Of a stretch of DNA of 64,000 bases, positions 1-64,000 are shown piece after piece. The translations under genes were made by a program, and so were the position numbers. The number at the start of each line of letters is the position of its first letter. Position 1 is the first letter of the stretch. Where the stretch lies: contig NZ_CP016033.1 in the NCBI RefSeq assembly GCF_001663175.1, positions 1,364,001 to 1,428,000 of the forward strand, written 5' to 3'. Source of the stretch: Erythrobacter neustonensis (GTDB lineage: Bacteria > Pseudomonadota > Alphaproteobacteria > Sphingomonadales > Sphingomonadaceae). The notes beneath the pieces were generated by a model that saw only the letters and a program-made list of their open reading frames with translations, did no database searches and was not told the DNA's origin.

Positions 1-140
1 TTCCTCCCGCGCCGCCGCCGCCGCCGGTCGCCGCTTCCGTGCAGACGATGGCGCGCCCCGAGGAAGGCGGCATCATCCAACCCGGCCAGACGACCAGCAG
101 CGTCAGCGTGCAAGTGGACTTCGCGCTGCGGCCAAAGTAA
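1..140 (+). CDS. C-terminal end of a possible SIMPL-domain (DUF541) protein, partial
   Basis: An open frame enters from the left edge and ends at the TAA at 138-140. The visible tail is proline-rich and then ends in an alternating polar/hydrophobic strand, SVSVQVDFALRPK. Periplasmic or outer-membrane-anchored SIMPL (DUF541) proteins of sphingomonads often end this way, but only 45 residues are visible, so the family is an inference. The gene lies 10 bp before the next start and could be co-transcribed with it. Confidence 0.5.
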   Translation, partial: PPAPPPPPVAASVQTMARPEEGGIIQPGQTTSSVSVQVDFALRPK

Positions 141-150
141 TGCGGCGGCC

Positions 151-1029
151 ATGACCGCAATCACTGTCGCCGCCCTGCAACTCGCCCTCGGTTCCGAGGA
201 CGAGGCCGCCAACATCGCCGCCGTCTGTGCGCTGGTGGAAGACGCCGCCGCCAAGGGCGCGCAGCTGATCCTGCCGCCCGAATTGTTCAGTGGCCCCTAT
301 TTCTGCCGCGAGGAGGACGAGGCGCTGTTCGCTCTCGCCCGTCCCACAGAGCAGCACCCCAGCGTGATCGCGATGCGCGAACTTGCCGCGCGGCTGAAGG
401 TGACGATCCCCACCAGCTTCTTCGAGCGTGACGGGCACCACTATTACAACACGCTCGCGATGATCGGTCCAGATGGCGCGATTATGGGCACATACCGCAA
501 GAGCCACATTCCCGACGGGCCGGGCTATGAGGAAAAATATTATTTCCGCCCCGGAAACGACGGCTTCAAGGTGTGGGACGTGCCGGGCGAGGGCGGCGCG
601 AGCGTGAAGGTCGGCGTCGGGATCTGCTGGGACCAGTGGTATCCCGAAGCGGCGCGCGTGATGGCGCTGCTGGGCGCCGAATTGCTGCTCTATCCCACCG
701 CGATCGGGTCCGAACCCTATGATGCTGATCTCGACACCAGCCGGATGTGGCGGCGCGCGATGATCGGCCATTCGGTTTCGAACTGCATGCCCGTGGTGGC
801 TGCCAACCGGATCGGTCACGAAGGGCCGGAGACCCGCGCGCAGAGCTTCTATGGCCATTCCTTCATCACCGACGAATGGGGCGATGACCTCGCGCTGTTC
901 GGGAAAGAGGAAACCGGCGTGCTGACCGCGCGGCTCGATCTGGCGCGCGCGGCAAAGCACCGCGCCGGCATGGGTTTCTTCCGCGACCGCCGCCCGCAGC
1001 TTTACGGGCGGATCGCGCAGGACATCTGA
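151..1029 (+). CDS. aguB: N-carbamoylputrescine amidase (nitrilase family)
   Basis: A 292-residue cytoplasmic enzyme predicted to hydrolyse N-carbamoylputrescine to putrescine, CO2 and ammonia, the last step of the agmatine route to polyamines. The nitrilase catalytic triad is visible: Glu44 in LPPELFSG, Lys117 in YRKSHIPDGPG and Cys159 in VGICWDQWYPE. The YRKSHIPDGPGYEEKYYF block and the overall length match the AguB subgroup. The ATG at 151 follows the upstream stop by 10 bp. Its TGA at 1027-1029 touches or overlaps the start of folK. No agmatine deiminase gene is seen in the window. Confidence 0.93.
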   Translation: MTAITVAALQLALGSEDEAANIAAVCALVEDAAAKGAQLILPPELFSGPYFCREEDEALFALARPTEQHPSVIAMRELAARLKVTIPTSFFERDGHHYYNTLAMIGPDGAIMGTYRKSHIPDGPGYEEKYYFRPGNDGFKVWDVPGEGGASVKVGVGICWDQWYPEAARVMALLGAELLLYPTAIGSEPYDADLDTSRMWRRAMIGHSVSNCMPVVAANRIGHEGPETRAQSFYGHSFITDEWGDDLALFGKEETGVLTARLDLARAAKHRAGMGFFRDRRPQLYGRIAQDI

Positions 1030-1031
1030 TT

Positions 1032-1520
1032 CTGCCCAGCACCTATCTGATCGCACTGGGCAGCAATAGGCGGCACCACCGTTACGGCGCGCCGCAAGCC
1101 GTGGTGCAGGCGGCGATGGAGGAGCTTGCCGCCTTCGGCACGGTCACCGCGCGCTCGCCGATCATCGCGACGCCCGCGATGGGCGCCGCGCAGCGCCGCT
1201 TCGCCAATGCCGCCGCGGTGCTCGAAAGCGAGCTTGATCCGCCGTCGCTGCTCGCCGCGTGCAAACACACCGAGCGCGCCTTTGGCCGCCGCCCGGGGCA
1301 ACGCTGGGGCGACCGCGTGCTAGACCTCGACATCGTGCTGTGGAGTGGGGGCGTATGGGCATCCAAGATGCTCACCATCCCGCATCCTGCCTTCGCGCAG
1401 CGCCGCTTCGTGCTCGACCCGGCCTGCGCGATCGCCGCCGATTGGCGCACCCGGCCGCGCGGTTTACGGCTGATCCATCATCAAGCCCGCTTGACCCGCC
1501 CGCGCCCCCTGCCTAGGTGA
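1032..1520 (+). CDS. folK: 2-amino-4-hydroxy-6-hydroxymethyldihydropteridine diphosphokinase
   Basis: HPPK of folate synthesis transfers pyrophosphate from ATP to hydroxymethyl-dihydropterin. The product has the family start (Y)LIALGSN, the RWGDRVLDLDI signature at about residues 91-101 and IPHP at about 116-119. It is about 162 aa, normal for the family. There is no ATG or GTG in frame before the conserved LIALGSN strand; the first usable ATG is at 1101, which would delete it. The start must therefore be CTG at 1032 or ATT at 1029, the latter overlapping the aguB stop codon. Translational coupling to aguB is likely. The choice between the two starts is inference. Confidence 0.88.
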   Translation: MPSTYLIALGSNRRHHRYGAPQAVVQAAMEELAAFGTVTARSPIIATPAMGAAQRRFANAAAVLESELDPPSLLAACKHTERAFGRRPGQRWGDRVLDLDIVLWSGGVWASKMLTIPHPAFAQRRFVLDPACAIAADWRTRPRGLRLIHHQARLTRPRPLPR

Positions 1521-1554
1521 GCCCCGCCAGCCGCCATTCGCGCGGCACATGTGT

Positions 1555-1630
1555 GGGCCCGTAGCTCAGTAGGTAGAGCAGCTGACTTTTAATCAGCGGG
1601 TCACAGGTTCGAATCCTGTCGGGCTCACCA
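1555..1630 (+). tRNA. tRNA-Lys (anticodon TTT)
   Basis: A 76-nt cloverleaf with encoded CCA. The acceptor arm GGGCCCG pairs with CGGGCTC (one G-T pair), followed by discriminator A and CCA. The D arm is GCTCAGTAGGTAGAGC, the anticodon stem is GCTGA/TCAGC around loop CTTTTAA, and the T arm contains GGTTCGAATCC. The anticodon TTT reads lysine codons. Confidence 0.97.
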
Positions 1631-1667
1631 TAATTTCGCGATGCGGCGTCCGGTCATCAGGACCGCT

Positions 1668-3422
1668 TCACAATCCCAGCGCCTTCAAGCCGGCATCGAG
1701 GGCGCCTTCCAGACCATGGCGTGCGCCCCCGCCCCTGCGTCCGGCGAAGGGCGCTTCCTCGATGATCAGCACGCCGGTGCCCGCTTCGACCCGGTCCTTG
1801 AACAATTCTTCGCGGCCGAACAGGTAGGGCGCGAAAGTCTCGGTGCGGATCACCGAATAGGCGAGGTCCGCACTGAACCCGACCAGCTGGTCCTGCCGGA
1901 ATATGCGCCCGGTGGCGGCAGGTTCGATCCGCACGCCGCGCCCGCCGCGCACGATCAGGCTGCCGGGTCCGTGGAACACGAAGAACCGCAATTGCAGCGT
2001 CAGCCACGCGCTGAGCGAGAACAGGCGCCAATGGCTGGTAATCCGCATCGTCCGGCCGACCGGCTGGACAATCGCGACCAGCGCGCGCGGGTGGAGCACG
2101 CAGGCAGCGCCGGGCGACAGATCGATCCGCGCGAGTTCGGCAAAGGGGTCCCTGACCGCCGAGACTGCGGTCATCCCGCCGCCGCGCAGCCGCGTGAGGA
2201 AATAGAGGCCGCTGGCCAGGCTCGAGAGCGGATGGCGATAATCGAGCAGCCAGCGCGTTGCGGCCTCGGCTCCGACCGGGCTGGTTTGCAGGTAGTCCTG
2301 CCGGACCAGCAATTCCTCCCCTGCCTCCAGGTTTACCGAGAGCGAGATATGCGACGATGCTGCCGGGATGGGCGCTGCGGCATCCGCACCTTGCACCGCG
2401 ATCCGGATCGTGCCGCGGCCCTGTGCCAGCGGGGCGATCACATAATAGAACAGCGTGCGGATCAGATAGGGCACGAGAATGATGCCGATGAGGATCAGCA
2501 GGGCAGCACGCGCTTTGGCCGGCAACTGGTAGCGCGCGGCCAGCGTCCCGATGTCTCCGCGCGTCGCCGCAAGCTGGCGGGTCAGCAGCGCCCGGCGCTC
2601 GGCGTCACGCAGCGCCAGTTCGTCGATCGCGGCAAGATCTGCGGTGATCGCGCTGTCGATTTTGGCTGCGCCCTTTTCAAGAAGCTGCCGGCCCGATCCG
2701 ATTCGCTGTTCGAGTAGGCCTTTGGCGCTTTGCGCGCGGTCGCGCTGCGCACAGGCGGAGGTTTGCTCTGCGACCAGCGAACGCCGCTGGCCCAGAAGCT
2801 CGCGCACGATGCGTTCGGCAGGCCTTTTGGCGTCGAATGCGGCGAGATCGCGCGCCGCGTCGCGGCAGGCTTGTTCATGCCGGGCGAGCAGCGCCGTCGC
2901 CTCACGCAATTGCACGTCGAGATCGGCGATCCGCGCCAGAACCGCGCTGTTGCCGCGCGCGATCGCGATGCTTTCGTCGAGGAAGGCAAGCTGCCGTTCG
3001 AGCCGCGCCAGATCGACCCGCGCCAGCGCCGTGCGGCCAAGCGCTTCGGTATCGCGGGCGAGCAGCTGCCGGGTCACGGCAAAATCGGTCGGCAGCGCAG
3101 CGCGTGCGGCGGCGCGTGCGGACTGGGTGCGGGCGCGTTCCTGCGTCAGCCGCGCGAGTGATGCGCCGCGCATTTGCGCCTGATACTGCGTCAATTGCCC
3201 CGCCGCAGCAGTCACGGCTGCCGCGGCTTCGCGGCGTGTCGCGGCGATCCGGCTTGCGGCGCTGTCGATACCGGCAAGCTCGGCGGTGATGGCGGCGATT
3301 TGGGCGCGCCTGTCCGCCTGCCTGTCGGACCAGAGCGAGTGGGCGACCAATGCCGCAATGATCAGCGCGAACAGTAACGCATGCCGCGCCGCCCAGCCGG
3401 CAACCGCCTTGATCGCATTCAT
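1668..3422 (-). CDS. Unknown membrane protein: coiled coil plus beta-rich C-terminal domain
   Basis: A 584-residue protein I do not recognise with certainty. A membrane segment at about 14-28 is followed by a long Ala/Arg/Gln/Leu-rich coiled coil (about 33-300) that should project into the periplasm. A second membrane segment lies at about 306-331. The C-terminal 230 residues are beta-rich, with the blocks LEAGEELLVRQDYL, IDLSPGAACVLHPRALVAIV, FHGPGSLIVRG and FRQDQLVGFSADLAYS. These blocks recall AIM24/DUF124-type proteins, which is an inference from motif style only. The gene is alone on its strand, facing tRNA-Lys. Its start is 43 bp from the stop of the transporter gene upstream, so the two could share a transcript. 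Confidence 0.75.
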   Translation of the reverse strand: MNAIKAVAGWAARHALLFALIIAALVAHSLWSDRQADRRAQIAAITAELAGIDSAASRIAATRREAAAAVTAAAGQLTQYQAQMRGASLARLTQERARTQSARAAARAALPTDFAVTRQLLARDTEALGRTALARVDLARLERQLAFLDESIAIARGNSAVLARIADLDVQLREATALLARHEQACRDAARDLAAFDAKRPAERIVRELLGQRRSLVAEQTSACAQRDRAQSAKGLLEQRIGSGRQLLEKGAAKIDSAITADLAAIDELALRDAERRALLTRQLAATRGDIGTLAARYQLPAKARAALLILIGIILVPYLIRTLFYYVIAPLAQGRGTIRIAVQGADAAAPIPAASSHISLSVNLEAGEELLVRQDYLQTSPVGAEAATRWLLDYRHPLSSLASGLYFLTRLRGGGMTAVSAVRDPFAELARIDLSPGAACVLHPRALVAIVQPVGRTMRITSHWRLFSLSAWLTLQLRFFVFHGPGSLIVRGGRGVRIEPAATGRIFRQDQLVGFSADLAYSVIRTETFAPYLFGREELFKDRVEAGTGVLIIEEAPFAGRRGGGARHGLEGALDAGLKALGL

Positions 3423-3465
3423 GCCCCAGCGGGTTCCAGAGGCCGCCGCGAGAGTGCGGGGCGGC

Positions 3466-4203
3466 CTATCGCACGGGCCTCGCGTCGAGCCAGCGCGCGG
3501 CGCGCACGCCGAAGGTGATCAGGAACGGCACCAGCACCAGGCTCAGGACGACCTTGGCGATCACCTGACCGATCATCAGGTTGGCGATCGCGAATTCGCC
3601 ATAGAAGGCCAGCGTGATGAAAATCACCGAATCGATCGCCTGGCTCAGCGCCGAGGCGATCGCGCCGCGGATCATCAGCCCGATCGTGCTGTCGCCATCG
3701 CCGCTGCCGCGCAGCCGGTCGAAGATCCAGATGTTGAGCAGCAGCGAGGTGATGTAGCTCGCCGGGCCTGCCATCCACACCCGCCAGGTCGACTGGTTGA
3801 CGCGTTCGAAGGCGGCAAGGTCATCGGGGCGGAACGCGATCATTTCCGAGGATGCGGGCAGGGTCAGCACCAGTTGCATCAGCAGCGCGGCCAGCCCCAG
3901 CGGCAGGAAACCCCACCACACGATCCGCTTGGCCGCCTCGCGCCCGTAAAGCTGCGACAGCGTCGAGGAGATCACCACCAGCAGCAGGAAGGGGAAAATC
4001 CCGCTTTCGACCGCCAGATCGGTGGGCCACAATTGCACCTGCTTGTAGGCGAGGACGCCTGCCAGAACCGTCATGCCGCCGTAAACCAGCGTGTAGACGA
4101 ACATCCCCAGCGGCATCGAAATGCCTGTCGGGGGCGTGCCGGCGAAGGGAGCGGCGGCAAAGGGGGCGGCGGCCGCAGAAGCGGGCGGGGGCGTCGTGTC
4201 CAT
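3466..4203 (-). CDS. Queuosine precursor transporter (VUT family, YhhQ-like)
   Basis: An inner-membrane protein of about 245 residues predicted to import queuosine precursors (preQ0/preQ1) for tRNA modification. About six hydrophobic helices are visible. Family features include the FVYTLVYGGMTVLAGVLAYK first helix, ISSTLSQLYGREAAKR, and the AIASALSQAIDSVIFITLAFYG stretch with its buried Asp. I chose the ATG at 4203 (MDTTPPP). The frame stays open to an ATG at 4251, but the extra 16 residues are not family-like. The short Pro/Ala-rich N-terminus is low complexity. Confidence 0.88.
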   Translation of the reverse strand: MDTTPPPASAAAAPFAAAPFAGTPPTGISMPLGMFVYTLVYGGMTVLAGVLAYKQVQLWPTDLAVESGIFPFLLLVVISSTLSQLYGREAAKRIVWWGFLPLGLAALLMQLVLTLPASSEMIAFRPDDLAAFERVNQSTWRVWMAGPASYITSLLLNIWIFDRLRGSGDGDSTIGLMIRGAIASALSQAIDSVIFITLAFYGEFAIANLMIGQVIAKVVLSLVLVPFLITFGVRAARWLDARPVR

Positions 4204-4415
4204 CGCACGGGTGCTAGCCAGCGCGGGCGCAAAAGGAAAGCGCGCGTGCACGGCTTATGCGGCGCGCGCTGTCCGGCAGACTTGTGCGCGGCTTGTCGGA
4301 TGCGGCTTGCAACTGGCTGCGTTAGCTGCCACGCCCGAACCTGCGCTGCGCGACGGCGGGATCTTTCGCGCGCGCTCGGGTCACGTATCACAAGCATCAA
4401 GGAATCGTCGCCGCC

Positions 4416-5900
4416 GTGAACGGAAGTCTCACGTCCACCCTGCTGAGCCTTGCAGGTGTGCTCGCCATTCTCATGATTGCCTTTGCGCTGTCGACGAACC
4501 GTCGGCGCATCAACCTGCGCGTGGTGGGATCGGCCTTTGCCCTGCAGGCGATCACCGCGCTGATCGTGCTGCGCACCGATGTCGGGGTGGCGGTGATCGG
4601 CGGGCTGTCGTCGGGCGTGATCGCGCTGCTCGATTTCTCCAAGGTCGGGATCACTTCGGTGTTCGGGCCGATGGAAAGCAATCCCTTCGCCAACACCTTC
4701 GTGATTGCGGCGCTGCCGGTGATCGTGTTCTTCGCCGCGATCGTCTCGATCCTCTATCACCTCGGCATCATGCAGAAGCTGGTGCGCTGGGTCGGCGGGG
4801 CGATCGGGTGGATCACCGGGATCAGCCAGGTCGAAGCGCTGGGAGCGGCGGCAAACATCTTCGTCGGTCAGTCCGAAAGCCCGCTGGTGGTGCGCCCCTA
4901 TCTCGCCGGATTGAGCCCCTCGGGCCTGTTCACGCTGATGGCGGTGGGCATGGCGGGCGTGGCGGGCACGATTTTGGCCGCCTATGCCAGCTTCATCGGC
5001 ACCGAGGCCGTGCCCTTCCTGCTGGCCGCAGCCTTCATGTCGGCGCCGGGCGGGATCCTGATGGCCAAGATCATGATGCCCGAAGACGCCGCCAGGGCCG
5101 CCCCCGGGCTCGACGCGACAATCGCCAGCGCCGCGGTCGCGCGCGCGCGCGCCAAGCCCAATGCCGTCACCGAAGCGACCCGCGTGGTGATGTATGACGA
5201 GAACGGCGAGCAGGTCGAACTGCCGCAGGCGCGGATCAGTGCGGTGGGCCCGGCCTCGATCCTCGAAGGCGGCGGCAAGGCGGACGAAGTCACCGCCGCC
5301 GAAACCTTCGAGGAAGGCCAGCGCCCCGCCAACATCATCGAAGCCGCCGCGCAAGGCACGCAGACCGGGGTGAAGCTCGCGGTTGCGGTCGGCGCGATGG
5401 TGATGGTGTTCGTTGCGCTCGTCGCGCTGGCGAATGGCATGCTGGCCGGGCTGGGCGGCGGGCTGGTCAATCTGGCCGCCAATATCGGCGCGCCCTTCGC
5501 GCCCGACACCGCGGCATGGCTTGCCAATATCAGCTTCCAGCAACTGCTCGGCTATGTGTTCGCACCCGTCATGTTCCTGATCGGCATTTCCGACTGGCAA
5601 CAGGCGCAGATCGCGGGCGGATTGTTCGGCACCAAGATCGTATTGAACGAATTCGTCGCCTTCATCGACCTTGGCAAGATGCAGGCGGGCGAGCTGACCG
5701 AGCGTAGCCGGGCGATCATCACCTTCGCGCTGTGCGGCTTTGCCAACTTCTCCTCGATCGCGATCCAGATGGCGGTGACCGGCGGGCTTGCCCCCAACCA
5801 GCGCCCGGTGATCGCGCGGCTGGGATTGAAGGCGCTTGCGGCAGGCAGCCTTGCCAATCTGATGAGCGCCGCGCTCGCCAGCCTGTTCCTGCCCATCTAG
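4416..5900 (+). CDS. Concentrative nucleoside transporter (CNT, NupC-like)
   Basis: A 494-residue inner-membrane symporter for nucleosides, driven by H+ or Na+. Many hydrophobic helices are visible, and the CNT substrate-binding signature GQSESPLVVRPY is at about residues 151-162. Later helices contain NGMLAGLGGG, FAPVMFLIGISDWQQA and the conserved KIVLNEFVAF. It is longer than typical bacterial CNTs (about 400 aa) because of a hydrophilic segment at about 223-325, rich in Glu, Ala and Arg, that replaces a short loop. The start is GTG at 4416. No nucleoside catabolic gene is adjacent. Confidence 0.92.
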   Translation: MNGSLTSTLLSLAGVLAILMIAFALSTNRRRINLRVVGSAFALQAITALIVLRTDVGVAVIGGLSSGVIALLDFSKVGITSVFGPMESNPFANTFVIAALPVIVFFAAIVSILYHLGIMQKLVRWVGGAIGWITGISQVEALGAAANIFVGQSESPLVVRPYLAGLSPSGLFTLMAVGMAGVAGTILAAYASFIGTEAVPFLLAAAFMSAPGGILMAKIMMPEDAARAAPGLDATIASAAVARARAKPNAVTEATRVVMYDENGEQVELPQARISAVGPASILEGGGKADEVTAAETFEEGQRPANIIEAAAQGTQTGVKLAVAVGAMVMVFVALVALANGMLAGLGGGLVNLAANIGAPFAPDTAAWLANISFQQLLGYVFAPVMFLIGISDWQQAQIAGGLFGTKIVLNEFVAFIDLGKMQAGELTERSRAIITFALCGFANFSSIAIQMAVTGGLAPNQRPVIARLGLKALAAGSLANLMSAALASLFLPI

Positions 5901-5910
5901 CGCTTGGCAG

Positions 5911-5940
5911 GGCCGCGCCCGCAGGTGTAAGGGCGCGGCC
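5911..5940 (+). promoter_or_regulatory. Perfect 10-bp hairpin abutting the next start codon
   Basis: GGCCGCGCCC at 5911-5920 pairs perfectly with GGGCGCGGCC at 5931-5940, around the 10-nt loop GCAGGTGTAA. The right arm ends at the base before the ATG at 5941. The only Shine-Dalgarno-like sequence, AGGTG, is in the loop, 13 nt from the start when unfolded. There is no U-tract, so a simple terminator for the upstream gene is less likely than a structure that controls initiation of the downstream gene. Confidence 0.5.
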
Positions 5941-6870
5941 ATGACCAAAATCGCCTCTGTCAGCCTCGCCCAGCCGCTCGAAACCATCGCCGACGAATTG
6001 GGCCGCAGTTTCAGCGAAAACGGCTTTGCCGTGATCCGCGACCACGGCATCCCGCAAGACCTGATCGACGAGGCCGAGGCGGTCTCCAAGGCGTTCTTCG
6101 CGCTGCCCGACGCCGTCAAGCGCGCCTACAAGATCGAAGGCGGCGGCGGGGCGCGCGGCTACACGCCGTTCGGCACCGAAAAGGCCAAGGATGCCGAGGT
6201 GTTCGATTTGAAGGAGTTCTGGCACGTCGGACGTGATCTGCCCGAAGGCCACCCGCTCGAACGCTTCATGGCGCCCAATGTCTGGCCGACCGAAGTCGAA
6301 GGTTTCCGCGAAACGCTGAGCGCGCTGTTCACCGCCTTCGAAGTAGCCGGGGGCCGCGTGCTCGAGGCGATCGCCTTGCACCTTGGCCGCCCGCGCGATT
6401 TCTTTGCGGACAGCGTGGCCGAGGGCAATTCGGTGATGCGCCTGCTGCATTATCCCCCGCTCGCCGAAGGCGCGCCCGAGGGGGCGATTCGCGCCGCGGG
6501 ACACGAGGACATCAACACCATCACGCTGCTGCTCGGTGCCGAGGAAGCCGGGCTCGAACTGCTGACCAAGGACGGCACCTGGCACGCGGTCGATGTGCCT
6601 GCGGGCGCGCTGGTGATCAATGTCGGCGACATGCTGCAACGCCAGACCAATGGGCGGCTGCGGTCGACCACGCACCGGGTGGTGAACCCGCGCGGCGACG
6701 CGGCGCGCCGGGCGCGCTATTCGATGCCGTTCTTCCTGCATTTCCGGCCCGACTTCATGATCGAGGCGCTCCCCGAATGCGTGGATGCAAGCGATTCGAC
6801 CCCGCCGCTGCCGCCGATCAGCGCGCATGATTACCTCATGCAGCGCCTGCGCGAGATCAACCTCGCGTAA
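5941..6870 (+). CDS. 2-oxoglutarate/Fe(II)-dependent oxygenase, isopenicillin N synthase-like family
   Basis: A 309-residue cytoplasmic oxygenase. The N-terminal DIOX_N domain contains FAVIRDHGIP (about 29-38). The iron ligands are His188 and Asp190 in HEDINTITLLL, and His245 in TTHRVVNP. Arg259 in RYSMPFF is the 2-oxoglutarate carboxylate ligand. The fold and length match bacterial homologues of plant 2OG oxygenases and ethylene-forming enzyme relatives. The substrate cannot be told from sequence. The start ATG follows a hairpin directly (5911-5940). Confidence 0.9.
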   Translation: MTKIASVSLAQPLETIADELGRSFSENGFAVIRDHGIPQDLIDEAEAVSKAFFALPDAVKRAYKIEGGGGARGYTPFGTEKAKDAEVFDLKEFWHVGRDLPEGHPLERFMAPNVWPTEVEGFRETLSALFTAFEVAGGRVLEAIALHLGRPRDFFADSVAEGNSVMRLLHYPPLAEGAPEGAIRAAGHEDINTITLLLGAEEAGLELLTKDGTWHAVDVPAGALVINVGDMLQRQTNGRLRSTTHRVVNPRGDAARRARYSMPFFLHFRPDFMIEALPECVDASDSTPPLPPISAHDYLMQRLREINLA

Positions 6871-7030
6871 GCGCGTTTTCGCGCCCCATTGATCTGTCGG
6901 GGAAATTCGCCACGGGCGTTGCTGCATTGCAACACCCGGCGAGCGAACGCGCGCAAATCCTACACTTTTCTGGATTCGGGCGGGACAGACACTAAGGAAA
7001 CGCCGCGTCAGGGCAGGGCATTTCATCAAA

Positions 7031-7048
7031 CTGTCACAGAACAGTCGC
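7031..7048 (+). promoter_or_regulatory. Pho-box-like site upstream of the TonB receptor
   Basis: CTGTCACAGAACAGTCGC resembles the alphaproteobacterial PhoB box, two 7-bp CTGTCAY half-sites four bases apart. The first half matches fully and the second matches 5 of 7. It lies about 92 bp before the receptor start. The same bases also form a short inverted repeat, ACTGT-N6-ACAGT, so another regulator is possible. The 11-mer ACTGTCACAGA recurs upstream of the receptor at 56689. Confidence 0.35.
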
Positions 7049-7139
7049 TTTGCCGCAAGCAGTCGGGCCTAGCGTGGCCGAACCAAACAGATTCCGTCGT
7101 TTTCCTTCTTCGTTTTCCGTTTCTCAGAGGCCTCAACCC

Positions 7140-10100
7140 ATGAAGCTCAAGTATCTCCTCGCGGCAAGCATCGTCAGCCTTGCCGCGACCACCACGATCG
7201 CCACTCCGGTATCCGCGCAGGAAACCACCTCGTCGGTGCGCGGCGACGTGCTCGACCAGAACGGCAATCCGGTCGTCGGCGCGACGGTCAAGGTGACGCA
7301 CGTTCCGTCGGGCACCACCTCGACCCAGACCACCGATGCTGCCGGCGGCTTCAACGCAGCCGGTCTGCGTCTGGGCGGCCCCTTCACCGTCGAAGTGACC
7401 GCAGACGGGTTTGAAACCGCGTCGCAGGAAATCGGTTTCCTTACCGCTGGCCAGGCCCAGCGCATCAGCGTTGCACTCGCCGAACAGGGCCAGACGATCG
7501 TCGTCACCGGCTCGCGCGCGCGCTCGGCGATCACGCTGTCGACCGGCGCCGCCACCGTGCTGACCGCCAACGACATCGCCGGCATCGCCAACATCAACCG
7601 CGACGTGCGCAACCTTGCCGCGCGCGATCCGCTGGTCACGCTCGATGCGACCAACAATGGCGCAATCACGATCGCCGGCCAGAACAACCGCTTCAACCGC
7701 TTCACCGTCGACGGCGTCGCTTTCGGCGATCCCTTCGGTCTGGAATCGGGCGGTCTCGTTTCGAGCCGCGGCCCGGTGCCGCTTGACGCGATCGGCGAAT
7801 TCTCGGTCGAAATCGCGCCGGTCGATATCCAGCAGGGCTTCTTCCAGGGCGGCGCGATCAACACGCAGCTCAAGTCGGGTGGCAACAACTTCACCTTCAT
7901 GGGCGCAGCCTATTACCAGAACGACGATCTGCGCGGCAGCAAGGCGGACAACCTCCGCCGCATCGGCGCGTTCGATTCGCAGGTCTACGTGGCGCAGGTC
8001 ACCGGCCCGATCATTCAGGACAAGCTGTTCTTCGCGGTCACCTATGAACGCACCCGCGACACGGTCCCGGCCGACGTTGCGCCCTCGCAGCTCGGGATCA
8101 CCGACGCCGAGATCGCCAACATCGGCAGCATCGCGCAGTCGGTCTACAACTACGACACGCTTGGCGTCGCCAGCGACATCGTCGAAAAAGACGACAAGCT
8201 GATCACCAAGATCGACTGGAACGTTGCCGACGGCCACCGTCTCAGCGCGACCTACATCTGGAACGACAGCGCACTGCTCGCCGGCCAGACCGGGACCGCG
8301 CAGATCGTCGCTGTCAACCCGACCTACAACCTGCTGTCGAACAACTATCTTCAGGGCGCGAAGAACCACTTCGGCATCCTTCAGTCGAACAACCAGTGGT
8401 CGGACGACTTCTCGACCGTGCTGCGCGTTTCCTACGCCGACTACGTGCGTCTGCAGCAGCCGATCGGGGGCCGTGAATTCGGCCAGTTCCAAGTCTGCCT
8501 CGACCCGGTCAACCCGGTCACCGCCACCCCGGCGCTGGGCGGTGGTTCGCTGATCTGCTCGCCCAATCAGCAGCGCATCAACTTCGGTCCGGACGTCAGC
8601 CGTCAGGCCAACGAACTCGACAGCCAGTCGCTGGCGGTCGAATTCGCAGCGACCCTGAAGGCCGGCAACCACACCTTCAAGATGATCGCCGAGCGCCGCC
8701 AGCAGGACGTGCGCAACCTGTTCGCCCAGCGCGTTTCGGGTGCGTTCTACTTCGATAGCGTCGCCAACTTCGAAGCGCGCCGCGCCAACGAACTCGACTT
8801 CGCCGTGCCGCTGCGCGGCGGGATCGACACGGTGACCGCCGAGTTCGAGAACAACAGCTGGACCTTCGGTCTGATGGACACCATCGACCTGACCGACACG
8901 CTGACCGTGGTTGCCGGTGTGCGCTACGATCTGTTCGACTCGCCGGATCGTCCGTTCTTCAACCAGTTCTTCCTCGAGCGTTACGGCTTCCCCAACACCT
9001 CGACCCTCAATGGTCGCGACCTGCTCCAGCCGCGCTTCGGCCTGAACTGGAAGCCGAGCGATCGTCTGCAGGTGCGCGGTTCGGCCGGTCTGTTCGGCGG
9101 CGGCAACCCGCTGGTGTGGATTTCGAACAACTTCTCGAACCCCGGGCCGACGCTGCAGCGCATCCGTCTGCGTCGCAACGACAACGGCACCTTCAGCACG
9201 CCTGAACAGAACGCCATCGGCCTTTCGAACGCACAGGTTCAGGCACTGGGCGCAGCCGCACTCAACAACGTCTCGGGTGGCCCGGGCGTGCCGCAGGCAT
9301 TGATCGACGCCGTGCGTCAGGCCGGTTTCGCCGGTGCACCGACCAACTCGCTCGACCCCAACTTCGAAGCGCCCTCGCAGTGGCGTTTCTCGGGTTCGGT
9401 CGATTACGAAGCCGACCTCGGCTTCCTCGGTGACGGCTGGCTGTTCGGCGCCGACGTGATCTATTCGAACGTGAACAACGCGCTCGAGTGGGCCGATCTG
9501 CGCTCGGTCCGTCAGACCGGAGCCAATGCGACGCTGCCCGATGGCCGTCCGCGCTACAACGTGCGTCCCGGCGTCGGCGGTGAAAACACCGACATGCTGC
9601 TGACCAACACGAGCTTCGGCGAAAGCTGGAACATCGTCGGCCGGTTCGACAAGGTGTTCGACTCCGGCTTCTTCATCAACGGCTCCTACACCTATCAGGA
9701 CGTCAAGGATCAGAACCCGGGCACCTCGTCGGTCGCCAACTCGAACTACGGTCAGACCGCATTCCTCGACCCGAACTTCGCGGCGCAGGGCATCTCGAAC
9801 TACAACCGCGACCACCAGTTCCGTCTGGGCACCGGTTTCGACAGCGAGCTGTTCGGTGACAACAACACCCGCATCGAACTGTTCTACAACGTGCGTTCGG
9901 GCCAGCGTTACAGCTTCACGATGAACGATCCCACGCAGGGCCGTTCGGCTGTGTTCGGCGTCAACGAGCGCGCAAGCCGCGGTCTGCTCTACGTGCCGAA
10001 CGTGAGCAGCATCACTGCCGACACCCGCGTGAGCTACGACAGCCAGGCGACCTTCGAAGCGGTGCAGAACCTCGTCCGCACCTCGGAGCTGAACGAGTAT

Positions 10101-10472
10101 CAGGGCGAGATCGCGCCGAAGAACATCGGCAAGACCCCTTGGGTGCACAAGCTCGACCTGTCGGTTCGTCAGGAAGTGCCGTTCGCTTTCGGTGGCAAGC
10201 TTGAACTGATGGCCGATGTCGAAAACGTTCTGAACCTGATCGACAAGGACTGGGGCACGATCCAGCAGGTCGGCTTCCCCTACACCGCGTCGGTGGTCAA
10301 CGTGACCTGCCTTCAGGCCGCTGCGCCCAGCGGCACGGCCGGCACCGCGGCGACCAACGCCAGCCAGCCCTGCGCGCAGTATCGCTACTCGAGCTTCCGC
10401 GCACCGAACGAGGCGACCAACATCAACGGTTCGCTCTGGGGCGTGCGCTTCGGTGTTCGCGTTCGCTTCTGA
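7140..10472 (+). CDS. TonB-dependent receptor, Oar-like with carboxypeptidase-type regulatory domain
   Basis: An 1110-residue outer-membrane receptor. A signal peptide ends near TPVSAQ (about residue 25). A carboxypeptidase-like regulatory domain (about 28-108: SSVRGDVLDQNGNPVVGATV) comes next, then a TonB-box-like segment (GQTIVVTGS), the plug (about 120-240) and a long 22-stranded-type barrel ending in the terminal Phe of VRVRF. This matches the Oar family seen in Caulobacter and sphingomonads. The ATG at 7140 was chosen because the signal peptide begins there; the frame is open 90 bp further upstream. Codon use is strongly biased, suggesting high expression. Substrate unknown. A strong terminator follows. 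Confidence 0.93.
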   Translation: MKLKYLLAASIVSLAATTTIATPVSAQETTSSVRGDVLDQNGNPVVGATVKVTHVPSGTTSTQTTDAAGGFNAAGLRLGGPFTVEVTADGFETASQEIGFLTAGQAQRISVALAEQGQTIVVTGSRARSAITLSTGAATVLTANDIAGIANINRDVRNLAARDPLVTLDATNNGAITIAGQNNRFNRFTVDGVAFGDPFGLESGGLVSSRGPVPLDAIGEFSVEIAPVDIQQGFFQGGAINTQLKSGGNNFTFMGAAYYQNDDLRGSKADNLRRIGAFDSQVYVAQVTGPIIQDKLFFAVTYERTRDTVPADVAPSQLGITDAEIANIGSIAQSVYNYDTLGVASDIVEKDDKLITKIDWNVADGHRLSATYIWNDSALLAGQTGTAQIVAVNPTYNLLSNNYLQGAKNHFGILQSNNQWSDDFSTVLRVSYADYVRLQQPIGGREFGQFQVCLDPVNPVTATPALGGGSLICSPNQQRINFGPDVSRQANELDSQSLAVEFAATLKAGNHTFKMIAERRQQDVRNLFAQRVSGAFYFDSVANFEARRANELDFAVPLRGGIDTVTAEFENNSWTFGLMDTIDLTDTLTVVAGVRYDLFDSPDRPFFNQFFLERYGFPNTSTLNGRDLLQPRFGLNWKPSDRLQVRGSAGLFGGGNPLVWISNNFSNPGPTLQRIRLRRNDNGTFSTPEQNAIGLSNAQVQALGAAALNNVSGGPGVPQALIDAVRQAGFAGAPTNSLDPNFEAPSQWRFSGSVDYEADLGFLGDGWLFGADVIYSNVNNALEWADLRSVRQTGANATLPDGRPRYNVRPGVGGENTDMLLTNTSFGESWNIVGRFDKVFDSGFFINGSYTYQDVKDQNPGTSSVANSNYGQTAFLDPNFAAQGISNYNRDHQFRLGTGFDSELFGDNNTRIELFYNVRSGQRYSFTMNDPTQGRSAVFGVNERASRGLLYVPNVSSITADTRVSYDSQATFEAVQNLVRTSELNEYQGEIAPKNIGKTPWVHKLDLSVRQEVPFAFGGKLELMADVENVLNLIDKDWGTIQQVGFPYTASVVNVTCLQAAAPSGTAGTAATNASQPCAQYRYSSFRAPNEATNINGSLWGVRFGVRVRF

Positions 10473-10497
10473 TCGCGGCGCTTCAAGCTGAAACACG

Positions 10498-10528
10498 AAA
10501 GGGCGGTCCGGCAACGGGCCGCCCTTTT
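10498..10528 (+). terminator. Rho-independent terminator after the TonB receptor
   Basis: GGGCGGTCCG (10501-10510) pairs with CGGGCCGCCC (10515-10524) around a GCAA tetraloop. It is preceded by AAA and followed by TTTT. It lies 26 bp after the receptor stop codon. Confidence 0.9.
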
Positions 10529-10626
10529 GCGTTGGGCGAAGGCGGGGGCCGTGGTGGCGGGGCGGGTGGTTGCGAGGGCGGGCCGGACAAGGCCGGCCAG
10601 CCGGCGCGCGGCGGCCTATCCGCCGG

Positions 10627-13600
10627 TCATCGGGGAGTGGTGGTCGCAGCCGCCGGGGCGGTGCCGGAACTGCGTGCCTGATCGAGCAGCGCCCGGGCCA
10701 GCGCGGTGCAGCGTGCCGCATCCTCACCCTGCACCAGCGCGTGCCCAAGCGCCGCCGCTGCGGAGCCCAGCGCAGGCTCGGCGAACATCGCAGCGGTTCC
10801 GGCGAGCTTGTGGAGCATGAAGGCAAGGCTGTCCTGCGGCGGCTCCCCGTCCCGGCCATCCATCCGGGCTGCGCCAAGCAATCCGCCGGCGAGCGCCGTC
10901 TCGACCGCGGCCACGGTTTCGGCGCGGCGGGCCTGCCAGCGCGCGATCAACTGCGGCGAGGCGGCCAGCGCGGTGGCGCGCGCGGCGGCGGGCAGCGCCG
11001 CGCGCGGGGGAGGGGATAGCGCGCCGCCCGAGGCTTCATCCTCGACGATCCGGGTCGGCAACCAGCGTTGCAGCACCCGCACGAGGCGGGCAAAATCGAT
11101 CGGCTTGGCCAGATGCGCCTGCATGCCCGCAAGCCGCGCGCTGGCGACATCTTCGGCATAGGCATTGGCGGTCAGAGCGATGATCGGCATCAGTCCCGGC
11201 CCGATCCCTTCGGCACGGATCGCGCGGGTCGCGGCCAGCCCGTCGCATTCGGGCATCTGCACATCCATCAGCACCAGATCATAGGGCCGGCCGCGCATCA
11301 CCTGGTCGATCACCATCGCGATCGCCTCGTTGCCGTCATGCGCGACATCGACTTCCTGCCCGCAGCGTTCGAGCATTTCGGTCATCAGCAGGCGGTTGAT
11401 GTCGTGATCTTCGACCAGCAGGATGCGCGCCGGATCGAGCGGTGCGGCGAGCGTGGGCGCGGTCGGCGCGGTTGCGAGGGGCGTGGCAAGCGGCGCGGTG
11501 CCGGTTGCAGGTAGGCGCGGGACGGGCACCTGCGGCGCGGTGGCGCAGGGCAGCACCAGAGCAAAGCGCGAGCCTTCGCCCGGCGTGCTTTCGACCTCGA
11601 TCCGCCCGCCCAGCAGACCCGCCAACTGGCGGCTGATCGACAGGCCGAGGCCGGTGCCGCCGAACCGCCGGGCAATATCGCCTTCCCCTTGGGTGAAAGG
11701 GTGGAAGATGGTTTCGAGTTGCAGCGGGCTGATCCCGATTCCGCTGTCGGCCACGGTCACGCGCAACTCTTCGTCGGTGACGCGGTAACTGACGCGGATC
11801 TGCCCGGCCTCGGTGAACTTGACCGCGTTGCCGATCAGGTTGAGCATGATCTGGCGCAGGCGCAGCCCGTCGGTCATCACCCACACCGCGCGGGCCGCGC
11901 ATTCGCATTCGCTGCCATCGGCGCAGTCGCAGGTCAGATCGAGCGCGACGCCCTTGCGCAAGGCGGCCGGGCGGTGAAGCGCGGCGCATTCGGCAAGGCT
12001 GGCATGCAGATCGACCGGCGCACGGTCGATCGCAAACTGGCCGCTTTCGATCTTGCTCAGATCGAGCACATCGTTGAGCAGCATCATCATCGACCGGCCC
12101 GATTGCACGATCAGCTCGGCAAAGCGGCGCTGGTCGTCGGCCAGATCGCCTTGCAGCATCAGTTCGGCAAAGCCGAGCACGCCGTTCATGGGCGTACGGA
12201 TCTCGTGGCTCATGTTGGCGAGGAATTCGGACTTGGCGCGCGCAGCGTTTTCGGCATGGCGGCGCGCGCGGGTGAGCAGCAGCTCGAGCTCGACCCGCTC
12301 GGTCACGTCGCGCGCGGCGACCACCACGCCTTCGACCAGCCCGCTGCCCGGCGCGCGCACCACGGTGCAATCGGCTTCGAGGAAGACCGGCGCGCCATCG
12401 GGCGAATCGGCCAGCCGGCGATAGGTCACGCGCTCACGCTCGCTCGTCCCGCCGAGCAGCCGGGCGATCGCCTGCTCGACACGCTCCTGCGCATCGGGAT
12501 GCAGCCGCGCGGCGGCGTGGCGGCCAAGATAGGCCGCGGGCGGCGCGCCCATCACGTCCTGGCAGGACGGCGAGGCATAGGTGCAGATCCCCGCCATGTC
12601 GTAGCGCAGGATCGCATCGCTGATCGTGTCGGCGAGCAGATCGATCTCGCGCTTGCCGGTGGCAAGCCGCGCCAGCATCCGGTCGCGCCCGGCAAGAATT
12701 GCCGCAACCGGCAGGCCGGTGAGGAAATTGGCGGCGACGAAGGCCTGCAGCAGGTGGAGCTGGGCCAGTCCGCCAGCCTGCGCCCCGGCAATCGGGCCCT
12801 GCCCCATGAAGGTCATCGCCCCCGCAACCAGCGCCACCCCTCCGACGTTGAGCGCGGTCCCGAGGCTGCCCAGCCGGAACGCGTGGAGCAAAGTCACCGG
12901 CTGGATCAGGAACAGCAGCGGATAATGCGTCTGGTGGAACACCAGAAACGCGCTGACCATGCCGCCGACCAGCAGCGCCGCGGATTCGAGCGGTTGTGCG
13001 GGTGCGCGTTGCTGCTTGCCGCGCACCCGGTCGACCACCAGCAGCGCGGTCGGAACGATCAGCAGATTGGCCATGCAATCGGTCAGGAACCAGCTCATCG
13101 CGCCCACGCGCCACGCGGCCAAGGTATCGCCCATCACCGGCGCGGCGATCGCTGCCGAGAGCACGGGGCCGACCAGCCCGCCCGCCCACACGAACCGCGC
13201 GAGATCGGCCAGCCGCCCCATATCCGGCGGCGCGCGACCCACGCGCCGGGTCAGCACCAGCACCGCGATCATCTCGGCCAGATTGGCAAGGCTGTATGTC
13301 ACCGCCACGCGATCGGGCAATTGCACCACAGCATTCACCGCCAGGCTGCCGGCAAGGCACGCGGCGAGAAAGGGCAGTTCGTTGCGCAGCCTGACGCGCA
13401 AGAGCACCGCCACCGCGACCGCGTTCGACAGCCAGATCGGGCTGATGTCCTGACCGGCCTGCGACAGAGCCAGGCTGATGCAGGCGAGCGCGAAATAGGC
13501 GATGCCGCCCACCCCCGCAGCAATCAGGCTGCTGCGGTCGAGCGGTCCGGCCGCAATGCCGTGCCGCGCAAGGCGACGCAGCGATACGGCAAGCACCAGC

Positions 13601-13671
13601 GGCAGGGAAAATCCTGCCGGCGTCGCGCCGGGGGGCGAACCGGCACGCATCCGGCGGCGGGCATTCGCCAT
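10627..13671 (-). CDS. MASE1 hybrid sensor histidine kinase with receiver and HPt domains
   Basis: An inner-membrane phosphorelay kinase. The frame is open to an ATG at 13929 (1100 aa), but the first 86 residues are low complexity. I favour the ATG at 13671; 13782 or 13650 is also possible. In the 1100-aa numbering: MASE1-type multi-helix membrane sensor at about 135-415; PAS at about 430-545; HisKA with His575 (SHEIRTPMNGVL); HATPase with N701, DSGIGIS and GGTGLGLSIS; receiver with Asp889 (LVLMDVQMP); HPt with His1040 (LHKLAGTAAMF). The complete relay sits in one chain. Odd feature: a Cys cluster, CDCADGSECEC (667-677), inserted before the ATPase N box. No dedicated response regulator is adjacent. 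Confidence 0.92.
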   Translation of the reverse strand: MANARRRMRAGSPPGATPAGFSLPLVLAVSLRRLARHGIAAGPLDRSSLIAAGVGGIAYFALACISLALSQAGQDISPIWLSNAVAVAVLLRVRLRNELPFLAACLAGSLAVNAVVQLPDRVAVTYSLANLAEMIAVLVLTRRVGRAPPDMGRLADLARFVWAGGLVGPVLSAAIAAPVMGDTLAAWRVGAMSWFLTDCMANLLIVPTALLVVDRVRGKQQRAPAQPLESAALLVGGMVSAFLVFHQTHYPLLFLIQPVTLLHAFRLGSLGTALNVGGVALVAGAMTFMGQGPIAGAQAGGLAQLHLLQAFVAANFLTGLPVAAILAGRDRMLARLATGKREIDLLADTISDAILRYDMAGICTYASPSCQDVMGAPPAAYLGRHAAARLHPDAQERVEQAIARLLGGTSERERVTYRRLADSPDGAPVFLEADCTVVRAPGSGLVEGVVVAARDVTERVELELLLTRARRHAENAARAKSEFLANMSHEIRTPMNGVLGFAELMLQGDLADDQRRFAELIVQSGRSMMMLLNDVLDLSKIESGQFAIDRAPVDLHASLAECAALHRPAALRKGVALDLTCDCADGSECECAARAVWVMTDGLRLRQIMLNLIGNAVKFTEAGQIRVSYRVTDEELRVTVADSGIGISPLQLETIFHPFTQGEGDIARRFGGTGLGLSISRQLAGLLGGRIEVESTPGEGSRFALVLPCATAPQVPVPRLPATGTAPLATPLATAPTAPTLAAPLDPARILLVEDHDINRLLMTEMLERCGQEVDVAHDGNEAIAMVIDQVMRGRPYDLVLMDVQMPECDGLAATRAIRAEGIGPGLMPIIALTANAYAEDVASARLAGMQAHLAKPIDFARLVRVLQRWLPTRIVEDEASGGALSPPPRAALPAAARATALAASPQLIARWQARRAETVAAVETALAGGLLGAARMDGRDGEPPQDSLAFMLHKLAGTAAMFAEPALGSAAAALGHALVQGEDAARCTALARALLDQARSSGTAPAAATTTPR

Positions 13672-13934
13672 TGCCTTGCGGCTCTGCACCGATGCCGCGT
13701 GACGAGGTGCGGCCGCCTTCGCAATGGCCGCATCGTCCAATCGGGCAGCACTGGCGGATGCGGCACAAGGCGCACCGTCCATAGGGGCGGAGTCACCCGG
13801 ATCGGCGGAGGGCGCATCGTCTTTGCCCGGCCATTCACTGTTCAATGCGCGCTCGATCGCTGCGCTCCATCGCCAATTGCTGCAAGGCTGGTATAGTCCC
13901 GCTCCCGATGATCGGGGCGACAACCGCATCCGGA

Positions 13935-14696
13935 ATGGAGCAAATGAACAGCAACGCGGACTTGAGGGATATCACCACGCCGACCGCCTATGGCGCCGGG
14001 CGGCGGCGGCTGCGCTGGCGGTTGATCGCCGGGCTGATCGGCCTGCATGTGCTGGCGCTCTATGGGCTGGCGCGCGCATTCGCGCCCGATTTCACCGCGG
14101 CGGTGGAGCGCGAAGTCGTCTCCGCGTTCCAGATCGAAGCGCCTGCGCCGCCAGCCCCTCCGCCGCCGCAGAACCAGCCCGAGCCCGATGAGGGCGCACA
14201 GGGCGCACCGGGCCGCGAGGCGGTGGCCAAGCCCGTGACCGCGCCCCAGCCCAAGGTGCGCGTCAAACAGGACACCGCTATGCCACGCGCCGCCTCGACC
14301 GGGACCGCGACGCAGGCGGGCGGCGCGGCAGCGGGCGACGGGACGGGCGCGGCGGGCACCGGCGATGGCACGGGCAGCGGCAATGGCGGGAACGGGCGCG
14401 GCGGCATTCCGGTGTCAAAGCCGGTCCACATCTCGGGCCGGATCGACAATGCGCGCGATTTTCCCGTCCCTGCCGGAGGGCGCGCGGCGCGCGCCGGGAC
14501 GCAGGTGATCGTGCGCGTGGTGGTGGGCACCGATGGGCGGGCGCGCGATTGCACCGTGGTGCGCGCCAGCCCCGATCCGCAGGCCGACCGGATCACCTGC
14601 CAACTGGTCGAAAGCCGGCTCGGCTTCCGGCCCGCAAGCGATGCCAATGGCAATCCGGTCGCCGCACCGTTCTATTGGCGGCAGCAGTGGTTCTGA
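13935..14696 (+). CDS. TonB-like energy transducer protein
   Basis: A 253-residue single-pass inner-membrane protein. A membrane anchor at about 27-47 is followed by a Pro-rich periplasmic segment (PAPPAPPPPQNQPEPDEG), a Gly/Thr-rich linker (about 125-157) and a C-terminal domain (about 165-253) with VIVRVVVGTDGRARDCTVVRASPD, typical of TonB_C. The two Cys (206 and 222) may form a disulfide. The ATG at 13935 was chosen because it directly precedes the basic N-terminus and anchor. It is divergent from the hybrid kinase. It could energise the TonB receptors in this window, but ExbB/ExbD are not here. Confidence 0.85.
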   Translation: MEQMNSNADLRDITTPTAYGAGRRRLRWRLIAGLIGLHVLALYGLARAFAPDFTAAVEREVVSAFQIEAPAPPAPPPPQNQPEPDEGAQGAPGREAVAKPVTAPQPKVRVKQDTAMPRAASTGTATQAGGAAAGDGTGAAGTGDGTGSGNGGNGRGGIPVSKPVHISGRIDNARDFPVPAGGRAARAGTQVIVRVVVGTDGRARDCTVVRASPDPQADRITCQLVESRLGFRPASDANGNPVAAPFYWRQQWF

Positions 14697-14714
14697 CGAG
14701 CGATGCCGCGGGCA

Positions 14715-14730
14715 TGTTTCACGTGAAACA
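14715..14730. promoter_or_regulatory. parS: parS centromere site 1
   Basis: A perfect copy of the 16-bp palindrome TGTTTCACGTGAAACA, the conserved ParB-binding site of bacterial chromosomes. It lies between the convergent TonB-like and bacteriophytochrome genes. parS sites normally cluster near the replication origin. A second perfect copy is at 60892-60907. Confidence 0.93.
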
Positions 14731-14782
14731 TCGCTTCAGACACCCTGCAACGCCCCGCTGGATGGGGGCGGCAGGGGGCTGA

Positions 14783-14811
14783 ACGGGGTCTGGACGGGGT
14801 CTGGCGGGGGG
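14783..14811 (+). repeat. 11-bp-phased GGGGTCT repeats next to parS site 1
   Basis: ACGGGGTCTGG occurs twice in tandem (14783-14793, 14794-14804) and is followed by a third degenerate G-run. The array starts about 55 bp to the right of parS. A similar array with the same 11-bp phase lies to the right of the second parS site (60929-60957), sharing AACGGGGTCTGGA exactly. The function is unknown. Confidence 0.7.
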
Positions 14812-14850
14812 TAAGAACCGCCTGACCTGCCGCGCGATCCCCGCCGCCCG

Positions 14851-17418
14851 TTACCCCGCGATCAGCAGGCGCTCGATCTCGGTCATGCCATAGGGCTTGC
14901 GCAGGATCGCCTGCGCGCCGAGCTGCTGGAACTGCCCCGCGCTTTCGGAATAGCCCGTCGCCAGCACGAAGCGCACGTCCGCCGCGCGCAGCGCCGCGGC
15001 GATCGGTTCGCTGCTTTCGCCGCCCAGATTGAAATCGAGGATCGCGAAATCCCAGCCGCCTTCGGCAATCGCCGCCAGCGCGCCATCGACCGAGCTTTCG
15101 ATCCTGACCTCGGCAACGCCCAGCCGCTTGAGGTTTTCCTCGGTATCGAGCGCGATGATCACGCTGTCCTCGACCACCAGCACGCTCACCGGCAGCTTGG
15201 CCGCGAGCGCGGCGGATGCGGGGGTGGGGGCGGGTTCGGCCAGCGGGCGCAGCGCGGGCGCCGCATCGCGCGGATCGGGGTCGGCCAGATAGCGCGCGGG
15301 GATCAGGAACGAGGCCTCGAGGCCGGTTTCCTCGTAACGCACCTCGGCGCCGCCTTGCAGATCGTGCGGGATCGAGCGGGTGATGATCGTCGAGCCGAAC
15401 CCGCGGCGGGTCGGCGCGGTCACCGCCGGGCCGCCGGTTTCGCGCCATTCGAGCGCCAAGTCGCCGAAGGGATTGCGCGCCAGCGTGATCCCGACCCTGC
15501 CCGCGGGCATCGACAGGCTGCCGTATTTGGCGCTGTTGGTGACCAGTTCATGGATCACTAGCGCGAGAATCGTGTAGGCTTCGGGCGTGACCAGCACGTC
15601 CTCGCCGTCCACCGCCGCGCGGGTCTGGCCATCTTCGCCATAGGGCGCGAACTCGGCCTCGATCAGCCGGAACAGGCTGGCCGGGCCCCAGTTCTTCTCG
15701 GTCATATTGTCATGCGCGGTCGCCAGCGCGGCGATCCGCCCGCCGATGATCGCGGCAAAGCCTGGAACGCTTGCCGCCTCGGCCTGCGACTGCGCGACCA
15801 ACGCGCGGATCAGCCCGAGGATGTTGCGCACCCGGTGGTTGAGCTCGTTGATCAGCAGGTCCTGCTGTTCGGAGGTGCGCGCACGTTCGCGCGAGAGATC
15901 CTCGCTCATCCGCAGGATCACCTCGATCAGCGTGCGGCGCAGGCGCGCGGCGATCTCGCATTCCTCGGGCGTCCATTCGGCGGATCGTCCGGCAACGATC
16001 TGCTGCCACGCGGCAAAGCTGGCACGCGGCTGGAGCAATTCGCCTGGCTTGGCGACGGCCTTGGCGGGATTGCCCGCCCAGGTCACCGTGCGCGTCAGCG
16101 GCGCGCGCCACAGCACCAGTGCATCGCGGGTGCCGCGGGTCAGCGGCAGGATCAGCGCGCCGGTGGCCCGTCCGGCAAAGGTGGCGGCACCGGGCAGCTG
16201 GTCGGCCAGCCGGGTGGTGGCATAGGTGCCGCCGCCCAGCGTGGTCGACAGCATCGGCGCCAGCGCGCGGAACTGGGCTTCTTCGGGGGCGCTGCCGGCG
16301 GCGCGGTATTCGCCCGCGGCAAACAGCGAAATCCCGTCATGCGCGATCGCGCCCTTGAGCAGTTCCTCGATCATCGGCAGGCTGTCCGACAGCGACACCC
16401 CGCCCGAAAGCCGCAGCATCACGCGGTCGTTGAGCTGGCGCGCCCGGTCGCGCAGGGTTTCGGCCTGCGCCACAAGGATGCGGTCGAGCATCAGCGAGAA
16501 TGTCTGGCTCAGCAGTTCGGCAACGGTGCGCAGCGAATAGGCGGGCAGGCGCGGGCTACGGTGGTGGCACGAGATCATGCCCCACAGCCGGTCGTGCCGC
16601 ACGATCGCGATCGACAGGCTGGCCCCTACACCCATGTTGCGCATGTAGACATGGTGGATCTGCGAATGGGCGCGCAGCACCGACATCGACAGATCGAGCG
16701 GTTCGCCGCCCGGCCCGCGTTCGGGAACGATCGGCACCGAGGGGGCGTCCATGTCGGCGATGATCCGGAACCGGTTGCGGCGGAACAGCTCGCGCGCCTG
16801 TTTGGGGATATCGGCGGCAGGATACCGCAGGCCGAGATAGGGATCGAGCGGCGCTGCCGGATCGTCGACCACATCCTCGGCGATCACCTCGCCGCTGTCG
16901 TCGGCGTGGAAACGGTAGACCATCACCCGGTCATACCCCGTCATCTGGCGCACCAGCCGCGCGGCGGTGTCGCACAGCTGCGCGACGCCGGTGGCGGTTT
17001 CGAGCTGGGCGATCACGGGGATGATCAGGCTGACATGGTCGGCAAAATCGCCGCGCGCATGCGGTTCGAACTCGATCACGCTCAGCCCGTCCGAACGGTG
17101 CAGCGCGCAATCGAACAGGCGGTTCTCGCCGGTCAGATCGACGCCGAAGCGCCGCGCGGGCAGATCGGTCGCGGCGGGGCCATAGAGCGCGTCCTCGATC
17201 ATCGCGCAGGCACCGGCGGAGAAGATGGCGGCGATCGGCGTGCCGGGTTCGGGCAGGCGCTCAAGTCCGAGCAGTTCGGCGACATTGACCGACAGATGCA
17301 CCACCCGGCCATCGCGGTCGGCGGCGATCAGCCCGCCGAAATTCTGCACCGCACCGATGTGGTGGATCGGTTCGCGGTCGCATTCGGTCAGGGCGTCGGA
17401 AGAGTGGGGGAGATTCAT
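14851..17418 (-). CDS. bphP: Bacteriophytochrome with HWE-type histidine kinase and C-terminal receiver
   Basis: An 855-residue red/far-red photoreceptor kinase. Order: N-terminal PAS with biliverdin-attachment Cys13 (CDREPIHHIGAVQNFG); GAF with Asp203 in PAADIP, His255 in SQIHHVYMRNMG and CHH at 284-286; PHY (about 320-500) with the tongue motif PRASF (464-468); HWE/HisKA_2 kinase with His528 in NELNHRVRN; HATPase (VIHELVTNSAKYG); receiver with Asp795. The usual PASDIP and IQPHG motifs are changed to PAADIP and VQNFG. Its ATG overlaps the stop of the heme oxygenase gene by 4 bp (ATGA), so chromophore synthase and apoprotein are co-translated. Confidence 0.94.
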   Translation of the reverse strand: MNLPHSSDALTECDREPIHHIGAVQNFGGLIAADRDGRVVHLSVNVAELLGLERLPEPGTPIAAIFSAGACAMIEDALYGPAATDLPARRFGVDLTGENRLFDCALHRSDGLSVIEFEPHARGDFADHVSLIIPVIAQLETATGVAQLCDTAARLVRQMTGYDRVMVYRFHADDSGEVIAEDVVDDPAAPLDPYLGLRYPAADIPKQARELFRRNRFRIIADMDAPSVPIVPERGPGGEPLDLSMSVLRAHSQIHHVYMRNMGVGASLSIAIVRHDRLWGMISCHHRSPRLPAYSLRTVAELLSQTFSLMLDRILVAQAETLRDRARQLNDRVMLRLSGGVSLSDSLPMIEELLKGAIAHDGISLFAAGEYRAAGSAPEEAQFRALAPMLSTTLGGGTYATTRLADQLPGAATFAGRATGALILPLTRGTRDALVLWRAPLTRTVTWAGNPAKAVAKPGELLQPRASFAAWQQIVAGRSAEWTPEECEIAARLRRTLIEVILRMSEDLSRERARTSEQQDLLINELNHRVRNILGLIRALVAQSQAEAASVPGFAAIIGGRIAALATAHDNMTEKNWGPASLFRLIEAEFAPYGEDGQTRAAVDGEDVLVTPEAYTILALVIHELVTNSAKYGSLSMPAGRVGITLARNPFGDLALEWRETGGPAVTAPTRRGFGSTIITRSIPHDLQGGAEVRYEETGLEASFLIPARYLADPDPRDAAPALRPLAEPAPTPASAALAAKLPVSVLVVEDSVIIALDTEENLKRLGVAEVRIESSVDGALAAIAEGGWDFAILDFNLGGESSEPIAAALRAADVRFVLATGYSESAGQFQQLGAQAILRKPYGMTEIERLLIAG

Positions 17419-18020
17419 GCAACGATGCTTTCGGATTCGGGATTACTGCCTTGCGGGCGAGGCACCGCGGCAAGAAAATGGGCAAACACAGCTTGGGCGG
17501 CGGTGGTGGCGGCTTCGGCTTCTCCGCTTGGCGCGGGTTCTTCGATCGTGGTGCGCAGCGACTGCCAATAGGCGATCATCGCGTCGTCGGCGAGGAAGCG
17601 GACCGGCCAGGCGCCGCCGCCGATGCGGGCGACCTGCCGGGCGATCGCCCTGTTGCCGAGCGCCGATCCCGCCAGCACCCAGGCCGCGCCGATCCAGCCG
17701 CGCGCGGCGTGCGGGCCGGGAGCGAACGGCGCGCTGGCGGGGGGCAGCGGTGTGTCCAGTAGCGCCAGATCCTGCGCGATCAGCGTGGTCTGCACCGGGG
17801 GCGGCGCATGGCCTGCGGGCGCGTGCGCGGCGAGCCATTGCTCGATCGGAACGCGCGCGGCATGCTGCACCGCAAGAAAGCGCGCATAATCGGCGCGCGT
17901 CTGCCATCCGCTTGCTGCCTGCATCGCATGGTCGAGCAGATCGTGCGCCGTCATCGTCGCGCTGCGCAGATGGGCGCGCAGGCTGGTCGCGGCGGGCGTT
18001 TCGTCACTGCTAGCTGCCAT
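17415..18020 (-). CDS. bphO: Heme oxygenase (biliverdin-producing, BphO type)
   Basis: A 201-residue cytoplasmic enzyme that cleaves heme to biliverdin, CO and Fe2+, supplying the chromophore for the downstream phytochrome. Proximal His26 is in SATMTAHDLLDHAM, and the distal helix with its glycine signature is RGWIGAAWVLAGSALGNR (about 107-124). The ATG at 18020 gives a family-like N-terminus; the frame continues to an ATG at 18095, which would add 25 basic residues. The gene is the first of a two-gene operon with a -35/-10-like promoter at 18101-18129. Confidence 0.9.
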   Translation of the reverse strand: MAASSDETPAATSLRAHLRSATMTAHDLLDHAMQAASGWQTRADYARFLAVQHAARVPIEQWLAAHAPAGHAPPPVQTTLIAQDLALLDTPLPPASAPFAPGPHAARGWIGAAWVLAGSALGNRAIARQVARIGGGAWPVRFLADDAMIAYWQSLRTTIEEPAPSGEAEAATTAAQAVFAHFLAAVPRPQGSNPESESIVA

Positions 18021-18100
18021 TGCCGAGCGTACCTCCCGTCCGAATCGCGCCTGACGCAGCATCGATGCCGCCATCTTCCGGGAATTCACGACCACCCTGT

Positions 18101-18129
18101 AAGACAGGTTTGACTGGAAATCTTGTCAA
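18101..18129 (-). promoter_or_regulatory. Candidate promoter/operator of bphO-bphP
   Basis: On the minus strand TTGACA (18129-18124) lies 17 bp from TGTCTT (18106-18101), a housekeeping-sigma layout about 80 bp before the bphO start. The -35 box sits in an imperfect inverted repeat (GGTTTTGAC...GTCAAACC, 18109-18132), and CCTGT-AAG-ACAGG overlaps the -10 region, so operator control is possible. Confidence 0.45.
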
Positions 18130-18227
18130 AACCGAACGACATCGGGCCGGGCGCCCGTCAAGCGCGACAGGTTTCCGTTATCAGGGGTTACAGTGCTTGC
18201 AAAAACGCCGATTGGCGAGAACCGCTT

Positions 18228-18527
18228 TCAGGGGGCGAGCAGACGGCCTGCTTGCTGTTTGACCGCGGCTTCGAGCGGGCCTTTCATCACCGACAGCATC
18301 AGCGGCAGATCCATTTCGATCACCACCTCGTTGTCGCGCACTTCGACCCCGCCGGGAATCGACTGGCCCATCACCTGCGCATTGATGCTCATCCGGTCCT
18401 CGCTCGGCCAATCCGTGGTGACACTGGCGAGACCTGCGGGAAAGAAGCTGCCGATTTCGCTCGCATGCTTGTGCATCCGGCGGCGCACCTCGTCCTTGCC
18501 GAGGGTGTGGGGGAGAGTGACGCGCAT
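18228..18527 (-). CDS. Polyhydroxyalkanoic acid system family protein
   Basis: A 99-residue protein matching the PHA_gran_rgn type by its pattern: N-terminal LPHTLGKDEVRRRMHKHA, a central beta stretch (GGVEVRDNEVVIEMDLPLML) and C-terminal helix with AVKQQAGRLL. The family is linked to polyhydroxyalkanoate granule or synthesis regulation, but the biochemical role is not established. It starts 3 bp after the stop of the preceding gene, making it the last of a three-gene leftward operon with telA. No PHA synthase is nearby. Confidence 0.8.
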   Translation of the reverse strand: MRVTLPHTLGKDEVRRRMHKHASEIGSFFPAGLASVTTDWPSEDRMSINAQVMGQSIPGGVEVRDNEVVIEMDLPLMLSVMKGPLEAAVKQQAGRLLAP

Positions 18528-18530
18528 GCT

Positions 18531-19346
18531 TTAGCGTTCCTGCTTGCTGGGAATGGCCGAAAAATCGGGCAGGGGCACGCCGGTATCGGGCATGGCTGCG
18601 TCTTCCAGCGCGGCCGCCCCGCCATAGCGGTATTCGAGATAGCGGCTCTTGATCGCCAGATCGTCCAGCGCGCCTTCGGCGAGCCGCCGGGTGACGCGGT
18701 CGACTTCGCCCGACAGTTTCTCGAGGCTTTCGACAAGGCGCGCGTCGGCGGTCTTGCCCGCGTGTTCCTCGCCGCGCAGATGCGCTGGAACTTTCCGGTA
18801 ATTGTCGATCGTTTCGGGGATATATTCGCCCACCAGCTCGCGCACTTCGGCCATTGCCGGCTCGTTATCGCCGAGGCCCTGCAATTGCAGGCCGAGCGCA
18901 TCGAGCTGGGTGCCCAGCTTGCCGACCAGCACCTGCGCGGGCGGGGGCAGCGCGGGGCGCTGCGCCTCGAGCCAGATTTCGGTGCGCGCGACCATCTGCT
19001 GCGGATTGCCCTGCTTCAGTTCGGCGCGCTGCGGCACCTTCACTTTGCCGGTCGCGGCGAACATCGCAAAGATGAACGCGGTCAATGCGACGACGGTCAT
19101 CACCCCCCAGAACCCGATCCCGCCGATAACCGCGCCGGTGATCCCGGCCCCGATATAGAGCGCAAGCAAAGCCAGCGCGATGTTGCGCACCTTCTTCATC
19201 AGCGCCCTGGTCTTCATCTCGGCCGAGGCCTTGCCGATGCTGGCCCGGCGCGGCGCAGGTCGGTGCGTGCCGCCGCCTTGCTGCGTGACAAGGCTGCGTT
19301 TGGCATCGCGCAGGATGCGGTCGCTGTCGGGGGTGGTGTCCGCCAT
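18531..19346 (-). CDS. XpaC-like membrane protein, partner of TelA
   Basis: A 271-residue protein with a basic N-terminus (about 1-52), two membrane segments at about 55-75 and 78-97, and a long helical cytoplasmic C-terminus with regularly spaced charged residues. This is the layout of 5-bromo-4-chloroindolyl phosphate hydrolysis (XpaC) proteins, which usually accompany telA. The start ATG at 19346 overlaps the telA stop by one base (TGATG), a strong sign of coupling. The molecular role is unknown; a function with TelA in envelope or toxic-anion stress is inference from the conserved pairing. Confidence 0.75.
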   Translation of the reverse strand: MADTTPDSDRILRDAKRSLVTQQGGGTHRPAPRRASIGKASAEMKTRALMKKVRNIALALLALYIGAGITGAVIGGIGFWGVMTVVALTAFIFAMFAATGKVKVPQRAELKQGNPQQMVARTEIWLEAQRPALPPPAQVLVGKLGTQLDALGLQLQGLGDNEPAMAEVRELVGEYIPETIDNYRKVPAHLRGEEHAGKTADARLVESLEKLSGEVDRVTRRLAEGALDDLAIKSRYLEYRYGGAAALEDAAMPDTGVPLPDFSAIPSKQER

Positions 19347-20557
19347 CAGCGGTCCAGCGCCAGCAGCGAGGGCGTTTGCGAGGCGACCTTGGCCTGCGCC
19401 TGCGCCTGGCCTTCGGCGCGCGCGATATAGCCCTTGGACTTCTCGACCTCGGTGGTGAGCACGCCCACGGTCTGCTTCATCGAATCGAGGGCGCGCACCT
19501 TGAAGGCGTCGACCTCGTCCATCGTGTCGTAGATGTTCTGGAACGCGCGTTGCAGCGTTTCGATCGGGATCGTCGCGGAGGCCGCCTGTTCGTGGATCTG
19601 CGCGGTTTGCGAGCGCAGCAGCGTGCTGGTCGAATCGATGATGTCCGCTGTCGTCTTGTTCAAGGCGGTGATTTGTCCCAACACCAGCCGTTGGTTGGTC
19701 ATCGCCTGCGCCACGGTCACCGCGGTGCGCAGCGCGCCCACGGTGGTGGTGCTGGCGCGGTCGACGCCCTTGACCAGTTCGACATTGTTCTTCTTGACCA
19801 GATCGAGCGCAAGATAGCCCTGCACGCTCACCGCCATCTGCGTCAGCAGATCCTGCGTGCGCTGACGGACATAGAACAGCGCGGATTCGCGCAGCGCCTT
19901 GGCCTTTTCGGGGTCCGAGCTGTCGAGTTCGAGCGCCTTGGCCTCGAGCCGTTCGTCCAGCGTCTTGGCGATGTGGATCATCTGCTCCAGCTCGCCCATC
20001 GCCGCCCACAGCTTCTGGCGTTCGGTATCGATCGCGGCGTTATCGAGGTGCAGTTCCTTCTTGCCGCTCTCCAGCCGCGTCAGGATCGCGGCGATATGGC
20101 CTTGCGCGCTGGTGTAGCTGTCGAAGTAGTTCTTGATCTTGTTGCCGAAGGGAATGATGCCGAGGATCTTGCGCGGGCCCGACAGCTTGCCCTGCCGGCC
20201 GGGATCGAGGTCTTCGACCGTGCGGCGCAGTTCAGCGAGGTCCTTGCCCACGCTGCCATCGGCATCCATCGCGCGCACCGGGCGGTCGAGGAAGCGGTTC
20301 GACATCGCGGCCGCCGCGCGGATCTGTTCCTGCCCCATGCGCGTGATCTGATCGACCTTTTCGCCGAATTGCGGCGACTTGGCATCGGCGGCGACAAGTT
20401 CGGCAACGAAGCTGTCGACCTTGCTGTCGAGCTTGGATTTCTGTTCGGAGGTCACCGGCACCAGCCCGGCGGCCTGCGCGGGCGCGACAACGGGCACCGG
20501 ATCGGGCGGGGTCAGCGTGAACGGGGTCGCTGTCGCGGTCTGGGTTTCGGTGCTCAT
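19346..20557 (-). CDS. telA: Toxic anion resistance protein, TelA family
   Basis: A 403-residue largely helical cytoplasmic protein with the TelA hallmarks: KILGIIPFGNKIKNYFDSY (about 130-148), LDNAAIDTERQKLWAAMGELEQM, the QRTQDLLTQMAVSVQGYLALDL block, and TTVGALRTAVTVAQA followed by a long coiled coil. Homologues are associated with tellurite, colicin or antimicrobial tolerance. First gene of the telA-xpaC-PHA operon. The ATG at 20557 is followed by a Thr/Pro/Ala-rich, probably disordered N-terminus of about 30 residues. Confidence 0.9.
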   Translation of the reverse strand: MSTETQTATATPFTLTPPDPVPVVAPAQAAGLVPVTSEQKSKLDSKVDSFVAELVAADAKSPQFGEKVDQITRMGQEQIRAAAAMSNRFLDRPVRAMDADGSVGKDLAELRRTVEDLDPGRQGKLSGPRKILGIIPFGNKIKNYFDSYTSAQGHIAAILTRLESGKKELHLDNAAIDTERQKLWAAMGELEQMIHIAKTLDERLEAKALELDSSDPEKAKALRESALFYVRQRTQDLLTQMAVSVQGYLALDLVKKNNVELVKGVDRASTTTVGALRTAVTVAQAMTNQRLVLGQITALNKTTADIIDSTSTLLRSQTAQIHEQAASATIPIETLQRAFQNIYDTMDEVDAFKVRALDSMKQTVGVLTTEVEKSKGYIARAEGQAQAQAKVASQTPSLLALDR

Positions 20558-20650
20558 GCTGCAATCTGCTCCCTCATGCGCCGCCCCGGGCCTGCGCGGC
20601 TGTCATGACTGTATTAGTGATCTAAAACACGCCTTTCAAGCGGAGAGCCA

Positions 20651-20748
20651 CGATACCCCCGATTGCGCGGCGGCGTCCACTCCTGCCACGCAGCCGCTTG
20701 GCAGGATCGTCGCCGCGCGGCTATCGGGGTGGGGTATCCGACAACGGC
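20651..20748 (+). other. Large imperfect inverted repeat in the leader of the DUF389 gene
   Basis: An outer pair, GATACCCC (from 20652) with GGGGTATC (20731-20738), encloses CGCGGCG-rich arms (about 20666-20675 with 20707-20718). These enclose a perfect 8-bp hairpin, TCCTGCCA (20681-20688) with TGGCAGGA (20699-20706). The structure ends about 23 nt before the ATG at 20762. It could be an RNA leader fold or a DNA operator; no known riboswitch was recognised. Confidence 0.45.
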
Positions 20749-20761
20749 CAAGGGGCGAGAG

Positions 20762-22255
20762 ATGAACGACACCACCGGCGCGCCAGACGCAGCCCCCAGT
20801 TTTGCGCGGCTGCGCGAATGGTGGACGGTGCATGTCGTCGGCCAGGTCGATCAGGCCGAAGTGACCGAGCGCCGCCGCGAGGAAGGCAAGCTGTCCGAGC
20901 ATTACCTGTTCATGACCGCGATGAGCGGCGGGATCGCGATCCTCGGCCTGCTGTTGTCCTCGCCGGCGGTGGTGATCGGCGCGATGCTGCTGTCGCCGCT
21001 GATGGGCCCGATCATGGGGCTGGGCTTTGCACTGGCGATCGGCGACTGGGACTGGCTCAAACAGTGTCTGCGCACGCTGATGATCGGCAGCGTCATGGCG
21101 GTGATCCTGTGCGCGGTGCTGGTGTTCATCTCGCCGATCCAGTCGGTGACGAGCGAGATCGCCGCGCGCACGCGGCCCAATCTGTTCGACCTGTTCGTCG
21201 CGCTGTTTTCGGCGCTCGCGGGTGCCTATGCGATGATTCGCGGGCGCGAGGGCGCGATCGTCGGCGTGGCGATCGCGACCGCGCTGATGCCGCCGCTCGC
21301 CGTGGTGGGCTTCGGCTTTGCGACCTGGAACTGGACGGTGTTTTCGGGCGCGCTGCTGTTGTTCGTGACCAACTTCATCACGATCGCGTTGACCGCATTT
21401 GGCCTTGCGCGCCTCTACGGCTTTCGTGCGCGCCATTCCAGGCGCCAGTCGCAGCTGCAGAGCTTCATGGTGATCGCGGTGTTCTTGGCGCTCGCGGTGC
21501 CGCTGGGCTTTGCGCTGCAACGGATCGCGTGGGAGGCCAATGCGCAGCGGATCGTGCGCAGCGAATTGCGCGACCAGTTCGATGCGCGCGCCAAGCTCGA
21601 CACGCTCGAACTCGATTTCGCGGCCAAGCCGGTGGGGATTTCGGCGGTGGTCTTCACCCCCGTGCTCAACCCCGGGGTCGAGACGGGCCTTGCCGCTTCA
21701 CTGGCAGACCGGCTGGGCGAGAAGGTGACGCTCGATCTCGTGCAATACGAGGTCGGCACCAATGCGACCGCCGCCGAACGCGCGCAGCTTTCCGCCGCGC
21801 GCGAACGCGACGAACGCGCCGCTTCCAGCCGGTCGGCACGGCTGGCCGCGCGGCTGGCGCTGGCGGCGGGCGTCGCCGAAACCGACGTGCTGATCGACGA
21901 GGCGCGCCGCCGCGCGCTGGTGCGCGCCAAGCCCCTGCCCGGCGCCAGCCTTGCGACCTACCGTGCATTGGAAGCGCGGGTGGCGGCGGGGCTGGATGAC
22001 TGGCGGATCGAACTGGTCCCGCCGCCGCTGCCGCTGGGCGTGACTATCGCGGTCGAGGACGCCGCGCCTGATCGAGAGGCGCTGGCGCTGATCGCATGGG
22101 CCGCCTTGCGCGCCGATCGCGCAGTGGTGCTGACCGGGCCTGCGGACGCGGCCGAAGTCGCCGCAGATGTGCTGCGCGATGCGGGCGCTGCGGTGACGGT
22201 GCGGGAGGGGCCTGCGCCGCTCAGCGCCGGGTGGGCGCAGGACGCGGCGCAGTAG
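20762..22255 (+). CDS. DUF389 (TIGR00341-type) membrane protein
   Basis: A 497-residue protein. Residues about 50-265 carry the DUF389 membrane domain: SPAVVIGAMLLSPLMGPIMGLG, AGAYAMIRGREGAIVGVAIATALMPPLAVVGFG and VTNFITIALTAFGLARL. The C-terminal half (about 280-497) is soluble, Ala/Arg/Asp-rich and predicted periplasmic or cytoplasmic. Function is not established for the family. The ATG at 20762 has a purine-rich AGGGGCGAG just upstream. The long structured leader is unusual. Confidence 0.88.
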   Translation: MNDTTGAPDAAPSFARLREWWTVHVVGQVDQAEVTERRREEGKLSEHYLFMTAMSGGIAILGLLLSSPAVVIGAMLLSPLMGPIMGLGFALAIGDWDWLKQCLRTLMIGSVMAVILCAVLVFISPIQSVTSEIAARTRPNLFDLFVALFSALAGAYAMIRGREGAIVGVAIATALMPPLAVVGFGFATWNWTVFSGALLLFVTNFITIALTAFGLARLYGFRARHSRRQSQLQSFMVIAVFLALAVPLGFALQRIAWEANAQRIVRSELRDQFDARAKLDTLELDFAAKPVGISAVVFTPVLNPGVETGLAASLADRLGEKVTLDLVQYEVGTNATAAERAQLSAARERDERAASSRSARLAARLALAAGVAETDVLIDEARRRALVRAKPLPGASLATYRALEARVAAGLDDWRIELVPPPLPLGVTIAVEDAAPDREALALIAWAALRADRAVVLTGPADAAEVAADVLRDAGAAVTVREGPAPLSAGWAQDAAQ

Positions 22256-22397
22256 CCATGCGTTCGCCGTCGCGGGCGGCGCGCGGGACGGCGAAATTGG
22301 CGTTGGATTGCACGGCTTGCATGTGCATATGAAGCGCAGCAAACGCCTGGCCCGCACTGCGCGATCCGGCGATGGTCAACAGGGGTTTCACGTTGCG

Positions 22398-23960
22398 ATG
22401 ATCGAACAGGCCGACACTCCGCCACCCGTTCCTGTTGTGCCCCACGGAACACCCGTGCAGGACATCGCGCCCTCTTCGGCAATGGCGGCGGTGGCGGCGG
22501 ACCCCGATCACGGCATCAGCGACACGATCTGGCGCCGCGCGCAGGCCACCCGCGCGCATGTCGTTGTCGACGCGGCGGATTATTTCGAACAGATCGAAAC
22601 CGCGATGATGAACGCGCGGCAGCGGATCATGCTGATCGGCTGGGATTTCGACACGCGCATCAGCCTGCTGCGCAAGCGCCGCAAGCCCGGCAGCCCGCCC
22701 AAGCGGCTGGGCGATTTCATCCTTTATCTCGCCAACCGCACCCCGGGGCTCGAAATCAAGCTGCTCAAGTGGAATTTCGGCGCATTGAAGATGCTCGGAC
22801 GCGGTTCGACGATGCTCGATGTGGCGCGCTGGAAGATGCACCCGCAGATCGAGATGAAGCTCGACAGCGCGCATCCTTTCGGTTGCAGCCACCACCAGAA
22901 GATCGTGGTGATCGACGACAAGTTCGCCGTGTGCGGCGGGATCGACATGACTTCGGACCGCTGGGACACCTCGGACCACCTCGACGATGATCCGCGTCGC
23001 AAGCGGCCCAACCGCAAGCCTTACGGCCCCTGGCACGATGTCACGATGATGGTCGAGAATGCGGCCGCGGCCGAGCTTGGCCAGCTGGCACGGATGCGCT
23101 GGGAACGCGCGGGCGGCGGGGTGCTCGAACCCTGCGCGCCGCAGAAGGAATCGCCCTGGCCCGCGTCGCTCCCGGCCGAATTCCAGTTCGTCGAAGTCGG
23201 CATTTCGCGCACCCGCGCCGAATATGAAGGCGTGCCCCCGGTGTTCGAGATCGAGAAGCTGTTCCTCGAACAGATCGCGCGCGCCAAGAAGTTCATCTAC
23301 GCCGAAAACCAGTATTTCGCCTCGCGCAAGATCGCCGAGGCGATCGCGAAGCGGATGGCCGAACCCGCTCCGCCCGAAATCTTCATCGTCACCGCCGAAA
23401 ACGCCGATGGCTGGCTTGAACAAAAGGCGATGGACAGCGCGCGTGCGCGGCTGATCCGGTCGATCGGGGAAAAGGACAAGAACGATCGCTTCTCGATCAA
23501 CATCCCCTACACCGCAGGCGGCACGGGGATTTATGTCCACGCCAAGCTGACGATCGTCGACGACGAGATCCTGCGCGTGGGCTCGGCGAACATGAACAAC
23601 CGTTCGCTCGGGCTCGACAGCGAATGCGATCTGCATATCGACACCACGGTCGCGGGCAACGAAACCGCGGGCGAGGCGATCACGCGGCTCCGGCACCGGC
23701 TGCTCGCTGAGCATTGCGGGGTGAGCCCCGAAAAGATGGCCGAAACGCTCGCCACCGGGCTTTCGATGCGCGAGGCGGTCGCGCGGTTGACGCAGCCCGG
23801 GCGGCGCCTGACGCGGCTTGAACTGCCGGAACTGACCGATGCCGAAAAGGCGCTGGCCGATCAGGCGATGCTCGACCCCGAATCGCCCGATGAATTCTTC
23901 GAACCCTTCGCCAAGAAGAGCATCTTCAGGCGCAGCCGCACGCTGAACGCGCCCGATTGA
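22398..23960 (+). CDS. Phospholipase D family protein
   Basis: A 520-residue enzyme with two HKD motifs: H166-x-K168-x4-D173 in SHHQKIVVIDDKF and H381-x-K383-x4-D388 in VHAKLTIVDDEI, each followed by the expected Gly/Ser/Asn (VGSANMNNRSLGLDSE in the second). The order and spacing match bacterial PLD/cardiolipin-synthase-like proteins that act on phosphodiester lipids. No signal peptide or membrane helix is clear, so it may act in the cytoplasm or at the inner leaflet. I chose the ATG at 22398; ATGs at 22308 and 22329 would add a basic segment of weak coding character. It converges on the acyl-AMP ligase gene. Confidence 0.9.
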   Translation: MIEQADTPPPVPVVPHGTPVQDIAPSSAMAAVAADPDHGISDTIWRRAQATRAHVVVDAADYFEQIETAMMNARQRIMLIGWDFDTRISLLRKRRKPGSPPKRLGDFILYLANRTPGLEIKLLKWNFGALKMLGRGSTMLDVARWKMHPQIEMKLDSAHPFGCSHHQKIVVIDDKFAVCGGIDMTSDRWDTSDHLDDDPRRKRPNRKPYGPWHDVTMMVENAAAAELGQLARMRWERAGGGVLEPCAPQKESPWPASLPAEFQFVEVGISRTRAEYEGVPPVFEIEKLFLEQIARAKKFIYAENQYFASRKIAEAIAKRMAEPAPPEIFIVTAENADGWLEQKAMDSARARLIRSIGEKDKNDRFSINIPYTAGGTGIYVHAKLTIVDDEILRVGSANMNNRSLGLDSECDLHIDTTVAGNETAGEAITRLRHRLLAEHCGVSPEKMAETLATGLSMREAVARLTQPGRRLTRLELPELTDAEKALADQAMLDPESPDEFFEPFAKKSIFRRSRTLNAPD

Positions 23961-23973
23961 GCCTGCGCGCCCC

Positions 23974-24001
23974 GCGGCCCGCGCAAGGCTGCGCGGGCCG
24001 C
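23974..24001. terminator. Bidirectional hairpin between convergent genes
   Basis: GCGGCCCGCGCA (23974-23985) pairs perfectly over 12 bp with TGCGCGGGCCGC (23990-24001) around a 4-nt loop. It lies between the phospholipase D stop (23960) and the acyl-AMP ligase stop (24010). There is no T-run, so it is a candidate shared terminator or mRNA 3' stabiliser. Confidence 0.7.
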
Positions 24002-24009
24002 AGCGGCGG

Positions 24010-25758
24010 TCAGGCGGCCAGATCGATCGGCACGATCTCGCCCGCCAGATAGAGCTTCTTGGCCTTGGCGCGGGAAAGCTTGCCCGAGGAGGTGCGCGGC
24101 AGCGTGCGCGGCGGCACCAGCTCGACGATGCAGCTCATTCCCGTGACCGAGCGCACCTTGTCGGCGATCTGTTCGCGCAGTTTCACACGCTCTTCGGGGT
24201 CGGACACCTTGCAGTGGACCAGCACCGCGGGCGCTTCCTCGCCGTTTTCGGTCTCGATCGAAAAGGCCGCGATATCGCCGTGGTTGAACCCGGGCAGCTG
24301 TTCGACCGCCCACTCGATGTCCTGCGGCCAGTGGTTTTTGCCGTTGATGATGATCATGTCCTTCGCCCGGCCGACGATGAACAGATACCCCTTGGCGGTG
24401 TAGCCCATGTCGCCGGTGTCGAGCCAGACGTTGCCCTCGGCATCGGGCACGAGGCAATCCTCGGTCGCTTCCTCGTTGCGGAAGTAGGAATGCATTACGC
24501 TGGGGCCGCGGCACCACACCTTGCCGATCTGGTGGTCGGCGCGCGTCTCGCCGTTCTCGCCGCGGATCGCGACTTCCATGTCGGGCAGGGGCTTGCCGCA
24601 ATTGACGATCGCGCGGTAGCGCGCCGGGCGCGACAGATCGCGCGGTGCGCCCGACAGGCGCTCTTCCTCGACCAGTTCGACGCGGATCCCTTCGCCCGGC
24701 GGCATCACCGTCACCGCCAGCACGGCTTCGGCAAGGCCATAGGACGGGGTGAACGCCGATGCCTTGAACCCGGCGGGCGCAAAGGCGTTGACGAAGCTCT
24801 GCATCACATCGGGGCGGATCATGTCCGCGCCGTTGCCCGCGATCCGCCAGCGCGACAGGTCGAAGCGTTCGGCGACGTTCGACTGGCTGGAAATGCGCCG
24901 CGCGCAGATGTCGTAGCCGAAGGTCGGCGAATAGGACATCGAGTTGCCCTGATTGCGGCTGATCATGTCGAGCCAAGCCAGCGGGCGGCGCGCAAAGGCA
25001 TCGGGCTTCAGATAATCGCCCGACACCTGGTTGGCGATCAGCGACAGGAGGCAGCCGACCAGGCCCATGTCGTGATACCACGGCAGCCAGCTGATGCAGC
25101 GGTCGTTGTCGCCCAGCTCCATCGTGGTCGAATGGCCGTAAAGATTATGCAGCAGCGCCTTGTGCGTCACCGCCACCCCGGTGGGGAAACGCGTCGATCC
25201 GCTCGAATATTGCAGGTAGCAGATATCGTCCGGGCTCGCCTTGGGAAGGTCGCATTCGGGCGCGGGGCGCGTCGCGAAATCCTGCCAGCTTTGCGCCTCG
25301 CAGCCCTGCCGCGCGGCGGCCGCGCTCGCCATTTCGGCGATTTCCTCGGGGTAGAGCAGAAGCTTGGGATCGCTGCTCATCAGCTGCACGGCGAGCTGGT
25401 AGATGAAGCTTTCCTTGCCGCCGAAGCTGGTCGGCAGCGGCAGCGGCACGGGCCATGCGCCGACATAGACGCAGGCGCAGAACAGTGCGGCGAAATCGGG
25501 CCCGGTTTCCGCGATCAGCGCGACGCGATCTTCGCGCCCGATGCCTGCCGCGATCAGGCGGCGCGCCATCACCAGCGCGTCCGCGCGCATTTCACTGAAG
25601 GGGTAAACCCGCGCGAGTTCGCCACGCATGTCGTGGAAGTTCAGCCCCTTGCGACTTTGCGCGGCATAATCGATCGCGTCGTTGAAGGTCGCAAACTGCG
25701 CGCGGATGCGCGGCAGATCGCAATCATTGGGCGTCGGCGTCAGAACGGCGTCGGTCAT
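24010..25758 (-). CDS. Fatty acyl-AMP ligase (FAAL, ANL superfamily)
   Basis: A 582-residue adenylating enzyme that should activate a fatty acid as acyl-adenylate for transfer to an acyl-carrier protein. Visible motifs: the P-loop YLQYSSGSTRFPTG (181-194), SWLPWYHDMGLVG (223-235), the SYGLAEAVLAV block, DTGDMGYTAKGYLFIVGRAKD, INGKNHWPQDIE and a C-terminal catalytic Lys (about 560) in SSGKLSRAKAK. The SGSTRFPTG, PWYHDMGL and NGKNHWPQDIE signatures are those of FadD32-type FAALs rather than acyl-CoA synthetases. No polyketide synthase or dedicated carrier protein is next to it, so its acceptor is unknown. Confidence 0.9.
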   Translation of the reverse strand: MTDAVLTPTPNDCDLPRIRAQFATFNDAIDYAAQSRKGLNFHDMRGELARVYPFSEMRADALVMARRLIAAGIGREDRVALIAETGPDFAALFCACVYVGAWPVPLPLPTSFGGKESFIYQLAVQLMSSDPKLLLYPEEIAEMASAAAARQGCEAQSWQDFATRPAPECDLPKASPDDICYLQYSSGSTRFPTGVAVTHKALLHNLYGHSTTMELGDNDRCISWLPWYHDMGLVGCLLSLIANQVSGDYLKPDAFARRPLAWLDMISRNQGNSMSYSPTFGYDICARRISSQSNVAERFDLSRWRIAGNGADMIRPDVMQSFVNAFAPAGFKASAFTPSYGLAEAVLAVTVMPPGEGIRVELVEEERLSGAPRDLSRPARYRAIVNCGKPLPDMEVAIRGENGETRADHQIGKVWCRGPSVMHSYFRNEEATEDCLVPDAEGNVWLDTGDMGYTAKGYLFIVGRAKDMIIINGKNHWPQDIEWAVEQLPGFNHGDIAAFSIETENGEEAPAVLVHCKVSDPEERVKLREQIADKVRSVTGMSCIVELVPPRTLPRTSSGKLSRAKAKKLYLAGEIVPIDLAA

Positions 25759-25902
25759 AATGGTCAGCGATACCCGTCATTTGCGGCGCGGTACATGAAA
25801 GCCCCGTCTCCCGCGCTCTGGCATAACCCCGTGTCGCCGGCGACAGGCCGGCGGCGGCAAGGGTTTGGCATTTGATAAGGAAAGTGGCACGAATAAGGCG
25901 AA

Positions 25903-26565
25903 ATGGTTTCACGTAAAGCGAATTCGTCATCGTCCGGTCGTGAGGCCGGGGCGGATCGCGCCCCCGGCGGGCGCCGGGAAAAGCGTGCCAAGCCGCCGCT
26001 GACCGAGACGAAACTGCGCGATCTGGCGCTGCATTATGCGGCGCGCTTTGCCTCCACCGCAGCGCGGCTCGAAGCCTATCTGGTGCGCAAGATCCGCGAA
26101 CGCGGGCTGGCCGAGGATGCCGACGGGCGCACGGTGGATGTCGATGTGCCTGCGCTGGTCGCGCGGCTGGTGGAACTGGGCTACGTCGACGACGATGCCT
26201 ATGCCCGGATGCGCGCGCGCGATCTGGGCGGCCGCGGCTATGGCGCGCGGCGGGTGGACGAGACATTGCGGCACGCGGGCGTGGGCGAGGCCTTGCGCGC
26301 AGTGCACGCGCCGGGCGAGCATGCGGCGCGCAAGGCGGCGGCGGTAATGGCGCGGAAGCGAAGGCTCGGGCCCTACGGCGCGCCGGATGCGGGCGGCGAT
26401 CCGCTTGCCATGCGCAAGGCGCACGAAAAAGCCGTTGCAGCATTGCTGCGCGCAGGCCACCAGTACGATCATGTGAAGGTCATCCTTGCGGCAGGCAGCA
26501 TCGGGGATGTCGAGGACTGGATCGCCGAGGCGGCCGAGGACGAAGGAATGGACGGGCAATGGTAA
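25903..26565 (+). CDS. recX: RecX family regulatory protein
   Basis: A 220-residue helical protein expected to modulate RecA filaments. The RecX pattern is present: LALHYAARFASTAARLEAYLVRKIRERG (about 42-69), VARLVELGYVDDDAYARMRARDLGGRGYGARRVDETLRHAGV and a C-terminal repeat with AVAALLRAGHQYDHVKVIL. An N-terminal 30-residue basic extension is probably disordered. recA is not adjacent. The start codon lies in GGTTTCACGTAAAG, a degenerate parS look-alike that I do not count as parS. The stop overlaps the DUF192 gene by 7 bp. Confidence 0.85.
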   Translation: MVSRKANSSSSGREAGADRAPGGRREKRAKPPLTETKLRDLALHYAARFASTAARLEAYLVRKIRERGLAEDADGRTVDVDVPALVARLVELGYVDDDAYARMRARDLGGRGYGARRVDETLRHAGVGEALRAVHAPGEHAARKAAAVMARKRRLGPYGAPDAGGDPLAMRKAHEKAVAALLRAGHQYDHVKVILAAGSIGDVEDWIAEAAEDEGMDGQW

Positions 26566-27053
26566 GGTATATTCTGGCAGGCGCGGGTCTGGCGCTGGCG
26601 CTTGCGGCCTGTTCGCCGGGCCAGAGCGCGAATGCCAGCGCGCAGGCCCCCGCCGCTGCGCAGGCCGCGCGCCATCCGGTGTCGGGTCTGGAAGTGATCG
26701 ACCTCACCATTGATCGTGGCGGACGCCGCCTGCCGTTCAGGGTCGAAGTCGCCGATACTCCGGAAGCGCAGGCGCGCGGGCTGATGTTCCGCACCGCGCT
26801 GGGCGACAACGAGGGGATGATCTTCCCCTCCGATGCGCCAGAGCCGCGCAGCTTCTGGATGAAGAACACGCCCTTGAGCCTCGACATTATCTTCATCGGC
26901 CCCGACGGGCGAATTCTGAATATCGCGGCCAACACCGTGCCCTATTCGCTTGATTCGGTGCAGTCCAAGGGCGCTGCGAGCGCCGTGCTCGAACTGCGCG
27001 CGGGCCGCGCGGCGGCGCTGGGGATCGTGGCGGGGGACAAGGTAAGTTACTAG
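26559..27053 (+). CDS. DUF192 lipoprotein
   Basis: A 164-residue exported lipoprotein. The signal peptide ends in lipobox LALAAC (Cys at about 20), followed by an Ala-rich linker. The DUF192 domain (about 47-164) is marked by FRVEVADTPEAQARGLMFRTALGDNEGMIF, FWMKNTPLSLDIIFIGPDGRI and AVLELRAGRAAALGI. The family is a small beta fold of unknown function found in many bacteria and archaea. It overlaps recX by 7 bp and is probably translated from the same mRNA. Confidence 0.9.
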   Translation: MVRYILAGAGLALALAACSPGQSANASAQAPAAAQAARHPVSGLEVIDLTIDRGGRRLPFRVEVADTPEAQARGLMFRTALGDNEGMIFPSDAPEPRSFWMKNTPLSLDIIFIGPDGRILNIAANTVPYSLDSVQSKGAASAVLELRAGRAAALGIVAGDKVSY

Positions 27054-27055
27054 TT

Positions 27056-27157
27056 TGCGTGCCTGCCTGCGCAGGCACGTCCTCGGTGCTGTTCCTCCGC
27101 TGCGCTCCGGGCACCTGCGGCTCGCGCGCGTGCGCTCGCGGTCGCTGGCGCGACCGG
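27056..27157 (+). repeat. 3'-end hairpin repeat, copy R1
   Basis: The hairpin GTGCCTGC-CTGC-GCAGGCAC is followed by the core GTCCTCGGTGC and then a second G+C-rich arm region ending in a GGTCGC...GCGACC hairpin. It begins 2 bp after the DUF192 stop codon. Copies R2 (31409), R3 (59355) and R4 (59593, minus strand) share the core but have different, compensating stem bases. The rest of the gap to 27340 is GC-rich with no gene seen. Confidence 0.75.
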
Positions 27158-27340
27158 GCCATCGCCCAGTTTCCATTCCCGCAGCGATGCGGCCTTCAGG
27201 CCTCATGTAGCGAAGCGATAGGCCAGCAAGGTCACCGCGTGAGCGAGGATTTCGCATCGCCCAGGCGATGCGGAACACAAGAACGCCACCGCACAAAACT
27301 ATATTCCCCCCCCGCTCCAATTGGGCTAATCGCCGCGGCC

Positions 27341-27772
27341 ATGGGAATCCTGATGAAGATCTTCACCTGGTGGGACGGTGCCACCATCGGCACGCACCTG
27401 TGGGCCAGCCGCGCCAAGGGCGAGCATGTCGGCACCGATGCCGCGGGCAACAAGTATTACCGCGCCCGCGCCAAGTCGGCGGGCGGGCTGAACACCGGGT
27501 CCTACACCAGCCGCGACAAGCGCTGGGTGATCTACAACGGCGCCAATGATGCCAGCCGCGTGCCGTCCGAATGGCATGGGTGGCTGCACGGCACCTATGA
27601 CGACGTGCCCGAAAGCCACCTGCCCCCGCCGCGCGTGTGGGAGGTGGATTACACCCCCAACGCCACCGGCACCGTCTCCGCCTATCGCCCGCAAGGCGCG
27701 CTCGAGAACGGTGGCAAGCGCGCGCGTGCTGTCGGCGATTACGAGGCCTGGACCCCGGGCAGCGCGGACTGA
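27341..27772 (+). CDS. NADH:ubiquinone oxidoreductase NDUFA12-like subunit
   Basis: A 143-residue homologue of the 17.2-kDa accessory subunit of complex I, a peripheral protein on the cytoplasmic side of the enzyme in alphaproteobacteria. The family pattern is clear: IFTWWDGATIGTHLW, HVGTDAAGNKYY, RWVIYNGANDASRVPSEWHGWLH and PPRVWEVDYTPNATGT. The ATG at 27341 is preferred; the ATG at 27353 (MKIFTWW) is equally family-like. It is followed 13 bp later by the DUF2155 gene, a pairing known in sphingomonads. Confidence 0.94.
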   Translation: MGILMKIFTWWDGATIGTHLWASRAKGEHVGTDAAGNKYYRARAKSAGGLNTGSYTSRDKRWVIYNGANDASRVPSEWHGWLHGTYDDVPESHLPPPRVWEVDYTPNATGTVSAYRPQGALENGGKRARAVGDYEAWTPGSAD

Positions 27773-27785
27773 CGGGCGGCACGGC

Positions 27786-28415
27786 GTGACGGCGGTTCGT
27801 CTTGCTGCGGGGCTGGCCTGCGCGCTGGCACTGGGGGCGTGCGATGCCTTTGCGCCCGAGCCCGCGCAGGTGATCGACCTGCCGCTGGACGCGGCGACCC
27901 CCGCTGCGGCGGCGGCCACGGCTGCGCCCGATGCAGCGGCCAGCCCGGTCAACGATTACGGCGCGACCCCGATGAAGGACCGCGTCGCGGTGCTCGGCCT
28001 CATCAACAAGCGCAACAATGTCTCCGAAGAAATTCGCCTGAAGCCGGGCGAGGCGCGCGCGATCGGGCCGGTGATCGTGCGCGTGTCGGCGTGCGAGCGC
28101 ACCGCGCCGTGGGAAATGCCGCAGCAGACCGGCGCCTTCGTGCAGGTCGACATCCAGGAACGCGGCGCCGCGCAGCACAACCGCGTGTTCTCAGGCTGGA
28201 TGTTCCGCGAAAACCCCAGCCTCAACGTGGTCGAGCATCCGATCTACGATGTCTGGGTCAAGGATTGCACGATGAGCTTCCCCGGCGAGGAAGGCCCCGC
28301 CGCGCCCCAGCCCGAACCTTCGGGCAGGCCGGCACCGCGCGCGTCTGCGACCGCTGCGGCCACGCCTGCGCCCGCCGCGTCGCCGCCTGCCGCCGCGCCT
28401 TCCCCGGGCGCGTAA
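27786..28415 (+). CDS. DUF2155 domain lipoprotein
   Basis: A 209-residue exported protein starting at GTG 27786. A signal peptide with lipobox LALGAC is followed by an Ala/Pro linker, then the DUF2155 domain (about 60-165) with AVLGLINKRNNVSEEIRLKPGEARAIGPVIVRVSACE, FSGWMFRENPSLNVVEHPIYDVWVKDC. The C-terminal 45 residues are a low-complexity Pro/Ala tail that overlaps the end of the aat gene on the other strand for 172 bp. It follows the NDUFA12 gene by 13 bp. Function of the family is unknown. Confidence 0.88.
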   Translation: MTAVRLAAGLACALALGACDAFAPEPAQVIDLPLDAATPAAAAATAAPDAAASPVNDYGATPMKDRVAVLGLINKRNNVSEEIRLKPGEARAIGPVIVRVSACERTAPWEMPQQTGAFVQVDIQERGAAQHNRVFSGWMFRENPSLNVVEHPIYDVWVKDCTMSFPGEEGPAAPQPEPSGRPAPRASATAAATPAPAASPPAAAPSPGA

Positions 28416-29083
28416 GCCGAACTGAAGCCGAAGCCGAAGCCGAAGCTGCGCCGGGCCTGTCCCAGCGTCATCCGCGTGGCGCCCGATGCCCGTTCGACCA
28501 GCCTGCGGTAATCGGCCTGCGGCAAGGAAACCGCCCCCATCGATTGCAGGTGGTCGGTCATGAACTGGCAATCGAGCAGCGCATGGCCCGCGCGCCGCAT
28601 CAGCGCCACCAGCCACACCAGCGCGACCTTGCTGGCATCGGGAACGCGGCTGAACATCGATTCGCCGCAAAACACGCGGTCGAAACTGACCCCGTAAAGC
28701 CCGCCCACGAGCATCGGCTCCCCATCATCGCCCGGCTGCCAGCATTCGACCGAATGCGCGTGGCCCGCGTCATGGAGCCCGATATAGGACTGCACGATCC
28801 GTTCCGAAATCCACGTGTCGGGATGATCGCTGCGCGGCTCGGCGCAGGTACGGATCACGTCCTCGAAGGCGCGGTCGACCGTCACCATGAAACGGTCGGC
28901 GCGAATCACCTTTTTCAGCGACTTCGACAGATGCACCCCTTCGAGCGGGATGATCGCCCGTTCGCGCGGCTCCACCCAGAACACCTCGGGATCGTCGCGC
29001 TGGTCCGCCATCGGGAAAATCCCGCTGCGATAGGCGAGCAGCAGTGTCTCGACGGGGATGGAGGGGCGTTTGGGCGCGTGCAT
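28244..29083 (-). CDS. aat: Leucyl/phenylalanyl-tRNA-protein transferase with C-terminal extension
   Basis: Transfers Leu or Phe from tRNA to N-terminal Arg/Lys of proteins, marking them for ClpS/ClpAP (N-degron pathway). Family motifs: GIFPMADQRDDPEVFWVEPRERAIIP (about 21-46), VGGLYGVSFDRVFCGESMFS (126-145), SKVALVWLVALM and LLDCQFMTDHLQSMGA. Normal homologues end shortly after the QADYRRLVERA region (about 189-199). Here the frame runs on to residue 279 through FGFGFGF, encoded by a hexanucleotide repeat, into Ala/Gly-rich sequence antisense to DUF2155. The extension may be real translation but is unlikely to be functional. Confidence 0.92.
   Translation of the reverse strand: MHAPKRPSIPVETLLLAYRSGIFPMADQRDDPEVFWVEPRERAIIPLEGVHLSKSLKKVIRADRFMVTVDRAFEDVIRTCAEPRSDHPDTWISERIVQSYIGLHDAGHAHSVECWQPGDDGEPMLVGGLYGVSFDRVFCGESMFSRVPDASKVALVWLVALMRRAGHALLDCQFMTDHLQSMGAVSLPQADYRRLVERASGATRMTLGQARRSFGFGFGFSSAYAPGEGAAAGGDAAGAGVAAAVADARGAGLPEGSGWGAAGPSSPGKLIVQSLTQTS
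28424..28447. repeat. Hexanucleotide tandem repeat in the 3' part of aat
   Basis: GAAGCC occurs three times in tandem (28424-28441), followed by the variant GAAGCT (28442-28447). It lies just after the DUF2155 stop and encodes FGFGFGF in aat. It marks the point where the aat frame runs past its usual end. Confidence 0.85.
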
Positions 29084-29176
29084 GGTTGCGCGCCACTCTA
29101 CAACCGCAGCAGCAATCAGGCAAAGAGGATTGCCTTAGCCAATTACCAGCGTTAAGAGCCGCGCCGCAGCGACTGC

Positions 29177-29252
29177 AGGGGTGTAGCTCAGCTGGTAGAG
29201 CATCGGTCTCCAAAACCGAGGGCCACGGGTTCGAATCCTGTCACCCCTGCCA
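29177..29252 (+). tRNA. tRNA-Trp (anticodon CCA)
   Basis: A 76-nt cloverleaf with encoded CCA. AGGGGTG pairs with CACCCCT, then discriminator G and CCA. The anticodon stem TCGGT/ACCGA surrounds loop CTCCAAA, and the T arm has GGTTCGAATCC. tRNA-Trp is commonly found just upstream of secE-nusG; here a protease lipoprotein gene and a small ORF intervene. Confidence 0.97.
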
Positions 29253-29314
29253 TTCGCGGCTGACGCCGCAGCGTCCGGCCCCACCGCTTCCACCACCGCC
29301 GTATAGCATGCGCG

Positions 29315-29938
29315 TCAGGCGGCGGCAGCGACGCCGGTGCAGTTTTCCGCCGGCACGGGCGCAGGCTCGCGGTCTTCGGCCATGACATAAAGCATCGGCC
29401 GGTTCACATCGATGATCGCGCGGTGTTCGTTCATCACGTCCTGCCCGATCAGCCCGGCAATATCGCGTCCCGAAATCTGCCCCAGACTGGCGAGCAGCGA
29501 TCCCAGATCGGCAACCAGCACCCGGCGCTGGCGCACGGTGACATCGCCCATCGTGAAGCTGTCGACCGCCACCGGACGCGCGTTGGCGGTGTTGCCGGCA
29601 AAGCGCGCCGTGCCGATCCCCGGCAAGCCGCTGCCGCGTGCCGACAATCCGAAGCGTTCGGCCTGCGAAGCGTTGATCACGGTAAGGTTCGCGCCGGTAT
29701 CGAGCACGAAGCTGCCCGTTACCCCGTTGATCGTCGCCTCGACCAGATCATGCCCGGGGTTCACTCCCGTCACCGGCACGCTCACAAAACCGAGCAGGCA
29801 CAAGGCATGGTCGATCGTTCCGGCATCCTGCGGGCGGTATTCGGCCGCGGGCTTCTCGGCCGAGGCAAAGGGATTGCCCGCCATGTCGCAGCCGGTCAGC
29901 AGCAGGGGAACAAGCAGTAGCGGCAGGAGAGGCTTCAT
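29315..29938 (-). CDS. Retropepsin-like aspartic protease lipoprotein
   Basis: A 207-residue exported lipoprotein (signal peptide, lipobox LLTGC with Cys17). It has one aspartic protease domain: catalytic Asp80-Thr-Gly in GSFVLDTGANLTVIN and the second conserved block GRDIAGLIGQDVM near the C-terminus. Such single-domain enzymes work as homodimers. The ATG at 29938 opens the signal peptide; an ATG at 29971 would add 11 residues. It is transcribed against secE-nusG, interrupting the usual tRNA-Trp-secE spacing. Substrate unknown. Confidence 0.82.
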   Translation of the reverse strand: MKPLLPLLLVPLLLTGCDMAGNPFASAEKPAAEYRPQDAGTIDHALCLLGFVSVPVTGVNPGHDLVEATINGVTGSFVLDTGANLTVINASQAERFGLSARGSGLPGIGTARFAGNTANARPVAVDSFTMGDVTVRQRRVLVADLGSLLASLGQISGRDIAGLIGQDVMNEHRAIIDVNRPMLYVMAEDREPAPVPAENCTGVAAAA

Positions 29939-30186
29939 CCGCAGAAACTCCGAAAGTGCAGGGCAGGGCAAGCGCGGGGCGAGACGGGCGATTCGCAGGG
30001 CCCGACACCGGGCGTCGGGGTATGCAGGAACAACCAGGCTGTCCGGGCAATGTTCCGCCCCGTTGGAACAGATCGCCCGCTTGAGCGATTGAGCATGATG
30101 ACAGGGGTGTCATTCATCATCGCGCAAGATGAGCCGTGTATTCCTGTCGACGAACCGATTGACCACGTCCGCACAGGAGAACAGGG

Positions 30187-30339
30187 ATGAGCGCCTACAC
30201 CTACCGTTCCTCGCGCCCAGACAAGTGGGTCAGCCCGCGGCCGACCCGCGATCCGGCACGGCTTCGCGCGATTCACGGGCCGTTGCAACCGATGCAGACG
30301 CAAGGCGGCCTGCTGTCGCGGTTGCTGGGGCTGCGCTGA
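30187..30339 (+). CDS. Small basic protein, 50 aa
   Basis: An ATG at 30187 is preceded by a strong Shine-Dalgarno sequence (AGGAGA, 30176-30181) and opens a 50-codon frame rich in Arg and Pro (RPDKWVSPRPTRDPARLRAI, then GPLQPMQ and a C-terminal SRLLGLR). The RBS and the ordered start suggest a real gene. Similar short sphingomonad proteins of unknown function are familiar to me in style only. The upstream region 29939-30186 holds two short inverted repeats (TGTTCC/GGAACA at 30051-30070; ATGACA/TGTCAT at 30098-30113). Confidence 0.55.
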   Translation: MSAYTYRSSRPDKWVSPRPTRDPARLRAIHGPLQPMQTQGGLLSRLLGLR

Positions 30340-30416
30340 AACGCCCCCGGGGCGCGTGCCTTCGGGCGGCGCCCTTGCGGCCATCGCGCCGCCAAACCCA
30401 TCTTGCAATCGCGCCC

Positions 30417-30548
30417 CCTTGCGCGTAATGCCTCTCTCGTCTTTCCGACATCGGCAGATCCTCCAGCCCCTCCGGCGACCTTGTCCCGGGCGGCGCGGAG
30501 CCCTACCTGAAAGCCGGCCGGACACGACGACACGGCATTACGCGAAGG
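30417..30548 (+). promoter_or_regulatory. Long-range inverted repeat covering the secE ribosome-binding site
   Basis: CGCGTAATGCC (30422-30432) is a perfect 11-bp complement of GGCATTACGCG (30534-30544). After one bulged G (30421), CCTT (30417-30420) also pairs with AAGG (30545-30548), part of the only Shine-Dalgarno-like sequence before the secE ATG at 30560. Folding of the 100-nt leader could hide the RBS. No known RNA family was recognised. Confidence 0.5.
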
Positions 30549-30559
30549 ATAGAGTTGGC

Positions 30560-30808
30560 ATGGCCGACAAGATGATCGCCCCCGCTCCCAAGGACGGGGC
30601 CGAACCCAAAAAGCCCAGAACCTCGCCCGGCGAATTCATGCGCCAGGTTCAGGCCGAACAGAAGAAGATCGTCTGGCCGACCCGCGAGGAAACCGTGCGG
30701 ACGGCGATCTTCGTGTTCATCTTCATGCTGATCCTGTCGATCTTCTTCCTCGGCATCGACAGCATCTTCGGCCTTGTGGTCAACGCGCTGATCGGCCTTT
30801 TGCAGTAA
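30560..30808 (+). CDS. secE: Protein translocase subunit SecE
   Basis: An 82-residue inner-membrane subunit of the SecYEG channel. A Lys/Pro-rich cytoplasmic N-terminus leads into the conserved amphipathic helix FMRQVQAEQKKIVWPTREET and a single membrane span (AIFVFIFMLILSIFFLGIDSIF). The length is typical of the short alphaproteobacterial form. nusG follows after 53 bp, as expected. Confidence 0.96.
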   Translation: MADKMIAPAPKDGAEPKKPRTSPGEFMRQVQAEQKKIVWPTREETVRTAIFVFIFMLILSIFFLGIDSIFGLVVNALIGLLQ

Positions 30809-30861
30809 GCCCGGCGCCTGCCGCCTTCCCAAGCTAGATCCCTATTTCCCAAGGACGTTCC

Positions 30862-31398
30862 ATGGCCCGCTGGTACATCATCCACGCTTATTCCGGTTTC
30901 GAGAACAAGGTGCGCGACGCGATCATCGCCGAAGCCGAACGCCTCGGCCTGTCGGACGGGGTCGAGGAAGTGCAGGTGCCCACCGAGACCGTGACCGAAG
31001 TGAAGCGCGGCAAGAAGGTCCAGGTCGAACGCAAGTTCATGCCGGGCTATGTGCTCGCCAAACTCAACATGACCGACGATGTCTACCACCTCGTCAAGAA
31101 CACCCCCAAGGTGACCGGCTTCCTCGGCTCGGGCAACAAGCCGCAGGCGATTTCCGAACGCGAAGCCTCGCGTTACTTCGGCGGTGTCGCCGATGCGCAG
31201 GCCGCGCCCAAGCGCGAGATCAGCGTCGATTACGAGATCGGCGATTCGGTCAAGGTGCTCGACGGTCCGTTCGCCAGCTTCAACGGGATCGTCGAAGAGC
31301 TCGATTTCGACAAGGCCAAGGTCAAGGTCAGCGTCTCGATCTTCGGCCGCGCGACCCCGGTCGAGCTCGATTTCGAGCACGTGGAACTGTCGAAGTAA
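30862..31398 (+). CDS. nusG: Transcription termination/antitermination protein NusG
   Basis: A 178-residue cytoplasmic factor that binds RNA polymerase and Rho or the ribosome. The NGN domain (about 1-125) starts WYIIHAYSGFENKVRDAI and includes RKFMPGYVLAKLNM. The KOW domain (about 127-178) has GDSVKVLDGPFASFNGIVEELD and ends VELDFEHVEL. It pairs with secE. In most bacteria rplK follows at once; here the next ribosomal gene is 17 kb away. Confidence 0.97.
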   Translation: MARWYIIHAYSGFENKVRDAIIAEAERLGLSDGVEEVQVPTETVTEVKRGKKVQVERKFMPGYVLAKLNMTDDVYHLVKNTPKVTGFLGSGNKPQAISEREASRYFGGVADAQAAPKREISVDYEIGDSVKVLDGPFASFNGIVEELDFDKAKVKVSVSIFGRATPVELDFEHVELSK

Positions 31399-31408
31399 GG
31401 CCTTTGTG

Positions 31409-31510
31409 TGCGTGCCCGCCTCCGCGGGCACGTCCTCGGCGCTGCATCTGGCGCTACACGCCAGAGCGCCTGTGGGGCGCGCGCGTGCGCTTGCGGCCTC
31501 TGCGAGGCCG
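31409..31510 (+). repeat. 3'-end hairpin repeat, copy R2
   Basis: GTGCCCGC-CTCC-GCGGGCAC is followed by GTCCTCGGCGC and further hairpins (CTGGCG...CGCCAG; GGCCTC...GAGGCC). It starts 10 bp after the nusG stop. It has the same plan as R1, with different but complementary stem bases. Confidence 0.75.
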
Positions 31511-31534
31511 TTCGCGCGTCGATGAGCTATTGGC

Positions 31535-31735
31535 ATGAAAACCCGCCCCGCCATCTGCCAGCGAAAGCGCCGCTTCGCCACGCGCGAGGAAGCGGACGCC
31601 GTTGCGCTGGCGGCTGACGTGACTTTGCGCGTCTACAAATGCGCGCTGTGCAAGGCGTTCCACCTCACCAGCCGCACCAAGGGCCTCAGACCCCCGCGCG
31701 CGGCCCAAGCCAGCGCGATCGTGCAAGCGCCTTAA
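31535..31735 (+). CDS. Small protein with a CxxC/His motif
   Basis: A 66-residue protein: Arg/Lys-rich N-terminus, ATREEADAVALAADVTLRVY helix, then YKCALCKAFHLTSRTKG. The C-x2-C followed by FHLTS resembles half of a zinc ribbon or treble clef found in a family of small bacterial and phage proteins. With an additional Cys at residue 8, a metal site is possible. Function unknown. An 8-bp hairpin follows its stop directly (31741-31764). It lies at the left edge of the accessory block. Confidence 0.65.
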   Translation: MKTRPAICQRKRRFATREEADAVALAADVTLRVYKCALCKAFHLTSRTKGLRPPRAAQASAIVQAP

Positions 31736-31740
31736 GCGAC

Positions 31741-31764
31741 GGCCGCCATGTCATGGTGGCGGCC
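31741..31764 (+). terminator. Hairpin after the small CxxC gene
   Basis: GGCCGCCA (31741-31748) pairs with TGGCGGCC (31757-31764); the loop is itself partly self-complementary. It lacks a T-run, so termination is only a possibility. The remaining gap to 31919 shows no gene. Confidence 0.45.
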
Positions 31765-31919
31765 ACGCGGACGCACAGGCACCAGCTATCGCCTACGCCG
31801 CCTGCGGTTGACGATGGCCTCGGTCTGCATTCGGGGAGGCGCTGTCAGCAAGATTTCGGCCGCAACTGGGTGGAAAACGGAATGGCGGCTTGCTCAGCCC
31901 AAGTTTGAATAAATGTCAG

Positions 31920-32600
31920 TTAGAACGTCATAAATAGATTGACGTTGGCGGTGTGGTCGGATCGGTCCTGCCCGTCGCGCAACACGTGCTGGTTGAGGTA
32001 GCCGGGCACCACCTCGATACCCTTGGCAACCGGGATCGACACACCGACGAAGTTGCGCCAGACCGACAAGCCGCCGCGCTGAACGCCGGTTTCGTTGAGG
32101 TCAATGAAGGGCTCGGTGTAGGCCACTAACCTGTGCCCCTTCTCAGTGATCGGCACCCGAAGCTGGACGAAACTTCGCAGCCGCCAAGACGTGTCCTCGC
32201 GCTCCTCGAAGGTGCGCTGCTCAAGCCGGGTGCGCGAGTCCAGCGTCACACCGCCTGCGGTCGACAGCAGCCGGACGTTAAGCTCCTGATAGAACCGATG
32301 TTCATTCAGTTGGGCGGGGCCGACCGGGTCAGTCAGGATGTAAGCGTATCCCGCCCCGATGTTCACGTCCTTGTTGATACGGTAGCCCACCAGCGAGCGC
32401 AGCAGGAGCTGGCCGAGCCGGTCCGCGTCATTGGTGAAACGTTCTTGCGCTTCGACCCGTACATATACGTCGTCGGTTGCATTGATGGTGGCAAACTGAC
32501 CGAGCCAGATATTGAAATCGTCCTCGTTGGCGCAGGCGGGCGAGGCAAACCCTGCGCCCAACAGCACAGTCGCGACAATACAAGTCCGGTGAAGCGGCAT
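31920..32600 (-). CDS. DUF2490 domain protein (predicted outer-membrane barrel)
   Basis: A 226-residue exported protein with a signal peptide ending near ACA (about 24). The rest is alternating amphipathic strands: NIWLGQFATINATDDVYVRVEAQERF, VGYRINKDVNIGAGYAYI, LDSRTRLEQRTFEE, SWRLRSFVQLRVPIT, ending in Phe (NVNLFMTF) as outer-membrane barrels do. This matches DUF2490. Function unknown. It lies upstream of, and on the same strand as, nothing else; the next minus-strand gene begins 101 bp further right. Confidence 0.85.
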   Translation of the reverse strand: MPLHRTCIVATVLLGAGFASPACANEDDFNIWLGQFATINATDDVYVRVEAQERFTNDADRLGQLLLRSLVGYRINKDVNIGAGYAYILTDPVGPAQLNEHRFYQELNVRLLSTAGGVTLDSRTRLEQRTFEEREDTSWRLRSFVQLRVPITEKGHRLVAYTEPFIDLNETGVQRGGLSVWRNFVGVSIPVAKGIEVVPGYLNQHVLRDGQDRSDHTANVNLFMTF

Positions 32601-32701
32601 GAAATTCGACCTCGAAATAAGGGGTGTAGCGCGGACCTTGCGACCATTGCGGGGGAAGGAAGCCCGCGCTCCGTAGATGCCCCCGCGGGGGCGGGCAAGC
32701 G

Positions 32702-33286
32702 TCAGCCGCCGTTGTAGGGCACGGATGAATCGTGGACGACGATCTTCAGCTCGCCCTGCGGATCGCGAATGTAACCGAAGGTGTATTCGACCTTGGTCTC
32801 GGCGCCGGTGTCAGCGGCGGTAAACCAGTAATTGCCCATCGCGACGGCCATCGTGCAGGCGTTGTTGGTGATGCCAACATTCTTCCAGCGCACCTTCGTC
32901 CAGGGCTTGATCGCGAAGCCCTTGTCCTCGGGGTAAGTGGCGTTGCCGCCCACGAAGTAGGACAGCGCGGAATCGAACGAGGTGCGGAACTGTTCGACCG
33001 AAGCGAGTGTCGGCTTGAACAGCACGAGGCTGAGGTCATAAGCATAGAACTGGTCGATGTGGGCGGCGGCAGCGGCGCTGTAATCGCCGCCGTCGGAATA
33101 GACCTTGCCTATCTTGACGATGCCTTCGCCCCACGCCCTCTGCGCGGCGACGACTTCCTTCTCGGCGATGCAGTCAACGTTCTGCTCGATCGAGGCGGCG
33201 GCCGCGTGCGGCTTGGTCTTGGCATAGCCGGGGGTGCATGCCACCATCATGGACGCGGCGGTGAGGATGAACAGGCTCTTTTTCAT
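32702..33286 (-). CDS. Exported NTF2/SnoaL-like protein
   Basis: A 194-residue exported protein. The signal peptide MKKSLFILTAASMMVAC may be a lipobox (VAC at 17) or be cleaved after YAK. The mature part has VVAAQRAWGEGIVKIGKVY, DQFYAYDLSLVLFKPTLAS, SALSYFVGGNATYPEDKGFAIKPW and KVEYTFGYIRD, a pattern I know from exported NTF2-fold proteins of marine bacteria, some of which are misnamed phosphoribosyl-AMP cyclohydrolase. No ligand is known. It is divergent from the histidine kinase at 33437, with a 150-bp spacer. Confidence 0.75.
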   Translation of the reverse strand: MKKSLFILTAASMMVACTPGYAKTKPHAAAASIEQNVDCIAEKEVVAAQRAWGEGIVKIGKVYSDGGDYSAAAAAHIDQFYAYDLSLVLFKPTLASVEQFRTSFDSALSYFVGGNATYPEDKGFAIKPWTKVRWKNVGITNNACTMAVAMGNYWFTAADTGAETKVEYTFGYIRDPQGELKIVVHDSSVPYNGG

Positions 33287-33436
33287 GGGATCGCTCCATC
33301 GGTTGAAGGCGGTTGTCAGCGGATGATCACCAGATGACGCAGCGGTGGGCCGGCTTCGTCAGCCGGATAGCGGGCCGCGTGGCCTATGCCGTTTGGCGTA
33401 TGACAAATCGGCCTGGCCCGCATATCACCAGTCGTG

Positions 33437-34480
33437 ATGTCGCAGCTTGATACTCCCCGCCTGCCCGAAAACGCGTCCGATTTGCGCAGTCTTTACCGTG
33501 CAGCCGAAGCGCGCGCTGCGCGCTTGCGCGTGCTGGTCGAAGCTGGACAAGTTCTGGCTGGAGCCACGCCCGAAACGCTGGATGCTGCGGTGTGCGAAGT
33601 GGCGCGCGCCGCAGCGCATCTGGCGGGATATGAGAGCGGGCGGGTCGTCGAGGACAGGCCGGGCGAAGCGGGTGACGATAATGGCCTGATCTTCCCGTTG
33701 ACCTCGCCGGGTTCTGACGTGACATCGCCCGGCGCGCTTGTTCTCGAAGGTCGCCGAAGTGCGCCCTCGGCTGAAGACCGCGAGGCTGTCGCGGTCGTAT
33801 GCCAGTTGATCGGGGCAAGCCTTTCGGCCCGGGCGCGCGAGGCCCGGCTCGCCCGACTGCTCGGCGAATTGCTGCGCGGTCAGGAGATCGAACGCAGCCG
33901 GATCGCGCACGAATTGCATGATGGGGTCGCACAGAACGCCGCTGCGCTGATGCGGCGACTGGAGCTGGCAAGCGACGGTGATCCCGCCGACCTTGCCAAG
34001 GCGCGCGATCAGGCGCGCGCTCTGGTCAGAGAATTGCGCCGGGTGATCGCGGGGATGCGGCCCCCGGTGCTCGATGACCTTGGACTCGTCCCCGCGCTCC
34101 AGCATTTGGCCGCCGAGGCGCGGGCAAGCGGCATGGCGATAGCTCTCGAAATCGCGCCCGACCCCGGCCACCGTCCGCCCCCGGCGATCGAGACGGCGCT
34201 GTTCCGGATCGCGCAGGAAGCACTCAACAATGCCCGGGCCCATGCCGGGCCCGACGTTCACGTGACCCTGCGACTGGCGTACGGTGCCGGTCGCTGGCGG
34301 CTGTCGGTGCGCGACGATGGCTGCGGATTCGATCCGGATGCCGGACGCGCGGCCCATGACGCAGGCGGCCTCGGTCTTGCCTATATGCGCGAACGGATCG
34401 AATTGCTGGACGGGTGCCTGACGATCACGAGCGCGCCCGGCGCGGGCTGCTCGCTGCTGGCCGAGGTGCCTGCCGCATGA
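33437..34480 (+). CDS. Soluble NarX/DesK-type sensor histidine kinase
   Basis: A 347-residue kinase without membrane segments. The N-terminal 140 residues look GAF-like (RVLVEAGQVLAGATPETLDAAVCEV). A HisKA_3 dimerisation domain follows, with phospho-acceptor His161 in SRIAHELHDGVAQ, then a HATPase with EALNNARAHA (N264), DDGCGFDP and GGLGLAYMRER. ATG at 33437. Its stop overlaps the start of the response regulator (ATGA), so it is the first gene of a four-gene operon. The signal is unknown. Confidence 0.9.
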   Translation: MSQLDTPRLPENASDLRSLYRAAEARAARLRVLVEAGQVLAGATPETLDAAVCEVARAAAHLAGYESGRVVEDRPGEAGDDNGLIFPLTSPGSDVTSPGALVLEGRRSAPSAEDREAVAVVCQLIGASLSARAREARLARLLGELLRGQEIERSRIAHELHDGVAQNAAALMRRLELASDGDPADLAKARDQARALVRELRRVIAGMRPPVLDDLGLVPALQHLAAEARASGMAIALEIAPDPGHRPPPAIETALFRIAQEALNNARAHAGPDVHVTLRLAYGAGRWRLSVRDDGCGFDPDAGRAAHDAGGLGLAYMRERIELLDGCLTITSAPGAGCSLLAEVPAA

Positions 34481-35139
34481 GGATCGCCCGGATCGTGATT
34501 GCCGATGACCATGCCCTCGCCCGCGAAGGCTTGCGGGCCATGCTCGATCGCAGCGCGCGGTTCGACGTGGTGGGCGAAGCGGCGAGCGGTGAAGAAGCGC
34601 TGGCGCTGTGCCAGCAGCACCGGCCCGATCTGGCGCTGCTCGATATCCGCTATGGTGCGCGCGGGGGCGAGGCCTGGATTGACGGGCTGGAAGCCGCGCG
34701 GCGGCTGTCCGATACGCAGCCCGAAATCGCCATCATCATCCTCACTATGCATGACAACGCCGATTATCTGCGCGCCGCGATTGCTGCGGGCGCACGCGGC
34801 TTTATCACCAAGGATGCGTCGCGCGAGGAATTGCTGGGGGCGATCGATCTGGTGACCGCGGGCGGGATCGCCTATCCGCCCGCGTTGATGCGTCGCGCAG
34901 TGGTTGCGGCAGATCGCAGTCCCGTGTTTGCTGCGCTGGAACGGCTGACCCCGCGCGAGCGCGAAGTACTCGATGCGCTTGCGAGCGGCGGAACGAACAA
35001 GGAGATCGCGCTGGCGCTCGGCATCACGCCGGGGACGGTCAAGACCCACGTCGAACGTTTGATCGGCAAGCTGGGCGTGCGCGACCGGACCCAAGCTGCC
35101 GTGATCGCGGTCGAGCACCGCGGTGGGTGGACCGCGTGA
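34477..35139 (+). CDS. LuxR/NarL-family response regulator
   Basis: A 220-residue regulator: receiver (about 4-120) with acidic pair Asp10-Asp11, phospho-acceptor Asp56 and Lys112; LuxR-type helix-turn-helix (about 155-215) with LTPREREVLDALASGGTNKEIALALGITPGTVKTHVERL. A 9-residue insertion after the phosphorylated Asp (YGARGGEAW) lengthens the usual loop. Translation is coupled at both ends: ATGA with the kinase, GTGA with the next gene. Expected partner of the kinase at 33437. Confidence 0.93.
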   Translation: MRIARIVIADDHALAREGLRAMLDRSARFDVVGEAASGEEALALCQQHRPDLALLDIRYGARGGEAWIDGLEAARRLSDTQPEIAIIILTMHDNADYLRAAIAAGARGFITKDASREELLGAIDLVTAGGIAYPPALMRRAVVAADRSPVFAALERLTPREREVLDALASGGTNKEIALALGITPGTVKTHVERLIGKLGVRDRTQAAVIAVEHRGGWTA

Positions 35140-37478
35140 CTAGTCCGGTGACTGCGCGCTGGTGGGCCAATCGCCCGCTTGCCACCAAGGGACTGGTGGT
35201 GGTGGCGGTGCCGCTGCTGATCTTCCTTGGCTCGGTCGCCGCACTCTACGCCATCAGCCGGATGGAGGCCCGCGCCGAGCAGGACGTCCGCCTGACCATC
35301 GCGATCCAGAACGATGTCAACGAAGTCCACGCCCTGCTGGCCGAGGCCTCATCCGGAGTGCGTGGCTTTCTCCTGACCGGCGAGCCGCGATTTCTCGAAC
35401 CCTTTGAGCGCGCCGAAGTGCTGGTGCCGCAGGTGACAGCACGCCTGCGCGGTGCGATCCGCGATGCCGAGGCTGCCACGCGCCTTGCCCGGATCGAGAC
35501 GTTGGCGGGCCAGAAGCGCGAAGGTCTGGCGTTGCTCCTCACAACACGAGCACGAACCGGGCCTGATGTTGTCGGCGACCCTGCGATCGCCGCTGGCCTC
35601 GCGGCCAACAAGCAGGTGCTTGACGCGTTGCGCGGCGAGATCGAGGGGATGCAGGCGCGCGAGCGCGAGCTGCTGGCAGCACGGCAGGACAGGCTCACTG
35701 CGGTGCGCCAAAACGGGTTGATCGCCACCGGCTTGCTGACGCTTGCCGGTCTTGTCGGCAGCCTGTTCGCGGTGTTCCTGTTCTCCAGCGGGATCGTGCG
35801 CCGGGTGCAGCGGCTCGAAGGCGATGCGGTGTTGCTGTCGCAGGGCGCGGCCTTGGACCAGCGCAGTGCGGAGGGCGACGAGATTGGCTCGCTCGCCGGG
35901 CGCATGGTCGAGGCAAGCCGACTGCTGCGCGCCCGCGAGCAGGCGCTGCGAGATGGCGAGGAGCGCTTTCGTCTCGTGATCGAGGGCGTGCGCGACTACG
36001 GCATCTTTGCGCTCGATCCGGATGGCCAAGTGGTCAGCTGGAACACCGGCGCGCAGCGAATCAAGGGCTGGACGGGGGACGAGGCCTTGGGCCAGCATTT
36101 CTCGGTCTTCTACCCCGGAGATGATGCACGCGAGCGGTCGATGCGCAACCTCGCCGATGCGGTGCGCGACGGCCGCACCGAGGACGAAGGCTGGCGCGTG
36201 CGCAAGGATGGCTCGCGGTTCTGGGCCAACGTGGTCATCACCGCGCTCCACGACGAGACGGGCACCCTGCGCGGATTTTCCAAGGTCACCCGCGACATCA
36301 CCGAACGCCGCCGCGCGCAAGAGGCGCTGGAACTGGCGCGGCAGGAAGCCGAACAGGCGAGCGCCGCTAAGAGCCTGTTCCTGTCGCGCATGAGCCACGA
36401 GTTGCGCACGCCGCTCAATGCGATCCTCGGTTTTGCGCAGTTGTTGGAGCTAGACCGGAGCCACGCAGGGCAACCTGACGACGCGAGTATCCAGCAAATC
36501 CTGCGCGCCGGGCGGCACCTGCTGGCACTGATCGACGAAGTGCTCGACATAGCCCGGATCGAAGCCGGCAAGCTGGGCCTTTCGATTGCGCCCACATCGC
36601 TCGAAACAATCATCGCCGAGGCTATCGGGCTGTCCCTGCCCGAGGCGGAGTCACGCCACATCACGATTTCAAGCCGGTCAGGCGAGCTCCCGCCGGTCGC
36701 CGCCGATCCTCGACGCTTGCTGCAAGTGCTGCTCAACCTGCTGAGCAACGCGATCAAGTATAATCACCACGGCGGCTTGGTCACGGTGGCGGCGCAAGCT
36801 GATGAAGGGCGGATGCGGGTCGAGGTGATCGACAGCGGTATCGGCATCGAGCCCGAACAGGCAGGGCAGTTGTTCCAGCCCTTCACCCGCCTTGCCGCGG
36901 GCGCCGCGCGCACTGAGGGCACGGGGCTCGGCCTGTCGCTGTCACGCGCACTGGTTGAAGCGATGGACGGCGAGATCGGCTATATGCCGCGCGCCGACGG
37001 GCACGGCGGGGCCTGCTTCTGGTTCGAATTGCCACTGGCGCGAAGCCCGGCCTCACCGGGTCCCGTGCCGCACGGCACGGCGCCGACTACGCTTGCTGGG
37101 CCGCGAGACGTGACGATCCTGCTGGTCGAGGACAACCTTGCCAATGCCCAGCTGATCGAGGCGTTGGTGGCACGCCACTTGCCGCAAGCGCGACTGGTCA
37201 GCGCGATGCAGGCGCGGATCGGGCTCGATCTGGCACGCCGCCACCGGCCCGATCTGGTGCTGCTGGATCTGCACCTGCCCGACAAGGATGGCGACTGGGT
37301 GCTGGCGGAATTGCACGCCAACCTGCCCGACATTCCGGTGATCCTGCTCACCGCAGACGCGATTGCGGCGCAGGGTGAATGGGCAGCGCGCGGGGCCTCC
37401 GTGGTGCTGACCAAACCGATTGATGTGGCGGCCTTGTTGGCTGCGATGAACCAGACACTGCTGGAGCGCATGTCATGA
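35136..37478 (+). CDS. CHASE3-PAS hybrid histidine kinase with receiver
   Basis: A 780-residue inner-membrane kinase starting at GTG 35136 (GTGA overlap); GTG 35127 is also possible. Two membrane spans (about 20-42 and 195-218) frame a CHASE3-like periplasmic domain with VNEVHALLAEASSGVRGFLLTGEPRFLEPF. HAMP (about 219-270), PAS (about 273-390: DYGIFALDPDGQVVSWNTGA), HisKA with His421 (SHELRTPLNAIL), HATPase (NLLSNAIKYN, GTGLGLSLSRALVEAM) and a C-terminal receiver with Asp711 (LVLLDLHLPDKDG) follow. No HPt domain is seen here or in the operon. Confidence 0.92.
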   Translation: MTSPVTARWWANRPLATKGLVVVAVPLLIFLGSVAALYAISRMEARAEQDVRLTIAIQNDVNEVHALLAEASSGVRGFLLTGEPRFLEPFERAEVLVPQVTARLRGAIRDAEAATRLARIETLAGQKREGLALLLTTRARTGPDVVGDPAIAAGLAANKQVLDALRGEIEGMQARERELLAARQDRLTAVRQNGLIATGLLTLAGLVGSLFAVFLFSSGIVRRVQRLEGDAVLLSQGAALDQRSAEGDEIGSLAGRMVEASRLLRAREQALRDGEERFRLVIEGVRDYGIFALDPDGQVVSWNTGAQRIKGWTGDEALGQHFSVFYPGDDARERSMRNLADAVRDGRTEDEGWRVRKDGSRFWANVVITALHDETGTLRGFSKVTRDITERRRAQEALELARQEAEQASAAKSLFLSRMSHELRTPLNAILGFAQLLELDRSHAGQPDDASIQQILRAGRHLLALIDEVLDIARIEAGKLGLSIAPTSLETIIAEAIGLSLPEAESRHITISSRSGELPPVAADPRRLLQVLLNLLSNAIKYNHHGGLVTVAAQADEGRMRVEVIDSGIGIEPEQAGQLFQPFTRLAAGAARTEGTGLGLSLSRALVEAMDGEIGYMPRADGHGGACFWFELPLARSPASPGPVPHGTAPTTLAGPRDVTILLVEDNLANAQLIEALVARHLPQARLVSAMQARIGLDLARRHRPDLVLLDLHLPDKDGDWVLAELHANLPDIPVILLTADAIAAQGEWAARGASVVLTKPIDVAALLAAMNQTLLERMS

Positions 37479-37912
37479 TCGCCGAACAATCCGCGCGTGA
37501 CGCGCGCATCCTCGCAATCGACGACGAACCGGCCAATCTTGCTTTGGTCGAGGCGGTTCTGGTTCGGGAGGGCTACTGCCACATTGAAACGCTGGCCGAT
37601 CCACGCCAAGCCGTGCAGCGTCATCTTGCTTTTCGTCCGGATCTGGTGCTGCTCGATCTGATGATGCCGTCAATCGATGGTTACGCCCTGCTCGACAGCC
37701 TCGGGCGGCTCACCCGGGCAGATGATTTGCTGCCGATCATGGTGCTGACCGCCGACACCTCGATAGACGCCAAACGGCGCGCGCTGGCGCTCGGCGCGCG
37801 CGATATCGTGACAAAGCCTTTCGATGTATTCGAATTCGGGCTGAGGGTGGCGAACCTTATCGAGCTCCGTCTTTTGTTCCAGACCGGACGGGTGAAATCT
37901 CGCTCTGATTGA
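37475..37912 (+). CDS. Single-domain response regulator
   Basis: A 145-residue receiver without an output domain: Asp16-Asp17, phospho-acceptor Asp61 in LVLLDLMMPSIDGY, VLTADT and KPFD (Lys109). The C-terminal tail is short and helical. Overlaps the hybrid kinase by 4 bp (ATGA). It may be a phosphate shuttle or sink for the hybrid kinase, or act by protein contact; which one is inference. Confidence 0.9.
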   Translation: MIAEQSARDARILAIDDEPANLALVEAVLVREGYCHIETLADPRQAVQRHLAFRPDLVLLDLMMPSIDGYALLDSLGRLTRADDLLPIMVLTADTSIDAKRRALALGARDIVTKPFDVFEFGLRVANLIELRLLFQTGRVKSRSD

Positions 37913-38025
37913 ATGTGACCCGGCGATTGATGAGCTCGGGCTGATCGCTTTTCACCGCTGGATTGATTGGCCCGACGCGCAAAAAGGCAAAGTCGGCGTC
38001 GTAGAGCTCGCACAACGACCAAGTT

Positions 38026-38140
38026 TATGACTGAGATGGGGTCGCTTCCTGAAGGGCAGGAATTTTTCAGAAGCGTGGCAAAGCCGCCAAGCCGCTTTCA
38101 GGGGCGAGCCCCGGTCCCGCTCATGACCGTTCGTGGGTGG
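38026..38140 (+). repeat. Island repeat, copy A
   Basis: Begins TATGACTGAGATGGGGTCGCT, continues with GGGCAGGAATTTTTC and ends CATGACCGTTCGTGGGTGG. It is the best-preserved copy together with copy C (47414-47530). It reads open in frame (MTEMGSLPEGQEF...), but the copies differ by frameshifts. The gap 37913-38213 holds this repeat and nothing else recognised. Confidence 0.75.
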
Positions 38141-38213
38141 AAACCAGAATGGCCGGATTGGTCGATGTTAAACGGTGACATGGCGATTTGCCTGCGCTAA
38201 CGGCTCGCCTGCA

Positions 38214-38630
38214 ATGCCCAGCCTTCGCGCCTTGACCCACAAATATGCTCGGCTCGCGCTGGTGCTCGTGGTGCTTGCTTTGGCGGTCAAGGCGCTGGTG
38301 CCAGCAGGCTACATGATCTCGTCCACTGGCGAGCGCTTTCTGACGGTAACGATCTGCGCCGATGCCAGCGGCACGCCCAAGCAGATGCGCATTGCCATCC
38401 CTGACAAGGATGAGACAGGCAGCGATCATTCCGAGGCGGCGGACAAATCCCAGCCTTGCGCCTTTTCCGGGCTTGGCCATGCGGCACTCGGCGGGGCCGA
38501 TCCGGTGCTGCTGGCCGCTGCACTGGCGTTCATCCTGCTGGTCGGCTTCGCGCCTCTTCGCGCGCCGCCTGCCCGCGATATTTCTTTCCTGCGCCCGCCC
38601 CTGCGCGGGCCGCCTTCCCTTTCCGTTTGA
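38214..38630 (+). CDS. Small exported/membrane protein, DUF2946-like
   Basis: A 138-residue protein with an N-terminal hydrophobic segment (LALVLVVLALAVKALVPAGYM), a Cys- and His-containing middle part (ICADASG, DHSEAADKSQPCAFSG) and a second hydrophobic segment (LLAAALAFILLVGFAPL). The layout resembles DUF2946 proteins, which often sit beside TonB receptors linked to metal uptake. The family call is tentative. The ATG at 38214 is used; it is 129 bp upstream of the receptor gene and probably in the same transcript. Confidence 0.6.
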   Translation: MPSLRALTHKYARLALVLVVLALAVKALVPAGYMISSTGERFLTVTICADASGTPKQMRIAIPDKDETGSDHSEAADKSQPCAFSGLGHAALGGADPVLLAAALAFILLVGFAPLRAPPARDISFLRPPLRGPPSLSV

Positions 38631-38759
38631 TCGTCAGACTGCGCGTGCGGGCGTCTGAGCCCCGCTCGCAAGGTCGTCTCGCTCACTGACCCGCCATCGC
38701 AGGGTCAACGGTGCGTCGCCGAATGACAGGCGTGCGCCGACGGAAATTCGGGATACATC

Positions 38760-40880
38760 ATGCAAATCAATACTATGAAGTGCGCTCTCATGGGCGCAAC
38801 CATGCTTGCCGCAACGACTGGTGCCTTTAACGCCCCGCTCCACGCGCAGGGGATCGGCCAGCGGCAGGACGAGATCATCGTCACCGCAAGCCTTCAGGGC
38901 ACCCCCACGGCGCCCACGCCGGAGGCTGCCCGCAAGGAGCTCGAACGCGTCCCAGGCGCGACGGGGCTGGTGGAGGACGAAGGCTTTGCCGACATATTCG
39001 CTCAGTCGATCGGGGATGCGCTGGAGCTAACCCCCGGTGTCTTCGCCGACACCAGTGCCCCGCGTGAAAGCCGTATCTCGATCCGTGGGTCGGGCCTCAA
39101 TTCCAGCTTCGAACGGCGCGGCCTCACCGTGCTGCGCGACGGGGTGCCGATCAGCCGCGCATCGGGCGCGACCGAGTTTCAGGAGGTCGATCCGCTGACG
39201 GTGCGCTACATGGAGGTGTTCAAGGGCGCCAACGGGCTGCGCTACGGGGCGGCATCGCTGGGCGGGGCGGTCAATATCGTCAGCCCCACCGGGCGCACCG
39301 CCCGCGCCCCGCTCACCCTGCGCGCCGAGGGTGGCAGCTTCTCCACCTTCCGCGGCAATGCCTCCCTGTCGGGCAAGAGCGGCGATGTCGACTATTGGGG
39401 CGGGATTACCGGCCTCACCAGCGACGGCTACCGCGAACACAGCGAGGTGCGCAGCCTCTATGGCCACGGCAACCTTGGCTGGCGGGTGTCCGACAATATC
39501 GAGACGCGCTTCTACGTCACCGCGCTGTCGGACAATTTCGAGCTGGCGGGCAGCTTGCGCCTCGCCGATGCGCTCGCCAATCCGCGCGCAGCGGGTCGCC
39601 CAGTGCGGGCGGGACCGGTGGTCATCGATCCCGGCCCGGTGGCGGATGACTGGGACCGCAATCTCGACGTCTACCGCGTCTCGAACCTCACCGTAATCGA
39701 CCTCGGCGGAACCGATCTTGAGCTGGGCGCATGGTATGCGCGCCGCAATCTCGACCACGCGATCACCCGTTTTGCCGGGATCATCGTGCAGGGCGAGGAC
39801 GAGGTCGGCGTCTCCACGCGCCTCTCCGGCAGCCTCCCGTTCCTCGCCGATCGGAGCCGCTGGCAGGTCGGGGCGATCTATGCCTTCTCGAGCAATGACG
39901 CGAAGACCTTCGCCAACAATTCCGGCGCGCGCGGGGCGCTGCGCACGCAGTCCGATCAGGATTCGGACACGCTGACGGTCTATGGCCAGGCCGATCTCGG
40001 GCCGACCGACGCCGTCACTCTGATTGCAGGCGGACAATATGCCCGCGCCACCCGCGATGTGACCGCAATCCTCAATGCGGTGACGGGCCGGGGCGAGTAT
40101 GACCAGTTCAACCCGCGCGTCGGCCTGCTGGTGGATGCAGCCGAGGACATCCAGTTCTTCGGCAACATCAGCCGCAGCTTCGAAGCGCCCAGCCTTGCCG
40201 ATCTCACCAGTGGCGGAGCCTTCCCCTTCGCGCCATTGGACCCCCAGCGAGCGACCGTGTTCGAAGTGGGCACGCGCGGGCAGGCGGGGATCGTCTCGTG
40301 GGACGTCGCGCTTTACCGGGCGGAGCTGGAGAACGAGTTTCTCGACCTCGCCGTGCCGGGCGCGCGCGGACTGGTGACGGTGACGGCCAATGCCGACAAG
40401 ACCGTGCATCAGGGGCTCGAATTCGGGCTCGATGTGCGGCCCTTCAAGGCGACGCTGGAGAAGAACGGTCAGGCCCTGCGGCTGAGCGCGGCCTATACCT
40501 TCAACGACTTCGCCTTCGATGATGACGCGGTCTATGGCGATAACCAGCTTGCCGGGGTGCCGCGCCATGTGCTGATCGCCGAGGCGCGGTTCGATCAAGT
40601 GGACAGGTTCTACCTCTCCACCACCCTGCGCTGGATCCCTGATGGCCCGTTGGCGGACTATGCCAACACCGAGAGGGCTCCCGGCTACGAAACTGTCCAG
40701 ATCACCGCCGGGGTCACGCTGACCGAGGGGATCGAGCTGTTCGGATCGGTCGAGAACCTGTTCGACGAGGTGTTCATCTCCAACGTCACCACCAACGCCA
40801 ACCAGCGCCTCACCAACGAGGCGATCTACACCCCCGGGCAGGGCCGCGCTGTCTTTGGCGGCCTGCGCGCGCGGTTCTGA
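38760..40880 (+). CDS. TonB-dependent receptor, FecA/siderophore-like
   Basis: A 706-residue outer-membrane receptor. The signal peptide ends at LHAQ (about 30), with TonB-box-like DEIIVTAS at 37-44. The plug (about 60-190) contains SRISIRGSGLNSSFERRGLTVLRDGVPI and YGAASLGGAVNIVSP. The barrel ends in Phe (GLRARF). The plug signature RGSGL..ER.G..VL.DG is that of FecA/FyuA-type receptors. The next gene, a PepSY protein, starts 11 bp later, so iron or copper chelate uptake is the likely theme. Confidence 0.92.
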   Translation: MQINTMKCALMGATMLAATTGAFNAPLHAQGIGQRQDEIIVTASLQGTPTAPTPEAARKELERVPGATGLVEDEGFADIFAQSIGDALELTPGVFADTSAPRESRISIRGSGLNSSFERRGLTVLRDGVPISRASGATEFQEVDPLTVRYMEVFKGANGLRYGAASLGGAVNIVSPTGRTARAPLTLRAEGGSFSTFRGNASLSGKSGDVDYWGGITGLTSDGYREHSEVRSLYGHGNLGWRVSDNIETRFYVTALSDNFELAGSLRLADALANPRAAGRPVRAGPVVIDPGPVADDWDRNLDVYRVSNLTVIDLGGTDLELGAWYARRNLDHAITRFAGIIVQGEDEVGVSTRLSGSLPFLADRSRWQVGAIYAFSSNDAKTFANNSGARGALRTQSDQDSDTLTVYGQADLGPTDAVTLIAGGQYARATRDVTAILNAVTGRGEYDQFNPRVGLLVDAAEDIQFFGNISRSFEAPSLADLTSGGAFPFAPLDPQRATVFEVGTRGQAGIVSWDVALYRAELENEFLDLAVPGARGLVTVTANADKTVHQGLEFGLDVRPFKATLEKNGQALRLSAAYTFNDFAFDDDAVYGDNQLAGVPRHVLIAEARFDQVDRFYLSTTLRWIPDGPLADYANTERAPGYETVQITAGVTLTEGIELFGSVENLFDEVFISNVTTNANQRLTNEAIYTPGQGRAVFGGLRARF

Positions 40881-40891
40881 GGGAGGCAGCG

Positions 40892-42514
40892 ATGAGCATG
40901 AAGACCAAGACCGCGCGCTGGTCCTATTCCAAGCATCAATGGCTGGGGCTGATCGGCGGAGTCAGTCTGCTGGTGTGGGGCCTCTCCGGCCTCACCCATA
41001 TTGCCATGGTGCTGTTCGGCCCGCAGCAGGCGGCGTTCATGCCGCCTGCGGCCACGGTCGCGCTCGAAGGGGCGCGGCCGATTGCGCAGACCCTTGCAGA
41101 ACAGGGCATCGCCGGGGCGGTAGCGGTGAAGACCGTCCCCGCGCCCGGCGGCGGGGTGCTGTGGCAGGTTACCGCGGCAGCAGACGGCGCGCGGCGCTAC
41201 TTCCGCCCCGCAGACGGCAGCGAAGTAACCGGCGGTGACCGGGCGCAGGCCGAATTCCTCGCCCGCCACTACCTCGCAACTGACCGGCCGATCACTGCGG
41301 CACGGCTCCAGACCAAATTCGATGCCGACTACCCTTGGGTCAACCGCTTGCTGCCGGTGTGGAAGCTGGAGTTTGCGGGGGACGACGGCCTCACCGCCTA
41401 TGTCCACACCGAAACTTCCAGCCTTGCTGCGGTCAACAACACCACCAAGACCCGGCTGCAAAGCGTGTTTCGGGCGCTGCACACCTGGGAATGGGTGCCG
41501 CCGGGGATGGACTGGCTGCGGGTCATTGTGATCGCCCTGATGGTAGGGAGCCTGCTGGCGCTCGGCCTGACAGGGGTTGCAATGCTGGTGACGGTGCGGC
41601 GCAGGAAACGCCTGCCCGGCGCGCGCGGGTGGCACCGGATCGCAGGCTATGTGCTGGCGCTGCCGCTGATCATGTTCTCGGCTTCCGGGATCTACCATCT
41701 GATCCAGTCGGCGCTGGTGCCTCCGGTGAGCCAGCTCAAGATGGGGCGTCCCGTCAATGTCGCGAGCGGCAAGTGGCCGGTCGAGAAGGACTGGGCGCTG
41801 ATCGCCAAGGGGCGCGACATCGCCTCGGTCGCGCTGGTCGAGGGCGCGGGCGGGCAGCCACTCTACCGCATCGGCCTTGCCCCCAAAGGCCAGATGGGCG
41901 GGGGCGAGCATGACCACGGCCCGGTCAAGGCAGCGGCGGATCATGGCATGACAGGCCACGATCACGCTGCGATGATGGCAGCAGCGCAGGCCAAAGCCCC
42001 CACCACCGACGCCGAAATCCGCGAGGCGCGCTTTGCCGGGATCAAGCCCGATGGCCCTGCGATCTATCTCGATGCTGCAACCGGCAACGTGGTGTCCTCA
42101 GGCGACAAGGACCTCGCCCGCGCCACCGCCCGACGCTTCACCGGGGCGCCCGACAGCGCGGTGACGGGGGTGGAACTCGTCACCCGCTTCAGCCATGAAT
42201 ACGACTTCCGCAACAAGCGCCTGCCGGTCTGGCGGATCGATTACGGCGCGCCGGTCAACGCCAGCCTGTTCGTCGATACCGGCGCGGGCGTGCTGGTGGA
42301 TCGGGTGGCCGACGGCGAGAAGCCCGAACGCCTCGTGTTCAGCTTCATCCACAAGTGGAACTTTCTGTTCCCGGTCGGACGCCTCGCGCAGAACGTGATC
42401 GTGGGCGTGTTCGCCATTGCCCTCATCGGCCTAATGGCCATGCTGGGGCTACGGATGGACCTGATCCGCCGTCTCCGTGCAAGCCGCCACGGGCAGAGGT
42501 TGGAGCAAAAATAA
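40892..42514 (+). CDS. PepSY-domain membrane protein with His-rich loop
   Basis: A 540-residue inner-membrane protein of the PepSY-associated TM family, related to ferric/cupric reductases. Membrane segments lie at about 17-40, 206-232, 253-275 and near the C-terminus (AQNVIVGVFAIALIGLMAMLGL). SVFRALHTWEWVPPGMDW and GWHRIAGYVLALPLIMFSASGIYHL supply His residues suited to heme or metal. The periplasmic region 333-370 is His/Asp/Met-rich (GEHDHGPVKAAADHG, TGHDHAAMM), a probable metal-binding loop. It follows the receptor by 11 bp. Confidence 0.88.
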   Translation: MSMKTKTARWSYSKHQWLGLIGGVSLLVWGLSGLTHIAMVLFGPQQAAFMPPAATVALEGARPIAQTLAEQGIAGAVAVKTVPAPGGGVLWQVTAAADGARRYFRPADGSEVTGGDRAQAEFLARHYLATDRPITAARLQTKFDADYPWVNRLLPVWKLEFAGDDGLTAYVHTETSSLAAVNNTTKTRLQSVFRALHTWEWVPPGMDWLRVIVIALMVGSLLALGLTGVAMLVTVRRRKRLPGARGWHRIAGYVLALPLIMFSASGIYHLIQSALVPPVSQLKMGRPVNVASGKWPVEKDWALIAKGRDIASVALVEGAGGQPLYRIGLAPKGQMGGGEHDHGPVKAAADHGMTGHDHAAMMAAAQAKAPTTDAEIREARFAGIKPDGPAIYLDAATGNVVSSGDKDLARATARRFTGAPDSAVTGVELVTRFSHEYDFRNKRLPVWRIDYGAPVNASLFVDTGAGVLVDRVADGEKPERLVFSFIHKWNFLFPVGRLAQNVIVGVFAIALIGLMAMLGLRMDLIRRLRASRHGQRLEQK

Positions 42515-42554
42515 GGCCCTGCATTCACCCGAAAATGCGACCGCGCACTCGGTC

Positions 42555-42697
42555 TGCCGCCACTCGCAACGGTTTAATGCGAATGGCGGCATTGGGGTCG
42601 CTTTCAGAATTTCCGCTTCTGGCAACCGGGCGGGCCATAGCTGCCGGGCAGGCATCTGGATCCCGCAGCGGCGCCGCTCCTGACCGGTGATGGGTGG
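42555..42697 (+). repeat. Island repeat, copy B, with hairpin at its left end
   Basis: TGCCGCCA-c-TCGCA (42555-42568) pairs with TGCGA-a-TGGCGGCA (42578-42591), a near-perfect 13-bp stem. It is followed by ATTGGGGTCGCTTTCAGAA and ends TGACCGGTGATGGGTGG, matching copies A and C at both ends but diverged in the middle. It fills the gap between the convergent PepSY and GGDEF-EAL genes; the hairpin could also end transcription there. Confidence 0.65.
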
Positions 42698-42745
42698 TTT
42701 TGAGACCGGCAGCCTTTGAACCTGCTTGAACAACCTCCCATTGGC

Positions 42746-45100
42746 TCAGGCACGCAGCTGGCGTTGATATCCTGCACCGTCGCGCAGCAGGCCGGTGACG
42801 GCATCCGCGGCGACCGGGCGCGAGAACAGATAGCCCTGAATGTTCTGGCAGCCCTCGCGCTCCAGCACTTCGAACTGGGTGACGTCTTCCACGCCCTCGG
42901 CCAGCGTCTCCATCCCCAGCGCCGCCGCCAGCATGGTGATCGCGCGGATCACCGCATGGCCGTTGCCGCTGGTGCCCAGATCCTCGACGAAGCTCTTGTC
43001 GATCTTGACCTTGTCGAAGGGGAAGGAGCGCAGATAGCTGAGCGAGGAGTAGCCCGTCCCGAAATCATCGAGCACGATTTTCACCCCGAGAGTGCGCAAG
43101 GAGTGCAGCGTCGCTAGCGTCTGATCAACGTCGGCGGTGAAGATGCTCTCGGTGATTTCCAGTTCCAGCCTATGCGCGGGCAAGCCGCTCGCCGAAAGGG
43201 CGGACAGCACTGTGTTGGCAATGCCGGTGGCGGTGAATTGCTTCGGGCTGACATTGACCGCCACCGAAACATCGGCGGGCCATGTGCTCGCCTGATGGCA
43301 CGCCTCGCGCAGCACCCATTCGCCGATCGGGATGATCAGGCCAGATTCTTCGGCAAGCGGAATGAACTCGAGCGGGCTGATCGGCCCGCGCACAGGATGA
43401 TTCCAGCGGATCAGAGCCTCGAAACCGGTCAGGCGTCGTTTCTCCAACGAGTAAAGCGGCTGGAAGTTAAGCTCGAACCCTACGCCCTTGATCGCATCAC
43501 GCAGATCGCGCTCCAGACGAATGCGCGCGCGTTCAGCTTGGTCGAGCGAGGGCGCGAAGAAGTGGTATTGTGCCTTGCCCTCGTGCTTCGCATGGTAGAG
43601 CGCAAGATCGGCGCGTTTCATGAGAGTTCCGACCCGATGACCGTCAGCAGGGGCCACTGCAATGCCTATGCTGGCCGAACAATTGGCCTTTCGACCCTCG
43701 TCAGTGATCGCCGCCGCGATACTTTTCTGAAGTGCCTCGGCTTGTCGCTGGAGACTTTCCCGGCAAGCCTGCAAATCGAACAATATGGCGAACTCGTCAC
43801 CGCCGAAGCGGGCAATGAGTGCATCGCTGAAATCACTGCGCAACTGCTGACCTACCTCTCGCAGCAGCGCATCTCCCGCTGGATGGCCGAACTTGTCATT
43901 GACCGTCTTGAAGTTATCAAGATCGACGAATGCAAGCATGAGCTGGCTGTCCGAAATGTCTTGCGACAACCTCGCTTCAAGCCGTTCGATGAACAGCTTG
44001 CGTGACGCCAGTCCTGTCAGGCTATCGTGAAGCTCGAGCTGTATCTGTCGTTCGCGCTCTTTGATTGCAGCAATCATCTGGTTGAAGCTCTGCGCGAGCC
44101 GCCCGATCTCGTCATTGGTCGTGATCGTCAGGTTGGCCTTGCGTCCCTCCCCGATAAGCCGGGTCGCCTCGTCAAGCTGCTGAAGCGGTTCGGTGACTGA
44201 GCGCGCGACTTTCCAACTGAGCCCCAGAACCAGCACGATGCCGCCTGCTGCCAGTAGGGCCAGCCACCACTTGAGGCTGGCATAGGCGGCCAGTGATTGC
44301 GCCAGATCGTGGCGCAGCACCAGCCGGGGGGCGATGCCGTCTTGCAGCACGGCAAGATCGGAGACGTGATAGAGGAAGCGCTCGCCTTCGGCTTCGCGTT
44401 CGAACACGGCATTGGCCGCCGCGCCGCGCAACCATTCGGGCTGGGAGCCAGCTTCGGCGACCTGTGCCTCAAGCGCGATGGGAGCGAGTTCGACGAGGCG
44501 GTCAAGCTCGGCGCGGTCGAGCGGCTGGGCGATCACCAGCCAGCCGATCAGGTCGGGCGCTTCGATGGGGGCGGCAGCGGCGAGCGCTAGGCCCTCGTCG
44601 GACGCGATGATCCCGCGGGTGCCACCGCCATCGAGGCGTGCCCACAGGGTCTCGGGTGCGGGCACCCCGCGCGCGTCGGCGGCGAGCACCTCGCCCTCCA
44701 GCGTCAGCACGAAAGCCATGTCGCTGCGCACCCGCTCCTGAAGGCTGGCAAGGGCGCTGGCGATGGTCGGTGCGTCGTCAGTCGCCACCGCCTCACGAAA
44801 GCCGAAATCACGCGCGAGCACGCCTGCCTGATCGCCCATCTGCCGCGCGCGGGCAGCGAGGATTTCGTCGAACACGCGGGCATTGGCGGCCAGATCGCGC
44901 GCCGCGCTCGCCTCGCCAAAGCGCGACAGGCCCCCGGCGGCGAGGGATACGACCACGCCGAGCACCACGGCGAACAGGCCGGCGTAGAGCATTGCAATGC
45001 GCGTGCTGAGCGCACCGAAAGGCAGCGCGGCGAGGTGTGCGAGGGTGCGTGCGAGGGGGCGTGCGAGGGTGCGTGCGAGGGCGTGCGGGCCTGAGCTCAT
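42746..45100 (-). CDS. Membrane GGDEF-EAL cyclic-di-GMP enzyme
   Basis: A 784-residue inner-membrane protein. Membrane spans at about 36-56 and 276-296 enclose a periplasmic sensor domain of about 220 residues (CACHE/CHASE4-like by layout). HAMP (297-349), GGDEF with intact RFGGDEF (431-437) and EAL with intact GFEALIRWNHP (559-569), ITESIF and DDFGTGYSSLSYL follow. Both catalytic motifs are complete, so it could make or degrade c-di-GMP. The start overlaps the cupredoxin stop by 4 bp. N-terminal LARTLARPLARTLA is encoded by a 12-bp tandem repeat. Confidence 0.93.
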   Translation of the reverse strand: MSSGPHALARTLARPLARTLAHLAALPFGALSTRIAMLYAGLFAVVLGVVVSLAAGGLSRFGEASAARDLAANARVFDEILAARARQMGDQAGVLARDFGFREAVATDDAPTIASALASLQERVRSDMAFVLTLEGEVLAADARGVPAPETLWARLDGGGTRGIIASDEGLALAAAAPIEAPDLIGWLVIAQPLDRAELDRLVELAPIALEAQVAEAGSQPEWLRGAAANAVFEREAEGERFLYHVSDLAVLQDGIAPRLVLRHDLAQSLAAYASLKWWLALLAAGGIVLVLGLSWKVARSVTEPLQQLDEATRLIGEGRKANLTITTNDEIGRLAQSFNQMIAAIKERERQIQLELHDSLTGLASRKLFIERLEARLSQDISDSQLMLAFVDLDNFKTVNDKFGHPAGDALLREVGQQLRSDFSDALIARFGGDEFAILFDLQACRESLQRQAEALQKSIAAAITDEGRKANCSASIGIAVAPADGHRVGTLMKRADLALYHAKHEGKAQYHFFAPSLDQAERARIRLERDLRDAIKGVGFELNFQPLYSLEKRRLTGFEALIRWNHPVRGPISPLEFIPLAEESGLIIPIGEWVLREACHQASTWPADVSVAVNVSPKQFTATGIANTVLSALSASGLPAHRLELEITESIFTADVDQTLATLHSLRTLGVKIVLDDFGTGYSSLSYLRSFPFDKVKIDKSFVEDLGTSGNGHAVIRAITMLAAALGMETLAEGVEDVTQFEVLEREGCQNIQGYLFSRPVAADAVTGLLRDGAGYQRQLRA
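45045..45080. repeat. 12-bp tandem repeat at the start of the GGDEF-EAL gene
   Basis: GTGCGTGCGAGG, GGGCGTGCGAGG, GTGCGTGCGAGG are three head-to-tail units (45045-45080), with partial units on both sides. It encodes the repeated LAR(T/P) tetrapeptide in the cytoplasmic N-terminus. The 12-bp period keeps the frame, so copy number could vary without breaking the gene. Confidence 0.85.
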
Positions 45101-45735
45101 CGCACAGCAACCGTGAGCTTGTGATTCTGGTTGCCTCCGGTCACTGTGATCGCCGAAGCGCTCTCATTGTCCGGCGCGCGCAGGGCCGGGTGCCAAACCG
45201 TCAGCCGCGCCGCGCCGCCCGCCATGCCGCTGAGCGTGACATAGCCGTTGTGGTCGGTCTTGGCGGCAAAGGGCGTGTCGGTCACGCGGATATAGCCGCG
45301 CATCTGATCGTGGATATTGCACCCCAGCTTGACGCTGCCGGTCACGGTGAAGGTGTGGGTGCGGGTCTGATCGCGGCCGTAAAGCTCGATCTCGAAACGG
45401 GCGGGCTTGGAAAAGGAATAGATCGAATGGCGCACATTGTCGAGATTGGGGAAGGCCACCGTGCTGCCTCTCGCGACGATTAGCGTGCCAGGAGAGAATT
45501 GCTGGTTTTTCTGCCCCATGCCCATTTTCCAGGGGAAGCGGATCGCGCCCACGGGGGCCTTGCTGGTATGCAGTTCGACCACGGCATCGCGCACCGGCAA
45601 ACCATTGCCATCGACCACCTGGACCCGCAAGGCAGCGGGCGTGGCGGCGGCGACGGCCACCACCCCGCCAGTCGCGATGCCAAGGATAGCGACAAAGGCG
45701 GCAGATGCGGTGCGAGAGGGCAAGTACAAGCGCAT
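45097..45735 (-). CDS. Periplasmic cupredoxin-like protein (annotated elsewhere as methylamine utilisation protein)
   Basis: A 212-residue exported protein. After a signal peptide (about 1-31), a beta-sandwich with LRVQVVDGNGLPVRDAVVEL leads to a type-1 copper pattern: His103 in NVRHSIYSFS and C139-x2-H142-x2-M145 in LGCNIHDQMRGYI. A second beta domain (about 152-212) is carboxypeptidase-regulatory-like. Related proteins are often called methylamine utilisation proteins, but no mau genes are here. It overlaps the GGDEF-EAL gene by 4 bp and is the first gene of that operon. Confidence 0.85.
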   Translation of the reverse strand: MRLYLPSRTASAAFVAILGIATGGVVAVAAATPAALRVQVVDGNGLPVRDAVVELHTSKAPVGAIRFPWKMGMGQKNQQFSPGTLIVARGSTVAFPNLDNVRHSIYSFSKPARFEIELYGRDQTRTHTFTVTGSVKLGCNIHDQMRGYIRVTDTPFAAKTDHNGYVTLSGMAGGAARLTVWHPALRAPDNESASAITVTGGNQNHKLTVAVR

Positions 45736-45829
45736 GATCTTTCGCTATTTCTAGCCCTGACCTCTTAAGATTCCCTCGCCATGCGGTTTAAGTGAGATTT
45801 ACTATTTGCAGCTAATTGCTGGAGTAATG

Positions 45830-46852
45830 ATGCAATCGCTCGCCTCCCTGATGGCGCTGACCGCTGCTGCTGCCGCGCCTGAGCCTGCGCCCCACATCGC
45901 CTATGCCCCGGTGCTCGATGCGAATGATGTGGCCGGATCGCCTGCAATTCCCCCTGTCCCCCTGCCGCTTGATGCCGCGCCCACGCAGCGCGCTCTCGCT
46001 CCGCTCGGCGAGGTGACTGCACTTGGCAATGAAGGCGTGCGGATCGGCAAGGTCGATGTGCTGGCGGGCGGAAAGTTGCTGCTGACCAATGGCGTGACCA
46101 CGGTCGAGGGCTCATCGGGCGGCGGGCTTGCCCGCTGGGCGACCATCGGCGGGCGACAGATGGCAGGCGGTGTGGGGCTTTCGGCCCATGCCACGGCGAT
46201 CGAATTGCCCGACTTCGGCTGGCGTTCCTACGGCGTGCTGCTGGGGCTGGGCGACCGGCTGGAGCTGAGCATTGCACGCGCGGATTTCGACACACGCGAC
46301 GTGGGTGCCTTGCTCGGGATCGGGCAGGGCTACACCTTCAACCTCGACACCTTCGGCGCGAAGTTGCGGGTGGCGGGCGATGTCGTCTATGGCGACACAT
46401 GGCTGCCGCAGATCGCGATCGGCGCGGAACACAAACGCAGCCGTGACGGCGCTTTGGTGCGCGCCTTGGGTGCGAGCGAGGCGAGCGGGACGGACTACAC
46501 CCTCAGCGCCACCAAGCTACTGCTGGCGCAAAGCCTGCTGATCAATGGCACCCTGCGCTACACCAAGGCGAATGAACTGGGCCAGCTTGGCTTCGGGTCT
46601 GCCAATGCCGGCTACCATGTGCAGTTTGAAGGATCGCTGGGTTACCAGCTGTCGCGCCGCGGGGTGATCGGGGTCGAGTATCGCACGAAGCCGGACAATC
46701 TCGGCCTTGGCGATGATGACTGGATGGACCTGTTCGCCACCTACGCGCTGACCGATCAGCTGACCTTGACGGCGGCCTATGTCGATCTGGGGTCGATTGC
46801 CACCGTCTCCGATCAGCGCGGCGGGTTCCTGTCCGCGCAGGTCGCATTCTGA
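45830..46852 (+). CDS. DUF3034 family protein (predicted outer-membrane porin-like)
   Basis: A 340-residue exported protein. The signal peptide is MQSLASLMALTAAAAA. The mature part is a series of amphipathic strands (GGRQMAGGVGLSAHATAIEL, YGVLLGLGDRLELSIARADFD, LRVAGDVVYGDTWLPQIAIG, GVIGVEYRTKPDNLGLGDDDWMDLFATY) ending in Phe. The GLGDDDWMDLF block is typical of DUF3034. ATG at 45827 or 45830; GGAG lies at 45821-45824, and 45830 gives the better spacing. It is divergent from the cupredoxin gene and 20 bp upstream of the haemoglobin gene. Confidence 0.85.
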   Translation: MQSLASLMALTAAAAAPEPAPHIAYAPVLDANDVAGSPAIPPVPLPLDAAPTQRALAPLGEVTALGNEGVRIGKVDVLAGGKLLLTNGVTTVEGSSGGGLARWATIGGRQMAGGVGLSAHATAIELPDFGWRSYGVLLGLGDRLELSIARADFDTRDVGALLGIGQGYTFNLDTFGAKLRVAGDVVYGDTWLPQIAIGAEHKRSRDGALVRALGASEASGTDYTLSATKLLLAQSLLINGTLRYTKANELGQLGFGSANAGYHVQFEGSLGYQLSRRGVIGVEYRTKPDNLGLGDDDWMDLFATYALTDQLTLTAAYVDLGSIATVSDQRGGFLSAQVAF

Positions 46853-46872
46853 CACTCGGGAGCTGTGCCACC

Positions 46873-47409
46873 ATGCTGCTGATCACTGCAACTGCCGCCG
46901 CGCTGATGCTGCTGCAACAGGCCCCTGCCGAGGGCACCGATTGGGATGCCGAATTCGGGGTCGAAGTGAAGGATCGCGACCCGGTGACAGGCGAGCTGCC
47001 GGTCGATCCCTACCCCCAGTCCAACGCCAATGCCGGCGCTGCTCCCTACAACAGCGCGCCGCTGGTCGAGGCTTTCGGTGGGCGCGAGGGAATCCGCCGG
47101 ATCGCCGAGCGCACGGTCGATCTCAGCGAAGCCGATCCACGCATCGCCGCAATCTTCGAAAGCCATGACATGGTGCGCTTGAAGCGCACGCTCTCCGAAC
47201 AGTTCTGCTTTCTGCTCGGCGCGGGCTGCGACTATACCGGACGCGACATGCGCGCTGCCCATGCCGAAATGGGTGTGACCAAGGCCGACATGAACGCGCT
47301 GGTCGAGAACCTGCAGGTTGCGATGCGTGAGGCAGGCGTGCCCTTTGCCGCGCAGAACCGCCTGCTGGCCAAACTTGCGCCGATGTCAGGCAAGGTGGTG
47401 ACCCGCTGA
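46873..47409 (+). CDS. Exported group 1 truncated haemoglobin
   Basis: A 178-residue protein with an N-terminal hydrophobic segment (about 1-20), probably a signal peptide or anchor, a 40-residue linker, and a truncated globin domain (about 62-178): FGGREGIRRIAERTV, IAAIFESHDMVRLKRTLSEQF, GAGCDYTGRDMRAAHAEMGV. His130 is the proximal heme ligand. Cys112 and Cys119 could form a disulfide in the periplasm. Most truncated haemoglobins are cytoplasmic, so export is unusual. It is likely to bind O2 or NO. The second gene of the DUF3034 transcript. Confidence 0.88.
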   Translation: MLLITATAAALMLLQQAPAEGTDWDAEFGVEVKDRDPVTGELPVDPYPQSNANAGAAPYNSAPLVEAFGGREGIRRIAERTVDLSEADPRIAAIFESHDMVRLKRTLSEQFCFLLGAGCDYTGRDMRAAHAEMGVTKADMNALVENLQVAMREAGVPFAAQNRLLAKLAPMSGKVVTR

Positions 47410-47413
47410 GCCT

Positions 47414-47530
47414 GATTATGACCGCAATGGGGTCGCTTTCAGAACGGCAGGAATTTTCCAGCACGGGGGCAACGCCGCCGTGCTGCTTTCGGGATCGCCC
47501 AGCAGCTCCGCTCATGGCCGGTCGTGGGTG
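47414..47530 (+). repeat. Island repeat, copy C
   Basis: Begins ATTATGACCGCAATGGGGTC, has GGCAGGAATTTTCC in the middle and ends CATGGCCGGTCGTGGGTGG. It directly follows the haemoglobin stop codon. It aligns end to end with copy A (38026-38140). Confidence 0.75.
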
Positions 47531-47543
47531 GGTTTTCTTCCGA

Positions 47544-47975
47544 TCAGTTATTGCTGTTTAGCAACTCAACCGTTGGTTGCTCCGCAACGACAACTTCAAG
47601 GCAGTCCCAATCAGTGGCGACAAAATAGCTGAAGCCCGTATCATCAGAACCATGAACCCATGCTAAGGGGCTTTCGGCTTGCCATGAATGACCGCGAACT
47701 CGAAACGTCGTTTCAGCAGGTCGTGACGACGCTTTCGACGCCGTCCATAGCTCTACCAGCCCGCCCTCGTCGAGAACTCTGAACGCTCGCGCATCCACGA
47801 AGGTGAACCGAACTCTCCGGTCTTTCTCGCTTGAGAAAAACATCGCCGTGAGAACTCGCTTCTCACTCAAGCTCAGAGAAAGCAGTCGCAAGTCGTCATT
47901 CTCGACGTCAGTAGACCATGCGGAAAACTGCACGCCACCTGCGGTCAGGTTGGATTGGCTGAAAAATGAACTCAT
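47544..47975 (-). CDS. Hypothetical protein, 143 aa
   Basis: An open frame with protein-like composition and no recognised family: alternating hydrophobic and polar stretches (LRLLSLSLSEKRVLTAMFFS, RVRFTFVDARAFRVL, FSYFVATDWDCLEVVV) suggest a mostly beta, soluble fold. Base composition is clearly lower in G+C than the neighbours, suggesting recent arrival. No signal peptide and no Shine-Dalgarno sequence were found before the ATG at 47975. It is flanked by repeat copies C and D. Confidence 0.5.
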   Translation of the reverse strand: MSSFFSQSNLTAGGVQFSAWSTDVENDDLRLLSLSLSEKRVLTAMFFSSEKDRRVRFTFVDARAFRVLDEGGLVELWTASKASSRPAETTFRVRGHSWQAESPLAWVHGSDDTGFSYFVATDWDCLEVVVAEQPTVELLNSNN

Positions 47976-48416
47976 ATCGGCATTCTAACGAACAACCCCG
48001 GCGTCCAAAATGGGGTCGTTTCCTGCCTGGCAGCTCTTGGCCGCAAATCGCGCAAAACGGACCCGCTTTCCTACCGGCGCGTGACCTGTCAGCTTCGGCA
48101 AATGCGCTGCCCACGCCCATCCTTGCTCCTTCCTGCGACAGCCGCGTCGCGGCAGCTTGTGCGCAAGGAGGTTCTTCCTGTTCTGGACAGTGTCTCATGT
48201 GTCTCCAACAGCCGCGAACCTGAACGCGGGCGCGGGGCGGGGCGGGCGGCGCGGGGTTGCATTGCGCTGCAAAACGGCTATGCGCGCGCCTTCGCTGGCC
48301 TGCGGGCCGGTGATTCCGTGCGGGAGCCTTTGCGATGCACAAGCAGGGGCGTTCGACCGCTTAACATGAGCCGCGATGGAAACAGCGCGGCAAGAGTGCG
48401 ACAGGAGTAAGGCCAC
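47976..48416 (+). other. Gap upstream of rplK with partial island repeat (copy D)
   Basis: A 441-bp region without a credible gene. AATGGGGTCGTTTCCTGCC (48008-48026) matches the left core of the island repeats A-C, and the similarity fades after about 40 bp. The right part should hold the rplK promoter and the leader that L1 protein usually binds, but I could not identify either with confidence. It marks the right edge of the accessory block. Confidence 0.5.
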
Positions 48417-48848
48417 ATGGCCAAGAAAATCGAAGGCTACATCAAGCTGCAGGTGCCCGCGGGCTCTGCCACCCCCTCGCCGCCGATCGGCCCGGCGCTG
48501 GGTCAGCGCGGCGTGAACATCATGGAATTCTGCAAGGCGTTCAACGCCTCGACGCAGGAAATGGAAAAGGGCATGCCGATCCCGACGGTGATCACCGTCT
48601 ATGGCGACCGCTCGTTCACCTTCGTCACCAAGACGGCGCCCGCCAGCTACTACATCAAGAAGGCTGCCAACCTGAAGTCGGGTTCGAAGGAGCCGGGCAA
48701 GATTTCGGCCGGCACCATCAAGAGCTCGCAGATTCGCGAAATCGCCGAAGCCAAGATGGCCGACCTGAACGCAAACGACATCGACCAGGCGATGAAGATC
48801 ATTTCCGGCAGCGCCCGCTCGATGGGCCTCGAAGTGGTGGAGGGCTAA
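48417..48848 (+). CDS. rplK: 50S ribosomal protein L11
   Basis: A 143-residue ribosomal protein of the GTPase-associated centre. It begins [40 protein letters not shown] and ends with the conserved [23 protein letters not shown]. Full length. rplA follows after 4 bp. nusG, its usual upstream neighbour, is 17 kb away. Confidence 0.98.
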
Positions 48849-48852
48849 GCAC

Positions 48853-49545
48853 ATGACCAAGATCACCAAGAAGGCCAAGGTTCTTTCCAGCCTCGACCGC
48901 GAAAAGCTCTACACCTTTGGCGAAGCGCTGAACGTGCTGCGTGAGCACAAGAGCAAGTTCGACGAAACCGTCGAAGTCGCGATGAACCTCGGCGTCGATC
49001 CGCGCCACGCCGACCAGATGGTCCGCGGCATGGTGTCGCTGCCCTCGGGCACCGGCAAGGACGTCAAGGTTGCCGTGTTCGCGCGCGGCGAGAACGCCGA
49101 AAAGGCGCTGGCTGCGGGCGCTGACAAGGTTGGCGCGGAAGACCTCATGGAAGACATGATGGCCGGCAACCTCGACTATGGCCGCGTGATCGCATCGCCC
49201 GACATGATGGGCGTCGTGGGCCGTCTGGGCAAGATCCTCGGTCCCAAGGGCCTGATGCCGAACCCCAAGCTCGGCACCGTGACCCCGAACGTCGCGCAGG
49301 CAGTCAAGGACGCCAAGGGCGGCCAGGTCGAATACCGCGTCGAAAAGCAGGGCATCATCCACTCGGGCATCGGCAAGCTGAGCTTCTCGGATGACGCGCT
49401 GAAGGCGAACTTCAAGGCGCTGACCGAAGCGGTCGTGAAGTCGAAGCCCGCCGGCGCCAAGGGCAAGTATGTCCGCAAGGTGTCGCTGACCTCGTCGATG
49501 GGCCCGGGCCTCAAGGTCGACCTGTCGGAAGTCGAAGGCGCGTAA
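48853..49545 (+). CDS. rplA: 50S ribosomal protein L1
   Basis: A 230-residue L1-stalk protein that can also repress its own mRNA. Family features: [40 protein letters not shown], the signature [22 protein letters not shown] (about 117-138) and the C-terminal [14 protein letters not shown]. Its transcript ends at a strong terminator at 49602-49640, so rplJ-rplL are not in this operon. Confidence 0.98.
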
Positions 49546-49601
49546 GATCGCCTTGGCCGCGCGCTTCCCGTCAGCGGGTGCGGCGCGGTGGCAGAGACAC
49601 G

Positions 49602-49640
49602 AAAAGGGGCCGGCGCCTGCAAGGGTGCCGGCCCTTTTTT
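49602..49640 (+). terminator. Rho-independent terminator after rplA
   Basis: GGGCCGGC (49607-49614) pairs with GCCGGCCC (49627-49634), extended by inner GCC/GGG pairs. It is preceded by AAAA and followed by a T6 run (49635-49640). A textbook strong terminator. Confidence 0.95.
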
Positions 49641-49735
49641 GTGTCCGACTTATGCGGGCATCGGGGCTTGTCTTTGCCGGGCCGCGACCCATGTCAGGCG
49701 CTTGCGCGGCCCGTCTCTCCCTTGCCCGGGGCGCA

Positions 49736-50062
49736 ATGATCGAAAAGGTGTTTGCGATGCCCGTATCTTCGGACGGCGTATCCTACTGGGTGTCCCCCAA
49801 ATGGCTGGTGCTGGCGGCCGTTATCGCGGCCGATGGCTTGCTGGTGAGCTATGACCTGCGGCTCGGCATCGCGGCGCTGGTGCTCAGTTTGGCAGCGGCG
49901 CTGGCCTGGGCCTATCTGTCGCTGCGTTATGGTGCCTTGAGCGGGCAGCCCTCGGTGCGTTCGTCGTTGCTGGCGCGCGCCGATCATCAGGCGGCGGTGC
50001 GGCGCAAGGCGGCAAACGCGTCAGCGGCGCAGCAAGGCGCGGACCCCGCCGAGCGCGCCTGA
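49736..50062 (+). CDS. Small membrane protein, 108 aa
   Basis: Two adjacent hydrophobic segments (KWLVLAAVIAADGLLVSY, about 23-40, and LGIAALVLSLAAALAWAYLSL, about 43-63) are followed by a basic, Ala-rich C-terminus. No family recognised. I chose the ATG at 49736 because the hydrophobic core follows; the frame is open further upstream into the rplA terminator region, which is not plausible coding. Its 3' end overlaps the convergent acetyltransferase gene by 42 bp. Confidence 0.55.
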   Translation: MIEKVFAMPVSSDGVSYWVSPKWLVLAAVIAADGLLVSYDLRLGIAALVLSLAAALAWAYLSLRYGALSGQPSVRSSLLARADHQAAVRRKAANASAAQQGADPAERA

Positions 50063-50920
50063 CCGTGCGGCCAGCGCCTTGGCGCGCGCGGTGCCCGCGT
50101 CAAATGCGCCGCGTGCGCCGAGCAATGCGCGGTTGGCGAGCGTCGGGCTGAGCAGGACGAGGCTGGTGCACAGCGCATGGTGCGTTCCGAACAGCGCCTT
50201 GTGCGCGCCTTCGCCTTCGGTGAAATCGAACCGGGCAAAGCGCGCTTCGGCAAACAGGCGTTCGAGCGCCTCGATTTGCAACACCGTCCCGACCGACCAT
50301 TGCGCGAAATCAGGGTCGTAGCCGAGGTGCGCATAGACCAGCGTGCGACCGCTGACCGGCAGCGACAGATAGGCGACCGGCATCCCGCCTGCATGGAGCA
50401 GGAAAGCGCGCATCCGGTCATCTTCCGCCGCCTCCAGCATCCCGCGCCGCGCCGCGGCATCACCGGGGAGCCCCGCACCAAGCAGCCGCGCCTGATAGGT
50501 GCGCGCCGACAGCGGTAGCGCGGCGGCAAGGAATGCCTCGATCTCGGCAGGCGTCCGGTGCGCGGTGACGTGGTATCCGCCCGGGCGGTCGGCGAGCTTG
50601 CGTGCCTTGCGACGCAGGGTCGCGCGCGTCTTTCCCGAAAAGCGCGCCATGTAGCCGGCAAAATCGCCGTCCATCGCGATATAGTGGCGGCGGTAATCCT
50701 GCCGTGCGCCCGCCACGAAGCCGGGATAGCACGCAGCAACATCGGCAAGCCGTGCGATGGGAGCGGACAGCACGCGCACACCGTCGGGGCCGGGTGTTGG
50801 CGCGCAGGGGAGATCGCGCGCCAGCGCATCGTCGAGCCCGAAGCCCCACGTCGCCAGATCGCGCGGCACGCGCAGCAGGCGGCGCGATCCCAGTGTGAAG
50901 TCGATGGCGTGTCGCGGCAT
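50021..50920 (-). CDS. GNAT/FemAB-like acyltransferase
   Basis: A 299-residue cytoplasmic protein with the BioF2-like/FemAB pattern: FAGYMARFSGKTRATLRRKARKL (about 87-109), a variable middle, and the C-terminal GNAT half with AFLLHAGGMPVAYLSLPVSGRTLVYAHLGYDPDFAQWSVGTVLQ and RFDFTEGEGAHKALFG. Such proteins occur in exopolysaccharide and cell-envelope loci, where they may acylate sugars or peptides. ATG at 50920. It lies 17 bp downstream of the polysaccharide deacetylase gene and is probably in the same operon. Confidence 0.8.
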   Translation of the reverse strand: MPRHAIDFTLGSRRLLRVPRDLATWGFGLDDALARDLPCAPTPGPDGVRVLSAPIARLADVAACYPGFVAGARQDYRRHYIAMDGDFAGYMARFSGKTRATLRRKARKLADRPGGYHVTAHRTPAEIEAFLAAALPLSARTYQARLLGAGLPGDAAARRGMLEAAEDDRMRAFLLHAGGMPVAYLSLPVSGRTLVYAHLGYDPDFAQWSVGTVLQIEALERLFAEARFARFDFTEGEGAHKALFGTHHALCTSLVLLSPTLANRALLGARGAFDAGTARAKALAARSGALGGVRALLRR

Positions 50921-50937
50921 TGCGGGTCCGGTCCGGC

Positions 50938-51918
50938 CTAGATCGCCCCGTAGAGCGCGTTGGACACCAGTTGTTCGGCCATCCGCCGTCCGGTGCGGAT
51001 CGCGCTTGCCGGCAGCGCGGCCGGGGTTTCGCCGGTCAAGCGCAGCAGCGGCGGGGTGGCGGCAAAGCTGCCGGTCTCGACCTCGCGCATGCGCGCCAGT
51101 GCAGCGAGCAGCCCGGCAAAGCGGCGACGCACGATGTGGTTGATCGACCGGGTGCGGCGATTGAGCAGCTCGAACGAATGGCTGACGAGCACCAGATCGC
51201 TCCGGCCCGCAGCGCGCACGTGGCGGATCGCGGCGAGCATCTCGGCCAGCGTCAGCGCGGTGATCTGCGCATGGCGCAGCCCGCCGCCCAGCGTGCCGAT
51301 CGCGCCGATCGGCACTTCGATCACGCCCATGTGTCCGACCGGGTCGCGCACCTCCGGCGACAGAGCGATCCGGCATACACCGCTGCCCGCCAGCGCAGGG
51401 CAATGGCTCGAATCGTAGGCGATCCCGTTGGCGGCAAGCGCGCGCAAAGTATCGTCATTGGCGCCGTAATTGCCCGCGCGAAACGCGATCGGTGCAGGCG
51501 CCCCTGCCGCCATCAGGGTGCTGCGCGCATAGTCGATGATCGCGCACTGGTCCTCGAAGGTGAAATCGAACAGGTTGCGGCCCGTCGCGCGCGATGCCAG
51601 CGGATTGGCATCGCCTGCCAGACCAAGCCATTCGGTGTGGCAATGCAATTGCACTTCCTGCCCCGCGACGAGGATCGGGCCGACGACATCCTCGATCGCG
51701 GCGATGCCCCAGACCAGCGCGGGCATCGGGTCGACGAAGAACACGGCCCTTTGTCCGGTCTCGCGCAGCAGATCGAGCTTGTGCGTGATCCCGGCCGGCC
51801 CATCGGGCGTGATGCCGGCGATCGAGCAGGCGAAATTCTCGCGCCGGTCATCCGCGCCCGGACCGCTGTAGAGGCCCGATGAATATTCGGTGTCGATCGT
51901 GATGAACACACGGGTCAT
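50938..51918 (-). CDS. Polysaccharide deacetylase family protein
   Basis: A 326-residue NodB-type hydrolase-like protein: metal/catalytic Asp in FITIDTEYSSG (Asp9), metal-site His in VQLHCHTEW (about 89-97), the FRAGNYGAN block (about 145-153) and LVLVSHSFEL (about 247-256). Members remove N- or O-acetyl groups from polysaccharides; this subgroup (WalW-like) lacks a signal peptide and is often near exopolysaccharide genes. Next gene downstream on the same strand is the GNAT protein. Substrate unknown. Confidence 0.85.
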   Translation of the reverse strand: MTRVFITIDTEYSSGLYSGPGADDRRENFACSIAGITPDGPAGITHKLDLLRETGQRAVFFVDPMPALVWGIAAIEDVVGPILVAGQEVQLHCHTEWLGLAGDANPLASRATGRNLFDFTFEDQCAIIDYARSTLMAAGAPAPIAFRAGNYGANDDTLRALAANGIAYDSSHCPALAGSGVCRIALSPEVRDPVGHMGVIEVPIGAIGTLGGGLRHAQITALTLAEMLAAIRHVRAAGRSDLVLVSHSFELLNRRTRSINHIVRRRFAGLLAALARMREVETGSFAATPPLLRLTGETPAALPASAIRTGRRMAEQLVSNALYGAI

Positions 51919-51985
51919 GCCCGCAGCTTAGGCCCGTGCGGGTTAAGATGCGGTGATGATGTATCCTCGCGCGCAGGGCGGCGGC

Positions 51986-52747
51986 TCAGATCCCGCCCGG
52001 CGTGGTCGGATACCCCGCCTCCGCCAGCGCGCGCGCCAGCTCCGCCGCACAGGCAGCAAGGTCATCGGCATCGACCGACCGGATCACGAAATTTGCCCCC
52101 ACGCGGCCGTCGCGGAAGAAGGGGTAGGAGCCGATCTGGCAGGTATCGAACGCGGCTTCGGTGCGGCGCAGGATATCGGCGACCTCGCTTTCGGGGATCC
52201 ATCCGCCCAGCGTTTCGGACAGGAGCGGGGCGCCGCCTTCAAGCTGGCCGGTGAGCGCATCGAGCATCCCTGCGGTGATGTGCGGCACGCCCGCCATCAG
52301 GAACAGGTTGCCGCGCCGGATACCGGGCGCGCCCGACATGCGGTTGGGGATCAGTTCTGCCCCCTCGGGCACGCGTGCCATGCGCAGCCGCCCTTCGTTC
52401 AATCCGCCGCGGGTCTCGTAATAGCGTTCGAGGATCGCGCGCGCTTCGGGGTGGATCACCACCGGCACACCCAGCGCGGCGGCGACTGCATCGACGGTGA
52501 TGTCGTCATGCGTCGGCCCGATCCCGCCGGTGGTGAAGAGATAATCGTAAGCCTCGCGCAGTGCATTGACCGCATCGACGATCCGCGCCTCGACATCGGG
52601 CACCACGCGCACTTCGGCCAGGCGGATGCCCTGCACCTGCAGCCAGCTGGCGACCTGCGCGATGTTCTTGTCGTGCGTGCGGCCGGAGAGGATTTCGTCG
52701 CCGATGACGATAAGCCCGGCGGTCCAGATCTTTGCAGGTGCGGTCAT
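51986..52747 (-). CDS. CinA-N/MoaB-type molybdopterin-binding domain protein
   Basis: A 253-residue cytoplasmic protein with the competence/damage-inducible CinA N-terminal domain: AGLIVIGDEILSGRTHDKN (about 9-27), LFTTGGIGPTHDDIT (about 69-83) and FLMAGVPHITAGML. It lacks the C-terminal nicotinamide-nucleotide amidase domain of full CinA. Members may act on NMN or ADP-ribose; the role here is not known. The ATG at 52747 (MTAPAKIW) is chosen over 52777. Confidence 0.88.
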   Translation of the reverse strand: MTAPAKIWTAGLIVIGDEILSGRTHDKNIAQVASWLQVQGIRLAEVRVVPDVEARIVDAVNALREAYDYLFTTGGIGPTHDDITVDAVAAALGVPVVIHPEARAILERYYETRGGLNEGRLRMARVPEGAELIPNRMSGAPGIRRGNLFLMAGVPHITAGMLDALTGQLEGGAPLLSETLGGWIPESEVADILRRTEAAFDTCQIGSYPFFRDGRVGANFVIRSVDADDLAACAAELARALAEAGYPTTPGGI

Positions 52748-52807
52748 GGCGGCAAGGTTAGGCCAAGGCGGGCGCAATCGGAAGCGATTACCGCCCGCCG
52801 TCTACGC

Positions 52808-54316
52808 TTATTCCGCCGCTTCGAGCTGCTCGCCCGCGGCTTGCGCATTGGCGCCCGCGCGGGTGAAGGTCAGGATGCCGTCGGTCAGCGGATCGTTCTT
52901 CATCCGCTTGCGATCGAGAACGTATTCCTGATTGAGCCGCCACGGGTAGCTGACCGAATTGCGCGGCATGATGTGCTTGCCGCGCTGGATATAGCCGGAC
53001 GAGAAATCGAACACGTCGTCCTCGGTGATCGCCGCCTCGGCCGCGGGGGTCAGGACCGGGGTGGCGATGGTGGTGCCGGTCTTGCGCATATGTTCGAGCA
53101 CGCGGCAGACGTAATCCGAATTGATGTCCGCGCGCAAAGTCCAGCTGGCGTTGAGATATCCGAACACCACCGCCAGATTGGGCAGGTTCGAGAACATGCA
53201 GCCCTTGTAATAGAACCGCTGGTTGAACGCGACGGGTTCCCCATCAACGCGCACGTCGATCTTGCCTGCGACCGCGAGTTTGAGGCCCGTTGCCGTCACC
53301 ACGATATCGGCGGGCAGGAATGTGCCATCGGTCAGGCGCACGCCGCCCTTTTCGAACTTGGCGATATGGCCGGTGACCACATCGGCGCGGCCAGCCTTCA
53401 TCGCGGTGAACAGATCCTGGTCGGGCACGAGGCACAGCCGCTGTTCCCACGGGTTGTAGGGCGGGGTGAAGCTCGCCTTGTCGTAATCCGGCCCCAGCGC
53501 CTGCTCGATCTTCTTGTAAAGCGCGTCCTTCACCTTTTGCGGATTGTCGCGCGCCAGCTTGAAGCTGAAGTCCTGCATCTTGATGTTCTTGAACCGCGTC
53601 AGCCGGTAGGCGAGCTTTTCGGGCAGAATCTTGCGCAGGAAGTTGGCGATACCGTCCTTGGCAGGGCGGGTGAACATCCATGTCGGCGTGCGCTGGAGCA
53701 TCGTGACATGCGCGGCCTCGCGCGCCATAGACGGCACGATCGTCACCGCGGTCGCTCCCGATCCGATCACGACGACATGCTTGTCCCTGTAATCGAGATT
53801 TTCGGGCCAGAATTGCGGGTGCAGCACTTGGCCATCGAACTCGCCAAGGTCGAAGCCGGGGTCATAGGCCTCGTCGTAATCGTAATAGCCTGCCCCCAGA
53901 TAGAGGAAATTGGCGGTGAGATGCGCGGTGGTGCCGTCGGCGCGTTCCATCGCGACGTGCCAGCGCGCGTCATCGTGGCGAAAATCGGCGCGCACGACCT
54001 TGTGACCGAAGCGGATATGCTGGCGGATGCCGCGTTCATCGACGATCCGGTTGAGGTAATCGAGGATCGCGGGCGCATCGGCGATGCTCTTTTCATGGCG
54101 CCAGGGTTCGAAATCGAAGCCCAGCGTGTGCATGTCGCTATCCGAACGGATGCCGGGGTAGCGGAACAGATCCCATGTGCCGCCCAGATTGTCGCGCCGT
54201 TCGACGATGGCATAGGAATGGTGCGGCGCCTTCATCTCCATGTGCGCGGCCATCCCGATGCCGGAAATGCCGGCGCCGACGATCAGGACATCGAAATCAG
54301 GCGGTGTTGCGGACAT
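52808..54316 (-). CDS. Flavin-containing monooxygenase, Baeyer-Villiger-like
   Basis: A 502-residue NAD(P)H-dependent flavoprotein. The FAD Rossmann motif is VLIVGAGISGIGMAAHM (about 9-25), with NLGGTWDLFRYPGIRSDSDMHTLGF, typical of Baeyer-Villiger and related FMOs. The NADPH motif is VVIGSGATAVTIVP (about 184-197), and GQVLHPQFWPENL replaces the usual BVMO fingerprint FxGxxxHxxxWP. The C-terminus has VTATGLKLAVAG. It is likely to oxygenate ketones, steroids or similar hydrophobic compounds. Divergent from the TonB receptor at 54445 (128-bp spacer), which could import its substrate. Confidence 0.88.
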   Translation of the reverse strand: MSATPPDFDVLIVGAGISGIGMAAHMEMKAPHHSYAIVERRDNLGGTWDLFRYPGIRSDSDMHTLGFDFEPWRHEKSIADAPAILDYLNRIVDERGIRQHIRFGHKVVRADFRHDDARWHVAMERADGTTAHLTANFLYLGAGYYDYDEAYDPGFDLGEFDGQVLHPQFWPENLDYRDKHVVVIGSGATAVTIVPSMAREAAHVTMLQRTPTWMFTRPAKDGIANFLRKILPEKLAYRLTRFKNIKMQDFSFKLARDNPQKVKDALYKKIEQALGPDYDKASFTPPYNPWEQRLCLVPDQDLFTAMKAGRADVVTGHIAKFEKGGVRLTDGTFLPADIVVTATGLKLAVAGKIDVRVDGEPVAFNQRFYYKGCMFSNLPNLAVVFGYLNASWTLRADINSDYVCRVLEHMRKTGTTIATPVLTPAAEAAITEDDVFDFSSGYIQRGKHIMPRNSVSYPWRLNQEYVLDRKRMKNDPLTDGILTFTRAGANAQAAGEQLEAAE

Positions 54317-54444
54317 TGTGGGGCTCTCCCTCCCGGTATTTTGCGCGATGTAATCATACCGCTTGCGCAAAAGCGAGTCTTGAATAGCAATCTGCAACTG
54401 ACTTTGTGGTGACGCGGGCCGTGCCACCGCCTATGCCGCTGGCC

Positions 54445-56481
54445 ATGACCTATCGCACCCGCCTGCTCGCCTGCTGCCTGATCCTCCCGCTTGCCGGGCC
54501 CCTGGCCGCGCAGGACGAAGGCATGGACGACGCCGTTGGCGATGCTGCGGTGGAAGAAATCATCGTCACCGGGCGCGGGCTCGACCCGGCGCTGTCGACT
54601 GCGGTCTATGCCACCACCACGCTCGAACGCGAGACGATCGTCGCGAGTGCATCGGGGCGGATCGAGGATGTGCTGCGCGGGATTGCGGGGTTTCAGCAGT
54701 TCCGCCGGTCGGACAGCCGTTCGTCCAATCCCAGCGCGCAAGGCGTGACGCTGCGCGCGCTGGGCGGCAATGCCACCAGCCGCGCGCTGGTGCTGCTTGA
54801 CGGGGTGCCGCTCGCCGATCCCTTCTTCGGCTATATCCCGCTCTCGGCGATTGCGCCCGAAACGCTGGGCACGATCCGGGTGACGCGCGGCGGGGGTTCG
54901 GGGCCGTTCGGCGCGGGCGCGCTGGCAGGCACGATCGAACTGGAAAGCGCCGAGCCGGGGGCGGTGTCGCCGCTGCTGGCCAGCGCGGCGGTCAACGACC
55001 GGGGGGAGACCGAGGCTTCGGGCGTGCTGACGCAGAGCCTGGGACGCGGCTTTGCCATCGCCAGCGGGCGCTGGGACCGCGGGCAGGGGTTCTTCACGAC
55101 ACCCGACAACCAGCGCGTTCCTGCCAGCGCGCGCGCGGCCTTCGACAGCTGGAACGCGGCCCTGCGCGGTGTCGCGCCGCTGACCGACACGGTCGAAGTG
55201 CAGGCGCGCGTCGCCGCCTTTCGCGACAATCGCACGCTGCGCTTCGAAGGCGCGGATTCGTTCAGTCAGGGCGAAGAGGCGAGCCTGCGGCTGGTCGGGC
55301 GCGGTGCGTGGGCCTTCGACGCGCTGGCCTATGTCCAGGCGCGCGATTTCGGCAATGTGGTGATTTCCTCGACACGTTTTACCCCAACGCTCGACCAGCG
55401 GCGCACGCCGTCGACCGGCACCGGGGGCAAGTTCGAACTGCGGCCGCCGATCCTCGAAGGGCACGATATCCGCATCGGCGCGGATTATCGCCGCGCGGAT
55501 GGCCAATTGCAGGAAGAGGCGCTCAATGCCGTCAGCGGCGCGGTGACCGAACGCCGCCGGGCAGGGGGCGCGACCAGCAATCTCGGGCTGTTCGTCGAGG
55601 ACGACTGGCAGATCGGCCCGCTGCTCATCAACGGCGGGCTGCGCGCTGACCGGACCAGTATTACCGACGGGTTCTACCGCGCGGTCAATGCCGCGGGCGT
55701 GGTGGTGAGCGAGATCGCCGCGCCGGACCGCAGCGACTGGGCGCTGAACTGGCGCGCGGGCGCATCGTTCAATGCCGCGCGCCGGCTCGACCTCCGCGCC
55801 GCGGCCTATACCGGGCTGCGCGTGCCGACATTGAACGAGCTCTACCGCCCCTTTGTGGTGTTCCCGGTGGTGACCGAGGCCAATGCCGCGCTTCAGAACG
55901 AGCGGCTGCGCGGCTACGAGATCGGGTTCGACTGGCAGCCGGTCAATGCGCTGGTGCTGTCGGTCACCGCCTTCGACAACGAGGTCAAGGACGCAATCGC
56001 CAACGTCACCATCGGCCCGAACCTGCGCCGCCGCGCCAATCTGCCGGCGATCGCAGCGCAAGGGATCGAGGCCAACCTGGCGGCGAAATTCGGCACAGTG
56101 AGCCTCGACGGCGCGCTTGCATGGACCGATGCGCGCGTGCGCGGGCGCGGCACTTCGGCCGATCTCGACGGCAAGCGCCCCGCGCAGACCCCCGCATGGT
56201 CGGCGAGCATGACGCTGGGCTGGCAGCCTGCGCCCCGCTGGCACCTTGCGGCAACGCTGCGCCACGTGTCGGCGCAGTTCGAGGACGACCGCCAGAGCGA
56301 CCGACTCGCGCCAGCGACCACGATCGACGCCTTTGTCGCCGCACCGCTGACCCGGCGGCTGTCGGCGGTGCTGCGGGGCGAGAACCTGACCAGCGAAACC
56401 ATCGTCACGCGCAACCAGGGTGGATCGATCGACCTTGGCACCCCGCGCACCCTGTGGGCAGGGTTACGTTACGGCTTCTGA
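54445..56481 (+). CDS. TonB-dependent receptor (vitamin B12/siderophore-like plug)
   Basis: A 678-residue outer-membrane receptor. The signal peptide ends at LAAQ (about 23), with TonB-box-like EEIIVTGR at 37-44. The plug (about 55-170) has RIEDVLRGIAGFQQFRRSDSRSSNPSAQGVTLRALG and ALVLLDGVPLADPFFGYIP. The barrel ends LWAGLRYGF. The ATG at 54445 opens the signal peptide; the frame continues 39 bp upstream. Substrate unknown. The divergent spacer to the monooxygenase contains CGCTTGCGCAAAAGCG, a short inverted repeat. Confidence 0.92.
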   Translation: MTYRTRLLACCLILPLAGPLAAQDEGMDDAVGDAAVEEIIVTGRGLDPALSTAVYATTTLERETIVASASGRIEDVLRGIAGFQQFRRSDSRSSNPSAQGVTLRALGGNATSRALVLLDGVPLADPFFGYIPLSAIAPETLGTIRVTRGGGSGPFGAGALAGTIELESAEPGAVSPLLASAAVNDRGETEASGVLTQSLGRGFAIASGRWDRGQGFFTTPDNQRVPASARAAFDSWNAALRGVAPLTDTVEVQARVAAFRDNRTLRFEGADSFSQGEEASLRLVGRGAWAFDALAYVQARDFGNVVISSTRFTPTLDQRRTPSTGTGGKFELRPPILEGHDIRIGADYRRADGQLQEEALNAVSGAVTERRRAGGATSNLGLFVEDDWQIGPLLINGGLRADRTSITDGFYRAVNAAGVVVSEIAAPDRSDWALNWRAGASFNAARRLDLRAAAYTGLRVPTLNELYRPFVVFPVVTEANAALQNERLRGYEIGFDWQPVNALVLSVTAFDNEVKDAIANVTIGPNLRRRANLPAIAAQGIEANLAAKFGTVSLDGALAWTDARVRGRGTSADLDGKRPAQTPAWSASMTLGWQPAPRWHLAATLRHVSAQFEDDRQSDRLAPATTIDAFVAAPLTRRLSAVLRGENLTSETIVTRNQGGSIDLGTPRTLWAGLRYGF

Positions 56482-56575
56482 CAATCGGCGCATCAATCCG
56501 CAACATTGTTGCGGGCACCATGCCCGTGTCGAACGCTTGATGCGCGGAATGCATGGATGTGGCATTTTTGCTACT

Positions 56576-56599
56576 GTCACAGATTAGTTTGCCTGTGAC
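56576..56599 (+). promoter_or_regulatory. Inverted repeat operator candidate upstream of a TonB receptor
   Basis: GTCACAG (56576-56582) and CTGTGAC (56593-56599) form a perfect 7-bp inverted repeat with a 10-bp spacer, 90 bp before the receptor start. The left half belongs to ACTGTCACAGA, which also occurs upstream of the Oar-like receptor (7030-7040). Confidence 0.45.
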
Positions 56600-56688
56600 T
56601 CTTGTTAGGGCGCGCGACCCTGATAGCATCCCGCCTGCTAACCCAAGACCGGCGACAGACCGGCTGGACAGTGGAGAGAGGGAAACCC

Positions 56689-59277
56689 ATGACGCGCAAG
56701 TTCGCTACGATTGCCTGCGGCCTGTTGGCCGGAAGTGCCTTGACCACCCCTGCCTTTGCCCAAAGCAACCAGGAGAGCGGTGCGACCACCGATGACAATG
56801 TCATCATCGTGACCGCCACCCGCCGCGCGCAGGACGTGCAGGACATTCCGCTGGCGGTGACCGCGCTGGCGCCCGCACAGCTTGAATCGCAGCGTGTCGT
56901 CAACATCCAGCAGATCGCGGCGCTCGCACCCTCCTTCACTGCCAGCCAAGCGCAGCTCGCTTCGGGCTCGGTCGTGCTGCGCGTGCGCGGCGTGGGCACC
57001 ACGTCGAACAATATCGGCTTCGAAAGCGCGGTCGGCATCTTCGTCGACGGTGCCTACCAGTCGCGTCCCGGCGTCGCCCTGTCCGAATTCGTCGATGTCG
57101 AACGCGTCGAAGTGCTGCGCGGCCCGCAGGGCACGCTGTTCGGCCGCAACACCTCGGCCGGCGCGCTCAACATTACCAACGTCCGCCCCGATGTCACCGA
57201 ATTCGGCGGCTTCGTGAACGCCGAATACGGCAATTTCGACGAGAAGAGCCTGCAGGGCGCGATCAACCTGCCGATCGTCAAGGACACGCTCGCGTTGCGT
57301 CTGACGGGCGCCTGGCGCGAACGCGACGGCTTCCTCGACGTGGTCAACCGTTCGGGCGCCAAGATCGGCGAGACCAACACTGTCGACCAGTGGCTGGTGC
57401 GCGGCCAGATCGGCTGGGACACCGAAAGCGGGCTGCGCGGGCGGATCATCGCCGACTATTCCAAGAGCAATTCGAGCTGCTGCGGCGCGATCGAACTCTA
57501 TCAGTCGCCCGCCGTCACACTGGGCGCCTATCAGGCGGTCGGGCTGGGCGCGAATGGCGGCAACGGCCAGCCCTTCGTCGCGACCGCGCCGTTCGATCAG
57601 GGCGGGTTCGAGCGGGCGATGGACAACCGTGTGGTTTCGGCCAATTTCGCCCCGCGCGCGGATGTCGACAACTACGGCGTGACCGGCGAGCTTGAGTTCC
57701 CGCTGTCCGAAAATGCCGACATCATCTTCATCGGTTCCTATCGCAAATACGAAAGCTTCGAAGCTTACGATTCGGACTTCACCGGGCTCGACATCTTTAA
57801 CGTCACCGGGCTCGAGCTCGATCTCGAAACCTGGACCGGCGAATTGCGGCTTCAGGGCGAGGCTGCGGGCGGCAGGCTCAACTACATGGTCGGCGGCTTC
57901 TATTCGGACGAGCAGATCGACCAGTCGGGCAGCTTCGCGCTCGGTCAGGATTATGGCGAAAATGTCGGCGCGCTGCTGTTCGCGGCGACGGGCGGCGCGC
58001 TCGGTCCCAACCCGCTGACGGTGTTCACCGGCCGCGATCCGGCGGGCACCACCAACACCAACCGCTTCCAGCAGAGCGCCAAGAGCTACGCGGTCTTCAC
58101 GCACAACTCGTTCGAGATCACCGACGGCCTCGAACTGACGCTGGGTGCGCGCTATTCGTGGGAAGAAAAGTCGGGCGCCTTCACGCAGACCGCGGTCAAC
58201 AACCAGATCTGCCCCGCGGTGATCGGCTCGATCCAGGGCGGGTTCGTTCCCGGCGCGCTGGTCGGTCCGCTGACGCAGCTCGGCTGCTTCGGCTTCACCG
58301 CACCGGTCAATCTGCCGCAGGCGACCGCAGCGGGCGGGGGCGCGGTCGGCGCGACCTTCCGCGCGCTTCTGCCGCGCACCTTCCAGACCGATTTCGAGGA
58401 CGAGGAGCTGATCTACACCGCCAAGCTCGGCTACGAAATCAGCCCGTCGATCAGCACCTATGCCAGCTTCACGCACGGCTACAAGGCGGGCGGGATCAAC
58501 CTCGATACAACCGCTGCGGTGGGCGGCGCCGACCCGCGCTTCAAGTCGGAAGAGGTCGATGCCTACGAACTGGGCGTCAAGGCGCAGAGCGCCGACCGTT
58601 CGGTCACCGTCAACGTCGCTGCCTTCTATGAGAAGTTCAGCGACTTCCAGGTGCTCGAATTCACCGGCACCGCCTTTGCCACCTTCAACGTGCCCAAGGC
58701 CAACACCCGCGGGGTCGAAATCGAAAGCCTGCTGCGTCCCGCAGACGGTCTGACGATCAACCTGGCTGCGACCTTCCTCGAGGCGAGCTATCCCGACGAT
58801 TGCGCCGGCGACCAGATCGCCCCGCAGGTGGTGTCGCTGTGCGGCAATGACCTGACCAACGCGCCGCGGATCATCGCGCTTGCCGGCGCGATGTGGGAAA
58901 AGCCGCTGAGCGACAATGTCGAGTTCTTCGTCTCGGGCCAGGTCCGCGCCGAAGGCGACCAGCGCACCTCGACGCAGGCGATCGTTCCGCCGAGCGCGGC
59001 GCAGATCGCCGCACTCGGGCCGCAAGCTGCGGTTGCGGCACAGCCGCTGATCGTGGCCGACATCCAGGACGGCAAGGCCTTCGTCAATGCCCGCGCAGGC
59101 CTGCGGTTCGCGGGCGGCAGGTACTCGCTCGAAGGCTGGGTCAACAACCTTACCGACGAAGTGGTACGCGGGGTGACCTTCAATACCACGCTGCGCGGTT
59201 CGGGTGCGGCCAACTCGCGTTCGGCCTTCACGCTGCCGCCGCGCCAGTATGGCGTCACGCTGCGCGCGAAGTTCTGA
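56689..59277 (+). CDS. TonB-dependent receptor, sphingomonad type
   Basis: An 862-residue outer-membrane receptor. The signal peptide ends at AFAQ (about 25). TonB-box-like DNVIIVTA is at 36-43, followed by TRRAQDVQDIPLAVTALAP, typical of the large sphingomonad receptor class. The plug has VLRVRGVGTTSNNIGFESAVGIFVDGAYQSR and LRGPQGTLFGRNTSAGALNI. The barrel ends in Phe (VTLRAKF). ATG at 56689 with GAGAGAGGGAAAC upstream. Codon use is strongly biased. Its position before the acyl-CoA dehydrogenase locus suggests, but does not show, uptake of a lipid-like or aromatic substrate. Confidence 0.93.
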   Translation: MTRKFATIACGLLAGSALTTPAFAQSNQESGATTDDNVIIVTATRRAQDVQDIPLAVTALAPAQLESQRVVNIQQIAALAPSFTASQAQLASGSVVLRVRGVGTTSNNIGFESAVGIFVDGAYQSRPGVALSEFVDVERVEVLRGPQGTLFGRNTSAGALNITNVRPDVTEFGGFVNAEYGNFDEKSLQGAINLPIVKDTLALRLTGAWRERDGFLDVVNRSGAKIGETNTVDQWLVRGQIGWDTESGLRGRIIADYSKSNSSCCGAIELYQSPAVTLGAYQAVGLGANGGNGQPFVATAPFDQGGFERAMDNRVVSANFAPRADVDNYGVTGELEFPLSENADIIFIGSYRKYESFEAYDSDFTGLDIFNVTGLELDLETWTGELRLQGEAAGGRLNYMVGGFYSDEQIDQSGSFALGQDYGENVGALLFAATGGALGPNPLTVFTGRDPAGTTNTNRFQQSAKSYAVFTHNSFEITDGLELTLGARYSWEEKSGAFTQTAVNNQICPAVIGSIQGGFVPGALVGPLTQLGCFGFTAPVNLPQATAAGGGAVGATFRALLPRTFQTDFEDEELIYTAKLGYEISPSISTYASFTHGYKAGGINLDTTAAVGGADPRFKSEEVDAYELGVKAQSADRSVTVNVAAFYEKFSDFQVLEFTGTAFATFNVPKANTRGVEIESLLRPADGLTINLAATFLEASYPDDCAGDQIAPQVVSLCGNDLTNAPRIIALAGAMWEKPLSDNVEFFVSGQVRAEGDQRTSTQAIVPPSAAQIAALGPQAAVAAQPLIVADIQDGKAFVNARAGLRFAGGRYSLEGWVNNLTDEVVRGVTFNTTLRGSGAANSRSAFTLPPRQYGVTLRAKF

Positions 59278-59316
59278 GCGTTTAGCACACGTTAGCTCCG
59301 GAAAGGAGCGGGAGAG

Positions 59317-59351
59317 GGGGGCGGCTCGGGCGACTGGGCCGCCCCTTTTTT
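59317..59351 (+). terminator. Rho-independent terminator after the TonB receptor
   Basis: GGGGCGGCTC (59318-59327) pairs with GGGCCGCCCC (59336-59345) with one wobble. A T6 run follows at 59346-59351. It ends the receptor transcript. Confidence 0.92.
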
Positions 59352-59354
59352 GTC

Positions 59355-59464
59355 TTGCGTTCGCCCCTCCGGGCGAGCGTCCTCGGTGCGTTCCCCTTCG
59401 CTTTGCTACGGGAGCACCTGCGGCCCGGGCGCGTGCGCTCACGGTCGCGGTCGCTTCGCGGCCG
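59355..59464 (+). repeat. 3'-end hairpin repeat, copy R3
   Basis: TCGCCC-CTCC-GGGCGA is followed by GCGTCCTCGGTGC, GCACCTGCGGC and a GGTCGC...GCGGCC hairpin. The arrangement is as in R1 and R2 but with the first stem rebuilt from different bases. It starts just after the receptor terminator. Confidence 0.72.
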
Positions 59465-59503
59465 ATCCAGTGCAGTTTGGCAAGGTGAGCGCGATTGCGC
59501 ACA

Positions 59504-59540
59504 AAGAAGGCGGCCCGTTGCGGGGCCGCCTTCTTATTTC
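59504..59540 (+). terminator. Second terminator-like hairpin
   Basis: AAGAAGGCGGCCC (59504-59516) pairs perfectly over 13 bp with GGGCCGCCTTCTT (59523-59535), followed by ATTTC. It lies between repeats R3 and R4, in the gap between the receptor and the convergent acyl-CoA dehydrogenase gene. With TT-rich flanks on one side and AA on the other, it could work in both directions. Confidence 0.8.
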
Positions 59541-59592
59541 GATCTTCGTGCCAGAACGGCCGCGCTAGCGACCGCAAGGCCGGGGTCGAAGC

Positions 59593-59696
59593 CGAAGGCT
59601 TAGACGTGCAAAGCACACCTGCAAGGCCGCCCGCAGCGGCTCCGCAGCGGTGCGGAGCACGTCTAGCGAGGACGTGCCTGCGGAGGCTGGCACGCC
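59593..59696 (-). repeat. 3'-end hairpin repeat, copy R4 (minus strand)
   Basis: Read on the minus strand it runs GTGCCAGC-CTCC-GCAGGCAC, GTCCTCGCTAGACGTGCTCCGCACC, then further G+C-rich arms and CAGGTGTGC. It begins 8 bp after the stop of the acyl-CoA dehydrogenase gene, in that gene's own orientation, as R1-R3 do for theirs. Confidence 0.7.
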
Positions 59697-59703
59697 AACA
59701 ACC

Positions 59704-60867
59704 TCACATACTCCTTGCGATCAGCATCTTCATGATCTCGTTGCTGCCGCCATAGATCCGCGCGATGCGGGTGTCGCGGTACATCCGGGCGATCGCATAA
59801 TCGTTGATGTAGCCCGCACCGCCGTGGAATTGCAGACACTTGTCGACGACCTCGCTTTGCAGTTCGGTCACCCAGTATTTCGCCATGCTCGCGGTCGCGA
59901 CATCGAGCTTGCCTTCGAGCAGCTTGGCGATGCAGTCGTTGACGAAGACGCGGGCCGCAGTGCCGCGCGCCTTCAGGTCGGCGAGGGTGAATTGGGTGTT
60001 CTGGAAATCCCAGATCGTCTTGCCGAAGGCCTTGCGGTTCTTGACATATTCGACCGTCACATCGAGCGCCTTCTCGATCCCGGTAATCGCGTTCATCGCG
60101 ATCACCAGACGTTCCTGTGGCAGCTCGCCCATCAACTGGTAGAACCCGCGCCCTTCGACCCCGCCGAGCAGATTATCCGCGGGAATGAAGACGTTGTCGA
60201 AGAACAGTTCGCTGGTGTCCTGTGCATCGAGCCCGATCTTGTCGAGCTTCTTGCCGCGCGCGAACCCTTCTGCGCCTTCGGTTTCGAGCAGCAGCAGCGA
60301 GATGCCCTTGGCGCCTTCGGCCGGATCGGTCTTGGCAACCACGATGATGAAATCGGCCAGCTGCCCGTTCGAAATCCACGTCTTCGACCCGTTCAGCCGG
60401 TAGCCGTTGCCGTCCTTCAGCGCGGTGGTCTTGATGCTCTGAAGGTCGGACCCGGCATCGGGTTCGCTCATCGCGATCGCGCTGACGAGGTCGCCGGTCA
60501 CCAGCCGGGGCAGGTATTTTTGTTTCTGTTCTTCAGTGCCGTGGCGCACCAGATAGGGCAGGATGATGGTGTTGTGCAGGCTCGCGCCGAAGCCTTCGAC
60601 GCCGTGCTTGGCCTGCTGGTCGATCACCACCATGTCGTGCCGGAAGTCCCCGCCGTGGCCCCCATATTCGGTCGGCACCGACACGCCGAGCAGCCCTGCG
60701 GCGCCCGCTTCGCGCCAGAACTCGCGTTCGACCATTCCGTCCTCGCGCCACTTGTGAACGCGCTTCTCGGGGGCATGCTGCTGGTAGAACTTGCCGACCG
60801 CATCGGCAAAGATCGCGATTTCCTCTTCTTCCATGAAGGCCGGTTGCGGCACGTCGATGACAGGCAT
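59704..60867 (-). CDS. Acyl-CoA dehydrogenase (long-chain/isovaleryl-like)
   Basis: A 387-residue flavoenzyme introducing the alpha-beta double bond in acyl-CoA beta-oxidation. FAD/substrate motifs: IAMSEPDAGSDLQSIKTTA (about 131-149), NGSKTWISNG, KAFGKTIWDFQNTQF and the C-terminal GGAGYINDYAIARMYRDTRIARIYGGSNEIMK. The site that holds the catalytic Glu in short/medium-chain enzymes is Gly (IYGG); Glu265 in NAITGIEKAL aligns with the catalytic Glu of long-chain/isovaleryl enzymes. A parS site lies 25 bp before its start codon. Confidence 0.94.
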   Translation of the reverse strand: MPVIDVPQPAFMEEEEIAIFADAVGKFYQQHAPEKRVHKWREDGMVEREFWREAGAAGLLGVSVPTEYGGHGGDFRHDMVVIDQQAKHGVEGFGASLHNTIILPYLVRHGTEEQKQKYLPRLVTGDLVSAIAMSEPDAGSDLQSIKTTALKDGNGYRLNGSKTWISNGQLADFIIVVAKTDPAEGAKGISLLLLETEGAEGFARGKKLDKIGLDAQDTSELFFDNVFIPADNLLGGVEGRGFYQLMGELPQERLVIAMNAITGIEKALDVTVEYVKNRKAFGKTIWDFQNTQFTLADLKARGTAARVFVNDCIAKLLEGKLDVATASMAKYWVTELQSEVVDKCLQFHGGAGYINDYAIARMYRDTRIARIYGGSNEIMKMLIARSM

Positions 60868-60891
60868 CTTTTTCTCCTGGTGATCGGCAGA

Positions 60892-60907
60892 TGTTTCACG
60901 TGAAACA
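60892..60907. promoter_or_regulatory. parS: parS centromere site 2
   Basis: A second perfect TGTTTCACGTGAAACA, in the short region upstream of the acyl-CoA dehydrogenase gene and 46 kb from parS site 1. ParB loading here could affect the adjacent promoter. Confidence 0.93.
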
Positions 60908-60928
60908 CGCGAGAGAAGGCAGGTGAGG

Positions 60929-60957
60929 CGGGGTCTAAACGGGGTCTGGAGGGGGTC
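60929..60957 (+). repeat. 11-bp-phased GGGGTCT repeats next to parS site 2
   Basis: GGGGTCT at 60930-60936 and 60941-60947 and GGGGGTC at 60951-60957 follow parS by 23 bp. AACGGGGTCTGGA (60938-60950) is identical to the array beside parS site 1. GACCCCC at 60980-60986 adds a facing copy. The array has the same orientation relative to + strand coordinates as at site 1. Confidence 0.7.
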
Positions 60958-61010
60958 AAAAAGGGCTCAAACCCCGATCGACCCCCTGCCAGAACCGGTC
61001 ACAGCGCCGC

Positions 61011-61784
61011 TTACTTTCCGGTCCAGTTGGGCTTGCGCTTTTCGGCAAAGGCGGCCGCGCCTTCGCGCGCGTCATGGCTGACGAAGACCGGGCCGATCAG
61101 CTGGCCCTGCTTGGCGTAGCGGTCTTCATGCGCCCAGCTGCGCGACTGCTTCATCACTGCCTTGGACACCTTGACCGCGAGCGGGCCGTTGGCCGCGATC
61201 TTCGCGGCCAGCGCCTTGGCGCCTTCAAGCGCGCTGCCTTCGGTCACCTGGTTGATGAGGCCAAGCTGGTAAGCGCGCTCCGCATCGATGAAATCGCCGG
61301 TCAGCGCGAGTTCGAGCGCGATGCGTTCGGGGATCTGGTCGGGCAGCATCATCACCCCGCCGGCCGCGGCAACAAGCCCGCGCTTCACTTCGGGAATGCC
61401 GAACTTGGCATTGGCATTCGCGACGACCAGATCGCAGGCGATCATCAGTTCGAGCCCGCCGGCCAGCGCATAGCCTTCGACCGCGGCGATCAGCGGCTTG
61501 GCCGGAGGGGCCTGCACCACGCCGCCGAACCCCTTGCCTTCGACCGACGGGCTTTCGCCGCGCAGGAAGCCTTTCAAATCCATGCCCGAGCAGAACGTGC
61601 CGCCCGCGCCGGTGATGATCCCGACGCGCAGATCGTCCTCGGCATCGAGCCGCTCCATCGCTGCGGCGATGCCTTCGGCGGCGGCCTTGGTCATCGCGTT
61701 CTTGGCTTCGGGGCGGTTGATGGTGACGATGAGGACGCCGTCCTCGACTTCGGTCAGCACTTCAGGCGCAGCGGTCTCGCTCAC
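61011..61784 (-). CDS. Enoyl-CoA hydratase/isomerase family (crotonase)
   Basis: A 257-residue enzyme, probably hydrating enoyl-CoA in beta-oxidation. Oxyanion-hole motifs are GTFCSGMDLKGFL (about 62-74) and EGYALAGGLELMIACDLV (about 103-120). The two acids expected in active hydratases, Glu112 and Glu132, are both present 20 residues apart. The same strand continues to the acyl-CoA dehydrogenase gene after a 143-bp gap holding parS. It is divergent from the thiolase gene across a palindromic operator. Confidence 0.9.
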   Translation of the reverse strand: MSETAAPEVLTEVEDGVLIVTINRPEAKNAMTKAAAEGIAAAMERLDAEDDLRVGIITGAGGTFCSGMDLKGFLRGESPSVEGKGFGGVVQAPPAKPLIAAVEGYALAGGLELMIACDLVVANANAKFGIPEVKRGLVAAAGGVMMLPDQIPERIALELALTGDFIDAERAYQLGLINQVTEGSALEGAKALAAKIAANGPLAVKVSKAVMKQSRSWAHEDRYAKQGQLIGPVFVSHDAREGAAAFAEKRKPNWTGK

Positions 61785-61799
61785 AGGCTCTCTCCCTAT

Positions 61800-61879
61800 C
61801 GAAAATGCGATTGCGTTTCGAAACGCAATTCTTGTGCGAGTGGTGCAGCCGGTTTACGGATGCGTCAACCGCATTTTCG
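61800..61879. promoter_or_regulatory. Divergent operator region with a perfect 20-bp palindrome
   Basis: ATTGCGTTTCGAAACGCAAT (61810-61829) is a perfect palindrome between the divergent hydratase and thiolase genes. A further 10-bp inverted pair, CGAAAATGCG (61800-61809) and CGCATTTTCG (61870-61879), flanks it. The size and symmetry suit a TetR- or FadR-like dimeric repressor of fatty-acid degradation; no regulator gene is visible in the window. Confidence 0.7.
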
Positions 61880-61899
61880 CTACATGGGAGAGGACCATC

Positions 61900-63168
61900 A
61901 TGGCCGAAGCATACATCATCGACGCAGTGCGCACCCCGCGCGGGATCGGCAAGCAGGGCAAGGGCGCGCTGGCCGCGCAGCACCCGCAGCACCTCGCCGC
62001 GACGGTCCTCAAGGCGATCAAGGAGCGCAACAACCTCGACACCGCGACGGTCGACGATGTGATCTGGTCGGTGTCGACACAGGACGGGATGCAGGCGGGC
62101 GACATGGGCCGGATGGCGGCATTGGACGCAGGCTTCGATATTACCTCGAGCGGTACCACGCTTGACCGGTTCTGCGGCGGCGGGATCACCAGCGTTGCGC
62201 TGGCCTCCGCACAGGTGATGAGCGGGATGGAAGATTGCGTGATCGCCGGCGGCACCGAGATGATGAGCCTGACCGCCGCGATGTCGCAGGAAAAGATGAA
62301 GGCGGGGATCAAGCCGCCGATGATGGGCAGCTACAACGAACGGCTGCAGGCGGTGCATCCGCAGTCGCACCAGGGCATCTGCGGCGATGCGATCGCCTCG
62401 AAGGAGGGCTTCACCCGCGAGGAGCTGGACGAGGTCGGCTACCGTTCGCAGCAGCGCGCGGCGCAGGCGGTTGCCGAGGGGCGCTTTGCCAAGTCGGTGG
62501 TGCCGGTGGTGGCCGATGACGGCACCGTGCTGCTCGACCACGACGAATATGCGCGGCCCCAGACCACGCGCGAGGATCTGGCGAAGCTCGAACCCGCCTT
62601 CCCCAAGATCGCCGATGTGCCATTGGACGCCGAAGGCACCACCTTCCGCAAGCTGATCAACAAGAAGTATCCCGATCTGGAGATCAAGCATTTCCACCAT
62701 GCGGGCAACAGCTCGGGCGTGGTCGATGGCGCAGCTGCGGTGCTGATCGCGTCGAAGGATTACGCGCAAAAGCACGGTTTGAAGCCGCGTGCGCGCATCG
62801 TTGCCACCGCCAACATGGGCGATGATCCGACGCTGATGCTCAATGCACCCGTCCCGGCGGCGAAGAAGGTGCTGGCCAAGGCGGGGCTGACCAAGGACGA
62901 TATCGACCTGTTCGAAATCAACGAAGCCTTCGCGGTGGTCGCGGCCAAGTTCGTGCGCGATCTCGAGCTTGATTGGGACAAGGTCAATGTGAACGGCGGC
63001 TCGATCGCCTTGGGCCACCCGATCGGGGCAACGGGGTCGATCCTGATCGGCACGATCGTCGACGAACTGGAGCGGCGCGGCGGGCGCTATGGCCTCGTGA
63101 CGATGTGCGCAGCAGGCGGCATGGCCCCGGCGATCATCGTCGAACGGGTCGAAGACTTCGTCGACTGA
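61900..63168 (+). CDS. Acetyl-CoA C-acyltransferase (thiolase)
   Basis: A 422-residue thiolase closing the beta-oxidation cycle. Nucleophile Cys92 is in LDRFCGGGITSVALA. NEAFAVV, GHPIGATGS with its His, and MCAAGG with the second Cys are all present. Length and motifs match the bacterial FadA/acetyl-CoA acetyltransferase class. ATG at 61900, preceded by GGGAGAGGA. The next gene starts 11 bp after its stop, so they are co-transcribed. Confidence 0.95.
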   Translation: MAEAYIIDAVRTPRGIGKQGKGALAAQHPQHLAATVLKAIKERNNLDTATVDDVIWSVSTQDGMQAGDMGRMAALDAGFDITSSGTTLDRFCGGGITSVALASAQVMSGMEDCVIAGGTEMMSLTAAMSQEKMKAGIKPPMMGSYNERLQAVHPQSHQGICGDAIASKEGFTREELDEVGYRSQQRAAQAVAEGRFAKSVVPVVADDGTVLLDHDEYARPQTTREDLAKLEPAFPKIADVPLDAEGTTFRKLINKKYPDLEIKHFHHAGNSSGVVDGAAAVLIASKDYAQKHGLKPRARIVATANMGDDPTLMLNAPVPAAKKVLAKAGLTKDDIDLFEINEAFAVVAAKFVRDLELDWDKVNVNGGSIALGHPIGATGSILIGTIVDELERRGGRYGLVTMCAAGGMAPAIIVERVEDFVD

Positions 63169-63179
63169 GGCGCGGGGGC

Positions 63180-64000
63180 ATGATCGCCGACAACACGCCC
63201 GTCATCATCGGGGTGGGGCACTATTCGGAACGGGTCGGAGAGCCCGGTTACGAAGCCCTGTCCTATATGGACCTTGCAGGGCGCGCCTTGTCGGCGGCGA
63301 TTGCGGACAGCGCGGCGAGCGGTGACGTGGCAGGCGCCATCGACACGCTCGCCGCGATCCGCGCCTTCGAAATGTCGCGGCCCGACCGGAAACCCCCCTT
63401 CGGCGCGGCGGACAATGTACCGCGGGCGATTGCCAGGCGGGTCGGTGCCAATCCCGCGCGCGCGATCCTGACCACCACCGGCGGGCAGACCAACCAGCAG
63501 CTGGTGGGCGAATTTGCGACCGTGATTGCGGCGGGCGACAGTGCTTGCGCGGTGATCGTCGGCTCTGAGGCGATTTCGACCGTGCTGGCGCTCTCGGCCA
63601 AGGGTGAGACCCCCGACTGGTCGGAGGCCATCGGCGGCGATTTCGAGGATCAGGGCTTCGGGGTCGAGGAACTGCTCGAACCTGCGCTGATGGCGCACGG
63701 CGCGACCGGGGCGATCCCGCTTTATGCACTGGCCGAGAACGCCCGGCGGCACCGGCTGGGCATGGGGCTGGACGAATACCGCCGCGAAATCGGCAAGCTG
63801 TTTGCGCCCTTTACGCGCGTGGCAGCGGCGAACCCGCATTCGGCGGCGCCGGTCGAACGCAGCGCGGAGGAGCTCGCCGCGATCACCGACCGCAACCGCA
63901 TCGTCGCCGAACCCTATCCGCGCATGACCGTGGCGCGCGATCAGGTGAACCAGGCGGCGGCGGTCATCCTTGCCTCGGCGGGCCTTGCGCGCGCGCTCGG
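63180..64000 (+). CDS. Thiolase-like acetyl-CoA acetyltransferase family protein, partial
   Basis: Starts at ATG 63180 and is open to the window end (273 codons seen). N-terminal PVIIGVGHYSERVGEPGYEALSYMDLAGRAL and the GGQTNQQLVGEFATVIAAGDSACAVIVGSEAIS block belong to the SCP-x-like/thiolase-like family common in actinobacteria and sphingomonads. At the usual nucleophile position it has TTTGGQT and no Cys, as in noncanonical members, so classic thiolase chemistry is doubtful unless another residue serves. It follows the thiolase by 11 bp. Confidence 0.85.
   Translation, partial: MIADNTPVIIGVGHYSERVGEPGYEALSYMDLAGRALSAAIADSAASGDVAGAIDTLAAIRAFEMSRPDRKPPFGAADNVPRAIARRVGANPARAILTTTGGQTNQQLVGEFATVIAAGDSACAVIVGSEAISTVLALSAKGETPDWSEAIGGDFEDQGFGVEELLEPALMAHGATGAIPLYALAENARRHRLGMGLDEYRREIGKLFAPFTRVAAANPHSAAPVERSAEELAAITDRNRIVAEPYPRMTVARDQVNQAAAVILASAGLARAL

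Follow-up and report, generated by a model that had tools for sequence, protein, structure and literature searches.

To our knowledge, the path from extracytoplasmic gases or redox state to c-di-GMP enzymes is largely an open question. Among the closest described systems is YfiBNR (TpbB/DgcN) of Pseudomonas, in which, according to an excerpt of PMC3375315, an outer-membrane component, a periplasmic regulator and an inner-membrane HAMP receptor control c-di-GMP; the same excerpt describes how the pair of regulator and receptor is combined with exchanged outputs, GGDEF-EAL proteins and histidine kinases among them. Copper enters with NbdA and MucR, c-di-GMP enzymes implicated in NO-mediated dispersion, whose MHYT domain is proposed in an excerpt of PMC9683572 to sense O2, CO or NO via copper. 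For truncated haemoglobins, the part of PMC11904497 on TrHbN-2 (e.g. Shewanella benthica HbN) gives hydrophobic residues at B10, E7 and E11 and expects low O2 affinity for the class. Here we analysed a four-gene locus joining a cupredoxin-like protein, a GGDEF-EAL receptor, a DUF3034 protein and a truncated haemoglobin. Our literature search returned no description of this gene set and no paper linking these genes.

The locus lies in a 64,000-nucleotide stretch of the Erythrobacter neustonensis genome, here called the window, and comprises the following features:

42746..45100, minus strand: GGDEF-EAL receptor gene, 784 aa; predicted inner-membrane protein with TM, dCache_3/CHASE4-like periplasmic domain, TM, HAMP, GGDEF and EAL (Pfam; TMs by eye)
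42815..43510, minus strand: EAL domain, residues 531-762 (Pfam, catalytic-residue check)
43571..44032, minus strand: GGDEF domain, residues 357-510 (Pfam, motif listing)
44201..45013, minus strand: sensor region, residues 30-300 (query A4)
45097..45735, minus strand: cupredoxin-like gene, 212 aa; predicted exported protein (signal peptide by eye; family profile)
45301..45321, minus strand: putative ligand loop C139-x2-H142-x2-M145 (alignment)
45427..45429, minus strand: His103 codon, first putative copper ligand (alignment)
45736..45805, no strand: divergent intergenic region, 70 bp (alignment with relatives)
45806..46852, plus strand: DUF3034 gene, 348 aa, TTG start
46873..47409, plus strand: globin gene, 178 aa; group-I truncated haemoglobin of an exported family (Pfam, profile)
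47206..47229, plus strand: Cys112-Cys119 pair, putative disulfide (alignment)
47260..47262, plus strand: His130 codon, at the position of the proximal haem ligand (alignment)

These ORF coordinates confirm the tight divergon proposed in an earlier note on this DNA: the cupredoxin-like and GGDEF-EAL genes overlap by 4 bp, and 20 bp separate DUF3034 from the globin gene. The DUF3034 ORF has further in-frame ATGs at 45827 and 45830. Alignment of the intergenic region with relatives showed partly conserved TTAA and GGTTTA segments, none of which matched an assignable site. Genes for a TonB receptor and a PepSY protein lie upstream (38760-42514); we considered them as module members and rejected them, with no match in seven related loci and a single weak TonB match, in L027, among 27 named loci.

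We surveyed 397 genomes of the phylum (Proteobacteria) with cut-offs set after the match lists had been seen: at least 113 bits for the cupredoxin (next match 94.8), at least 51 for the sensor domain (next 35.9) and at least 138 for the globin (next 109.1). A second sensor piece of 35.9 bits in genome G198 was omitted, and three DUF3034 pieces of G118 C3 were counted as one. Fisher p-values from this survey, which take no account of shared ancestry, carry no weight here. DUF3034 was present in 46 genomes, accompanied by the globin in all 46, by the cupredoxin in 45 and by the sensor domain in 44, so that the co-occurrence that the earlier note had put forward as its first check is borne out. 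G118 carries the DUF3034-globin pair and lacks both cupredoxin and sensor. Across the survey, 60 of the 62 cupredoxin genomes have the sensor, two having none, and the cupredoxin is found in 60 of the 61 genomes with the sensor. Of 70 cupredoxin places, 55 have a sensor match on the same strand no more than 300 bp downstream and 12 have no sensor within 3 kb; 10 of 70 sensor places have no cupredoxin within that distance. The globin lies within 1 kb of DUF3034 at 47 of 48 places. Order is likewise shared: 27 of 46 fetched phylum loci show cupredoxin, receptor, DUF3034 and globin on one strand, and six show the divergon of the window. We met the set again in named genera of Erythrobacteraceae type, in Caulobacter and Phenylobacterium and in other families of the phylum, which argues that the grouping is not due to chance and, together with the shared order, supports the view of one conserved module. 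Within the genus its distribution is patchy, with DUF3034 in 6 of 25 genomes, the window's own included.

The loci also suggest that the module has two separable parts. Cupredoxin-receptor pairs occur without DUF3034 and globin, and in four of the 45 genomes with both DUF3034 and cupredoxin the two pairs stand at separate loci. The outputs found beside the cupredoxin are GGDEF-EAL proteins, a class III nucleotide cyclase, Ser/Thr kinases and histidine kinases. Their input regions are related, though for some kinases only weakly (L176 and L177 lack a Pfam input-domain match and reach 57 and 20 bits). Among 101 cupredoxin ORFs, in fetched loci chosen by cupredoxin or DUF3034, 69 are near DUF3034, 18 are near a protein of ~410 aa instead, one is near both and 13 have neither nearby; 88 thus lie within 3.5 kb of one or the other. 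The cupredoxin-receptor pair is the core of the module, and DUF3034 and globin form a second pair, replaceable by the ~410-aa putative outer-membrane protein. Distance correlations over 56 loci (each with a single adjacent receptor; the duplicate L029 left out) gave a partial r of 0.355 for cupredoxin and sensor against 0.352 for EAL domain and DUF3034; the cupredoxin-sensor pair is therefore not clearly singled out by this measure.

For the sets A1 to A4, sequences were hand-picked for diversity and clean starts (A1, 35 of 71 cupredoxin ORFs; A2, 34 of 78 DUF3034 ORFs; A3, 37 of 75 globin ORFs; A4, 35 of 63 receptors). His103, Cys139, His142 and Met145 of the cupredoxin, which the earlier note had read as a type-1-copper-like site, do not vary in any of the 72 aligned rows, among which the window appears two times and L012 and L029 represent a single locus. 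The protein scores 13.7 bits against the Pfam Copper-bind (PF00127) cut-off of 21.2; the similarity is therefore a superfamily resemblance, not membership of the Copper-bind family. Single-sequence matches to solved cupredoxins were weak, while the family profile matched the CuNIR cupredoxin domain (E 2e-7), 5fc9 (E 2.6e-5) and, more weakly, amicyanin (E 0.0017). The alignment also contains a conserved W-H-P, and the C-terminal part gives sub-threshold matches to CarboxypepD_reg and fn3_3. With its H-C-H-M ligand set and its profile similarity, the protein qualifies as a predicted type-1-copper-like protein. In public annotation it bears the name 'methylamine utilization protein', for which our results gave no support.

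The receptor exceeds the Pfam cut-offs for EAL (249 against 31.3), GGDEF (129.9 against 23.8), HAMP (42 against 25), CHASE4 (32.3 against 26.2) and dCache_3 (29.2 against 25.7), and its sensor region carries a family signature around D-F-G-F. Eight EAL residues that we take to be catalytic or metal-binding are all present in the window copy and in 63 of 63 aligned rows, whereas a literal GGDEF motif occurs in only 31 of 63. These domains and residues support the earlier proposal of a periplasm-facing receptor tied to c-di-GMP; the further statement that it sets the c-di-GMP level is refined, since across the family the conserved enzymatic output appears to be hydrolysis of c-di-GMP rather than its synthesis. 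The GGDEF motif of the window receptor is intact, so this copy might synthesise c-di-GMP; by eye, an RxxD inhibitory site is absent from its GGDEF domain at the expected spacing.

The DUF3034 protein scores 280.4 against a cut-off of 25 for PF11231. It ends in Phe, and in its family the last residue is F, Y or W in 29 of 34 sequences and 32 of 34 have no Cys after residue 40. A crude amphipathic-strand test failed to distinguish DUF3034, with mean z values of 0.21 for DUF3034, 0.19 for the sensor, -0.55 for the globin, 1.70 for the cupredoxin and 1.54 for eight other putative outer-membrane proteins. The DUF3034 profile found no relative in the PDB, where only Ika8 and Ika4 were listed; Ika8 gave single-segment E-values of 45 to 53 and was judged spurious. 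We consider DUF3034 probably an outer-membrane protein, perhaps a barrel, and the earlier 'barrel-like' reading plausible. Near-identical DUF3034 proteins bear names from the Pseudomonas fluorescens group. DUF3034 is named in two papers; in one of them it stands, with DUF3037, in a retron figure legend unrelated to the family.

The globin belongs to Bac_globin (PF01152; 37.7 against a cut-off of 21). His130 is found in 75 of 76 aligned rows, the exception being an X, and Cys112 and Cys119 are nearly invariant. Positions 82, 103 and 107, which in our reading of the alignment correspond to B10, E7 and E11, are V, L, I, M, A or F in all 76 rows except for one N at 82. The distal hydrogen-bond donors of the Tyr B10/Gln E11 type, as in NO-dioxygenase-type trHbN, are thus absent from the 76 rows, and such an apolar pocket makes a high-affinity O2 or NO-dioxygenase type less likely. 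The best profile match of the family is 2GL3, given in an excerpt of PMC11904497 as Y(B10)F/Q(E11)V HbN, and apolar trHb pockets have been tied, in papers including PMC11904497, to O2 transport or storage. The predicted pocket does not single out NO as the ligand. A regular expression found a lipobox in 20 of 37 sequences (L113 judged a false positive, L074 missed), and other members have N-termini that look Sec-like by eye. The family is therefore probably exported, often as a probable lipoprotein, which agrees with the exported haemoglobin of the earlier note at the level of the family, but the signal peptide of the window copy is atypical, its n-region having no Lys or Arg.

We consider it rather likely that the four proteins form a tripartite envelope module, in which the cupredoxin partners a receptor with phosphodiesterase output and DUF3034 and the exported globin are an outer module feeding the cupredoxin. 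Haem chemistry at the globin, with NO, O2 or another oxidant, would alter the amount of free cupredoxin or its redox or copper state; the cupredoxin would then bind the Cache-like domain, the HAMP segment would relay this binding to a changed phosphodiesterase activity, and a drop in c-di-GMP would favour motility or dispersal. We infer a physical contact between cupredoxin and receptor; that a redox relay operates is speculation, as are the direction in which control runs and the choice of NO, O2, redox or copper as the signal. A tentative extension is that the receptors are an undescribed family with a blue-copper protein as ligand and several outputs, whose Cache-like domain reads a cupredoxin redox state set by haem chemistry at the exported, often lipid-anchored globin next to an outer-membrane protein; if true, this would be an envelope-spanning redox relay ending in a second messenger.

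Cupredoxins typically exchange electrons with haem proteins, and with the near-obligate pairing of globin and DUF3034 this speaks for a detoxification or electron-transfer pathway, in which the cupredoxin would reduce the exported globin, the globin would remove NO, peroxide or another oxidant, DUF3034 would admit the substrate, and the receptor, merely co-expressed, would sense the stress independently. We regard this as unlikely, since the cupredoxin tracks the sensor and not the globin, is found with the sensor where DUF3034 and globin are missing and stands beside kinases and a cyclase, and since the globin pocket lacks the hydrogen-bond donors of NO-dioxygenase-type trHbN. The invariant H-C-H-M site and the tight cupredoxin-receptor pairing could also fit copper sensing, the apo or holo state of the cupredoxin reporting periplasmic copper and the globin and DUF3034 being accessory, for instance in the handling of copper or haem. 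A copper sensor, however, would not usually work through a type-1 electron-transfer site, and apart from the module's four families and that of the ~410-aa protein just five others recur, in 5 to 8 of 92 compared loci, with copper genes possible among them; this reading seems improbable to us.

The cupredoxin might instead be an adaptor that receives an imported ligand from the outer-membrane protein, such as a sugar or a chelate of iron or copper, and presents it to the Cache domain, its copper being structural. The closeness of 88 of 101 cupredoxin ORFs to DUF3034 or the ~410-aa protein favours this, as do the sub-threshold CarboxypepD_reg and fn3_3 matches, but it leaves unexplained both the exported globin of the DUF3034 form and the strict conservation of four redox-type ligands, and we give it little weight. 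Loose genomic clustering with no joint function would fit the patchiness within the genus; because order is conserved across many genera and the pairs stay together even when split between loci, we hold it to be very improbable.

If the favoured tripartite module is correct, one testable function would cover four families with poor annotation (the 'methylamine utilization protein', the DUF, the exported globin and the sensor domain, so far an orphan), and c-di-GMP signalling would have a metalloprotein-based input that module swapping also brings to other outputs. Its reach would include environmental bacteria such as Caulobacter and, going by how near-identical DUF3034 proteins are named, the Pseudomonas fluorescens group.

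Compared with known proteins, the cupredoxin shares the C-x2-H-x2-M loop and the upstream His with amicyanin and the CuNIR domain, and differs from them in its length of ~212 aa, its extra C-terminal part, its conserved W-H-P and its signalling receptor as neighbour. The globin family resembles TrHbN-2 in being hydrophobic at the positions assigned to B10, E7 and E11; unlike TrHbN-2, its members are predicted to be exported, in many cases as probable lipoproteins, and share a near-invariant pair of Cys and the link to DUF3034. In NbdA and MucR copper is proposed to sit inside the enzyme's own domain, whereas here the putative copper site is in a separate exported protein, and a Pfam scan of the window proteins gave no MHYT match. 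LapD is catalytically inactive, in contrast to the intact EAL catalytic residues found here; the likeness to LapD-LapG is that a GGDEF-EAL receptor is paired with a protein of the periplasm, and the LapD model scores 144.1 on the window receptor against a cut-off of 1020. With YfiBNR the locus shares the tripartite envelope layout and a receptor core with swapped outputs, yet not homology: the YfiN NCBIfam model covers only residues 288-505 of the window receptor (161.2 against a cut-off of 325), and the Pfam scan of the four proteins gave no YfiR match and no YfiB/OmpA-type match. What would distinguish this module from YfiBNR is a cupredoxin as the periplasmic partner, a phosphodiesterase as the conserved output and an exported haemoglobin in the set.

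The four genes that an earlier note had read as a divergon were confirmed in place in the window, which is positions 1,364,001-1,428,000 of a single-contig genome of 3.09 Mb with Erythrobacter/Porphyrobacter as nearest named relatives. The checked coordinates are:

42746-45100, minus strand, receptor (GGDEF-EAL)
45097-45735, minus strand, cupredoxin
45806-46852, plus strand, DUF3034 protein
46873-47409, plus strand, globin

A Pfam scan placed EAL, GGDEF, HAMP, CHASE4, dCache_3, DUF3034 and Bac_globin above cut-off in these genes, and Copper-bind below cut-off in the cupredoxin. The same genome holds a second full four-gene divergon at ~2.845 Mb (G000:C1 about 2,844,100-2,848,800; 6120-10761 of fetched locus L015), 72-80% identical per protein. 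TTAA and GGTTTA segments are conserved in the divergent intergenic region (window 45736-45830; loci L033 and L036), and L033 and L036 carry TTAACCAT, which resembles an alphaproteobacterial CtrA half-site. At window 38760-42514, convergent with the receptor gene, lie a TonB-dependent receptor and then a PepSY_TM protein, a common iron-uptake pairing that was not found adjoining the module in relatives' loci.

All four families are present on the fetched stretch in 26 of 27 named DUF3034 loci (Erythrobacter, Porphyrobacter, Allopontixanthobacter, Alteripontixanthobacter, Caulobacter, Phenylobacterium and MAGs). The sole exception, L031, meets a contig edge just after DUF3034 and has its receptor split into two frames; among the others, a contig end cuts the receptor of L019 and the receptor of L038 belongs to an adjoining second cupredoxin. 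Within the genus DUF3034 is patchy (6/25 genomes, the window's own counted), and an even draw of the phylum detected it in 46 of 397 genomes and 30 of 231 genera. Cupredoxin, globin and sensor region (receptor residues 30-300) were searched in the same draw, and matches were compared by coordinates. The check proposed earlier, co-occurrence of the four families across genomes, came out in favour: genomes with DUF3034 hold the globin in 46/46 cases, the cupredoxin in 45/46 and the sensor in 44/46. Across 48 DUF3034 places, the globin lies within 1 kb at 47; a range of 5 kb takes in the cupredoxin at 41 (31 on one strand with DUF3034, 10 divergent) and the sensor at 39. DUF3034-globin and cupredoxin-receptor stand at separate loci in G221, G229, G253 and G372. 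G118, which has neither cupredoxin nor sensor, carries DUF3034-globin twice (C1 and C3; L113, L118), and each gene of the C3 copy contains an in-frame stop. In 2 of 48 genomes with a strong globin match, a close relative of the exported globin, DUF3034 is absent from the genome:

G311:C2:1726251-1726673
G184:C30:832566-832970

Among 46 fetched phylum loci (L073-L118), cupredoxin, receptor, DUF3034 and globin follow on one strand in 27, the window's divergon occurs in 6, DUF3034-globin stands alone in 5, and 8 are arranged otherwise; the pair is also alone on the 14 kb of the relative L010. One-strand locus L115 is Pseudomonas, judged by how near-identical DUF3034 proteins are named, and the divergon genomes are labelled as the window's family or class, so that divergons appear to belong to Alphaproteobacteria and one-strand operons to Gamma- or Betaproteobacteria. 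In Porphyrobacter sp. AAP60 (L023 2093-7554) one cupredoxin lies between two GGDEF-EAL receptors, the second ~67% identical to the window's.

Cupredoxin and receptor form the core of the module: in the 397-genome draw the sensor region is found in 60/62 cupredoxin genomes and the cupredoxin in 60/61 sensor genomes, and at 55/70 cupredoxin places the sensor match shares the cupredoxin's strand and begins within 300 bp downstream of it. No sensor was found inside 3 kb at 12/70 cupredoxin places, and no cupredoxin at 10/70 sensor places. The pairing is kept despite exchange of the output domain:

L153, adenylate/guanylate cyclase output
L154 and L089, Ser/Thr kinase output
L163, L176 and L177, histidine kinase output (in L176 ~1 kb separates the two genes)

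Match quality among these input regions is uneven. For dCache_3, L153, L154 and L089 pass the cut-off, L163 falls below it, and the Pfam scan gave no match in L176 or L177; with the sensor profile L153 reaches 201 bits, and the values are 187 in L163, 57 in L176, 52 in L154 and 20 in L177, and the sensor alignment search gave 58.5 bits for L089. A signature around D-F-G-F, strong in GGDEF-EAL receptors (six invariant positions, 35 rows), is recognisable in L153 and L163 and not in the other swapped-output receptors. Over 56 four-gene loci distances correlate for every gene pair (cupredoxin-sensor 0.849, sensor-DUF3034 0.835, cupredoxin-DUF3034 0.833). The partial correlation is highest of ten pairs for cupredoxin-sensor (0.355), and since EAL domain-DUF3034 nearly equals it (0.352), it favours coupling weakly.

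H103, C139, H142 and M145 are invariant in the cupredoxin alignment, and its profile finds the CuNIR cupredoxin and amicyanin; among the public names are 'plastocyanin', 'methylamine utilization protein' and 'carboxypeptidase regulatory-like domain-containing protein'. In the 63 receptors adjoining a cupredoxin (L012 and L029 being one locus), the eight EAL residues are intact in all 63 whereas the literal GGDEF motif stands in 31, and the conserved output is thus predicted to be hydrolysis; the window's receptor could be a cyclase too.

Beside the cupredoxin, DUF3034-globin alternates with a ~410-aa family with no detectable relation to DUF3034. Of 101 cupredoxin ORFs in fetched loci, 69 have DUF3034 <3.5 kb away, 18 the ~410-aa family, 1 both and 13 neither; these are not population frequencies, because the set was picked by cupredoxin or DUF3034 and includes close relatives and one duplicate locus. 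The sole case of both (L038 2638-9273, Phenylobacterium aquaticum) sets cupredoxin-receptor-410-aa protein back to back with cupredoxin/DUF3034-globin. The C-terminal residue is F, Y or W in 14/18 of the ~410-aa family and in 29/34 DUF3034 proteins, 32/34 of which are Cys-free after residue 40. L175 of the ~410-aa family has a sub-threshold Porin_4 match, five other members scanned gave none, and a 375-aa neighbour outside the family (L089) matches Porin_5 above cut-off. Both families are putative outer-membrane proteins. In L152, L160, L162, L164, L165 and L175 the cupredoxin adjoins the ~410-aa protein and the receptor is not next door; in the first three, 764-797-aa and 226-aa proteins, an iron-uptake-like pair by eye, lie upstream.

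Proximal His130 and Cys112/Cys119 of the globin are invariant across a 37-row alignment and otherwise nearly so (both Cys are missing from L038, and X letters occur in L022). A lipobox was found by regex in 20/37 N-termini, and others look Sec-like by eye; the Erythrobacter type, the window's included, is hydrophobic without basic residues. The profile's top structural match is 2GL3, described in PMC11904497 as a Y(B10)F/Q(E11)V HbN. Aliphatic residues or Phe occupy the positions aligned to B10, E7 and E11; according to the same paper hydrophobic residues there accompany low O2 affinity, suiting O2 transport and storage, and PMC4720485 links hydrophobic pockets with rapid O2 release and a likely role in storage or transport. 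A high-affinity O2 binder is therefore unlikely, and the ligand may be NO, CO, ambient O2 or peroxide.

The searched literature, which covers few subscription-journal papers or bioRxiv preprints, yielded no paper on the four-gene set. We rate the module as a putative tripartite envelope signalling system, of a known kind in an apparently new form; a redox relay is a bolder and speculative reading. For MHYT enzymes, a proposal of gas sensing through copper exists (PMC9683572). Membership of YfiBNR, the Pseudomonas c-di-GMP system, was rejected, as the YfiN model stayed below cut-off and the family scan showed nothing of the YfiR or YfiB type. Judged from its genes, the module would resemble YfiBNR in having an outer-membrane component, a periplasmic regulator, a HAMP receptor and swapped outputs; the YfiBNR core is itself termed highly modular by its authors (PMC3375315), with GGDEF-EAL and histidine-kinase variants.
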